DNA of 40,857 nt, taken from positions 1 through 40,857 of the forward strand of contig JAIESQ010000106.1 in assembly GCA_019745975.1 (NCBI GenBank), given 5' to 3'. Below are positions 1 to 40,857 of this stretch, piece by piece. Under the pieces are notes generated by a model, which was given only the letters and a program-made list of their open reading frames with translations, was not told the DNA's origin and did no database searches. The position numbers and the translations under genes are program-made. The first letter of the stretch is position 1; each line of letters opens with the position of its first letter. Source of the stretch: Pirellulales bacterium (GTDB taxonomy: Bacteria; Planctomycetota; Planctomycetia; Pirellulales; JAEUIK01).

Positions 1-213
1 ATGGTGAACGAGCAAGTGCCATGATCAGTACCTTTCAACTGACAAGAACAACCAGGCTTTGCCTGGCACACCGGATTGCACAGATGAGAAATCATTGTCG
101 CAGCCTCTCCCCAATCTGCGCGACCGGCGAAATCTGCGGACAAACAGACAACCTGAATTCTTTGCGCCTTCGCGCTTTGGCGCGAGGCCCCTGCTTCGCG
201 CGAGGTCGATCGC

Positions 214-345
214 TTAGGACGCAAAACCACGCTTAGGACGATCTAGGACGCAACGGTTTTAGAATTTGCGTCCTAAAATAAATCGTTGCTGCGAAAAGAC
301 TTAACCACTTTTGACAGCCGCTTAGGACGGTTAGGACGCAAATTC
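214..345. repeat. TTAGGACG repeat cluster with 15-bp inverted repeat
   Basis: Direct copies of (T)TAGGACG lie at 214-221, 233-240, 244-250, 322-329 and 331-338. A perfect 15-bp inverted pair is present: GAATTTGCGTCCTAA at 262-276 and TTAGGACGCAAATTC at 331-345, separated by 54 bases. The whole could form a long hairpin or serve as a multi-site protein-binding region. Function is unknown. Confidence 0.75.
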
Positions 346-445
346 CCGGACAATCTTATTCTGGCCCCCCCTGTGACATCCCGAGGCGTGAGTCGCGAGA
401 CTGAAGGCCGTCGGTCCTGCTCACCCTGCGCCGTTCTCCCTATCG

Positions 446-508
446 CTGAACACTGAACACTGAACCCTGAACACTGAACCCTGAACCCTGAACCCTGAAC
501 CCTGAAAA
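446..508 (+). repeat. CTGAACM heptamer tandem array
   Basis: Eight perfect 7-base units CTGAAC(A/C) run from 446 to 501, followed by one decayed unit CTGAAAA at 502-508. The array ends ten bases before the ATG at 518, so it occupies the place where a ribosome binding site should be. The unit resembles a telomere-like simple repeat, but nothing suggests a chromosome end. On the minus strand it encodes a repetitive GFRVQGS-type peptide in open frames, which I regard as spurious. Confidence 0.85.
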
Positions 509-517
509 CCGAACCCA

Positions 518-1912
518 ATGAAAATCCAACTCTTCGGCGCCGCCGGAGGTGAAGTCACCGGTTCGGCATACCTGGTGCAAACGGCGGCCGCGTCGGTGCT
601 CGTCGACGCCGGGCTCTTCCAAGGCGGCCGCGAAAGCGAAGCCAACAACCGGTTGCCGATCGCCAAGAACCTCGACACGATTGGCGCCATTCTGCTGACG
701 CACGCGCATCTCGACCACACGGGCAGGCTGCCGCTGCTGTTCAAGCAAGGCTATCGCGGACCGGTGTTCGCCACGGGGGCGACGATCGATCTGGCCGAGA
801 TCATCCTTAAGGACTCGGCACGGCTGCAGGTTCAAGACGCCGAACGCAAGAATCGCAAGCGGGCCCCCGGCCGCCGTGCTCCGGTTCAGCCCTTGTACGA
901 GCCCGACGACGTCGAGCCGTTCCGCAGCCTGGCACAGCTTGTGCGGTTCCAGCAGCCCGTCCCAGTGGCCGACGGCATCACCGCCCGCTGGGTCGAAGCG
1001 GGGCACATGCTCGGCTCCGGTTGCATTGAACTGGTGGTCGAAGAAGACGGTCGCCGCAAGATCGTCGTCTTCTCGGGCGACCTCGGCCCGACCACGCTGC
1101 CGGTGGTTCGTCAATTCGAAACCTTCAACGAGGCCGACGCCGTGTTTCTCGAGTCGACTTACGGCGATCGCCGGCATCGGCCTTACGATCAAACGCTGGC
1201 CGAGTTCGAGGAGATCGTTCGCGACGCCGCGACGCAAGGCGGCAAAATCCTGGTGCCGACCTTCGCCATCGGTCGCTCGCAGCAGATTCTCTATCATTTG
1301 GCGATCATGTTTTTGCGGCACGACATCGCTCCCTTTCCCGTCTATCTCGATAGTCCGATGGCCTTGGAAGCCAGCCGGGTGTACGCGAAGCATCCCGATC
1401 TGTTCGATGAAGAATTGCTCGGCTGGCAACGTCGCGGGCTGTTGCCGCTCAATCCCGACATCTTCCGGCCCAGCGTGACCGCCGACGATTCGCGCCGGCT
1501 TAACGAACTGGAAGGTCCGTGCGCCATTCTCGCTGGCGCCGGCATGTGCAACGCCGGCCGCATTCTGCATCATCTGAAGCACAACCTGTCCAATCCGCAG
1601 ACGCACGTGATGATCGTCGGCTTTCAGGGGGAGGGGTCGCTCGGTCGCCGGCTCGTCGACGGGCACAAGGTCGTCTCGATTTTCGGCCGGCGGATTCCGG
1701 TCCGCGCCCGCATCCACACGCTCAATGGCTTCAGCGGTCACGCCGATCAAGCGGAATTGCTCGAGTGGTTCTCTCCCTTGGCTCCGTCCCGACCCAAAGT
1801 AATTCTCACGCACGGCGAAGACCGCGCCCGCACGGCCCTCGCGCAGCAAATTCAGCAGCGTTTTCAGTTGGCGGCGGCTCTACCCAAACTGGGGGAGGTG
1901 ATCGAGGTCTAA
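518..1912 (+). CDS. MBL-fold beta-CASP RNase (CPSF/YSH1-like)
   Basis: A predicted zinc-dependent ribonuclease of the metallo-beta-lactamase beta-CASP family, 464 residues, expected to act on RNA in the cytoplasm. The metal motif HAHLDH is at residues 62-67, the next metal ligands are in GHMLGS and FSGDLG, and the beta-CASP part starts near ESTYGDR and contains PTFAIGRSQQ and DSPMALEASRVY. The C-terminal Zn-dependent RMMBL segment carries GFSGHADQ and LTHGED. Length fits the bacterial members of this family, which have been called endo- or exonucleases; which activity applies here cannot be read from the sequence. The ATG follows a heptamer repeat and has no Shine-Dalgarno sequence. The next gene starts 137 bases downstream on the same strand. 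Confidence 0.92.
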   Translation: MKIQLFGAAGGEVTGSAYLVQTAAASVLVDAGLFQGGRESEANNRLPIAKNLDTIGAILLTHAHLDHTGRLPLLFKQGYRGPVFATGATIDLAEIILKDSARLQVQDAERKNRKRAPGRRAPVQPLYEPDDVEPFRSLAQLVRFQQPVPVADGITARWVEAGHMLGSGCIELVVEEDGRRKIVVFSGDLGPTTLPVVRQFETFNEADAVFLESTYGDRRHRPYDQTLAEFEEIVRDAATQGGKILVPTFAIGRSQQILYHLAIMFLRHDIAPFPVYLDSPMALEASRVYAKHPDLFDEELLGWQRRGLLPLNPDIFRPSVTADDSRRLNELEGPCAILAGAGMCNAGRILHHLKHNLSNPQTHVMIVGFQGEGSLGRRLVDGHKVVSIFGRRIPVRARIHTLNGFSGHADQAELLEWFSPLAPSRPKVILTHGEDRARTALAQQIQQRFQLAAALPKLGEVIEV

Positions 1913-2049
1913 TTTGACGCCGCCTTGCGGGCGACACTAAAATCGGTCGAAACGCGTGGTCGGAAGGGGCCCGCCGCGCGGCCGCCCACCACACTTCGCA
2001 GCGGCGGTTTCTCCCGCCCCGCTACCCCCCTTCGGCACCTCGAGCTGTC

Positions 2050-3726
2050 ATGGCCACGCTGCAAGTCGTCAAAGGATTGAACCCCGGCCAGGTCTTCGCC
2101 ATCGAAGGCCAGCGCGCCGTGCTCGGCCGGCATCCCGACTGCGACATCGTGCTCGACGTGGGGGCGGTCAGCCGCCAGCATGCGCAAATCTCGCTCGACG
2201 CGGGGGACTACTTCGTCGAAGACTTGCACAGCCGCAACGGCACCATGGTCAACGGCAAGCTGATCGAAGGGCGCTACAAGCTCCAGGAAAACGACCGGCT
2301 GAAGATCTGCGACCTGCTGTTCACCTTTCATCAGTTCGAGCCCAACGACGGCGGCGACAGCCAGCGCGATCCCGAAGGCGCCACCCGCTGGTTCGACGAC
2401 GAAACGTCGTCGAGCAGTTCGACCGTCATGTCGACGATGGATGTCTCGAAACTCGACCACACGCTGCGGCTCAATGTGCGCCCCGAGGTCAAGCTGCGGG
2501 CCCTGCTCGAGATCACCGATAGCTTGGGGCAAACGCTTGAGCTCGACACCGTGCTCCCCAAGATCCTCGACAGCTTGTTTAAGATTTTCGCGCAAGCCGA
2601 CCGCGGGCTGGTCGTGCTGCGCGATGAACGCCGCAACTTGCTGATCCCCAAGGCGGTCAAGCATCGCCGCGCAGGGGAGGACGAGGAGCTCCGCCTCAGC
2701 CGCACGATCATCAACCAGGCCATGAACAGTCGCGAGGCCATTCTCTCGGCCGACGCCACGAGCGACTCGCAGTTTCAGATGAGCCAAAGCGTGGCCGACT
2801 TCCGCATCCGCTCGGTGATGTGCGCGCCCTTGTTGGACACCGACGGGCGGGCGCTGGGCGTCATCCAGCTCGACACATCCAACCAGCGCAGCGCCTTTCA
2901 GCGCGAGGATCTCGACGTGCTGGCGAGCATCGCCCGGCAAGCCGCCGTGGCGATCGAAAACGCCCAGATGCACGAGAACCAGATCCGCCAGCAGCGCATC
3001 CAGCGCGACCTCGAACTGGCGCATCAGGTGCAGCGCGGCTTTTTGCCGGCCGAACCACCAAAAGTCGCAGGCTATGACTTCTTCGACTACTACCAGGCAG
3101 CACACATGCTCGGAGGCGACTATTACGACTATGTCGAGCTCCCCGGCGGACGCCTGGCCATTGTCGTGGCCGACGTGGCAGGCAAGGGCATTCCGGCCGC
3201 CATGCTGGCGGCGCGGCTTTCGGCCGACGTGCGCTACTGCCTGGCCCTGGAACGCGAAGCCGCGGCAGCCGTCAACCGCATCAATGCCTCGTTCGCGCAC
3301 AGTCCCTGGCAGGACCGCTTCATCACCTTTGTGCTGGCAGTGCTCGACACGACCGACCAATCGCTGACGATTGTCAACGCGGGGCATCCGCTCCCCTTGC
3401 TGCGCCGCCAGGACCGCACGGTCGTGGCAATCGGCGATGCCGAAACCGGCCTCCCGCTGGGGATCGACGAGGACTCGCGCTACGAAGCGGTCCACCTCCG
3501 GCTCGAGCCGGGCGAGGCGATCGCCATGTTCACCGACGGCTTCACCGAAGCCATGAATGCTCAAGGCGAACTTTTGGGCGTCGAGAAACTGCACGAGTTT
3601 CTGGCCGCTCCCGTCGATGGCGTCGCCGCGCTCGGCCGCAACCTGCTCGAGAATGTCAGGAGCTTCGTCGGGCAACACCCTCAAAGCGACGACATGTGCC
3701 TGGCCTGTTTAGGCCGGGTCCGCTAG
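2050..3726 (+). CDS. FHA-GAF-SpoIIE (PP2C) phosphatase
   Basis: A 558-residue soluble signalling protein. Residues 1-95 form an FHA phosphothreonine-binding domain (LGRHPDCD, SRQHAQ, SRNGTMVNG). Residues about 155-310 form a GAF sensor domain. Residues about 330-558 form an RsbU/SpoIIE-type PP2C phosphatase (FLPAEPP, GGDYYDY, VADVAGKGIPAAM, MFTDGFTEAMN), with the metal-binding aspartates in GGDYYD and VADVAG present. It probably dephosphorylates a Ser/Thr-phosphorylated partner, with the FHA domain docking it to kinase substrates. No anti-sigma antagonist or RsbW-like kinase lies nearby, so classical partner switching is not supported by the neighbourhood. The sigma factor gene starts 99 bases downstream. 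Confidence 0.93.
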   Translation: MATLQVVKGLNPGQVFAIEGQRAVLGRHPDCDIVLDVGAVSRQHAQISLDAGDYFVEDLHSRNGTMVNGKLIEGRYKLQENDRLKICDLLFTFHQFEPNDGGDSQRDPEGATRWFDDETSSSSSTVMSTMDVSKLDHTLRLNVRPEVKLRALLEITDSLGQTLELDTVLPKILDSLFKIFAQADRGLVVLRDERRNLLIPKAVKHRRAGEDEELRLSRTIINQAMNSREAILSADATSDSQFQMSQSVADFRIRSVMCAPLLDTDGRALGVIQLDTSNQRSAFQREDLDVLASIARQAAVAIENAQMHENQIRQQRIQRDLELAHQVQRGFLPAEPPKVAGYDFFDYYQAAHMLGGDYYDYVELPGGRLAIVVADVAGKGIPAAMLAARLSADVRYCLALEREAAAAVNRINASFAHSPWQDRFITFVLAVLDTTDQSLTIVNAGHPLPLLRRQDRTVVAIGDAETGLPLGIDEDSRYEAVHLRLEPGEAIAMFTDGFTEAMNAQGELLGVEKLHEFLAAPVDGVAALGRNLLENVRSFVGQHPQSDDMCLACLGRVR

Positions 3727-3750
3727 ACGGTACCGGGTCGCAGGTTTCCA

Positions 3751-3783
3751 AAGGCCCGGCCTTGGCTATCAGGCCGGAGCCTT
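3751..3783. terminator. 12-bp hairpin between phosphatase and sigma factor genes
   Basis: AAGGC-CCGGCCT pairs with AGGCCGG-(A)-GCCTT across an 8-base loop, giving 12 base pairs with a single bulged A. There is no T-tract, so intrinsic termination is uncertain; it may instead be one of the dispersed hairpin elements of this window. It lies about 40 bases before the GTG of the next gene. Confidence 0.4.
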
Positions 3784-3825
3784 GCCGACTAAGCTGGAGA
3801 GGTTCTGACTGGTTCGGAGCAACAA

Positions 3826-4599
3826 GTGGGCGAAACCGGCCGTCATTCGAGCGAAGCCAACTCGGCCACCGACTGGTCGATGGTCGATCACGCCGCGCAC
3901 TTCGATAGCCCCGAGGGGCGCGAGGCGCTCAACGCCTTGCTGGCCCGCTATGTGCCGGCGATGCGGGCGCATCTGCGCTTCAAGCGGCGCATCGATCAGG
4001 ACCTGGCCGAGGATCTGGTGCAAGGTTTTGTTTCCGACAAGATCCTCGCTCGCAACTTGCTGGCGTATGCCGATCGCAAGCGCGGCCGTTTCCGTAATCT
4101 GCTGCTGACGGCGCTCGACCGCTATGCCTATAGCGCGCTGCGCAGCCGGGCGCACAAGCAGGCGTCGCAAACCACCAGTTGGGACGACGCCGTGCAGCCG
4201 GCTTCGGCCGAGCCCGTTACCAGCGACGTGTTCGACGAAGCTTGGGCACTCGAGGTTTGGGCCGAAGCGCTGCGGCGCACCAAGTCGCACTGCGCGGCGG
4301 GAGGGCGGGCCGATCTGTGGGGTGTGTTCGAGGCTCGCGCGCTCCGCCCGGCGATCGAAGATCGGGCGCCCTTGCCGTACACGGAGCTGGTCGAGCGGTA
4401 TGGTTTTTTGTCTCCCGTGCAGGCGGCCAACGCCTTTAACACGGCCAAACAATTGTTCCAGCGAATCCTCAAGTCGGTCGTCGCCGAGTACATCAAGGAG
4501 GATGACGAGATCGTCGGCGAGCTCAGCGATCTGAAGCGTGTGCTGGCGTTCTCTGGCGGAACGCTGCGCACCTTGGGCGAGGGAGTACTCGATTCGTAG
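3826..4599 (+). CDS. Divergent planctomycete ECF-like sigma factor
   Basis: A 257-residue protein with a sigma-70 region-2-like segment at about residues 38-110 (LAEDLVQGFVSDKIL, then DRKRGRFRNLLLTALDRY). Proteins of this kind in planctomycetes carry a DLxQGFF-like motif and a basic RGRFR stretch, and are annotated as ECF-type sigma factors. The C-terminal part (YTELVERYGFLSPVQAANAF, then KQLFQRILKSVVAEYI) looks like a weak region 4. GTG start is chosen because GGAG lies six bases upstream. A non-homologous 159-residue gene follows after 14 bases, suggesting one transcript. No anti-sigma factor is recognisable. It could regulate its phosphatase neighbour or the kinase/surface-protein genes opposite; that is inference. 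Confidence 0.72.
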   Translation: MGETGRHSSEANSATDWSMVDHAAHFDSPEGREALNALLARYVPAMRAHLRFKRRIDQDLAEDLVQGFVSDKILARNLLAYADRKRGRFRNLLLTALDRYAYSALRSRAHKQASQTTSWDDAVQPASAEPVTSDVFDEAWALEVWAEALRRTKSHCAAGGRADLWGVFEARALRPAIEDRAPLPYTELVERYGFLSPVQAANAFNTAKQLFQRILKSVVAEYIKEDDEIVGELSDLKRVLAFSGGTLRTLGEGVLDS

Positions 4600-4613
4600 A
4601 GAGGGAATGCGTC

Positions 4614-5093
4614 GTGGACGATTCGTTGCAGTTTGATTCGCGTCGCCTGGCGCACTTGTTCGACGCCGACGATCCCGAGGCCGTGCTCTGGCAACAGGAA
4701 GAGTTCGAAGCGATATTGCAGCACCAGCTCGATGCCCGCCTCGATACCGATATCCACCCCGGCGCGAGCGTCACGTCCAGCCGCGCGGCCCCACTGCGGC
4801 AAACCTTTCGCGAAGTACTCTGCAACCCGCAAACCTCGCTGGCCTCGATCGAGCTCGTCAAAAAGTTCTCGAAAGAACAGATGTCGACGCGCCTGGGCCT
4901 GCCGTACGACGTCGCGGCTGTGCTTTACTATGCCAGCATCGGCGCGGCCTTGGTGCACATGAACAAGCGCATTTCGTCGCTCGACGAAACCTCGTTGCGC
5001 ACCGGGTTCGACTGGCTCTTGGCACTGCCGTGGATCGACGAACCGATCCGCGAACTGGCCCGGCAGTCGGTCGCCCGCCTCAAGGCGACCTAG
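4614..5093 (+). CDS. Hypothetical protein linked to sigma factor
   Basis: I do not recognise this 159-residue protein. It begins with GTG (MDDSLQFDSRRL), is acidic and mostly helical by composition, and shows no signal peptide or membrane span. Its only striking blocks are DDPEAVLWQQEEFEAILQHQ near the N-terminus and LPYDVAAVLYYASIGAAL in the middle. It starts 14 bases after the sigma factor gene, so co-transcription is likely; a role as its co-regulator is a reasonable guess without direct support. It converges with the kinase gene, with 33 bases between the stop codons. Confidence 0.75.
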   Translation: MDDSLQFDSRRLAHLFDADDPEAVLWQQEEFEAILQHQLDARLDTDIHPGASVTSSRAAPLRQTFREVLCNPQTSLASIELVKKFSKEQMSTRLGLPYDVAAVLYYASIGAALVHMNKRISSLDETSLRTGFDWLLALPWIDEPIRELARQSVARLKAT

Positions 5094-5126
5094 GGCTTGT
5101 CGCCACGCACGAGAGCCCACGCGTGT

Positions 5127-8100
5127 TTATCGTGCCGCCGCTCGCGGATCGAACTGGTCCCGCAGTTGCTCGAGTTCGGCGGTCCCGCGGATCGAATCGA
5201 AGGCCGCGTCGCGATCGAGCTCAGTCCAGAACGCCGCGCGCGTTGGCCCATCGGCTTGCTCGAACGCGCGGCGCAGCAGCTTGATGCACTCGGCCAGCCA
5301 GGCGGCGCTCTGAGCGGTCGCATCGCTGGCCGCCGGATCGCGCTCGACGAGCGGCCGCGCGGCGGCATAAACCGATGCCGCGTTGTACAAGAGCCCGGTC
5401 ACCGGCGGACCAATCTCAACGGCCTGGGCTACATCGGCGATGGCCTCCCGATATTGCCCCAACACCAGCCGCGCCGTTGCCCGCCCGGTCAACGGATCGC
5501 CGTGCGGCGAACCCTCCGCGATCGCCCGGTCGAACGCCTTGATCGCCCGTTCGGCCGCTAGCGTCTGACTCAGCAGATAGCTCCAGCCGCGCCGCGTCTC
5601 GAGCAAGGCAAAGCGCTCGCGATCGGCGCGGGTCAGTCCGCCGGAGCGCGACTTCATCAGTTCGGAAGCGACCTCGGCATCGGTCATGCCCCCCTCGTAA
5701 TCTTTCATCAACAGGCGCGCCAAACCGCGCTCGCGCAAAAAGGCCGCCAACCTTACGACGGCGTCGGGCTCGTCACTGGCCACGGCGGTCGCCGACAGGT
5801 TCTGCGCGAGACGCGCCACCACTTCGGCCGCCGACAAGGGAGCCGCTCCCGGTCGCGGCTGCGCGCCCCCTCGCAGGAAACGATCGAACGCCACCAGCGC
5901 TTCGGCCGGTCGCGCCATGTCGACCAGCAGCAACGCCTGCAAGTACCAGGCCTCGGCAAAATCGCCACGCTCGGTGAGCGCCGCCCGATAGCTGGTCAGC
6001 GCCGCGTCGTATTGCTTCTGCATGTGCTGCACGCGGCCCAGTTCGGCAAGCACCTGCGCCCGCTGCCGAGTTCCCGGGCGCGCCAGCGCCAATGCGCGCT
6101 GAAAGTCGGTGCTGGCCGCGCGGAGATCGCCTTGTTCCCGCCGCAAGCGACCCCGGGCCACGAGCGGCTGCGGATCGCGCGGCGCCAGTGTCGTGGCCTG
6201 ATCCAAGAGATCGAGCGCTCGCTTGTTCGACGAGGCCAACAGGTCAAGCGCCACGACCGAACCAGGGACCGCCGCCGGCGCCAACACGCCGAACTGCCGG
6301 GCGACGCGACGCCACGCCTCGGCCTGGTTGACTAGCGCCTCGACGCGCGTGCGATCGAACGGTCGTGCCGCCTCGAAATCGTCGATTGCCTCGCCGAACT
6401 TGTTGGCCGAAAGCCGCGTGATCCCGCGGTTCAGATGCAACGCATACAAGTCTTGACGCGGGGCGGCAGGTCCGAGCAACTCGATCGCGCGGGCGTAGTC
6501 GGCTTCCGCCTTTTTCAGTTCGCCAATCTCGCCGCGCGCCAGACCGCGGAGCAAGTAGCACCAGGCGAAGTCCGGGCGTCGCGAAATGCAGGCCGTTAGA
6601 TTCGCCAAGGCGTCGCGCGGCTGCCCAAGCTGCAGTTGCGTGGCGGCCAGAAAATACTGCGCCCAGAACCGCTCGGGCTTTAGGCGCAGCGCTTCCGCGA
6701 AACTCTCCGCCGCGGCCGCATAGTCTTCGGCTGCCAGCCGCTCGTCGCCCAACAGGAAAAAGTCAAGCGCTTCGGAGGGTTGAATCGCTTCGGCCAGCCG
6801 GCGCGCCTCGGCCGCCTGCTGGGGTTCGCCGGCCAGTTCAAAGTACTTGCTTCGACGCGCATAGAGGGCCTGCAGCGGCGGATCGGCCGCTACCTTCGAC
6901 AACGACGCGAGCGCCTGCTGGGCGCGCGCCTGATCCGACTCCGCGGTTGGATCGATGGACGCCAGCTCAGCGGCGATGAGTCGCAGCTCGCGCGCGTTCG
7001 TAGCAACTTCGGCACGTTCGTCAGGCATGAGCAATTCGAGGAGCGCGGCTGCGCCGGGGCTCGACATCGAAAGTGCCAGATCGCCGGCCAAGCCGCGTTC
7101 GACAGCCGCTTTGGCCAGTGCAAAATCGTCGCTCGAGGACAGTTCGTCGGTATTAGCTTCGTCACGGTTCTGTGCTCGGTCCCGTGCCGCCAGCATGGCG
7201 CGAAACTGCGCTTCGTCGACAGCCTGGCGAAGCTCCACGCGGACCCGCGCAGCGTCGGCCAAGGCGCGAACATGCTGGCGTTGCTTGGCGACCTGCTCCC
7301 GGTCGCGATCGACCTCGACAAGCTGTATCTTCAGCCGCGGCTCGCGCGCCAAGATCAAGTTTGCCTGGTCGAATCGGGCCACGGCCGTATCCAGATCCTC
7401 GCGCGCTTGCGCGTCGTGCGCTTCACGAACCAGTTGTGCGGCCTGCGTTGCGATGCCCTCGATGCGACGCCGCTCCTGCCATGTCCAGGCTCCGATCAGG
7501 ATCGCGAACACCGCCGCGCCAACCGCGGCCGTTAGCACCACCGTACGGTGGCGCTTGATCCAGCGCAGGGAGCGATCGTACCAAGGCTCGCGATACGCCA
7601 GCACGGGTTCGCCCGCCTGAAAGCGGACAACTTCGTCGGCCAGTTCCAGGGCCGATTGATAGCGATCATCGGCCTGGCGCGCCATCGCCTTGAGACATAC
7701 GGCAGCCAATGCGCGCGGCACCTGCGGCGCGACGCTCCTTGGATTCGGCACCTGGCCCCGCTGCACGCGACGCAGCACCTCGCGCCGTTCGCCCCGGAAG
7801 GGCGCCGAACCGGTCAACATGTCGAACAGAATCGCTCCCAGCGCGTAGATATCGCTCCGCGCATCGAGCGGCTGCGCCAGCGCCTGCTCGGGCGACATGT
7901 AGGGGATGGTCCCCACGATCGTGCCGGCCCTGGTGTGGGCGGCATCGACGTTGGGGTTCGCATCGTCGCTCAGCAGTCCATTGCCGTTGGCCGACACTTC
8001 ACCCACTTCGGCGTGCAGCGTGGTATCGGTCGGGCTGACGAAGTGCTTGGCCAAACCCCAGTCGACGACGATCGCCTCGCCAAATTCGCCGACGATGATG

Positions 8101-8945
8101 TTCTGCGGTTTCAGATCGCGGTGGAGCACGCCACGGCGGTGCGCGAAGGCCATCGTCCGGCAAATGCTCACGAACACCGTCAACAGCTCGCTGAAGTGCT
8201 GCGGTCGTGTCGGGTTGCCGTGATCGAGACGATGGAATTCGCGAATCGCCTGCGAGAGCGTGCGTCCGCCGATCCGCTTCATGGCATAAAACGGATTGCC
8301 TTCGGCATCGAGCCCGGTGGCATACACCGGCACGACCCCGGGGTGCTCGAGCTGGCCCGTGACGCGGGCCTCTTCGATGAAGCGGCGAATTTTGTCGGCG
8401 GCATGCAGCGACTGCGGCAGCAAATCCTTGACCGCGACTTCGCGGCCGAGTTGTTCGTCAAAAGCCAACCGCACCCGGCCCAAGCCACCGCGCCCCAGTT
8501 CGCTCATCAGCACATAGCGCTGCCGTGCTTCCACATCCGAAGTGGCCGTTTTGGCGATCGCCGGCGCATCGTCGTTAGGGACAGTGGGCCAGTCACTGGC
8601 GGCACGTGCACCGGCCGGCTGCGGTGTGAACTCCTGCGTGTCGGCCGTGGGATCGGAGTGCACTGTCGAGCTGCGGGCCATCCCGCGCGTGGTTCTCGCG
8701 CCGAGCTCCGAGACCGGCAACGACGGCGCTTGCGAGCCACCGCTGCGCCGGCTTTCCAGGCGGCTCGATTCGACCAGTGCCGCGATTTGCTCCTGACTCA
8801 ACAAGCCCAGGCTTTCCAACAGCAGCGACAGCGAGGCACTGTCGTCCTTACCCAACTCGCGCAACAGATCGCTGATTTGCGCCACCGAGACCAGCTCGTT
8901 GGCATACGCGCGGGCCAGTATGCGAAGTTCGTCAGCGGCTGGCAT
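5127..8945 (-). CDS. Ser/Thr protein kinase with TM and TPR array
   Basis: A 1272-residue Hanks-type kinase. A helical N-terminus of about 65 residues precedes a low-complexity linker. The kinase domain lies at about 142-440: GRGGLG loop, catalytic lysine in VAVKD (about 173), HRDLKPQN (275-282), and SPEQ. The metal-binding motif reads DWG instead of DFG (295-297). One membrane span follows at about 469-489, then roughly 780 residues of TPR-like repeats (ALNLNRG-type, ALxLxP, AEALxxxP patterns), which would be outside the cytoplasm if the kinase is inside. The ATG at 8945 is chosen because GGAGG sits nine bases upstream; an upstream GTG at 8975 has no such site. The start lies inside the end of the giant surface-protein gene, which implies translational coupling. 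Confidence 0.93.
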   Translation of the reverse strand: MPAADELRILARAYANELVSVAQISDLLRELGKDDSASLSLLLESLGLLSQEQIAALVESSRLESRRSGGSQAPSLPVSELGARTTRGMARSSTVHSDPTADTQEFTPQPAGARAASDWPTVPNDDAPAIAKTATSDVEARQRYVLMSELGRGGLGRVRLAFDEQLGREVAVKDLLPQSLHAADKIRRFIEEARVTGQLEHPGVVPVYATGLDAEGNPFYAMKRIGGRTLSQAIREFHRLDHGNPTRPQHFSELLTVFVSICRTMAFAHRRGVLHRDLKPQNIIVGEFGEAIVVDWGLAKHFVSPTDTTLHAEVGEVSANGNGLLSDDANPNVDAAHTRAGTIVGTIPYMSPEQALAQPLDARSDIYALGAILFDMLTGSAPFRGERREVLRRVQRGQVPNPRSVAPQVPRALAAVCLKAMARQADDRYQSALELADEVVRFQAGEPVLAYREPWYDRSLRWIKRHRTVVLTAAVGAAVFAILIGAWTWQERRRIEGIATQAAQLVREAHDAQAREDLDTAVARFDQANLILAREPRLKIQLVEVDRDREQVAKQRQHVRALADAARVRVELRQAVDEAQFRAMLAARDRAQNRDEANTDELSSSDDFALAKAAVERGLAGDLALSMSSPGAAALLELLMPDERAEVATNARELRLIAAELASIDPTAESDQARAQQALASLSKVAADPPLQALYARRSKYFELAGEPQQAAEARRLAEAIQPSEALDFFLLGDERLAAEDYAAAAESFAEALRLKPERFWAQYFLAATQLQLGQPRDALANLTACISRRPDFAWCYLLRGLARGEIGELKKAEADYARAIELLGPAAPRQDLYALHLNRGITRLSANKFGEAIDDFEAARPFDRTRVEALVNQAEAWRRVARQFGVLAPAAVPGSVVALDLLASSNKRALDLLDQATTLAPRDPQPLVARGRLRREQGDLRAASTDFQRALALARPGTRQRAQVLAELGRVQHMQKQYDAALTSYRAALTERGDFAEAWYLQALLLVDMARPAEALVAFDRFLRGGAQPRPGAAPLSAAEVVARLAQNLSATAVASDEPDAVVRLAAFLRERGLARLLMKDYEGGMTDAEVASELMKSRSGGLTRADRERFALLETRRGWSYLLSQTLAAERAIKAFDRAIAEGSPHGDPLTGRATARLVLGQYREAIADVAQAVEIGPPVTGLLYNAASVYAAARPLVERDPAASDATAQSAAWLAECIKLLRRAFEQADGPTRAAFWTELDRDAAFDSIRGTAELEQLRDQFDPRAAAR

Positions 8946-11900
8946 CGCTGGAGCCCTCCACGGCAGTTGGCGCACCTACCCCCAGAATCGCTACGTCGTG
9001 CGCGGCAACGGAGCTTGCGGAATCGTTGGTCGGAGAAACAGCAACAGCAGTGCGCGCCGGACGCTGGATTGCGATGTTCGTTCGCGGTGTCGGCGTGCGG
9101 CGCCGCGCTTCGTCACTCGAGTTTCGCTTCGCGTTGCCCGCTCGTCGCAAGCCCGATCGCTCGTCGGCGGCGCCTTCCACGACGGGCTTGGCAACCGTCG
9201 TCAGATTTCCGCGAAATTGCCGCTTGATCGCCTCGATGGCGTACTCGATCCGCCGGCGTCCGACCAGGTCGTCATCGGCAATATTCCCCGCCTCAAGCAT
9301 CAAGCGATCGACTTCGGGAAGCAGCCAGACGAACTGCGACTCGCGCGCAAGCTGCCCGCGAAGGTCGAGCAGCTCGCGGAACAGTTCGGTCAGCTCGCGC
9401 GGCTCTTTTCCGCGTCGTCCGACATGGCCGGCCAACTGCAGGATCGAGCCTAATAGTCCGCTGGCGCCAAAACCTCCGTTCGTCGAGAGCAGCGCCCGGA
9501 TCGCGGGACTCAGGCCGGAGCCGACCAGGCTTTGCGACGAATCGGCGCCGATACGTAGTGCGAAGGCCGCGGCGGCCAAGGCGCCACTTGGATCGATTCC
9601 ACCAGGCGCGGTGGGCGTGCCAAGTCGAAAATCGATCTGCGCTCGCAGTCCGGTACCCAACCCTAGTTGTCCCTGCACCGATGCGAACAAGCTATTGGTG
9701 CCATCGTTGAAATTCAGCGCGCCGCGATAGGCAGTGCCAGTGCCAGAAAAATCAAGGCCGTAAAGACCCGACGGCGCGCCCGACCACACGAGCAAGCCGG
9801 TTGCGCCGTTCGTCGAGATCGAGCCACCGGCAGCGGTGTCGATCGGCTGGCCCCCTTGCGAGCCGAGCGCACCTTGGCCAATTAACAGTGTGTAGTCCAC
9901 CGGGTCGATCCAACCCCACAACAGTGATCGCGTCAACGCACCCAGCGGGCCGAAGATCCCCTCGACGATCCTTTGCACGTGCTGGTTGATTAACTCGATG
10001 TTCGGGTCGATACCTGTGACGGCAGGCGCCAAGTTGAACTGCTGCGTCTGGAAGGGTCGCAGATCGGTACCGCGCGGCACGTCAGCAAATGTATCGCTGC
10101 GGGCGATCTGCCCTTTGCTCACCAGCAAATAGCCGGCCTGGTTGCGGTCGACGAAGCCTTCGAGTTCCAGGTCCAGCAGGAAGTTTGGCACCGCCGGCTG
10201 GTTGTCGTCGCGCAGCACCAAATTGTTGCCAAGCAAATCTGAGCGCGGATCGACCGGCAGAATGGCCAGCATCAGCGGGCCGTCGACCGTATCGATCTGC
10301 AACAGCGTGGCACCGGGTATTTCTTGAACGAGCAGGCCGTTCACGCTTTGCCCCAGGCGCTTGGCCGCCCCTGTGCCACTCCCATTCGACGGCTCGCCGA
10401 GCAGGAACCGCGCGTCGCGCGCCCAGAGCACGACAAACTCTCCCTGGTTGGCGAGATTATCGGCCTCGATACCTGCGAATTGGCCTTCGACCAGCGCGGC
10501 CAGGAGCGCATTAATCGCCGCCGCTACTTCTGCCGAAGTGCCGGCCAAATTGCCGGCCAGCAACAGCTCTTGCAGCAAGCGCCTGGCAAAATCGCGATTG
10601 GCAACCGCCTTGCGCGAGTTCAACGCGTCGAGGGTCACCTGGTCGACAAATTCCTCGAGCGACACGAATCGCTCGTTGAGCAGGTTCTGGAATGTCGTCA
10701 GCTCGCCGAATGTCACCGGCAGCACGATTTCGCCTGCCACCTCGCCTTCGCCCCCCGACAACGGGAAGCCGGCCAGGTTGTTGATGCCCACCCCCAGGTT
10801 CGTACGAACGGTGAGTTGGTAACTTCCCGGCGCCACGGGAGCAGCCAGCCGCAGCATGGCGCTGTTGGTGAGTGGATCGTAAAACGCACCCGTCAGGCCA
10901 ATCGGTCCCGCCGGAGCATCCAAGCGCTCGAGCGCGTAGTTGGCCAGCGTTTGCACCTGCGACGCCACGAGGTCAGGACCACTAAACCGTAGCACGACAA
11001 GATCGATCACCGGGATTCCTGCCGCGGTGTTGACAGTCGAACTGGCGAATTCAGCGCTTTCAACACGCGAGCTCGCCTGCGAAGCCCATTGGAACGACGG
11101 CACGCGGTAGTCGCCGCCGACAAGGGGGTTGCCAGCCCGATCGATCAGCCGCGCCCCGTCGACGATTAGTTGATAGTCGTCATCGGGCTGTCCCGCGAGG
11201 TTAGCCGTAACGACGACCTTGGCGCGGCCGCCCGTCTGCGCCGACGTCCGATAGATTCGCGAGACGATCGCGTCGGCCTGATCGGTTGCCGGATCGACGT
11301 CGTACAGGTTGCCATCGCCACCCGCTCGCAACAATCGGTAGGTCAACAAGCCGGTAGCAGCAGCCGGATCGAGGTCCTCGTCGAACTCGATCTCAAAGAC
11401 CACCATGCCGGTCGGGTCTCCGGCGCCGTCCTTGACCACGTTGACCGTCGCCGATTCTACCTGCGGGCCCAAGCGATCCACCACGAACGCAAACGCTTTC
11501 TCGACGGCGTTACCGGCCGCGTCGGCGAGTCGCAGGTTTGCCGAGTATGCTCCGGCTGGCAGCGGGCGATTGATGTCGAGCGAAACGGTCTGCGCTTGAT
11601 TGGATTGATTCAGCGTGAACACACCGACGCCGTCGTCGAATCGCCCGTCGTCGTCAAGGTCGATCGCCAACGTGACGGGCGCGTCGGATGCGGCGCCGGG
11701 GAATGCGTCCTTAATCGCCACCAACAATTCCGGCTGGACTGCAGCGGTGTAGTTTGCCGACCCAGGCGCATCGTGCAGTTTCACGCTGACGATCGTCGGC
11801 GCCGCGCGATCGACAGCAAACGAGCCCGTGAAATCATCCCCCGGTGTGCTGTCGTAATTGCCGTCGAGCAGCTCGATTGCCGCGCCCTGTCCTGGCGCGA

Positions 11901-14900
11901 AGATCGCGTTGGTGCCGGTATGGACGGTCAGCGTGTAGATGCCGTCGGGCAATGAATCGAGCGTCAACTCGACGGTGCGGTGATCAGCCGACACCGCGAC
12001 ACCGATGATGTTGCCGCTGGAAATCGTGTAATTGGCCGTTTGGTCGATATTTTGTAGGTCGTCACGGCTGAAGCTCACAAGCACCTTAGGTCCCGCAGTG
12101 GCTGCCCGCACGTCGGTGACAATCGGCAGATCGGTGTCGATCACCAGCGTTGCCGGCACCGACTGGTTGCCGCGCGCGTCAACCAACCGCACGGCCACTT
12201 GCCGTTGTCCCCCGGCGAAGGGGAGCGCGGCAATGGACGGCACGCTGAACGGCGTCGCGCCATCGGCTTCCAGCGGTACAGTCTTGAACCCATCGTCGAA
12301 CTCGCCGTCCCCATCGACATCGAGCTCAACCCGTGCCAGTTCGCCAGCGGTCGCCGGCACGGCGTCGTCCAATTGACCGACAATGCGATAGAACAGCCCC
12401 GCCTCGGTCGACGACGCCCCCGCAACTCCCAGCGTGCCGCCCAGCAACACCGGCGGCAGCGTGTCAATGGCGAATGTCGCCTCGAAGGCGAAGCCAGCCG
12501 GGGCCGGAGCATCGCTGCGCAGCTTGCCCCCCCGCTGGCTCAGAATCGTGTCGTCCACGCGCAGGCGGTATCGGCCGTCGGCGAGGTGATTTGCCACCGG
12601 CACGAGAATGCGATGCAGGGCGGGCAAGTACTGGGGGTCACCCAGCACGTCGTCGAGTGCCATGAGGGCATGCGTGACAGGGTCTTCGGCCAGCAGCTCG
12701 AACGCCTGCTTGACGACCGTCTCCTCGTCGACATCGGCGTCGTTAAGAAAGAGCGTCAGAATTGTGGGAGAACCTGCCACGGTGTCGGCCGGCGCCATGT
12801 GGTCGACAACCGGCGGCGCGTCGAGCTCGATCACCAGTTGATAAGGACCACGGGTTCCCTGCGCCCCACCGACACCAACGGCATAAGTCCCCGGCACAAG
12901 CTCTAACTCAATGACAGGATCGCGGCCGATCGAGTCGTCGTTCGTAGCGACGAGCATGGGACTCACGCCGTCAAGTTTCAAGAGGGCCAGCACGGCGTCG
13001 AGCGAGCTGGGCGGCCCACCGAATTGCGGTAGGCGTTCGGCGATTACCTCGATTCGAATGGTTGCGTCGCGATCGAGCGTGAATCGTCTGAAATCCCAAT
13101 CACCCGGGAGCCCCTCTGTCCCTTCTTCGGTGATCAACAAATCGACCAGCTCCCCGGAGCCACCGTTGCCGCCGGGCCCCGCGCTGATGAGTCCGTCAAC
13201 CTCGACCCGACCCCTGGCCAGATCGACTTCGGGCGCTTCGGCTGGAACGTTGTCGTCGAGGTCGTCGTCATCGATGATCGTCCCGCGCCGCACCGGCCCG
13301 GGAGTGTCGTGCCGCAGATCGTACAAGCCGACGTAGAACGTCTCGTTGTCCTCTTCGACATTGTCGCCGAACGCCGTGACCTCGAAGGTGTGCTCCAGGT
13401 CTCCAGGATTGAACGTCAAGAATCCGGCGCCAGCGGTGTAGTCGACCCCTGGCGTGGCGCTGCCCGCCGGCACACCCAACAAGGGATTCTCGCCGACTTG
13501 ATAAATGACCGTAAGGAGGTCGTCGCTGGGTTGCGAGAGCCGGACGCGATACACGAAAGTGACTTCGCCGGCGTCTCCTTCGATGGCTTCGACACTGTCC
13601 ATCAGCAACAGCGGTGGGTCGTCGTTGAGGATTGTGCCCGTGCCAATCGATTGCCCCAGTTGCGCCGGCCCGGTGACCCCTGTCAGCTCGACGCGGAAGG
13701 TCTCACTTAACTCCGCAGCCGTGTCGCCGAGCACTCGAGCCCCAATGTTCTGTGACTGTGGACCAGCGGCGGCCGCGAAGGTGATTGAGCCTTCTTCCGC
13801 AACGAAATCCTCATTTGGAGAAGCCGCTCGATCCCCCAGGCCGGCAATCACGCGATAAAACACGGTCACCGGCACATCGATCGCTCGCGACAGGTTTACC
13901 TGAAACGCGTACGGCGTCTCGCCCGAATCTCCTTCGTTCCCCAGCACGGAGTCGTCGATGTTGACTACCGGTCGCGCGTCGTCGTTCAGGATGGTTCCGG
14001 TGGCCAGGGCGCGATCGACCGTGGCCGGACCCTCCACGTCGGTTATTTCGACGTGAAAGGTCTCGTTCCCTTCGAAGAACGGATCGCCTTTGACGTGGGC
14101 AACGATGTTCTTGAAGCGCGTCTCGTCGGCAGGCGAAATCGTGATCGAGCCGGTTTCGGCGACGAAGTCAACGTCGGCCGTCGCACTGTCGCCGTCGGCC
14201 GCGAAGACCCGATAAAAAACCGTGATCGGCGCCGTGGGCAACTGCGACAGTTCCACCTGGAAGCTCAGTGGCGTGTTGCCGTCATTTCCCTCATGGCCTT
14301 CGGCGTCGTGTAACGAAACGACGTTGTCACTGCTCGCCGGCACCACGTTAACCGACGTACTGCCGAACTCGACAAACCGCGGCAGCAAGCTCTCTTGGAG
14401 TTGCGACAAGTGCACGCCATGTCCGACCCCGCCGGCCGCATTGGCCGTGAAGCCCAGCAACCCGTCGGAAACGGCGACAAACGGTACCCGCACCAACAAG
14501 CGCTCGTTGTCCTCCGACTCGGCTTCCGTGGCCGCGCCGAGCTCGTCCAACAAGCCCGCGCTGGCGGTCGACAGCGAGCGCTCGAGCGGAAAGTCGTTCG
14601 AGAAGACTGCCGCGCCCGAAACACTTGCCAGGGTGGCGCCGTAGACGACGTCGGCATACGCTGCCAGCACGCTGCCAACGATCTCACCCCGCAGGTCGTC
14701 GACCCATATCTCCAGATAGAAGCTCTGGCCTACCTCAACGTCAGGCAACACGTTGCCTAGTTGGTCGGTAACTTTCAGATGGATTGCGGCGAACTTGTCC
14801 TGCGTCAGTTCGTCGTCGCGATTGACCAAAGGGGGGCGCACGTCGGCCAAGCCCGCGTATGCTGGATCAGCGCTCACCACGTGCAGGTTGACGAAATACG

Positions 14901-16824
14901 AGATGTCGCCGTCAAATTCTTCGTCGTCGACCCCCGTCACGATCACGGTTTGCAAGCCGTCCCAACTCTCGTCCGTGAAGACCAGCGAATTGCCGCCAGT
15001 CAGGTTCGTTGCTGTCCCTTCGCTACTGTCCGACGTGCCAATCTGCACCGTCACCGGAGCTGTCGGGGGCGCGGACAGCCGCACGCCAAACGTTGCCGTC
15101 TTGCCCAATTCGTCCGTATAGAAGTTCGCGCTCGTTTCGACCACCAGGCCCGCCTGCCGCGGTTGCACTATTACCGCGAATGGGTCCGAGACATCGTCGA
15201 CATCGAAGTACGTGGCCCCCGCGCGGTTTCCCACTACTTCGCTCAGCGCGCCCGCGATCGCGTTGGTCGACGTCACCGCATACAACGGCTCCGTGCGGCC
15301 GCTGAAGTCACCCTGCAGGTTCAATCGCAATGTGTGATCGAGCGTCGCGGTTCCGCTAACTGCCAGGCCGACGGCCAGAGCATGGTAGCCCGGTGTGATG
15401 TCGAGCTGCAGCGTGCCGAGGGAGCTCTGCGTGAAGTTCCCCAACACCAAGAGGGTCGGATCTAGCGAACCAGTCGACGCCGCAAGCTGCAAAAGCCCGT
15501 CGTTCGTGACATCGCCGACAATCGTCCCCCGGCCTGTCACGCGGCCATCGGGCAGAATCTGAACTCCCGCCGTTTCGACAACCGGTCCCGGAAGGTAAAG
15601 CGCGTCGTGGTTGAGGGCATCGACCACGCTGGTTTCGAGAAACCTGATCGTCGCTGGTTCTGTCGCGGTGCGCGCCGTGAACTCCGTCACCAGCTTGCCC
15701 CCGAACCGCGCGGTCAGCGAGCCGGGCTCTTGGGCTTGCATGGTGAAGTTGCCGAACAGCGGCGCCGTCCCCGTGATGCTGAAGTTCAGGAAGGTTTCCT
15801 CGGGGTCAACCACGAAATCGAATTGATTGTCGAGCGTGGTGAAATCGAGCTGCTGTCCCGGAACTCCCACGTCCGCGTAGGCGACCAATTGCCCGGTCGC
15901 ATTGAAGCTAATGCGGGTCGTCAGATCTGGAAAGAACGGGTAGAAGTTCCCGGAGAAATTCACGGGGACCGCGAGCCGCAGCTTGCCGGTGCCAGCGTCG
16001 TAGCTGAGCGTGGCATCACCCAGCACCGATTGCGGAGCGAATCCAGTCGGCAGCGCTTCGGACAACCGCTGGCCCAACACCAGGGCATCGATGTGGGCAC
16101 CCGGCAGGTAGCCGGCTTCGATGCCCGTTGTTGCAAAGCCGCCCGACTGCTGGTTGATCGGCACGGCGCCGCTGCGCCAAGCGACATGAACATCGCGCGC
16201 CGCGATGTAGGCGAGTCCGGCAATCTGTGCCGCCAAGATAGCCGGGGCTTTGAGCGCGGCCAGGTTGTCGGCGGCCGTGACGCCAACGAGAATTCGACCG
16301 GACTCCGCCGTGACGCTTGCTTCGTCGTCAGTCCCCAGATCAAGCTGCTGGCCGACCATGATGATCGCCCCGTCCGCCGCCGCCAGCGCGGCGCCACCAC
16401 TCAGCACCACGTCGGTCGTGACTTCGAACTGCGTCGCATCGCCGCTGACGATCAGAGATGCGGCATCCAGTTTGGCCAGGCCTGCTGTGAACAGCCCCGA
16501 GCCCGCTAGCGTCACGCCGGCCCCTGCCTCCACGCGCAACTGGGCGATCTTCTGTCCATCGGCAACCGTCACCTGGTAGTGGCCTTCGCTGAACAGCGCG
16601 GTGTCGGCCAGGCCGGGCACTTGCTGGAGCGTGCCCCCCACTTCCTGCCAGTTGTTGGCGTCGCCAAAATTGCCGTCGCCGCCGATCCACATCAGGATCG
16701 TCAGCAGGTCGCGGCGCTCGAGACGTTCCAGCGTGAAGAAGTGCTTGGGTGGGCGCACGACGCGACGACGGCGAGAGCCGTTACTCCCACGGCGTCGCTC
16801 CATGCTGCGCGCAGACCGCTGCAT
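8932..16824 (-). CDS. Giant LEPR-XLL surface protein with Calx-beta domains
   Basis: A 2630-residue predicted exported surface or matrix protein. The arginine-rich N-terminus carries LERLERRDLLT, the LEPR-XLL signal typical of planctomycete secreted giants. Residues about 45-560 are beta-helix or autotransporter-like (WIGGDGNFGDANNW). A Calx-beta-like unit follows at about 566-650 (ESWDGLQTVIVTGVDD), then three clear Calx-beta domains at about 826-950, 950-1070 and 1070-1190, each with an early DxxxxEG motif, the first two ending GTILNDD. About 1208-1338 resembles a PPC-type beta domain. From 1340 come Ig-like units with DVDGDGEFDDG and DLDDDGRFDDG calcium loops. The last 90 residues are basic and Ser/Thr-rich; no dockerin or PEP-CTERM is seen. 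The ATG at 16824 has AGGA eight bases upstream; GTG at 16860 is less likely. Role is probably adhesion or envelope structure. Confidence 0.88.
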   Translation of the reverse strand: MQRSARSMERRRGSNGSRRRRVVRPPKHFFTLERLERRDLLTILMWIGGDGNFGDANNWQEVGGTLQQVPGLADTALFSEGHYQVTVADGQKIAQLRVEAGAGVTLAGSGLFTAGLAKLDAASLIVSGDATQFEVTTDVVLSGGAALAAADGAIIMVGQQLDLGTDDEASVTAESGRILVGVTAADNLAALKAPAILAAQIAGLAYIAARDVHVAWRSGAVPINQQSGGFATTGIEAGYLPGAHIDALVLGQRLSEALPTGFAPQSVLGDATLSYDAGTGKLRLAVPVNFSGNFYPFFPDLTTRISFNATGQLVAYADVGVPGQQLDFTTLDNQFDFVVDPEETFLNFSITGTAPLFGNFTMQAQEPGSLTARFGGKLVTEFTARTATEPATIRFLETSVVDALNHDALYLPGPVVETAGVQILPDGRVTGRGTIVGDVTNDGLLQLAASTGSLDPTLLVLGNFTQSSLGTLQLDITPGYHALAVGLAVSGTATLDHTLRLNLQGDFSGRTEPLYAVTSTNAIAGALSEVVGNRAGATYFDVDDVSDPFAVIVQPRQAGLVVETSANFYTDELGKTATFGVRLSAPPTAPVTVQIGTSDSSEGTATNLTGGNSLVFTDESWDGLQTVIVTGVDDEEFDGDISYFVNLHVVSADPAYAGLADVRPPLVNRDDELTQDKFAAIHLKVTDQLGNVLPDVEVGQSFYLEIWVDDLRGEIVGSVLAAYADVVYGATLASVSGAAVFSNDFPLERSLSTASAGLLDELGAATEAESEDNERLLVRVPFVAVSDGLLGFTANAAGGVGHGVHLSQLQESLLPRFVEFGSTSVNVVPASSDNVVSLHDAEGHEGNDGNTPLSFQVELSQLPTAPITVFYRVFAADGDSATADVDFVAETGSITISPADETRFKNIVAHVKGDPFFEGNETFHVEITDVEGPATVDRALATGTILNDDARPVVNIDDSVLGNEGDSGETPYAFQVNLSRAIDVPVTVFYRVIAGLGDRAASPNEDFVAEEGSITFAAAAGPQSQNIGARVLGDTAAELSETFRVELTGVTGPAQLGQSIGTGTILNDDPPLLLMDSVEAIEGDAGEVTFVYRVRLSQPSDDLLTVIYQVGENPLLGVPAGSATPGVDYTAGAGFLTFNPGDLEHTFEVTAFGDNVEEDNETFYVGLYDLRHDTPGPVRRGTIIDDDDLDDNVPAEAPEVDLARGRVEVDGLISAGPGGNGGSGELVDLLITEEGTEGLPGDWDFRRFTLDRDATIRIEVIAERLPQFGGPPSSLDAVLALLKLDGVSPMLVATNDDSIGRDPVIELELVPGTYAVGVGGAQGTRGPYQLVIELDAPPVVDHMAPADTVAGSPTILTLFLNDADVDEETVVKQAFELLAEDPVTHALMALDDVLGDPQYLPALHRILVPVANHLADGRYRLRVDDTILSQRGGKLRSDAPAPAGFAFEATFAIDTLPPVLLGGTLGVAGASSTEAGLFYRIVGQLDDAVPATAGELARVELDVDGDGEFDDGFKTVPLEADGATPFSVPSIAALPFAGGQRQVAVRLVDARGNQSVPATLVIDTDLPIVTDVRAATAGPKVLVSFSRDDLQNIDQTANYTISSGNIIGVAVSADHRTVELTLDSLPDGIYTLTVHTGTNAIFAPGQGAAIELLDGNYDSTPGDDFTGSFAVDRAAPTIVSVKLHDAPGSANYTAAVQPELLVAIKDAFPGAASDAPVTLAIDLDDDGRFDDGVGVFTLNQSNQAQTVSLDINRPLPAGAYSANLRLADAAGNAVEKAFAFVVDRLGPQVESATVNVVKDGAGDPTGMVVFEIEFDEDLDPAAATGLLTYRLLRAGGDGNLYDVDPATDQADAIVSRIYRTSAQTGGRAKVVVTANLAGQPDDDYQLIVDGARLIDRAGNPLVGGDYRVPSFQWASQASSRVESAEFASSTVNTAAGIPVIDLVVLRFSGPDLVASQVQTLANYALERLDAPAGPIGLTGAFYDPLTNSAMLRLAAPVAPGSYQLTVRTNLGVGINNLAGFPLSGGEGEVAGEIVLPVTFGELTTFQNLLNERFVSLEEFVDQVTLDALNSRKAVANRDFARRLLQELLLAGNLAGTSAEVAAAINALLAALVEGQFAGIEADNLANQGEFVVLWARDARFLLGEPSNGSGTGAAKRLGQSVNGLLVQEIPGATLLQIDTVDGPLMLAILPVDPRSDLLGNNLVLRDDNQPAVPNFLLDLELEGFVDRNQAGYLLVSKGQIARSDTFADVPRGTDLRPFQTQQFNLAPAVTGIDPNIELINQHVQRIVEGIFGPLGALTRSLLWGWIDPVDYTLLIGQGALGSQGGQPIDTAAGGSISTNGATGLLVWSGAPSGLYGLDFSGTGTAYRGALNFNDGTNSLFASVQGQLGLGTGLRAQIDFRLGTPTAPGGIDPSGALAAAAFALRIGADSSQSLVGSGLSPAIRALLSTNGGFGASGLLGSILQLAGHVGRRGKEPRELTELFRELLDLRGQLARESQFVWLLPEVDRLMLEAGNIADDDLVGRRRIEYAIEAIKRQFRGNLTTVAKPVVEGAADERSGLRRAGNAKRNSSDEARRRTPTPRTNIAIQRPARTAVAVSPTNDSASSVAAHDVAILGVGAPTAVEGSSDASR

Positions 16825-16860
16825 GCCAAAATTCCTGCCCTCGCGCGGCGTGCCAGCCAC

Positions 16861-17227
16861 CGACTCGGGCCGACGAGCGTTCGTGCCACGAACTGGTCAT
16901 CGCTGCGCAGTCGGCGCTTCCGTCCGACCAACGGAAGGCCGAGCGCCGCCCAAGCTGGCTTCCAACTGGTGTACACTCCGCGCAGCTACCGATACGTGCC
17001 GCGTCCTGACCGGCACCGTGCGCCTGGCCTCATGCTAGTTGGCTGCGACAAGGGGGTCAAACGAACGGGGACGTTACTGACTCTGATACGCAACTTCGGT
17101 CCGTTGCTTGGATCACGTCGCCGAAAAAACGCCGCCGAGCGACTGGCAACGAGCCTCACCTGGGACGGGGATCGAATCTACCCACCTCTGGCAACCAGGC
17201 GCCACGCGATACCCTGATGTCGCCAGA
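16861..17227. other. Intergenic region upstream of giant surface gene
   Basis: This stretch lies between the giant gene and the Ntn hydrolase gene, both on the minus strand, so it should hold the giant gene's promoter; I cannot pick a convincing -35/-10 pair. It contains a phrase GGGGTCAAACGAACGGGGAC at about 17054, of the kind that looks like a dispersed repeat, and a short sequence GGGATCGAATC at 17168 that superficially resembles a tRNA T-arm. No gene is supported. Confidence 0.5.
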
Positions 17228-19696
17228 CTACGGACGAAACTGCGTGCGACGCCCGCGGATCGCCTCGGGCAACTCCGCCGGCTTCGCGACAGCCCAGAGC
17301 GGCGCATAGGTGCCGGCGGCCCAGGCGCCGATCTGGTCGGCATAGTGAGGGCTGGCTGGCGACTCGCTCTGCCCTCCCGGGAATACCGCGACCGATCGCC
17401 CGGGTTGGCCGAAGTCGACAATCATCCGGTACGAGGCCCCCGAACCCACCGTCCCCCCATTGCTGCCGGGGTTGAGGGTGTGCGCCGTGCCGACGACTGG
17501 TCCTCCCTCACGAGCCAGTTCCGCCTGCCCGCTCAGCGAGCCGATGTGCAGGCGATTGATGTTCCCCCAGCGCCACTTGGAAAGGTCGTCGCCGAACTGA
17601 GTGCGCAACTTCGCCATCGCGGCCGCAAACGACCGCCGGGCGATGTCGTCGCGCGTCTCGCGATCGGGCGTGTTGTGGTCATCAAACCACGCCGCTTGTG
17701 GAAACTCGCGCGTCAGGTATTCGAGCACTTCGAGCATCGGCTCGCGGCGATTCATGCCGTTGTAGCCCCAGGAGCCGCCCGGCTGCTCGACTCCCAGTCG
17801 CGTCCATTCGTCGCTCCAGACCCCCGCCCGATACTCCTCGAGCCAGCGCAACCAGATCACCGGTGCAATCGCGTCGACGTCGGCAACGTAGTCCCAGCCA
17901 CGCAGCTCCTCGGCCGCGCGGGTCAGCAATAGATCGTTTCCGCTCGACTTGGGAAGCGCCGCCAAGAGCGCCGGCAAAAAGTTCTCCGCCGCCTTGTCGT
18001 AGGAGTCGAGCTGAATCGCCTGCATCGACTCAACAGTCAAGTCCTGGATGGCGGCGAGCAAATCGTCGATCCTCCGCTTGCGATAGCTCGGGTCCCACAT
18101 GAAGCCCAAATAGTGTGGATAGCCCAACGGCGCCGGTCGGTTATTCGCCGAGGCGACGAAGTGCTCCGGCGGACTGATCGCCAGGGGCAATTCGTCGCGC
18201 GGGATCATCGCCGTCCAGTCGTCATCGCCGCTGGCGCCATCGAGCGGCACGCGCCCCGCTCCCGGCAGCCGTACCGGCAGCTCGCCGCACGGATGCATCG
18301 CGATTCGCCCCTCGACGTCCGCCAAAACCATATTGAGTGGCGGCGACTGCAAGCGTTCCAGCGCCACGAGCGCCTCGTCGAGATTCTTTGCGTGACTCAA
18401 GCTCCAGAACGCCGCCGAATCGGCACTCGGTTGCAGACCGGTCCAGCAGAGCGTGATCGTGCGCCCCTCGCGGCTGATCACCGGCCCGTGCACCGTCGAC
18501 TCGATCGCCAGCTCGCGCTCGGCCTGGCCGCGCACCGCGACTCTCTCGGTCGTTCGCTCCATCGCGCGCCACTGGCCACGGTGGCGATAGCGCGTTGGAT
18601 CGGCCGGGTCAACCTCTTCGACGTAATAATCGACCGCGTCCGACTGCATATTGGTTACGCCCCAGCCAACCCGGTCGTTGTGCCCGATCACCACGACCGG
18701 GCCACCGGCAAAGGTCGCTCCCGCCACGTTTTCTCCGGCGACCGACAGAAGGCACGAGTACCAGATGCTCGGCAGCGAAAACCCCAAGTGCGGATCGTTG
18801 CACAACATCGGCTTGCCCGAGCGCGTCTTGGTGCCGTCGACCGCCCAGTTGTTGCTGCCGAAATGGAGCCCGCGCCATTGCGTTATTCCCGCCGATGACG
18901 CGTTTGACAGTGTGAGCCAGGCGGCTGCGTAGGCTTCGGCCAGGTTGTTCGGCATCGACGGCACTCCGGTGGTGACCTTCGCGATGCGCACGTCCGCGTG
19001 GGCAGCGCGTAGCTCCGCTGCCTTCTTTTCAGCAGCCGTCCGTGCGGCCTGCACCGTCACGCTCGGCCGCTCGTAAGGGCGATCCAAGGGCCACAGTTCG
19101 TCGAGCACGTCGCCGCCAAGCTTCTCCAGCAGCATGCCGAACCACAGATCGTCGTTCGTGCCCGACTGGTCCCAGCCCATGTACTTCGAAAAGACGAGCG
19201 AATCGACCGGCGACCAGTTGGCCGGCCGATAGCCCAGCGCGGCAAAGTAGGGGCCGAGTTCACTGTCCGACAATGTCGCAAGCCGGGCATTCACACCGGC
19301 GGCATACGCCTCGAGTTCGACGCGAAACGCTTCCGGCAATTGGCCCCGCTCCCACATCGCCTGGCAACCGCGGCGAATCCCCAACTGCCGCATCAGCGTG
19401 TCGGAGCCGACGCGATCGGATCCCAGCACTTCGGCCAAGGTGCCCGATGCCTGGCGGCGGAACAAATCCATTTGAAACAGCCGATCGCGTGCATGGATCC
19501 ACCCCAACACGCGTGCCGCGTCGGTCCAATTGGCGGCATAGATATGCGGAATGCCGAAATCATCTTCGTAGACCGAGACTTCAGCCGATAAGCCGGGGAT
19601 CGCGGTAGCGGCGTCCTCGCCACACACGGATTTCGCGCCCGAGAACCAGGCACCCAGCCCAAGAGCGATGGCCAATAAACTTCGGCGGCAGTACAT
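17228..19696 (-). CDS. Exported penicillin acylase family (Ntn) hydrolase
   Basis: An 822-residue precursor of the penicillin amidase S45 family. The signal peptide is MYCRRSLLAIALGLGAWFSG. The small-subunit region carries DDFGIPHIYA and ARDRLFQMDLFRRQASG. The autocatalytic cut is expected before Ser281 in GSNNWAV, the N-terminal nucleophile of the mature large chain, followed by LCNDPHLGF. An N-terminal GTG at 19741 would add 15 residues and spoil the signal peptide, so ATG at 19696 is preferred. Family members hydrolyse amide bonds in penicillins, acyl-homoserine lactones or aculeacin-like lipopeptides; the substrate here is unknown. It lies upstream of the giant gene and downstream of regA on the same strand, with 114 bases between it and regA. 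Confidence 0.92.
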   Translation of the reverse strand: MYCRRSLLAIALGLGAWFSGAKSVCGEDAATAIPGLSAEVSVYEDDFGIPHIYAANWTDAARVLGWIHARDRLFQMDLFRRQASGTLAEVLGSDRVGSDTLMRQLGIRRGCQAMWERGQLPEAFRVELEAYAAGVNARLATLSDSELGPYFAALGYRPANWSPVDSLVFSKYMGWDQSGTNDDLWFGMLLEKLGGDVLDELWPLDRPYERPSVTVQAARTAAEKKAAELRAAHADVRIAKVTTGVPSMPNNLAEAYAAAWLTLSNASSAGITQWRGLHFGSNNWAVDGTKTRSGKPMLCNDPHLGFSLPSIWYSCLLSVAGENVAGATFAGGPVVVIGHNDRVGWGVTNMQSDAVDYYVEEVDPADPTRYRHRGQWRAMERTTERVAVRGQAERELAIESTVHGPVISREGRTITLCWTGLQPSADSAAFWSLSHAKNLDEALVALERLQSPPLNMVLADVEGRIAMHPCGELPVRLPGAGRVPLDGASGDDDWTAMIPRDELPLAISPPEHFVASANNRPAPLGYPHYLGFMWDPSYRKRRIDDLLAAIQDLTVESMQAIQLDSYDKAAENFLPALLAALPKSSGNDLLLTRAAEELRGWDYVADVDAIAPVIWLRWLEEYRAGVWSDEWTRLGVEQPGGSWGYNGMNRREPMLEVLEYLTREFPQAAWFDDHNTPDRETRDDIARRSFAAAMAKLRTQFGDDLSKWRWGNINRLHIGSLSGQAELAREGGPVVGTAHTLNPGSNGGTVGSGASYRMIVDFGQPGRSVAVFPGGQSESPASPHYADQIGAWAAGTYAPLWAVAKPAELPEAIRGRRTQFRP

Positions 19697-19810
19697 GGCG
19701 CTCACGCGAGATTCCCCCGTTCGATAGACAATCACTGTCACCGATCGAGGAGTGTACTCCCCGCGCAGGTCGCATGCTACCTTGACGAATGGCGGCTCGC
19801 AGAAGTAGTC

Positions 19811-20371
19811 CTAGGGCGCGAGCTTCCGCAACTTGCGCTGCAGCGAGCGGCGATGAATGCCCAACAGGCGGGCCGCTTCCGAAAGATTGCCAGCGCACTC
19901 GGCCAGCACGCGATTGATGTGGTCCCACTCGGCCTGGGCCAGCGTCGCCGGTTCGAAGTCGGTGGCCTCGGGCGACGGCGCGCCGTTCTCGCGCGGCTCG
20001 AACGCCGCCAGCACTTCGTCGGCGTTGGCCGGCTTGATGATGTAGTTCGTCGCTCCCAAGCGCACGGCTTCGACCGCGCCGGCAATGCTGCCGAAACCGG
20101 TCAGGATCACGACCTTCGTGGCCGGATCGATCTGCTTCAGCGCCTTGAGGACTTCAACGCCCGAGCGACCCGGCATCCGTACATCGACCACGGCCAGCTC
20201 CGGCGATTCGGCGCGGGCAGCCGTCACGGCCTCGTCAAAGTTGGCGGCCCCGCGCACCGCATACCCGCGCTGTTCGAACGCCTGGCAGAGCCGGGTGCGC
20301 AGCGCCTCGTTGTCGTCCACGACGAGCATCGTGGCGACCGCTTCATCTCCGTGGTTCAAGCGCGACGCCAT
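19811..20371 (-). CDS. regA: RegA/PrrA-like response regulator
   Basis: A 186-residue response regulator of the ActR/PrrA/RegA family. The receiver domain has the acidic pair in VVDDN, phosphoacceptor Asp63 in VVDVRMP, Thr91 in LTGFGS and Lys113 in IIKPA. The linker is short and the C-terminus (142-186) is a Fis-type helix-turn-helix (NLSEAARLLGIHRRSLQRKL), closely matching the RegA DNA-binding helix pattern. It lies 162 bases downstream of the sensor kinase gene, on the same strand. In proteobacteria this pair controls redox-dependent genes for photosynthesis, respiration and carbon fixation; the regulon here is unknown. The ATG at 20371 is used; an in-frame ATG at 20329 is also possible. 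Confidence 0.88.
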   Translation of the reverse strand: MASRLNHGDEAVATMLVVDDNEALRTRLCQAFEQRGYAVRGAANFDEAVTAARAESPELAVVDVRMPGRSGVEVLKALKQIDPATKVVILTGFGSIAGAVEAVRLGATNYIIKPANADEVLAAFEPRENGAPSPEATDFEPATLAQAEWDHINRVLAECAGNLSEAARLLGIHRRSLQRKLRKLAP

Positions 20372-20533
20372 CGGGAGAGCATCCCTAAAGCAGACCGCCG
20401 AGTTTATTGCCTGCTGCGGTAGTCAATTCTAGCTGTTTCCAGTCGCTAGGGCACGCCCGCCATCCGCCCAAAATCGGACAAGCCAACGGCAGAACAGTCT
20501 CACGGCCGGAGGTTCCTACGGCTCGCAGCTTCG

Positions 20534-21904
20534 CTATTGGCCGGCTAGTGGCAGTTGCAGGGTAACCGTAGTTCCTTCGGCTGGCTTCGATGCGATCGTC
20601 AACTGGCCGCCAAGTCGCTGACACACCGTGCGCGCCAAAAAGAGCCCCATGCCCATTCCTTTCCCGGGCTCCTTCGTCGTGAAGAAGGGGTTGCCGGCGC
20701 GGGCCAGTACGTCGGCCGGCATACCAGCCCCGTGATCCGCCACGCGAATCTCGAGTTGTCCGTCGGCCCGCGCGAGCGTGATCTGCACCAGTTGCCCGGC
20801 GGGCGAAGCTTCCAACGCATTCTGCACCACGGCTCGCAACGATTGAGCCAACTCGTCGAGCGGGACCTCCACGGTTAAATGGTCCGGCGTGCCAGCGACG
20901 ATCTGCACGCGCTCGGCGCCGGGCCAATCGACGAGCGCGGTACGTATCAGTTGTTTGGCTTCGATGGTCTGCAGCTCCTGGCCGCTGCGACTCGATTCGG
21001 CCGACATCAAATCGAGAATGCCGCGGCAACGATCGACTTGCTGGCGGATCAAATGCGCATCTTCCAGGGTCGACGCGTTGATCGGCTGCGCGGCCAGCGC
21101 CAATTCAAGCTCGCGCGCCGCCACCGCGATCGTGGCCAGCGGCGTGGCCAGCTCGTGCGCCGCCCCGGCCGCCAGAGTCGCCAAGGCCTCGACCTGCTGC
21201 GACTGCGCTTCGCGCTGCCGGGCAGCGGCCAGTTGTGCATCGCGACGTTGGAGCTCACCGGTGAGCCGCGTGATGAAGTAAACGATCACCGCGACCGACC
21301 CGCCAAAGCCCACCCACAGGCCCGTCAATGCCAGCCCCAGCGGCGCCATTCCTCGGCGCGGCACGACTTCGGCTTGTTCGACGCGCAGCGCGTGCTGCAC
21401 GAGTCGTTCGATCGGCTCCAGCGGCTCGTGCCAGAGAAACAAGCCGCTATAGCAGATGAAGGCCACGACCGCGACCAGCCAGGCGTACGCCGGGCGCAGC
21501 ACCACGGCCGCCAGCGCCACGTTGATCAGATAAAAGCTGCTGAACGGATTGAATTCCCCGCCCGTGTAGTACAACAGCGCCGTCAGCAGCAGCAGATCGA
21601 ATAGCATGACCAGGCAGAGCAACCACTCGAGGGCCGCAGAGTCGGGCTCGCTGGGCAACCGCGCGCGATGCCGATGCCACACCGCCAACAGCGCATTACT
21701 CGCCAGTTCGATGGCAATAATCACTGCCAGCGGGCACCAGGCGAGGGGAATCGACAGGGCCAGTCCGACAACCAGGATCGTCAACGTCTGCCCGACCGCC
21801 GCCACCCAGCGCAGCGTGATGATCCAGGAGAGATTGATCTCCCAGCGATCGCTCACAGGGCGAGCCGGAGCGCCGAAGCTGGAACCGCTAGCCGACGAGC
21901 TCAT
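20534..21904 (-). CDS. regB: RegB/PrrB-like redox sensor histidine kinase
   Basis: A 456-residue membrane sensor kinase. Six hydrophobic segments fill residues about 25-215. Between them sits GGEFNPF (115-121), the ubiquinone-binding GGxxNPF motif of the RegB family. The H-box is GAAHELATPL with phosphorylated His250. Cys293 lies in DRCRGIL, 43 residues after the histidine, close to the spacing of the redox-active cysteine of Rhodobacter RegB (40). The ATPase domain includes a GAGMPADV box and GKGMGMGL. The start at 21904 (ATG) is preferred to an in-frame TTG at 21934. The regA gene lies downstream. It probably senses quinone redox state and phosphorylates RegA. Confidence 0.88.
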   Translation of the reverse strand: MSSSASGSSFGAPARPVSDRWEINLSWIITLRWVAAVGQTLTILVVGLALSIPLAWCPLAVIIAIELASNALLAVWHRHRARLPSEPDSAALEWLLCLVMLFDLLLLTALLYYTGGEFNPFSSFYLINVALAAVVLRPAYAWLVAVVAFICYSGLFLWHEPLEPIERLVQHALRVEQAEVVPRRGMAPLGLALTGLWVGFGGSVAVIVYFITRLTGELQRRDAQLAAARQREAQSQQVEALATLAAGAAHELATPLATIAVAARELELALAAQPINASTLEDAHLIRQQVDRCRGILDLMSAESSRSGQELQTIEAKQLIRTALVDWPGAERVQIVAGTPDHLTVEVPLDELAQSLRAVVQNALEASPAGQLVQITLARADGQLEIRVADHGAGMPADVLARAGNPFFTTKEPGKGMGMGLFLARTVCQRLGGQLTIASKPAEGTTVTLQLPLAGQ

Positions 21905-22262
21905 GCCGACACCGTATCCAATCCGCAAACTCAAGGCGAAGTCGTTGCGCCCCGCCGCCAGTCGTCTGCAGCACTCGCCAGCGTCGACCGCGCGTTGCTG
22001 TCAGACAGCAAGCTCTCATTCTGCTTCGTCGCGGCGCCAGCCGGAACCTCTTGCTATCACTCTCCATTTCATACCGGATAAACGGGGGAATCTGTACGGC
22101 CCGCCAAGTCGGTCGTTGAAGGGGCCCCGCAATGCGGTTCGATGAACCCAGTCGAGGGAAGACCGCGCCCGCCGCGACTTTGCGCCCGCCCGACGGGGCA
22201 CGCGGAACGAACCTCGCCCGCACCAACGACATCCAGCCCTGCTCGCCGCTTCGAGGTGCCCA
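21905..22262. other. Divergent intergenic region, regB and htrA
   Basis: About 330 bases separate the two divergent genes, so promoters for both should lie here. I see no strong consensus -35/-10 pair. A small palindrome CCGCAATGCGG lies near 22125. The HtrA start is itself uncertain, so part of this stretch may be coding. Confidence 0.4.
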
Positions 22263-23732
22263 TTGCGCCCTTGGCCTGTTGATCCGCATCCTGCCGCCGG
22301 GCGCGAAGGCTTCGCTGCGTGGCCAAGGCGCTTGCAGGAGGCGCGGCTCACTCGTCGCCGGGCCGCGGCCGTTCGCCGCCTGTCCGTCCTGGTCGCCGCA
22401 CTCTTCGGCTGGGCGGCGTCGCAGGTCGCCGTGCCCCCTGGCGCTGGCGAAGTCCGCGCTTCGGAAACGCGCCGCAGTGCGATCGTCGAAGCCGTGGCGC
22501 GCGTCAAGAGCGCCGTCGTGAACATCCATGGCGAAAAGACCCTCGCCCCCGGCGAAGCCCCCGTGGGCACCGCCGACAGCGATCGCCGCGTCAACGGCAT
22601 GGGGACCGGCGCCATCATCGACGAGCGCGGTTACATCCTCACCAACCACCACGTGGTCGACGGCGTCAGCGAGATCCACGTTACCCTGACCGACGCCCGT
22701 CAATACACCGCGCGGCTGATCTCGCATGACCCCGCGACCGATCTGGCGATCATCAAGATCGACGTGCCATCGAAGCTCGACATCGTGCCGATCGGCATCT
22801 CCAGCGATCTGATGACCGGCGAAACCGTGATCGCCATCGGCAATGCCTTCGGCTATGAGCACACCGTCACGCGCGGGATCATCAGCGCCCTGCACCGCAC
22901 CGTGCAAGTCGGCGACACGCAGAAGTACGAAGACCTGATCCAGACCGATGCCAGCATCAACCCCGGCAATTCGGGCGGGCCACTGTTCAATATCGACGGC
23001 GACATGATCGGCATCAATGTCGCGGTGCGCGTCGGCGCGCAAGGGATCGGCTTCGCGATCCCGATCGACAAGGCGCTCGAGATCGCCACCGACCTGATGA
23101 GCTCGCGGCGGATCACCAACACCTGGCATGGGATCGTCGCCGCGTCAGCCGACAAAACCAACGTCGACGCGGGCGTCGTCGTACGGGCGGTCGACGTGCA
23201 AAGCCCCGCCGCCAAAGGAGGCCTCAGCGCCGGCGACCGCATTGTCCGCGTCGGCGACGTGGCCATCGGTCGGCCGATCGATGTCGAGCGGGCGTTCCTC
23301 GATCACCATGCCGGGGAGCAGATCGAGGTGGCCGTCTCCCGCGATGGCCAGGAGCAGGTCGTCGAACTCACCTTGGCCGACCTCCCCGACGCCCTGCGCG
23401 GCGGCAACGGGCCGGCCTGGGAACTGTTGGGGCTGAAGCTCTCACCGCTTTCGACCAAGCAGTTCCAGCGCTACCGCTCGCGGTATCGCGGCGGACTCAG
23501 CGTGACGGCAGTGCGACCCGACAGCCCCGCCGCCAAACAAGGCATCCGCCGCGGCGACGTGCTCCTGGGGCTGCACGTTTGGGAAACGATCTCGCTGGAC
23601 AACGTTGACTACGTGCTCGGCCGGCCCGATCTCTCCGAGCTCATGCCGCTGAAGTTCTACGTGCTTCGCGGCAGCGAGTTGTTCCCCGGCTACATGCACG
23701 TTGGCTCGACCAACCGCGCCGCGACCCACTAG
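22263..23732 (+). CDS. HtrA/DegP-like S1C serine protease
   Basis: A 489-residue periplasmic or envelope protease of the S1C (HtrA) family. The catalytic triad is visible: His130 in TNHHVVD, Asp160 in ATDLAIIK and Ser237 in GNSGGPL. Two PDZ domains follow at about 290-370 and 400-480 (AKGGLSAGDRIVRV, AAKQGIRRGDVLLGL). A basic stretch with a hydrophobic run (LSVLVAALFGWAASQVAV) at about 40-58 looks like a signal peptide or anchor. TTG at 22263 is the annotated start by open frame; a TTG at 22332 would fit the signal peptide better. Thiamine-phosphate kinase follows on the same strand after 94 bases containing a hairpin element. Confidence 0.92.
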   Translation: MRPWPVDPHPAAGREGFAAWPRRLQEARLTRRRAAAVRRLSVLVAALFGWAASQVAVPPGAGEVRASETRRSAIVEAVARVKSAVVNIHGEKTLAPGEAPVGTADSDRRVNGMGTGAIIDERGYILTNHHVVDGVSEIHVTLTDARQYTARLISHDPATDLAIIKIDVPSKLDIVPIGISSDLMTGETVIAIGNAFGYEHTVTRGIISALHRTVQVGDTQKYEDLIQTDASINPGNSGGPLFNIDGDMIGINVAVRVGAQGIGFAIPIDKALEIATDLMSSRRITNTWHGIVAASADKTNVDAGVVVRAVDVQSPAAKGGLSAGDRIVRVGDVAIGRPIDVERAFLDHHAGEQIEVAVSRDGQEQVVELTLADLPDALRGGNGPAWELLGLKLSPLSTKQFQRYRSRYRGGLSVTAVRPDSPAAKQGIRRGDVLLGLHVWETISLDNVDYVLGRPDLSELMPLKFYVLRGSELFPGYMHVGSTNRAATH

Positions 23733-23737
23733 ACGTG

Positions 23738-23758
23738 GCACGGCCATCTTGGCCGTGC
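23738..23758. repeat. GCACGGCC hairpin element
   Basis: GCACGGCC (23738-23745) pairs perfectly with GGCCGTGC (23751-23758) over the loop ATCTT, six bases after the htrA stop codon. It could be a rho-independent-like hairpin without a T-tract or a dispersed repeat; similar TGGCACGG-type phrases are familiar to me from environmental genomes (memory, not checked). Confidence 0.6.
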
Positions 23759-23826
23759 GCTTCATGGGCTCAATGCCGATCACACGCGCGCAGGCGACTA
23801 GCGCCTCGCGTGGTACGATCGAGCCC

Positions 23827-24759
23827 ATGGAAGACGAGCTCGTCGCCTGGCTGCGCCAGCACCTGCCCGCGCATCGCGATCAATCCGTGCCGATCGGCGA
23901 CGACGCCGCCGTGCTGCACTGGGGAACCGGCCCCGGCTGCGTCGTCATGGTCGACGTTGTCATGGACGGCGTCGACTTCGAGCTGGCCGAGGTCGCCGCC
24001 AGCCGCGTCGGCCACAAGGCGCTGGCGGTCAATCTCAGCGACCTGGCCGCCATGGCCGCCAGGCCCCGGGCCGCGGTCGTCGCTCTGGTGCTGCCGCGCC
24101 ACGGAGGGGCCGAACTGGCCCGAGAACTCTATGCCGGCATGATCCCCTTGGCCGAGCGCTATGACGTCGCCCTGGCCGGCGGCGACATCAATAGTTGGGA
24201 TGGTCGTTTGGTCGTGAGCGTAACGGCCATCGGCCAGGAGACGGCGCGCGGACCATTGCGGCGCAGCGGCGCGCGGCCGGGCGATTGGATCGTCGTCACC
24301 GGCTCACTCGGTGGGAGTCGACTAGCAAAACACCTCGATTTTGAACCGCGCGTCAACGAGGCCCTGCTGTTGCACGAGCGCTACGCTCTGCACGCCGGCA
24401 TCGACATCAGCGATGGCCTGACCTTGGATCTCGCGCGGCTCTGTGAAGCCAGCGGCTGCGGGTCAGTCATCGACCTGGCGAGCGTGCCGATCGACCCGGC
24501 CGCTGGCCAATGGGCGCGGCAACTGGCCGACGGCTCGACGGCGCTCGACCACGCCTTGAGTGACGGCGAGGATTTTGAGCTCGTGCTGACCTTGCCGGCC
24601 GACGAAGCGGCGCGGCTCGTCGCCGATCAGCCGCTTGAGATTCCAGTCACGCGGATCGGCGAAATCGTCGCCGAGCGTGGGCTGTGGCAGCGCGACGCCA
24701 CTGGCATCGTTACCCCCCTCGTGCCGCGTGGCTTCCAGCACGAGCTCGACAAGCCATGA
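23827..24759 (+). CDS. thiL: Thiamine-monophosphate kinase
   Basis: A 310-residue enzyme that phosphorylates thiamine phosphate to thiamine pyrophosphate with ATP. The family marks are GDDAAVL (24-30), VDVVMDGVDF (42-51), SDLAAMAARP (71-80), and AGGDI with DISDGLTLDL further on, all part of the AIRS-like fold with its metal-binding acidic residues. The ATG at 23827 is chosen because the upstream in-frame sequence overlaps htrA and encodes a non-conserved arginine-rich stretch. It overlaps tsaE by ATGA, so the two are translationally coupled. Confidence 0.93.
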   Translation: MEDELVAWLRQHLPAHRDQSVPIGDDAAVLHWGTGPGCVVMVDVVMDGVDFELAEVAASRVGHKALAVNLSDLAAMAARPRAAVVALVLPRHGGAELARELYAGMIPLAERYDVALAGGDINSWDGRLVVSVTAIGQETARGPLRRSGARPGDWIVVTGSLGGSRLAKHLDFEPRVNEALLLHERYALHAGIDISDGLTLDLARLCEASGCGSVIDLASVPIDPAAGQWARQLADGSTALDHALSDGEDFELVLTLPADEAARLVADQPLEIPVTRIGEIVAERGLWQRDATGIVTPLVPRGFQHELDKP

Positions 24760-25235
24760 GCGAATTGGTTGTCGACGTTGTTGATGAAGCGGGAACTGCC
24801 AGGCTCGCGCAATCGCTGGCAGCCGCCCTTATCCTCCCCCGCGGCTCGGTGATCTCGCTGTGCGGACCGCTCGGCGCCGGCAAGACACGCCTCGTGCGCG
24901 CATTGGCTGCCGCGCTCGGTGTCAATCCCGACGAAGTCGCCAGCCCCACGTTTGTGCTGTTGCACGAGTACGCCGGCACGCGGCCGATCTACCATTGCGA
25001 CGCTTACCGCCTGCGTTCGGCCCGCGAGCTGTGGGAATTGGGCATCGAGGAGATGTTTGCCGCCGAGGCAATCACGCTCATCGAATGGGCCGACCGCGTG
25101 GCCGACGCTCTGCCGGCCGAGTATCTCGAAGTGCGCATCGAAGTAACCGGTGACACCTCGCGACGCTTTACACTTAGGGCGATCGGCGCCGTATACGAAT
25201 CCGTGATCGACACGCTGCGTCGCGCCGCGCGATGA
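24756..25235 (+). CDS. tsaE: tRNA t6A modification ATPase TsaE
   Basis: A 159-residue P-loop ATPase that supports the t6A37 tRNA-modifying complex with TsaB and TsaD. It shows GPLGAGKT (37-44, Walker A), SPTF (63-66), YHCDAYRL (79-86) and LIEWADR (108-114), all standard for the family. Its ATG overlaps the thiL stop as ATGA. thiL-tsaE neighbourhoods are seen in several bacteria; a functional link is not needed to explain it. It converges on the kinase gene with only ten bases between stop codons. Confidence 0.94.
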   Translation: MSELVVDVVDEAGTARLAQSLAAALILPRGSVISLCGPLGAGKTRLVRALAAALGVNPDEVASPTFVLLHEYAGTRPIYHCDAYRLRSARELWELGIEEMFAAEAITLIEWADRVADALPAEYLEVRIEVTGDTSRRFTLRAIGAVYESVIDTLRRAAR

Positions 25236-25245
25236 CTGCTTGCGC

Positions 25246-27012
25246 TCACCCCCCGCGCCGTCGCTGCCGGTAGTACTTCAGCCCCGGCACAAAGAAGCAC
25301 GCGCCGGCCACCACGCCGAAGATCGTGTGCGCCACGCTTGGCAGCCAGGCCATCAAGAACGCGGTGGCGAACAGGGCCGCCGCCTGCACATAAAACGCCC
25401 CGCTCAAAATGCCCGCCTTGATGAAAAAGTCGATCCCGCCCACCAGCGCCAACACCGGCGCCAGCGCCAACACGGGCAAGCCCAACGCCACTTCCACACC
25501 GAATAGCAGCGTGCTGCACAACACGCTCGACGCCCAGACGTGCGCGATTTGCCGCTCGACGAACGTGACGGGCCCGGATCGCCGCCGCAGCGCCCAGAAG
25601 ATCGCCGCCCAGGTGCCCAATCCCACAGTCCAAAGCAACAGGTAGGGCCACGGTGACCGGACACCACGCCATTGAATCCAGTTGGTCGCCAGGCAGATCA
25701 CCAGCAGCACCACGCTGTGCCACATCCAGAGCAGACCCCAGTTCTCCAGCACCGTGGCGTGATGCGTCTCGCGAAACAGCCGCCCGACGACTTGCAAAAA
25801 CCCCCCTGCTCGCGCCGCGACCGGTTCGCCTGCGAGATAGGCTTCGAGATCGTCGGCCAGCGCCGCGGCGCTGGCGTACCGCAAGTCGATCGGCTTCTGC
25901 AAACAGCGGAGTACGACCAGTTCGAGATCGCGATCGACCTTGGCGTTCAACAGCCGCGGTGGCAGCGGGTCTTGTTCGAGCACCATCAGCACCGTGTCGA
26001 CGGCCGACGCGGCCTGAAACGGCGGCCGGCCCGTCACTGCCTGATACAGAATCGTCCCCAGGCCGTAGATGTCGCTCGCCGGGCCAATCTGACCGCGATT
26101 GCCCGCCGCCTGCTCCGGCGCCATGTAACTCGGAGTGCCGACGATCATGCCAGTGCCGGTCAGCGTGTCGTCGGTCATCAGCCGCTTCGCCAGGCCGAAA
26201 TCGGTGACGTGCGGGCGGCCATCCTGATCAAGCAAAATGTTCGACGGCTTGAGGTCGCGGTGCAGCACGCCACGCTGATGCGCGTAGTGAATCGCCCGGC
26301 AGATCGGGGCCAGGAGCTGCGCCGCCTCGCGCGAGCTGAGCGGCCCCGCGGCCAGCCGATCAGCCAAAGTTGTCCCGGCCACATACTTCATGCTGAAGTA
26401 GGGCTGCCCCTGGCACTCGCCAACTTCGTACACCGGCACTATGTGCGGATGGTCGAGCCGCGCGGCGCTTGTGGGCTCGGCCTGGAAGCGGGCCAAGTCG
26501 TCGGCCGAGGCGATTTCGTGCCTCAGCAGCATCTTAATCGCCACGTCGCGCCCCAAGCTACGCTGGCGAGCCAGATAGACGACGCCCATCCCGCCGCGTC
26601 CGAGTTCTTGGAGAAGTTGATAGTCGCCGAATTCCCGCGGCAGCGTGGACGTTGAGGACGCCGATCCGGCCGCGAATTTGGCACGTACCTCCGTGCGTGC
26701 AGATTCTTCCGAGGGGTGTGGCAGCTCGATCGTAGGAGAACTACTCGAGTCCGACGCATTACTTGCCGCCCGAGGCGCGCCCGGCACTTCGTCGGCCATC
26801 ACGATCTCGCCGCGCGCCAGCCGCGCCGCCTGGCTGCCGAGCCCTTCGGCCAACAGCAGAGCCGGCCACAGTTCGCGCAGTTCGCTGCTTAGTTGAGGAT
26901 GCGCGGCGATCAGCTCGTCGATGTTGGGAAACTGGCCTGCCCGCAGCTTGCCAACGAGCTGATCGATCAGCGTGGCCAGCAGTGCGTCGGCAGCATCGGT
27001 CCCGCCGGTCAT
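25246..27012 (-). CDS. Ser/Thr protein kinase with polytopic C-terminus
   Basis: A 588-residue Hanks-type kinase. The N-terminal 125 residues form a helical region and a Ser-rich linker. The kinase domain at about 130-400 has GRGGMG, Lys160 in VAIK, HRDLKPSN (251-258), DFG (271-273) and MAPEQ, so it looks catalytically complete. The C-terminal 160 residues are about six hydrophobic segments. Its ATG overlaps the ECF sigma gene stop as ATGA, a coupling found repeatedly in planctomycetes (ECF-STK pairs), where the kinase is thought to control sigma activity. The membrane part may sense an envelope signal. Confidence 0.95.
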   Translation of the reverse strand: MTGGTDAADALLATLIDQLVGKLRAGQFPNIDELIAAHPQLSSELRELWPALLLAEGLGSQAARLARGEIVMADEVPGAPRAASNASDSSSSPTIELPHPSEESARTEVRAKFAAGSASSTSTLPREFGDYQLLQELGRGGMGVVYLARQRSLGRDVAIKMLLRHEIASADDLARFQAEPTSAARLDHPHIVPVYEVGECQGQPYFSMKYVAGTTLADRLAAGPLSSREAAQLLAPICRAIHYAHQRGVLHRDLKPSNILLDQDGRPHVTDFGLAKRLMTDDTLTGTGMIVGTPSYMAPEQAAGNRGQIGPASDIYGLGTILYQAVTGRPPFQAASAVDTVLMVLEQDPLPPRLLNAKVDRDLELVVLRCLQKPIDLRYASAAALADDLEAYLAGEPVAARAGGFLQVVGRLFRETHHATVLENWGLLWMWHSVVLLVICLATNWIQWRGVRSPWPYLLLWTVGLGTWAAIFWALRRRSGPVTFVERQIAHVWASSVLCSTLLFGVEVALGLPVLALAPVLALVGGIDFFIKAGILSGAFYVQAAALFATAFLMAWLPSVAHTIFGVVAGACFFVPGLKYYRQRRRGG

Positions 27013-27647
27013 TCGCCGGCCTCTTCTGGCACCGCTTGGCCGATCGACGCCCGCAGCCGCTTGATTGCGCGCAAATGCCGCATGCTGGCGGCCGCCTCCG
27101 ATAGACCGAGCGCCGTGGCGACTTCTTGATTGCTCAACTGCTCGAAGTGCCGCATCAAGAGCACTTCGCGATCGGTCTCGTCCAACTGCGCCAAGGCCTC
27201 CTGAAACCGTCGGGCGGCTTCCGCCTGTAGCGCCGCGGCGGCTGGCGTCAGCTCACGATCGGCCAGCCAGGCTCCTGGCTGCAGCGCGGCGGTACTCGAA
27301 TCGTCGCCACCGGCCAGCGGCTGCTCGCGGTCGAGACTGCGCCGCGCCGCTTCGCGATGCCGCCGATGCGCGTCGATCAAGCGATCGCGCGCCATCGAAC
27401 GCAGCCACAGCGCAAACGGCATCGCTGGCCGCGCCAGGTAGTCCGTCAACCGGCGATTGGCCTCGATCAGCACTTCCTGCACGACGTCGCTCGAATCGAC
27501 CCGCCGCGCCAGCGCCGGATCCATCCGCAATTGCACCATGCGGCGCAGTGCCTCGCGATGGCCGGCCAACAAACGCTCGACCGCGGCGGCGTCGCCATCG
27601 CGAGCCCGCGCGAGCAGTTCGGCGGTTTGGGCGGAGTCGGGCCACAT
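27009..27647 (-). CDS. ECF sigma factor coupled to kinase
   Basis: A 212-residue extracytoplasmic-function sigma factor. Region 2 lies at about residues 29-100 (DSSDVVQEVLIEANRRL, PFALWLRSMARDRLID). Region 4 lies at about 155-205 (DETDREVLLMRHFEQLSNQE, ALGLSEAAASMRHLRAIKRL), the DNA-binding helix for the -35 box. Its stop overlaps the kinase start. No anti-sigma factor gene is near, which fits the kinase-regulated type. A methionine start at 27647 follows a 59-base gap from the Dabb gene. Confidence 0.94.
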   Translation of the reverse strand: MWPDSAQTAELLARARDGDAAAVERLLAGHREALRRMVQLRMDPALARRVDSSDVVQEVLIEANRRLTDYLARPAMPFALWLRSMARDRLIDAHRRHREAARRSLDREQPLAGGDDSSTAALQPGAWLADRELTPAAAALQAEAARRFQEALAQLDETDREVLLMRHFEQLSNQEVATALGLSEAAASMRHLRAIKRLRASIGQAVPEEAGE

Positions 27648-27706
27648 CGAGTTGCAGATCGCTCCAGGGCCAACTCGCGTGATGAGTTGCTAGCCGGCGC
27701 GATGGG

Positions 27707-28138
27707 CTAGTTCTTCTTCACGGCCACCGCGTCGGTATCGAACACCCGCACCTGCTTCCACGTGGAGCGGTTTTCTTCGATGAACTGGAGATGCGCCGGG
27801 GCCGTCTGGTAGCGATCGTGGTCCGCGCGGCTTGCGAACACCACGTGCAGGCCCACGTCCCAGGCGCGATCATTCACCGGGCGATTGAGGTCCGACGGCG
27901 TGCCGCAGGCAAACAGCACCACGCCCGGGTGATCGACCAGGTACTTGCGGCAGGCCGCCAGCAGCTTCTCGCGATTCTCCGGGGTGCTTTCCTGAAGCGT
28001 GAAATAGACATCGTGCACAAGCATCGTCGCGGGTTGTTCATCAGCCGCCATGACCGGAGTTCCTCGTTCCCAGAGTTGCCAGATTGCCGTTGCCAAGAGC
28101 GCCAGCGCCACGGGCGCGAGCAGGCGAGATGGTCTCAT
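27707..28138 (-). CDS. Exported Dabb-type (A/B barrel) protein
   Basis: A 143-residue protein with a signal or anchor segment (LLAPVALALLATAIWQLW) followed by a Dabb (stress-responsive A/B barrel) domain of about 95 residues: VHDVYFTL opening strand, FACGTPSDLNRP and DVGLHVVFAS. Dabb domains form dimers and some bind small ligands or act as cyclases; the role here is unknown. ATG at 28138 is chosen because AGGAG lies nine bases upstream. It sits between the SbtB-like gene and the sigma/kinase pair on the same strand. Confidence 0.85.
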   Translation of the reverse strand: MRPSRLLAPVALALLATAIWQLWERGTPVMAADEQPATMLVHDVYFTLQESTPENREKLLAACRKYLVDHPGVVLFACGTPSDLNRPVNDRAWDVGLHVVFASRADHDRYQTAPAHLQFIEENRSTWKQVRVFDTDAVAVKKN

Positions 28139-28313
28139 GATCGAAAGCTCCTGGCGCAAGACCCGTCGTGCGCCCGGCCGACGTTGCGCCAGACGCGTGC
28201 CGAGCATCTGTGAGCATAGCACAGCCGCGGCGAGAGTGCTCCCGGCCCGATGCCGGGTAGTGGTTTCAGCGTCCGCACGCAAGAAAGCTCGGACGGCCCC
28301 GGTCAAGTTGCCA

Positions 28314-28619
28314 CTAGAAATGGTCGGCGCGGATGACTTTTACGTCCTCGACGGTCACCGTCACCGCCTGCAAGCCCAACACATCGCTGCGCAGGTGGCT
28401 CACGATTCTCTGCGCCGTCGCCTCGTTGGCAATCACCTCGATGCGCACCAGCGGGCTGCGGCCGAAGACGTTCGTCATCACCGATCGCGACCCCGCGCCG
28501 CGGGCATCGAGAAGCGTGTATCCCTTGGCTCCGAACTTGCAGACCTTGTCGAGCAAATGTTGCTCGAGTCCCGAGTCGGCATAGATGGTGATTCGTTTGA
28601 CCGCGGTTAACTTGTCCAT
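28314..28619 (-). CDS. sbtB: SbtB-like PII signalling protein
   Basis: A 101-residue PII-superfamily trimer protein. The GYTLLDARGAGSRS block matches the SbtB pattern of Gly-Tyr-Thr, a Gly-x-Gly and Ser-Arg before the T-loop. It follows sbtA after 22 bases on the same strand, so both are probably one transcript. SbtB in cyanobacteria binds adenyl nucleotides and blocks SbtA. The C-terminus ends VIRADHF and lacks the CGPxGC redox loop known from some cyanobacterial SbtB proteins, so regulation may be nucleotide-only. The family assignment is by pattern and context. Confidence 0.8.
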   Translation of the reverse strand: MDKLTAVKRITIYADSGLEQHLLDKVCKFGAKGYTLLDARGAGSRSVMTNVFGRSPLVRIEVIANEATAQRIVSHLRSDVLGLQAVTVTVEDVKVIRADHF

Positions 28620-28641
28620 CGCTATTTTCCGGGCCGGTTGG

Positions 28642-29952
28642 TCAGGCTGCCGTGATGGGGAATTTGCTAATCAACAACTTCGCGATTTCCAGATAGACCG
28701 GGATGCCGATCGTGACGTTGTAGGAGAACGTCAGGCCCAGCGACGCGGCTAAGGGGAGCGTCGGACTAGCCTCGGGAATGGCCAGTCGCTGTACGGCCGG
28801 TACGGCAATGTACGACGCCGCCGCGCAGAGCACGGCAAACAGCGCGTACGTGCCCAGTTGAAACTGGTACCCGATCAGCGACCCATAGAGGTGGCAAACG
28901 CACATCCCCAGCGTCGCGAAGATATTCGGCGCGAGTATGCCAAACGCGATGAACGGCCAACCCGCGGTCTTTAGATCCCGCAGCCGCTTCGATGCCGTCA
29001 TGCCCATTTCCAACAGAAACAGGCACAACATGCCTTGGAACAGGTTGTTAAACAGCGGATCGTCGACTTTGGAGACTTCTTCCCCCTGATACCGGCTGGC
29101 GAAACCGATCAGGATCCCGCCGAACAACAGGAACAACCCGGGATTCAAGAACACTTCGTGCAGCAGCTTGGGACTGAAGATGCCGGGTGGCTTCGGCGGC
29201 GTTCCGTTGCCATTGCCATTCCCATTTCCATTGCCGTCATCGTGCTCCAGTCTCTCGAGCGCCATCTCCTTTTCGAGCTCGACGGCTTGGGAATCCGTCG
29301 TGTGGGAGCCGTGATGCCCGTGTCTATCCGCGACCGGCACCGCGACCGTCGGGTTGTAGCCGGGTTCGTCGGGCATGTTGCCCAAGCGGTCCATCCCTTT
29401 GATACGCAAGCGTGAAACTAAAAACAGCGCGACCAGGCAACCGGGAACCTCCATCACGGCCAACATCACCGGCATGTACTTCTCGTAGGGAATGGCCATG
29501 TGAACGCCGTTGACAATCGTGCCCGCCGTCAGAACCCCCAGGCAGGTCACAAACGTGCCAGCCGAGTCCGAACCGTAGTAGCCGGCAACCGTGGCGCAGT
29601 CGATGCGGCGCAGCCTGGTCGCACCCCGCAGCATGAAATACGCAATGCAGCCGATGATGAAGTTCGTAATGAACCCCACCACCATGAAGCCCGCGGCGTG
29701 CGAGATCAAATGGGGATCAGCGCTTGCGCCTTCCGCCGCAACCACCGTGGGATCGAAGATCTTCGCAAGCTCTTCTCCCCCGTGCCAGCCGATCGAAACC
29801 AGCAGGTAGATCGTCAGCCCCTGATAGATCACATAGGGAAACTCGAACTCCACCCGCAGGATCGGGACGAGAAACCCCATGTAGAAGAACAGCAACAACG
29901 GCTTGAACAAGTTGTGGCGGAAGTTCTCCCAAAACGATTCGAGAATTTCCAT
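28642..29952 (-). CDS. sbtA: SbtA sodium-dependent bicarbonate transporter
   Basis: A 436-residue inner-membrane transporter with about ten membrane segments in two halves. The first half has YYGSDSAGTFVT (125-136), and the second has FLLEMGMTASKRL, both fitting SbtA. The cytoplasmic linker between them (about 183-262) is hydrophilic, with HGHHGSH and a Gly-Asn repeat (240-250). In cyanobacteria this protein takes up bicarbonate with sodium and is inhibited by SbtB, whose gene follows. A divergent two-component system lies upstream, with 470 bases between. Confidence 0.92.
   Translation of the reverse strand: MEILESFWENFRHNLFKPLLLFFYMGFLVPILRVEFEFPYVIYQGLTIYLLVSIGWHGGEELAKIFDPTVVAAEGASADPHLISHAAGFMVVGFITNFIIGCIAYFMLRGATRLRRIDCATVAGYYGSDSAGTFVTCLGVLTAGTIVNGVHMAIPYEKYMPVMLAVMEVPGCLVALFLVSRLRIKGMDRLGNMPDEPGYNPTVAVPVADRHGHHGSHTTDSQAVELEKEMALERLEHDDGNGNGNGNGNGTPPKPPGIFSPKLLHEVFLNPGLFLLFGGILIGFASRYQGEEVSKVDDPLFNNLFQGMLCLFLLEMGMTASKRLRDLKTAGWPFIAFGILAPNIFATLGMCVCHLYGSLIGYQFQLGTYALFAVLCAAASYIAVPAVQRLAIPEASPTLPLAASLGLTFSYNVTIGIPVYLEIAKLLISKFPITAA
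29203..29235 (-). repeat. Hexamer repeat encoding Gly-Asn run in SbtA
   Basis: A degenerate GGNAAT-type hexamer repeat encodes (GN)5-G in the hydrophilic linker of SbtA at residues 240-250. Repeats of this type can change length by slippage without breaking the frame. Confidence 0.75.
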
Positions 29953-30422
29953 GGCAGACCGTTGGGGGACTCTTGAGGGAGGGAGAATGCGGTGCCGAAA
30001 TTCGATCGTCGCGGCTCACACCTGATCGTGCTAGGCCGCGGCGCGTTTGAAGCCACGTTCACCGGCGCTGCGCCGGATGCGGGCATCACTCACCGATGCG
30101 CGTCATTCGCTGTGCTTATCACCTGTCAACGAGTGACACGTTCGCTGGGCACCTCGAGGACTCTTGCCCGAGTATAGGCTTGCCCTGCGAAGAGCGACTA
30201 GCTCGGGCGAGATTACGTTTCTGTAAGTCAATGCAATCCCGACAGGATCGGTAGCGCTGCTGGCAATTCCGCGCGGAGCACCGGTCGCCGCGTGTGCCCG
30301 CCGGGCTAGGGAACTGCCATGCCCGGGTGTCCTGGCGCGTGGCAGAGAGTAGAATTCAGCGTGTGGCACTAACTGGCATCGCTTGTGCCACCAACTCAAG
30401 CTCGAGACAGGGTTTATCCGTC
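29953..30422. other. Divergent intergenic region, sbtA and two-component system
   Basis: About 470 bases lie between divergent sbtA and the OmpR-type regulator gene. I find no gene. A perfect 7-bp inverted repeat GTGGCAC/GTGCCAC spans 30363-30391, shortly before the regulator start at 30423, and could be an operator. The tract TTACGTTTCTGTAAGTC at 30215 is AT-richer than the surroundings and might be promoter-associated. Both are weak. Confidence 0.4.
30363..30391. promoter_or_regulatory. Inverted repeat before response regulator
   Basis: GTGGCAC at 30363-30369 and GTGCCAC at 30385-30391 are a perfect 7-bp inverted pair with 15 bases between, 32 bases before the ATG at 30423. It could be an operator for autoregulation, but it could also be a hairpin repeat. 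Confidence 0.35.
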
Positions 30423-31094
30423 ATGGACCTGCTGGTCATTGAAGACGATCCCGTCATCGGCAAAGCGCTCGATCGCGGCTTCGTGGAGGGAGGCCACCAC
30501 TGCGTGTGGGCGAAGGATGGCGCGCGCGGCCTAACCTTGGCCAAGACCCAGCAGTTCGACGCGCTGGTACTCGATCTCATGCTGCCAGGGCTAGGCGGCA
30601 TGGACGTGTTGCGCGAGCTGCGCAACGACCGCAATCGCACCCCAGTTATCCTGCTGACCGCGCTGGGCGCGGTCAACGAGCGCGTCGAGGGCTTGCAAGC
30701 CGGCGCCGACGACTACGTTGTCAAACCCTTCGACTTCGACGAGCTCATGGCGCGGATCGAAGCGGTCTGCCGCCGCTCCAATCTCCGGCCCGCCGCCGTG
30801 CTCGAAGCCGGCGACGTCACCCTCGACCTGACCACACGCCGCGTGCGCCGCGGCGAGCACGAAATCGACCTCACGCCCACCGAATTCAGTTTGCTCGAAA
30901 TGCTCATGCGCTACAGCGGGCAGGTCGTGACGCGCAAAATGCTCTGCGAGCACTTGTGGGACGCGAACTGGGAGGGCGCCACGAACGTCATCGAGGTCCA
31001 CATCAATCGGCTGCGCGGCAAGCTCGATCGCCATTTCACGCAGTCGTTGATTCAAACCGTTCGAGGGCGCGGTTATGCGTTTCGCCCCGCCTAG
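30423..31094 (+). CDS. OmpR/PhoB-family response regulator
   Basis: A 223-residue regulator. The receiver domain has the acidic pocket in VIEDD, phosphoacceptor Asp51 in VLDLMLP, and Lys101 in YVVKPF. The C-terminal winged helix (about 125-223) has LTPTEFSLLEMLM and a TNVIEVHINRLRGKL recognition region, typical of OmpR/PhoB. It overlaps the histidine kinase gene by 20 bases (31075-31094), so the two are translationally coupled. The signal is unknown. Confidence 0.95.
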   Translation: MDLLVIEDDPVIGKALDRGFVEGGHHCVWAKDGARGLTLAKTQQFDALVLDLMLPGLGGMDVLRELRNDRNRTPVILLTALGAVNERVEGLQAGADDYVVKPFDFDELMARIEAVCRRSNLRPAAVLEAGDVTLDLTTRRVRRGEHEIDLTPTEFSLLEMLMRYSGQVVTRKMLCEHLWDANWEGATNVIEVHINRLRGKLDRHFTQSLIQTVRGRGYAFRPA

Positions 31095-32607
31095 GTGGCG
31101 CAGTTCCCTGCGGGTGCGGCTGGCGTCGTGGAACACTCTGGTCGTCTTGACGACCGTCGTGGTGGCGCTGTTTGCCGTGCGCGAAGGGCTGCGGCTCAAG
31201 CTGCTGCGTGAACTCGACGACCGCCTCGAAGAGGAAATCACCGAGGCGGAGTTGATTGTCGCCCACTTCTATCCCGATACCGCGCAGATTCGCGAGGAAT
31301 TCAACCGCAAGGCAGTCAGCCACGCGCATGAGCATCTCTTTCTGGAGCTGCGCGACGCCGATGCTCGTCTGTTGGTCAATAGCGTTAACGACCCGGCCCG
31401 GCTCGCGTCGCGCTCTGATTTGCCGACAAATGTCGCTGATGCGCAATCGCCCGCTGGCGATCCTCGCGCCGCGAAAGCCAGTGCTCCCACCGGGCAGGAC
31501 ACGGCCACGGTCACCTCCGTCGCGCCAGGTGTCACCGCTGTCGACTGGAGCGACTACCGCGTACTTGATCGCGCCGTGCAACGACCTCAGCTCCCCAAGC
31601 TGCGTTTGCGCGTCGGCATCACCCGCGAGATCATCAAGGAGGACGTCGCTGCCGTCACTCGGCTCATGGTCCGCGTTGGCCTGGTGCTGCTCCCCTTGTC
31701 GACGCTGGGCGGGTATTTTCTCGCCGTCCGCGCCACCAAGCCCTTGCGACGGATTATCGAGACCGCGCACCGGCTCCGCCCCGCCAAGTTCGAAGAACGC
31801 CTGCCGGTGAGCCGCGTGGGGGACGAGCTCGATCAACTGTCGTTGACGATCAATCATCTCTTGGATCGCATCGCGGAGTACTTACAGCGCAACCGCGAGT
31901 TTCTCGCCAATGCGGCCCACGAGCTCCGGTCCCCGTTGGCCGCGATCCAAAGTTCCGTCGAAGTCGGCTTGAATGCCGATCGTTCGCCCGAGGAATACAA
32001 AGAGCTACTCTACGAGCTCGTTGAACAGTGCTGGCAATTGCGCGGTCTGGTCAACCAGTTGCTGCAGTTGGCCGAGAGCGATGTCGAGCGCCCGACGACG
32101 GCCACCGAACGCGTGCGGCTCGATCGCGTCGTGGAACGCTCGCTCGACATGTTTCGCGCCGTCGCCGAGGAGGCCGGGGTCGAGCTGGCCAGTTCCTATC
32201 TGATGCCGGCCGAGGTCCGTGGCGACGCCGACCAGCTCTGGCAAGTCGTCAACAACCTGATCGACAACGGCCTGAAGTTCACGCCCGCCGGCGGAAAAGT
32301 CACCGTGCGACTGCATGCTGCGCCCGACGCGCACGAAGTTCACCTGAGCATTTCCGACACTGGCTGCGGCATCGATCCCGACGATCTCCCGCGCATCTTC
32401 GATCGCTTCTTTCAGACCGACAAGTCGCGCCAACGCGACCGTCGCGGTAGTGGCCTGGGGCTGAGCATTTGTCAGGCGATCGTCGCCGCGCACGGTGGCC
32501 AGATTTCCGTCACCAGCAACCCCGGCACAGGCACGATTTTTTCGATTGTGCTCCCCGCCTACACCGCCGAAGACGTCGAGCGACCGCTCGCCGAGTCGCG
32601 CACCTAG
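31075..32607 (+). CDS. Sensor histidine kinase
   Basis: A 510-residue membrane kinase. Membrane spans lie at about 20-37 and 196-218, with an extracytoplasmic sensor of about 160 residues between that has no recognised domain. A HAMP domain follows (about 219-270). His282 is in NAAHELRSPLAAI. The ATPase part carries DNGLKFTP, DTGCGIDP and GSGLGLSI. It is the partner of the overlapping OmpR-type regulator. Its stop shares a CTAG palindrome with the convergent metallopeptidase-like gene. The ligand is unknown; the divergent sbtA operon is a possible target. Confidence 0.95.
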   Translation: MRFAPPRWRSSLRVRLASWNTLVVLTTVVVALFAVREGLRLKLLRELDDRLEEEITEAELIVAHFYPDTAQIREEFNRKAVSHAHEHLFLELRDADARLLVNSVNDPARLASRSDLPTNVADAQSPAGDPRAAKASAPTGQDTATVTSVAPGVTAVDWSDYRVLDRAVQRPQLPKLRLRVGITREIIKEDVAAVTRLMVRVGLVLLPLSTLGGYFLAVRATKPLRRIIETAHRLRPAKFEERLPVSRVGDELDQLSLTINHLLDRIAEYLQRNREFLANAAHELRSPLAAIQSSVEVGLNADRSPEEYKELLYELVEQCWQLRGLVNQLLQLAESDVERPTTATERVRLDRVVERSLDMFRAVAEEAGVELASSYLMPAEVRGDADQLWQVVNNLIDNGLKFTPAGGKVTVRLHAAPDAHEVHLSISDTGCGIDPDDLPRIFDRFFQTDKSRQRDRRGSGLGLSICQAIVAAHGGQISVTSNPGTGTIFSIVLPAYTAEDVERPLAESRT

Positions 32608-34091
32608 TCTCGGTCGGTCGAGCGTCGGCCGTTCGCCTCGCCACTGGTGGCCTGAGGCGCCAACGTTTGCAGGTGCGCTCGCCACCGTGTTTCGAACTTC
32701 TCCAAAGGCATGCCGACCAGCGTTTCGAAGCGTTCAACCTCGCTGGTCGGTTGATCGCCGCGCGCCAAGTACCGCTCGAGCGCCGGCGTCCCCAGCACCG
32801 GCTCATCGAACGACAGATACCACGCCAGCCCCCAGGCATAGAGATAGAGCCGGGCCGAGGCGTCCCTCGGCGCGTCGTGCGCCACCAGGTATTCGCGCGC
32901 GTTGGCAGCCAGCACCTCGGCCAACGGCAAGTGCTCGCGCTGGCCCAGGTCGGTCTGGAGCCGCGCCAGCCAGTCGGCCGGCGGAGCGTCGATCCGCAGC
33001 GTCCCCGCCTCGAACAACCCCGACTCGAATACTTGAGCCAATCCTTCGTTGAACCAGCCTGGCACGTTGTATTCGGCCGGCGGATAAACCCAACCACTCA
33101 AATACGCGTGGAACGCCTCGTGGAACAGCCGCGCGAGCGTGCGCTGCATCAGCTTGTCGAACAGCGCCAGATTGCGGCGATCGAACTCGGCAAGTCGCTG
33201 CTCGTGCGCTGCGATTTCAACTTCGAACTGCCGGCGCGTCCGCGCCAGGAACTTGCGAATCTCACTGGGTTCAACTCCCCGCGCCGCCAGCTCGCGTCGC
33301 TCGCGCTCCAATTGATCGGCCAGCTTCTGCCGTAAGGCGTCCAGCCCCCGGCGCTGTTCATCGTGTGCCGCGCGAATCTGCCGCACTTGCTCGGCATAGC
33401 GGTCGATGTCGGTGGCCGCGAGGATCGTATTCTTGTCGGCCAGATACACGGCCGGGTTCACAATCCGCAGACCCGCCTCATCCAAGCGCTCGCGATACTC
33501 GGCAGTCGAGCCACAGAGCACGATCACGAGCGGTCGCCCCGGTTCCAACCGTGGCGGCAACAGGCGACGGAACCCACCGAACGCCTGTTCGATGCGCACA
33601 ATCGCTCGCCGCGTGGTCTCTTCGTCGGCTCGGCTCTCCAAATGAAACCACGGTCCGCGGTACTGCCAGCCGCCGGGTGCGCCCGCGTCGAGCGAGCGCA
33701 GCTCGATGTGCTTCATCGCCCCGGCTTCGATCCCCAGCCGGCGCACGTGCTCATCGACTCGCCTCGTCAGCTCCTGGTGCGCGGCTTGTGGCAGGCGTTC
33801 GATTCGGGCCACGTCGCCCCGCGCGAACCGTCGGCCGATCAGGTGCATCGGTCGCCCCGGCTGACGCAGAACTTGTCGCAGAAATACGTGCTCGGCATCC
33901 ACTCGCTCGATCAACCCCGCGTACGACGTGCCGTCAGCCAGGACCACCCGCTCCAGGCGCCAACCGTCGGCGTGCGGCTCAGGTGTACGCCCGGTCGACT
34001 CGGTCGGGCCAGTCGCCGCCGAGTGAACTTGGGCGCGCGCCGCGGCGGCGCAAAACAATGCCACGCCGAACGCCATCACCGACCAGCGCAT
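32604..34091 (-). CDS. Exported DUF1570-like HExxH protein
   Basis: A 495-residue exported protein. The signal peptide is MRWSVMAFGVALFCAAAARA. Residues about 230-310 form a charged coiled coil (RQIRAAHDEQRRG region). A zinc-protease-type motif HEAFH lies at 324-328, with Glu349 in WFNEGLAQVFE about 20 residues later, the arrangement of gluzincin-type or DUF1570 proteins. The N-terminal part has LADGTSYAGLIERVD, a small beta repeat seen in exported planctomycete proteins. The substrate is unknown. ATG at 34091 is used, because it starts the signal peptide. Confidence 0.82.
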   Translation of the reverse strand: MRWSVMAFGVALFCAAAARAQVHSAATGPTESTGRTPEPHADGWRLERVVLADGTSYAGLIERVDAEHVFLRQVLRQPGRPMHLIGRRFARGDVARIERLPQAAHQELTRRVDEHVRRLGIEAGAMKHIELRSLDAGAPGGWQYRGPWFHLESRADEETTRRAIVRIEQAFGGFRRLLPPRLEPGRPLVIVLCGSTAEYRERLDEAGLRIVNPAVYLADKNTILAATDIDRYAEQVRQIRAAHDEQRRGLDALRQKLADQLERERRELAARGVEPSEIRKFLARTRRQFEVEIAAHEQRLAEFDRRNLALFDKLMQRTLARLFHEAFHAYLSGWVYPPAEYNVPGWFNEGLAQVFESGLFEAGTLRIDAPPADWLARLQTDLGQREHLPLAEVLAANAREYLVAHDAPRDASARLYLYAWGLAWYLSFDEPVLGTPALERYLARGDQPTSEVERFETLVGMPLEKFETRWRAHLQTLAPQATSGEANGRRSTDRD

Positions 34092-34310
34092 CAAGCTATG
34101 TACCCTTCCTGGACCGCCGGCAGCCCTTGCCGCTAGGACGCTGATGCTGCTCACCTTCGCATTCGTCCGAAACGAGGTCAAGCCAACGGCGGACCAGCAG
34201 CTTGCGCGTTCGCAACCCCTTTGCCGTTCTGTCCCGGCCGATCACAATACGGCGAACCGCCGCGGCCCGCCGCGTGTCTACCAACATCAATCACCGCAAC
34301 GATCTATCGC

Positions 34311-35681
34311 GTGCCTGACCCGCCTCTCAACATCGACCGCATCGACGCCAGCCGCGACGACCTGTTCGCGGCCCTGGCCGCGCTGCGCGACAAGCTCAGC
34401 CCGCAGGGGGATTTCGTCAGCGAAGCCGGACGCCGCCGCACGATCGAGGTCTTCGGCGAACCCCTCACGCCGCAGCAAGTCGTCGAGCGCATCTGCCGCG
34501 ACGTGCGCACCCGAGGGCTGGCCGCCTTGCTCGAATACACCAGCAAGCTCGATAAGGCCGACGTCACCGCTGCCACGCTGCGAGTATCGGCCGACGAGCT
34601 CTCCGCCGCCCATCGTGCCGCCGATCCTGCGTTCCTCCAAACGATCCGCCGCATCCGCGATTCGATCCGCCGCTTTCAAGAAGCTGTCCGCCCGCGCGAC
34701 ACGCGCCTCGACCTGCCCGGCGGCGGCTACCTTCAGCAGCGCTACTTGCCGCTGGCTCGCGTGGGCATCTGCGTCCCCGGCGGGGCGGCCGCGTATCCAT
34801 CCACGGTGCTGATGACCGCGGTGCCGGCGCAAGCGGCCGGCGTGCCAGAACTGGCCATCGTTGCCCCGCCGACAAAGTTCGGCGCGAACAATCCCGACCT
34901 GCTGACCACCTGCCATGAGCTAGGCATTCGCGAAGTCTATCGAGCCGGCGGCGCGCAAGCGGTTGCAGCCCTGGCTTATGGCGTCGAGGGGCTGCCCAAA
35001 GTCGACAAGATCGTCGGCCCAGGCAACCTGTTCGTCGCGCTGGCGAAGAAGCACGTCTTCGGCCAGGTCGATATTGATTCAATCGCCGGCCCCAGCGAAG
35101 TGGTGGTGATCGGCGACGACGACACCCGCGCCGATTGGACCGCCGCCGACCTGATCGCTCAGGCCGAACACGCGCCGGGCTCGGGCGTGCTGGTCACCTG
35201 GAGCCGGCGGCTGTGGGAGCAAACCGCCGACGAACTAGCCCGGCAACTGGCCATGCTCGAGCGCGGCGATCTGGCTCGGCAAAGTCTCGAAGATTTCGGC
35301 GCGCTGATCCTGGTGCGCGACGCCGACGAAGCCTGCCGCGTGGCCGACTTGCTCGCCCCCGAGCATCTGCATATCGCCACGTATCAGGCCAACCGGCTTC
35401 TGGCAAAAATCCCGCACGCCGGCGCCGCGTTTCTCGGTCCGCACAGCCCGGTGGCCGTCGGCGACTACGTGGCCGGCCCTTCGCATGTGCTGCCGACCGG
35501 CGGCACGGCGCGCTGGGCCAGCGCCCTGTCGGCGGCCGATTTCGTTCGTAGCACGAGTGTGATTTCCTACTCTGCCGCCGACCTGGCCGCCGCCGCCGAT
35601 GATCTGCGCACCATCGCCGACAAAGAAGGGCTTACCGCCCACCGCGCCAGCGTCGATATCCGACTTAACCAGAGCTCTTGA
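34311..35681 (+). CDS. hisD: Histidinol dehydrogenase
   Basis: A 456-residue NAD-dependent zinc enzyme that oxidises histidinol to histidine in two steps, the last step of histidine synthesis. The motifs KIVGPGNLFVALAKK, IAGPSEVVVIGDD, AEHAPGSGVLV and APEHLHI are visible, the last holding the catalytic Glu-His, then GPHSPVAVGDYVAGPSHVLP. The start is GTG at 34311, chosen because the longer frame encodes a low-conservation leader; no good Shine-Dalgarno site is seen. hisC and hisB follow on the same strand, with 72 and 131 bases between. Confidence 0.94.
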   Translation: MPDPPLNIDRIDASRDDLFAALAALRDKLSPQGDFVSEAGRRRTIEVFGEPLTPQQVVERICRDVRTRGLAALLEYTSKLDKADVTAATLRVSADELSAAHRAADPAFLQTIRRIRDSIRRFQEAVRPRDTRLDLPGGGYLQQRYLPLARVGICVPGGAAAYPSTVLMTAVPAQAAGVPELAIVAPPTKFGANNPDLLTTCHELGIREVYRAGGAQAVAALAYGVEGLPKVDKIVGPGNLFVALAKKHVFGQVDIDSIAGPSEVVVIGDDDTRADWTAADLIAQAEHAPGSGVLVTWSRRLWEQTADELARQLAMLERGDLARQSLEDFGALILVRDADEACRVADLLAPEHLHIATYQANRLLAKIPHAGAAFLGPHSPVAVGDYVAGPSHVLPTGGTARWASALSAADFVRSTSVISYSAADLAAAADDLRTIADKEGLTAHRASVDIRLNQSS

Positions 35682-35686
35682 AACCT

Positions 35687-35747
35687 ATCCGTGTCATCCT
35701 TGCAATCCGTGGTTTGAGATTTCCTCCGCTCCGTGCCATCCGCGGTC
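35687..35747 (+). repeat. ATCCGTG phrase repeat before hisC
   Basis: ATCCGTGTCATCC (35687-35699), CAATCCGTGG (35703-35712) and CTCCGTGCCATCCGCGGTC (35729-35747) are three variants of one phrase packed between the hisD stop and the hisC ATG at 35754. They leave no room for a normal ribosome binding site. The phrase looks like a dispersed repeat familiar from environmental bacterial genomes (memory only). Confidence 0.7.
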
Positions 35748-35753
35748 CCACTC

Positions 35754-36806
35754 ATGTCTTACTTCCGTCCCGAAATCGACCGCCTGGCCGGCTACACACC
35801 CGGCGAACAGCCGCAGGCCGGCAAGTTCATCAAGCTCAACACGAACGAGAACCCCTACCGCGCGTCGGCCGCCGTCGATCGCGCCGTACTGTCCGTTCTC
35901 GAACGCGGACTCGAGCGCTATCCCGATCCGCTGGCCACCGCCTTCCGTCAGCGTGCCGCCACGCTGTTGGGCGTCAAGCCCGACTGGATCCTGGCCACGA
36001 ACGGCAGCGACGAAGTTCTTACGCTGGTCACCCGCGCCTTCGTCGGCCAGGGGCAACTGCTGCGGCTCCCCTATCCCAGCTACATCCTCTACAAGACCTT
36101 GGCCGAAATCCAAGGCGCCGCCAGCGAAGAAGTTCGCTTCCATGCCGATTGGTCGCTCGGCGATGACTTTGCCGCCCCGCGCCCCGATCTGCGCCTTGCC
36201 TTTCTGCCGAATCCCAACAGCCCATCCGGCACGCTGCTGCCCCCCGCGCGCGTGCTGAAATTGGCCGAGCAGCTCCCTTGCCCGCTGGTGGTCGACGAGG
36301 CGTACGTCGATTTTGCCGACAGCAACTGCCTCGATCTGGTGCGGCAGTGCGACAAGGTGCTCGTCTCGCGCACGCTCAGCAAGTCGTACGCGCTGGCTGG
36401 GCTGCGCTTCGGCTACGTCGTGGCCCAACCGCAGATCATCGCCGGGCTGGTGAAAGTCAAGGACTCGTACAATTGCGACGCGCTGTCGATCGCGGCGGCC
36501 ACGGCGGCCATCGACGATCAGGCCTGGCTGGCCAGCACGCGCTCGCGGATCATCGCCACGCGCGAGCGCCTGACCGAGCGGATGCGCGCCTTGGGTTTCG
36601 CGGCGGTCGACAGCCAGGCGAACTTTGTCTGGTGCCCACACCCCGAGCGCCCGGTGAAACCACTCTTCGACGGCCTCAAGCAGCAGCGCGTGCTAGTGCG
36701 TTATATGAACTACGAGGGCTGGGGCGACGGCTTGCGCATCTCCGTCGGCAGCGACGAGCAGATCGATGCGTGTTTGGCGATACTCGAAGGGCTGATGCGC
36801 AAATAG
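35754..36806 (+). CDS. hisC: Histidinol-phosphate aminotransferase
   Basis: A 350-residue PLP enzyme of the aminotransferase class I/II family. It transfers an amino group from glutamate to imidazole-acetol phosphate. The start of the family core is KLNTNENPY, the PLP-phosphate region includes ATNGSDEVL, the PLP lysine lies in SRTLSKSYALAGLRFGY, and the substrate-binding block FLPNPNSPSGTLLP is present. The ATG at 35754 follows a phrase repeat; a GTG at 35733 would lie inside that repeat and is unlikely. Confidence 0.95.
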   Translation: MSYFRPEIDRLAGYTPGEQPQAGKFIKLNTNENPYRASAAVDRAVLSVLERGLERYPDPLATAFRQRAATLLGVKPDWILATNGSDEVLTLVTRAFVGQGQLLRLPYPSYILYKTLAEIQGAASEEVRFHADWSLGDDFAAPRPDLRLAFLPNPNSPSGTLLPPARVLKLAEQLPCPLVVDEAYVDFADSNCLDLVRQCDKVLVSRTLSKSYALAGLRFGYVVAQPQIIAGLVKVKDSYNCDALSIAAATAAIDDQAWLASTRSRIIATRERLTERMRALGFAAVDSQANFVWCPHPERPVKPLFDGLKQQRVLVRYMNYEGWGDGLRISVGSDEQIDACLAILEGLMRK

Positions 36807-36832
36807 TCCGTATGCAAGGAAAACGGGGAGGC

Positions 36833-36903
36833 TCGCGCAAAGTCGCCAAGAACTCGGCTAATCCGATATTCCACTTCCTTTGCGACTTAGCGCCTTTGCG
36901 CGA
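36833..36903 (+). repeat. CGCAAAG phrase element before hisB
   Basis: TCGCGCAAA (36833-36841) and TTTGCGCGA (36895-36903) are perfect inverted ends of a 71-base element. Inside are CAAAGTCGCCAAG and CTTTGCGACTTAGCGCC, variants of a TTTGCG phrase that also occurs at 161-175. It lies between hisC and hisB. Confidence 0.7.
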
Positions 36904-36937
36904 GATATTCCTACTCGTGTGCTACGATTGAGGAGCT

Positions 36938-37531
36938 ATGCCCCGCACCGCCCAAATCAAACGCGACACCGCCGAGACGCAGATCGAGCTAGCACTCGAT
37001 CTCGATGGCTCCGGCCGCGCCGAGCTCGTGACCGGCGTCGGCTTCTTCGATCACATGCTCACCCTGTTGGCCAAGCACGCCGCCATCGATCTGGCGGTGC
37101 ACGCCAAGGGCGACCTGCACGTCGACCAGCACCACACGGTCGAGGATGTCGGCATCTGCCTGGGACAGGCGCTGCGGCAAGCGGTCGGCGACAAGGCCGG
37201 CATCCGCCGCTACGGGCACTTCACCCTGCCGATGGACGAAACGCTGGTCACCGCGGCCGTCGATCTGGGCGGGCGGTACGCCATGCACTTCGCCGCGCCG
37301 ATGCCCACCCCCAAGATCGGCGACTTCGACAGCCAGTTGGTCGAAGAATTCTGGCAGGCCGTGGCGGCTAACGCCCTGATGAATCTGCACGTGCTGCTGC
37401 ACTACGGGCGGAACACGCACCACGTCGCCGAAGCGGTCTTCAAGTCGACCGCGCGGGCCTTGCGCATGGCCCTGGAAGCCGACCCGCGCATGCCCGGCGT
37501 GCCGAGCACCAAGGGGACGCTGGGGAGTTAG
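36938..37531 (+). CDS. hisB: Imidazoleglycerol-phosphate dehydratase
   Basis: A 197-residue Mn-dependent dehydratase of histidine synthesis. [28 protein letters not shown] and [20 protein letters not shown] hold the metal-binding histidines and glutamates in the expected two halves. Length is standard for the monofunctional form, so the phosphatase domain of the E. coli bifunctional protein is absent. AGGAG lies two bases before the ATG, which is rather close. It completes the hisDCB run; a 333-base repeat-rich gap separates it from leuB. Confidence 0.96.
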
Positions 37532-37533
37532 TG

Positions 37534-37677
37534 TTGTAGGGTGCGTGAAACGTACCACTTCGACGCGCGGGGAAACACAGCGGTGTGCTTCGCACTCCCT
37601 ACAAGTTGTAGGGGGGCGTGAAACGCACCGGTTCGACGCACGGGGAAACACAGCGGTGTGCTTCGCACACCCTACAA
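37534..37677 (+). repeat. Tandem palindromic TTGTAGGG element
   Basis: Two head-to-tail copies lie at 37534-37604 and 37606-37677 and are about 90% alike by eye. Each begins TTGTAGGG and ends CCCTACAA, so each can fold into a long hairpin; inside is GGAAACACAGCGGTGTGCTT, which itself is palindromic (CACAGCGGTGTG). The layout resembles REP/BIME-like elements. Confidence 0.85.
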
Positions 37678-37748
37678 GGCCCCATTCTTGTGGCCCCCCG
37701 TCGCGCCCTCTAAAATCATCCCCTTGCGCCGCGTCCTGCTGTAGAAAC

Positions 37749-37813
37749 TGTAGCCGGCCTCTCCGAGGCCGGAGGATCAATGCAATGCTCCGGGGTCGCA
37801 GACCCCGGCTACA
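37749..37813 (+). repeat. Double-hairpin element before leuB
   Basis: TGTAGCCGG at 37749-37757 and CCGGCTACA at 37805-37813 are perfect inverted ends. Inside are two perfect stems: CCGGCCTC-tcc-GAGGCCGG (37754-37772) and CCGGGGTC-gca-GACCCCGG (37790-37808). The leuB GTG begins 52 bases later. It looks like a mobile or dispersed structural element. Confidence 0.85.
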
Positions 37814-37864
37814 GGAACAAGCACCAAGTCCTGCGTTTTGCCCATTCCACCGGAGCCCACCCAC

Positions 37865-38950
37865 GTGCCAGCCGACAAATCCGCGACCAAGCCCCTCAAG
37901 ATCGCCGTCATTGGTGGAGATGGCACCGGCCCCGAAGTCGCCGCCGAAGGCATGAAAGTGCTCTCCGCGGTCGCCAGGCTCGAAGGCTTCACCTACGAGG
38001 CAACCGATCTGGACTTTGGCGGTGAGCGCTACCTGCGCACCGGCGAAATCCTGCCCGACGGGGCCGTCGACCAGTTGCGCAAGTTCGACGCCATCTACCT
38101 GGGGGCGATCGGCCATCCCGACGTCAAGCCGGGCATCCTCGAGAAAGGGCTCCTGCTCGAGATGCGCTTCCAGCTCGATCAGTACATCAATCTGCGGCCA
38201 GTCAAATTGCTGCCCGGGGTCGAGACGCCCCTCAAGGACAAAACCACCAAGGACATCGACTTCGTCGTGGTCCGCGAGAACACCGAAGACCTGTACTGCG
38301 GCGTCGGCGGCTTCCTCAAGAAGAACACGCCCGACGAGGTCGCCACGCAGTCGGCCGTTTACACCCGCAAGGGCTGCGAGCGCTGCATCCGCTGGGCCTT
38401 CGAGTTCACCCGCAAGCGCAACAGCCCCAAAAAGATGCTCACGCTCGTGGCCAAAACCAACGTACTCACCTACGGGCACGACCTCTGGTGGCGCACCTTC
38501 CAGGACGTCGCCAAGGAATATCCCGACGTCAAGACCGACTACAACCACGTCGACGCTTGCTGCATGTGGATGGTCAAGAACCCCGAGTTCTACGACGTGA
38601 TCGTGACCACCAACATGTTCGGCGACATCATCACCGACCTGGCCGGCATCTTGCAGGGGGGCATGGGCGTGGCCGCCGGCGGCAACATCAACCCCGAGCC
38701 CGGCGGCACCAGCATGTACGAGCCGATGGGCGGTAGCGCGCCGAAGTACACCGGCCAGAACGTGATCAACCCGATCGCGGCCATCAACGCCATGGCGATG
38801 CTGCTGGAACACTCGGGCCAGCCTGCCGCGGCCGCGCGGGTGAACAAAGCCGTGGCCCACGTGACCGGCACCAAGATGAAGAGCCAGGCCGCCGGCAAGA
38901 TGGGCTATAGCACGACGCAAGTCGGCGATCTGGTTGTGGAGAATCTGTAG
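37865..38950 (+). CDS. leuB: 3-isopropylmalate dehydrogenase-like enzyme
   Basis: A 361-residue NAD-dependent beta-decarboxylating dehydrogenase (IPMDH/isocitrate family). It shows IAVIGGDGTGPEVAAEG, LDQYINLRPVKLLPG, VVRENTEDLYCGVGG, NHVDACCMWMV, TTNMFGDIITDLAGILQGG and a YEPMGGSAPKYTG NAD-region. Leucine biosynthesis is the usual reading; related homoisocitrate or tartrate dehydrogenases share these motifs, and no leuC/leuD lies in view. GTG at 37865 is chosen because GGAG lies nine bases upstream. It follows hisB across a repeat-rich gap and converges with hicA. Confidence 0.82.
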   Translation: MPADKSATKPLKIAVIGGDGTGPEVAAEGMKVLSAVARLEGFTYEATDLDFGGERYLRTGEILPDGAVDQLRKFDAIYLGAIGHPDVKPGILEKGLLLEMRFQLDQYINLRPVKLLPGVETPLKDKTTKDIDFVVVRENTEDLYCGVGGFLKKNTPDEVATQSAVYTRKGCERCIRWAFEFTRKRNSPKKMLTLVAKTNVLTYGHDLWWRTFQDVAKEYPDVKTDYNHVDACCMWMVKNPEFYDVIVTTNMFGDIITDLAGILQGGMGVAAGGNINPEPGGTSMYEPMGGSAPKYTGQNVINPIAAINAMAMLLEHSGQPAAAARVNKAVAHVTGTKMKSQAAGKMGYSTTQVGDLVVENL

Positions 38951-38958
38951 CTCTCAAC

Positions 38959-39144
38959 TTACGGCTCTACGATTCCAAGGTCGCGGCAGATTTTCCGTGC
39001 GAGAAAGTCGTTGATCTCGCGATGGCGCGGTACTGTTGAAGACTGGCGATTTGTCGGATTGAAGTAGACAGTGTGTTTGCCCTTATCGCGCAATTGAGAA
39101 CAGCCCTGCGCTTCCAAGTGGCGAATTAAGTCGACTCGCTTCAT
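38959..39144 (-). CDS. hicA: HicA-family mRNA interferase toxin
   Basis: A 61-residue dsRBD-like toxin. MKRVDLIRHLEAQGC, RDKGKHTVYFNP and TVPRHREIN match HicA, with the active-site histidine in GKH. The start at ATG 39144 gives the standard family length. It is 47 bases downstream of hicB, same strand, so the operon order is antitoxin first. It ends eight bases from the leuB stop on the other strand. Confidence 0.93.
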   Translation of the reverse strand: MKRVDLIRHLEAQGCSQLRDKGKHTVYFNPTNRQSSTVPRHREINDFLARKICRDLGIVEP

Positions 39145-39191
39145 GGCAGGTGTCACGCGCGAGCGAGGTGTCCGACCCATTGGTGTGCGGA

Positions 39192-39404
39192 CTACGCAAG
39201 CTTGAGCGGTTCGCGTGTCACCGACTGGCCGGCGAGCGATTGCTCCGCCAACTCCCGATTCGCCTCGAGCACCAACTCCACCGCCTCGCGCAAGTTCTCG
39301 CGCGCCTCGTCGAGCGTCGCTCCCTGCGTGTTCGCGCCAGGCAACTCTTCGACGAATGCCACGTAGCCTTCCGGCACTTGGATATAGACCGCGGTGAATT
39401 CCAT
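39192..39404 (-). CDS. hicB: HicB-family antitoxin (short form)
   Basis: A 70-residue protein with the partial RNase-H fold of HicB: FTAVYIQVPEGYVAFVEELP, ANTQGATLDEARENLREAVEL. It is a short version without a helix-turn-helix or ribbon-helix-helix tail, so it may neutralise the toxin without binding DNA itself. The ATG at 39404 is used; a longer frame adds a non-conserved leader. Confidence 0.92.
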   Translation of the reverse strand: MEFTAVYIQVPEGYVAFVEELPGANTQGATLDEARENLREAVELVLEANRELAEQSLAGQSVTREPLKLA

Positions 39405-39477
39405 CGTCGGTACACTTTCGTGATCGTGATTTGGAGACGAGCCAGCTCTGCTATTCACCGCTGCGTAGCGAATGAAC

Positions 39478-39502
39478 CCCGGCCGACCACCGGAAGGCCG
39501 GG
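39478..39502. repeat. CCCGGCC hairpin
   Basis: CCCGGCC (39478-39484) pairs with GGCCGGG (39496-39502) over an 11-base loop containing a second small inverted motif. It lies upstream of hicB and resembles the hairpin phrases elsewhere in this window. Confidence 0.5.
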
Positions 39503-39727
39503 TGCCCCTCGGGACAGATTATCCGTCAGTCCGATTACCGCGCAGCTATCAATAAACCCTATGCTCCTGCCTGCAAACCGGTCAAGCAGACATGCCGCGC
39601 CGGATGGACCCAGCAATTCGCTGCTGGTATCTTGCCCATCCCCTCGCCGGGCCAGTACGCTAGGGCGCGAATGGTTTTTGATTTTAGTGAATGTCGTAGC
39701 CTTCGGCCCGCGCCGAATCGAGGTCCT

Positions 39728-40726
39728 ATGCGCTCCTTGACGTTGCTCGTGCGTTACCTGAATCGACTGGCTCAATCGTCGACTGCCCGCGTCTTGGGCA
39801 CCGCTCTCCTGGCCGCCGGCTTCGGTAGCTCACTCGGGCCCGCTCGCGCTCAAGAAGGCGCTGGCCGCCCGACACGTCCGGCTGCGGCCCCGTCGGCGGC
39901 CCCGCCCGCGGCCCGTGCCAAAGACTCCGCCGAGATTCGCGAACTGCTCACCTCCTTCGCCAAGGCCGTTGAAGCCCGCGATGCCAAAGCCCTGGCCGGC
40001 CATTGGACCGCCGAAGGTGAGTATCACAACGCGCAGGGCGTTCGAGCCAATGGGCGCGACGCGCTCGAAGCCGGCTTCACGACGTTCTTCGCCAAAACGC
40101 CCGAGGTCTCGGCCGATCTGCAAGCCGCGTCGCTCCGCTTTCTCTCCGCCGACTCGGCCCTGCAGGAGGGGACCGTCACGGTGCATCGCGGACCGGCCGC
40201 CCCCACCACGCGCGCCCATTACAGCGCGCTCTTGGTGCGCGAGCAGGGCAAATGGCGCCTGGCCATGTTCAGCGAATCCGAACGCGACGAATCGCCCATG
40301 GAAGATCTCGCCTGGCTGATCGGCCAGTGGAAATCCGCCGCCGGCGAAGGGGTCGAGGTGCAGACAACCTATTCCTGGGACGCCAACAAGAAATTCATTC
40401 ACGCGCAATTCGCCGTCAAGGGGAAGGAGCGCGCCGCCAGCGGGCATCAAGTCATCGGCGTCGATCCCGAAACGGGCGAGCTCCATTCCTGGACGTTCGA
40501 GGCCAACGGCGGCATCGGCGAGGCCGACTGGAACCGCGACGGCGACCATTGGCTGCTCACCGCCACGGGCACGTTGGCCGACGGCAGCAGCCTGGCGGAA
40601 TCCAACATCCTGCGCCGCGTGAACGAAGACACCTTCACCTGGCAATCGATCGATCGCCAGCTCGACGACGCCCCGCTCGACGATCTGGCCCCGGTCAAAA
40701 TCACGAGAATCAAAACCGAGAAATGA
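39728..40726 (+). CDS. Exported SgcJ/EcaC (SnoaL/DUF4440)-type protein
   Basis: A 332-residue exported protein. The signal peptide includes VLGTALLAAGFGSSLGPARA, followed by an Ala/Pro-rich linker. A SnoaL/NTF2-like fold (SgcJ/EcaC, DUF4440) lies at about 70-185, with the SFAKAVEARDAKALAGHWT opening helix and GKWRLAMFSE closing strand. The C-terminal 140 residues (LIGQWKSAAGEGVEVQTTYS and following) look like a second beta-rich domain. Function is unknown; substrate binding is possible. The ATG at 39728 starts the signal peptide. Confidence 0.84.
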   Translation: MRSLTLLVRYLNRLAQSSTARVLGTALLAAGFGSSLGPARAQEGAGRPTRPAAAPSAAPPAARAKDSAEIRELLTSFAKAVEARDAKALAGHWTAEGEYHNAQGVRANGRDALEAGFTTFFAKTPEVSADLQAASLRFLSADSALQEGTVTVHRGPAAPTTRAHYSALLVREQGKWRLAMFSESERDESPMEDLAWLIGQWKSAAGEGVEVQTTYSWDANKKFIHAQFAVKGKERAASGHQVIGVDPETGELHSWTFEANGGIGEADWNRDGDHWLLTATGTLADGSSLAESNILRRVNEDTFTWQSIDRQLDDAPLDDLAPVKITRIKTEK

Positions 40727-40759
40727 CGTCAGTAACTGCCATTTTCCGCTGGCTCAGCG

Positions 40760-40793
40760 GTGGCAATCCCGTTTGCCGTGCATCGGGTGCCAC
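40760..40793. repeat. Imperfect palindrome at right edge
   Basis: GTGGCA-at-CCCG (40760-40771) faces CGGG-TGCCAC (40784-40793), giving a 10-bp stem with a two-base bulge, shortly after the last gene. It may be a terminator or another dispersed hairpin; no T-tract follows. Confidence 0.45.
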
Positions 40794-40857
40794 TTCCCTG
40801 AAAGAGATGCTCCTGTCAAGGGCTTGGCGGCGCGCAGACTCTTCCTTGGCCCTTCGG

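Follow-up and report, generated by a model that had tools for sequence, protein, structure and literature searches.

Recurrent gene pairs of giant surface proteins and transmembrane TPR kinases in Planctomycetia

Introduction

Planctomycetes are rich in transmembrane TPR kinases and in giant surface genes, and the results presented here connect the two. In a stretch of 40,857 nucleotides from a Pirellulales bacterium (contig JAIESQ010000106.1, called the window below), the gene of a giant exported protein overlaps that of a transmembrane Ser/Thr kinase with a TPR ectodomain. The best reading of the computational analysis is that the two represent a recurrent pair, since kinases of this architecture are repeatedly found next to genes of surface proteins that share one C-terminal module. 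The association itself is observed, and from it we infer contact and signalling between the partners. The pair thus provides a putative receptor together with the domain that may be its ligand, such that two purified domains would suffice to address what these kinases sense.

Results and Discussion

The giant gene is located at 8932..16860 on the minus strand and comprises 2642 codons (7.9 kb), with an uncertain start that could be GTG 16860 or a later in-frame start codon. The N-terminus of the protein is basic and bears the stretch LERLERRDLLT (16699..16731, minus strand; read by eye from the translation), which we take to resemble the planctomycete LEPR-XLL N-terminal motif. Although this motif is visible by eye, no match to the LEPR-XLL family was obtained in NCBIfam at E≤0.001. 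The protein further contains Calx-beta repeats (PF03160, E 8e-19), the best-scoring stretch being residues 1133-1185 (13306..13464, minus strand), while its long C-terminal part has no convincing family match in Pfam or NCBIfam. Near the C-terminus lies a module of ca 190 residues (residues about 2240-2433; 9562..10143, minus strand), recognised by the profiles A3 and A4 described below and common to kinase-linked surface proteins elsewhere. We call it the DPVD-F/Y module; in the window its core reads WIDPVDY.

The kinase gene, located at 5127..8945 on the minus strand, encodes 1272 residues. Its Hanks-type kinase domain (residues 144-398, 7752..8516, minus strand; PF00069, E 7.6e-31) contains K173, E192, H275-R276-D277, N282 and D295-W-G, which are invariant across the three aligned homologues and to which we assign the customary catalytic roles. 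By hydropathy, a single strong membrane span is found at residues about 468-486 (7488..7544, minus strand), between the kinase domain and a TPR array of approximate limits 690-1230 (5256..6878, minus strand); a second, weaker peak occurs within the TPR region, at residues about 885-903. The ectodomain as a whole comprises residues about 490-1272. Because the strong span separates the two parts, the TPRs should face the periplasm, with the kinase domain in the cytoplasm. This predicted topology is in line with the one predicted for the class in PMC11032199, and it lends support to the proposal, made in an initial sequence-only reading of the window, that the array faces the other side of the membrane.

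We now consider the junction between the two genes. As that reading had stated, and as the coordinates confirm, the kinase start codon falls within the last 14 bases of the surface gene. The ATG is at 8945-8943 and the stop codon TGA of the surface gene at 8934-8932 (both minus strand), which gives an overlap of 14 nt (8932..8945). A Shine-Dalgarno-like GGAGG is located at 8955..8959 (read 8959-8955), within the surface gene and separated by a 9-nt spacer from the ATG, such that the minus strand reads ...GGAGG-GCTCCAGCG-ATGCCAGCCGCTGA... at this point. Both the start and the putative ribosome-binding signal of the second gene are accordingly inside the first, which is the arrangement expected of a translationally coupled pair. 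The kinase reading frame is open already from GTG 8975. The ATG at 8945 is nevertheless favoured, because the homologues in two related genomes (G006 and G032) begin at the position aligned to it, and because the codon-usage gene caller, which was not given the answer, selects it.

It should be stressed that the 14-nt overlap alone is ordinary for this genome. The background consisted of 40 pieces of 20 kb from this genome (800 kb in total), with 589 called genes and 380 same-strand neighbour pairs. Overlaps occur in 51 of the 380 pairs, 14 of which share 5-40 nt. Ahead of the start, GGAGG is present in 24 pairs and a 4-base core (GGAG, GAGG or AGGA) in 128. These numbers rule out that the overlap or the GGAGG is special in itself. 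The pattern GGAGG-N9-ATG is found 92 times in the genome, compared to 52 times for the reversed pattern. A scan of 8500-9500 for promoters and terminators gave nothing above shuffled sequences; the scan has low power, and the sigma-70 consensus says little for this phylum. An antisense open reading frame of 559 codons (7548-9227, plus strand) also spans the junction. Its matches in the G006 region are only frames antisense to the kinase, and it is a shadow frame of GC-rich DNA.

Some other genes of the window deserve mention. A gene of FHA-GAF-SpoIIE type, resembling phosphatases with all family scores below cut-off, is located at 2050-3726 (plus strand), 1.4 kb from the 3' end of the kinase gene, and its product is a possible counter-enzyme to the kinase. 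Within the compared 26 kb of G006, nothing matches this gene. At some distance, a second Ser/Thr kinase gene lacking TPRs (25246-27012, minus strand) overlaps by 4 nt with the gene of a planctomycete ECF sigma factor (27009-27647, minus strand; TIGR02984 above cut-off). Sigma/kinase gene pairs are common in this phylum.

Conservation in relatives

Conservation of the gene order in related planctomycetes, which the sequence-only reading had named as a check, holds in part. In G006, a genome of another genus in the same family, the same two genes adjoin with an overlap of 17 nt. The kinase start is at the same position, again with both start and putative ribosome-binding signal inside the first gene; an SD-like GGGAG, read by eye, has the same 9-nt spacing. 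Identity amounts to 48% between the two kinases and, over the C-terminal 878 residues, to 37% between the surface proteins, whose similarity extends back over about 1495 aligned positions. The 26 kb of G006 compared have no other gene in common with the window. Wider synteny as the cause of the conservation was thus rejected, the extra matches being only antisense shadow frames of the kinase and paralogous kinase similarity.

What did not hold is a wider conservation within the family: the pair is present in one of the six other family genomes that were compared, namely G006, and in the remaining five neither gene was found (two candidates scored in each genome; kinase at E≤1e-85, surface C-terminus at E≤1e-3). 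A search through 396 genomes of the order located the surface C-terminus in the present genome (G000), G006, G016 and G032, with one weak further match in G220. Matches to the kinase at E≤1e-100 are confined to G000, G006 and G032. The two homologues in G032 are on separate contigs. The kinase homologue there has a TTG start that overlaps the stop of an unrelated 103-codon gene (L071, 5414-5725 and 5722 onward); the kinase start thus sits on the stop of an upstream gene in this genome too. G016 has a module protein and no close kinase homologue (best E 2e-26).

In another family, f11, the surroundings of the surface homologues differ. After them comes a set of small genes that is shared within f11 and absent from the present pair (beginning QQATISTPF... 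and MSNRERWI... by eye; L072 8222-9930 and L073 6826-8179). In three genomes of family f2, a full-length match to the window kinase has immediately after it a LEPR-XLL-like gene that is truncated by the end of the contig (L170 14357-20000, L075 1-6689, L169 1-5958). These three loci were left out of the pair counts given below.

The DPVD-F/Y module

When public genomes were scanned with the surface C-terminus, three loci were obtained, two of them matching f11 genomes and the third on a Gemmataceae contig (L108). In the latter, a TPR kinase gene stands immediately before that of a 2527-residue surface protein, and the part in common is a stretch of ca 190 residues around LWLDPVDFVL. A profile of this module (A3) was built from five rows picked by surface homology, where the kinase next door was already known for three of the five. 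Searching with A3 gave 36 places in 30 of 327 genomes of the class, distributed over six families. A second profile, built from all 36 members (A4), was matched by 17 genomes out of 95 in one family and by 22 out of 130 in another. The phylum-wide search with a longer profile (A1, 392 genomes) yielded, this genome aside, only short weak matches in 19 genomes (best E 6e-9).

Although the DPVD core is widespread, its proline is the only strictly invariant position of the 36-row alignment. For the module of the window, neither Pfam nor NCBIfam gave a match at E≤1, and any one family of these collections matches at most 2 of the 36 members. The structure model of the region, with helices followed by beta strands, is poor (mean pLDDT 58.8). 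We also considered an internal tandem duplication, with a WARDARFLL unit and a WIDPVDYTL unit; the profile comparison aligns the two in register, but with a probability of 4%, and a duplication is not claimed.

Of the 35 complete module proteins, 12 have the strongest hydrophobic stretch downstream of the module at most 55 residues from their end, with a K/R-rich tail behind it (L219, L222, L223, L224, L225, L228, L229, L231, L232, L233, L238 and L247). This resembles a membrane anchor or sorting tag and would keep the module close to a membrane. Such closeness is not general, because the proteins of G006, of family f21 and of the present genome are without the tail. As a separate observation, the module genes of G921 and G837 (L248-L249 and L252-L253) have a divergent upstream gene whose start looks, by eye, like a RecA-like ATPase.

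Kinases next to module genes

In total, 36 module genes were examined, that is, 35 of the 36 A3 places (G971:C9 was left out) and the one in G032. Neighbours were taken from the codon-usage gene caller and kinase domains were identified by BLAST at E≤1e-8. Ten of the 36 genes have a Ser/Thr kinase as immediate neighbour. It is upstream at five loci (G806, G965, G814, G958 and G897), downstream on the same strand at four (G777, G942, G000 and G006), and convergent at one (G917). For the other 26 no adjacent kinase is visible; at least one neighbour is out of view in 18 of the 36, and among the 18 with both neighbours visible, nine have a kinase beside them.

Within the same regions, kinases make up 10 of 53 adjacent genes compared to 2 of 146 farther ones (Fisher p=3.8e-5). 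If the three discovery loci are excluded, the numbers are 7 of 47 and 2 of 146 (p=8e-4). The 53 adjacent slots come from an automatic count that includes a broken frame in G977; the slot-by-slot table has 52. The kinase background is 6 in 589 genes of the present genome and 1 in 173 genes of control regions, and adjacency is thus above background. The contrast to other giant Calx-beta genes is weak. Of these, one in 20 has a kinase neighbour (20 regions of 40 planned), which differs from the module genes with p=0.04 by gene and p=0.02 by neighbour slot. The latter value becomes 0.07 without the three discovery loci and 0.11 if one locus of a same-genus pair is removed as well.

The association was also evaluated by coordinates. 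Of 61 module rows found with A4, 28 are new and were tested, and 28 are in genes already examined; G971:C9, G806:C22, G964:C272, G964:C280 and G937:C613 were left out. The kinases were 133 rows among the best matches listed, with ca 17 second segments of frames already included being left out. The 28 new places, located in 16 genomes, have a listed kinase within 2 kb in eight cases (0.22 expected) and within 6 kb in nine (0.53 expected). The Poisson value is 1e-10; if the number of kinases is multiplied by five, it becomes 2e-5 for 2 kb and 2e-3 for 6 kb. The value of 1e-10 overstates the evidence because few lineages contribute to the nine new pairs, namely five from the genus g495, three from the genome G1033 and one from G942, where it is the second pair. 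Since, in addition, the G965 and G814 pairs belong to one genus, the independent events are fewer than the counts.

These results bear on two further proposals of the sequence-only reading. That TPR kinases co-occur with the surface protein is borne out beyond what was claimed, through a shared module and its excess of adjacent kinases; the pairing is real and wider than first proposed. Coupled translation as a general feature, on the other hand, finds no support. The other same-strand pairs are separated by gaps of 120-464 nt according to the gene caller (as short as 60 nt if the longest frame is taken), the kinase is sometimes first, and one pair is convergent. In G942, an inverted repeat of ca 24 bp, perfect by eye, is located between the module and kinase genes (L257, about 5427-5546).

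Lineages of the paired kinases

All ten paired kinases have Pkinase and TPR domains by Pfam and a strong hydrophobic span at or just past the end of the kinase domain, and those of G958 and G000 show a weaker additional peak. In a tree built from 50 kinase domains, where a G982 kinase was labelled as module-linked despite being the second neighbour and not an adjacent one, the window kinase groups with those of G006, G032 and G777, the last from another family with the same gene order (support 99/96). The paired kinases of f21 form a second group (100/98), and those of f118 (G806, G965 and G814) a third one in a distant part of the tree (100/99), while the G942 kinase stands apart from the three groups without a resolved placement. 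The paired kinases thus constitute three or four lineages, and it follows that the association arose more than once or that the kinase was replaced.

Interpretation

Given the frequent presence of a kinase beside the same C-terminal module in distant relatives, the kinase may well have the surface protein as its input, which we consider to be a good hypothesis. According to the mechanism that we put forward, the giant protein would be exported carrying a dedicated DPVD-F/Y module near its C-terminus, and the periplasmic TPR array of the neighbouring kinase would recognise this module as the contact surface. The kinase could then read the state of the protein, that is, whether it is exported, anchored, assembled or bound, and pass a signal inward by Ser/Thr phosphorylation. 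That the giant exported protein forms a functional unit of this kind with a receptor kinase of its own is a proposition to which we assign an even chance.

From an evolutionary point of view, TPR kinases of three or four lineages would have come to adjoin module-bearing proteins in Planctomycetia. In the present family, the pair would then have tightened into overlapping genes, a local refinement that may allow co-translation at a fixed ratio. The most general formulation is that the pairs belong to an undescribed surface-signalling system extending across several families of Planctomycetia. In such a system, the C-terminal module would be the input, read by a private adjacent TPR kinase; different kinase lineages would have been recruited several times, and one family would have overlapping, co-translated genes. 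We advance this formulation tentatively, at somewhat less than even chances.

Another explanation to be weighed is shared regulation without contact, that is, that genes for envelope remodelling are kept together for co-expression while the kinase senses something else, for instance a small molecule or the state of the peptidoglycan. Such an explanation would be consistent with the varying order and spacing of the pairs, including the inverted repeat in G942 and pairs on opposite strands, and with the fact that TPR ectodomains are found in many planctomycete kinases, as described in PMC11032199. However, it would be odd for several kinase lineages to stand beside the same module if the module were irrelevant, an operon is impossible for convergent pairs, and the other giant surface genes in the sample are rarely paired (1 of 20). 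We judge shared regulation to be unlikely, but it is the alternative that fares best.

One can also envisage the reverse direction, where the kinase controls the export or anchoring of the giant protein and the TPR array is a periplasmic platform for docking or assembly. TPR arrays commonly bind proteins, overlapping genes would suit a fixed ratio, and the hydrophobic stretch with basic tail in 12 of the 35 complete module proteins can be counted in its favour. Nevertheless, the five annotated genes nearby in the window (acylase-like, histidine kinase, response regulator, sigma factor and phosphatase-like) are not secretion genes, and we find this direction rather improbable. Finally, that the neighbourhood reflects chance, given the many kinases (up to 238 kinase-like places flagged in one genome by a first look) and giant genes, with the overlap as a routine compact junction (51 of 380) and a Calx-beta contrast of only p=0.07 without the discovery loci, is disfavoured by the counts (10 of 53 against 2 of 146, or 7 of 47 without those loci; 8 of 28 new places near a listed kinase against 0.22 expected) and by the retention of the pair in G006 with nothing else shared over 26 kb, and is in our view the least probable of the explanations.

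Comparison with known systems

The pairing of surface module and kinase is undescribed in the titles and abstract openings among the matches listed from the open-access literature, which is weak evidence of absence. Each partner belongs to a known class. Giant genes, longer than 5 kb and largely coding for surface proteins, were found in all 29 planctomycete genomes then available (PMC5177795). The window gene is like these in size, export and repeats. The word 'kinase' does not occur in the main text of that paper, whereas here a subset of such proteins is set apart by one C-terminal module.

Single-pass Ser/Thr kinases of Planctomycetota with C-terminal TPR or WD40 repeats have likewise been described (PMC11032199). 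According to this paper, their kinase domain is cytoplasmic and the repeats are mostly periplasmic by prediction, the function of the TPRs being mostly unknown. The window kinase has the same order of kinase domain, membrane span and TPRs. The main text contains neither 'operon' nor 'neighbor', and its passages on these kinases name no partner for them, whereas in the present study kinases of this kind are linked to a specific surface module.

The PASTA kinases PknB and Stk1 are similar to the window kinase in being transmembrane Hanks-type kinases with an extracytoplasmic sensor. An identity of the window kinase as a PASTA kinase was nevertheless rejected, since no PASTA domain was found and the score for NF033483 is 234 bits, below the cut-off of 450. 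Comparable to the proposed mechanism is the PknG-GlnX-GlnH system, as treated in PMC11032199, where an extracellular protein likewise informs a TPR-containing kinase. PknG, however, is itself a cytoplasmic protein, to which a separate membrane protein relays the signal, whereas the window kinase combines kinase domain, membrane span and TPR array in one chain.
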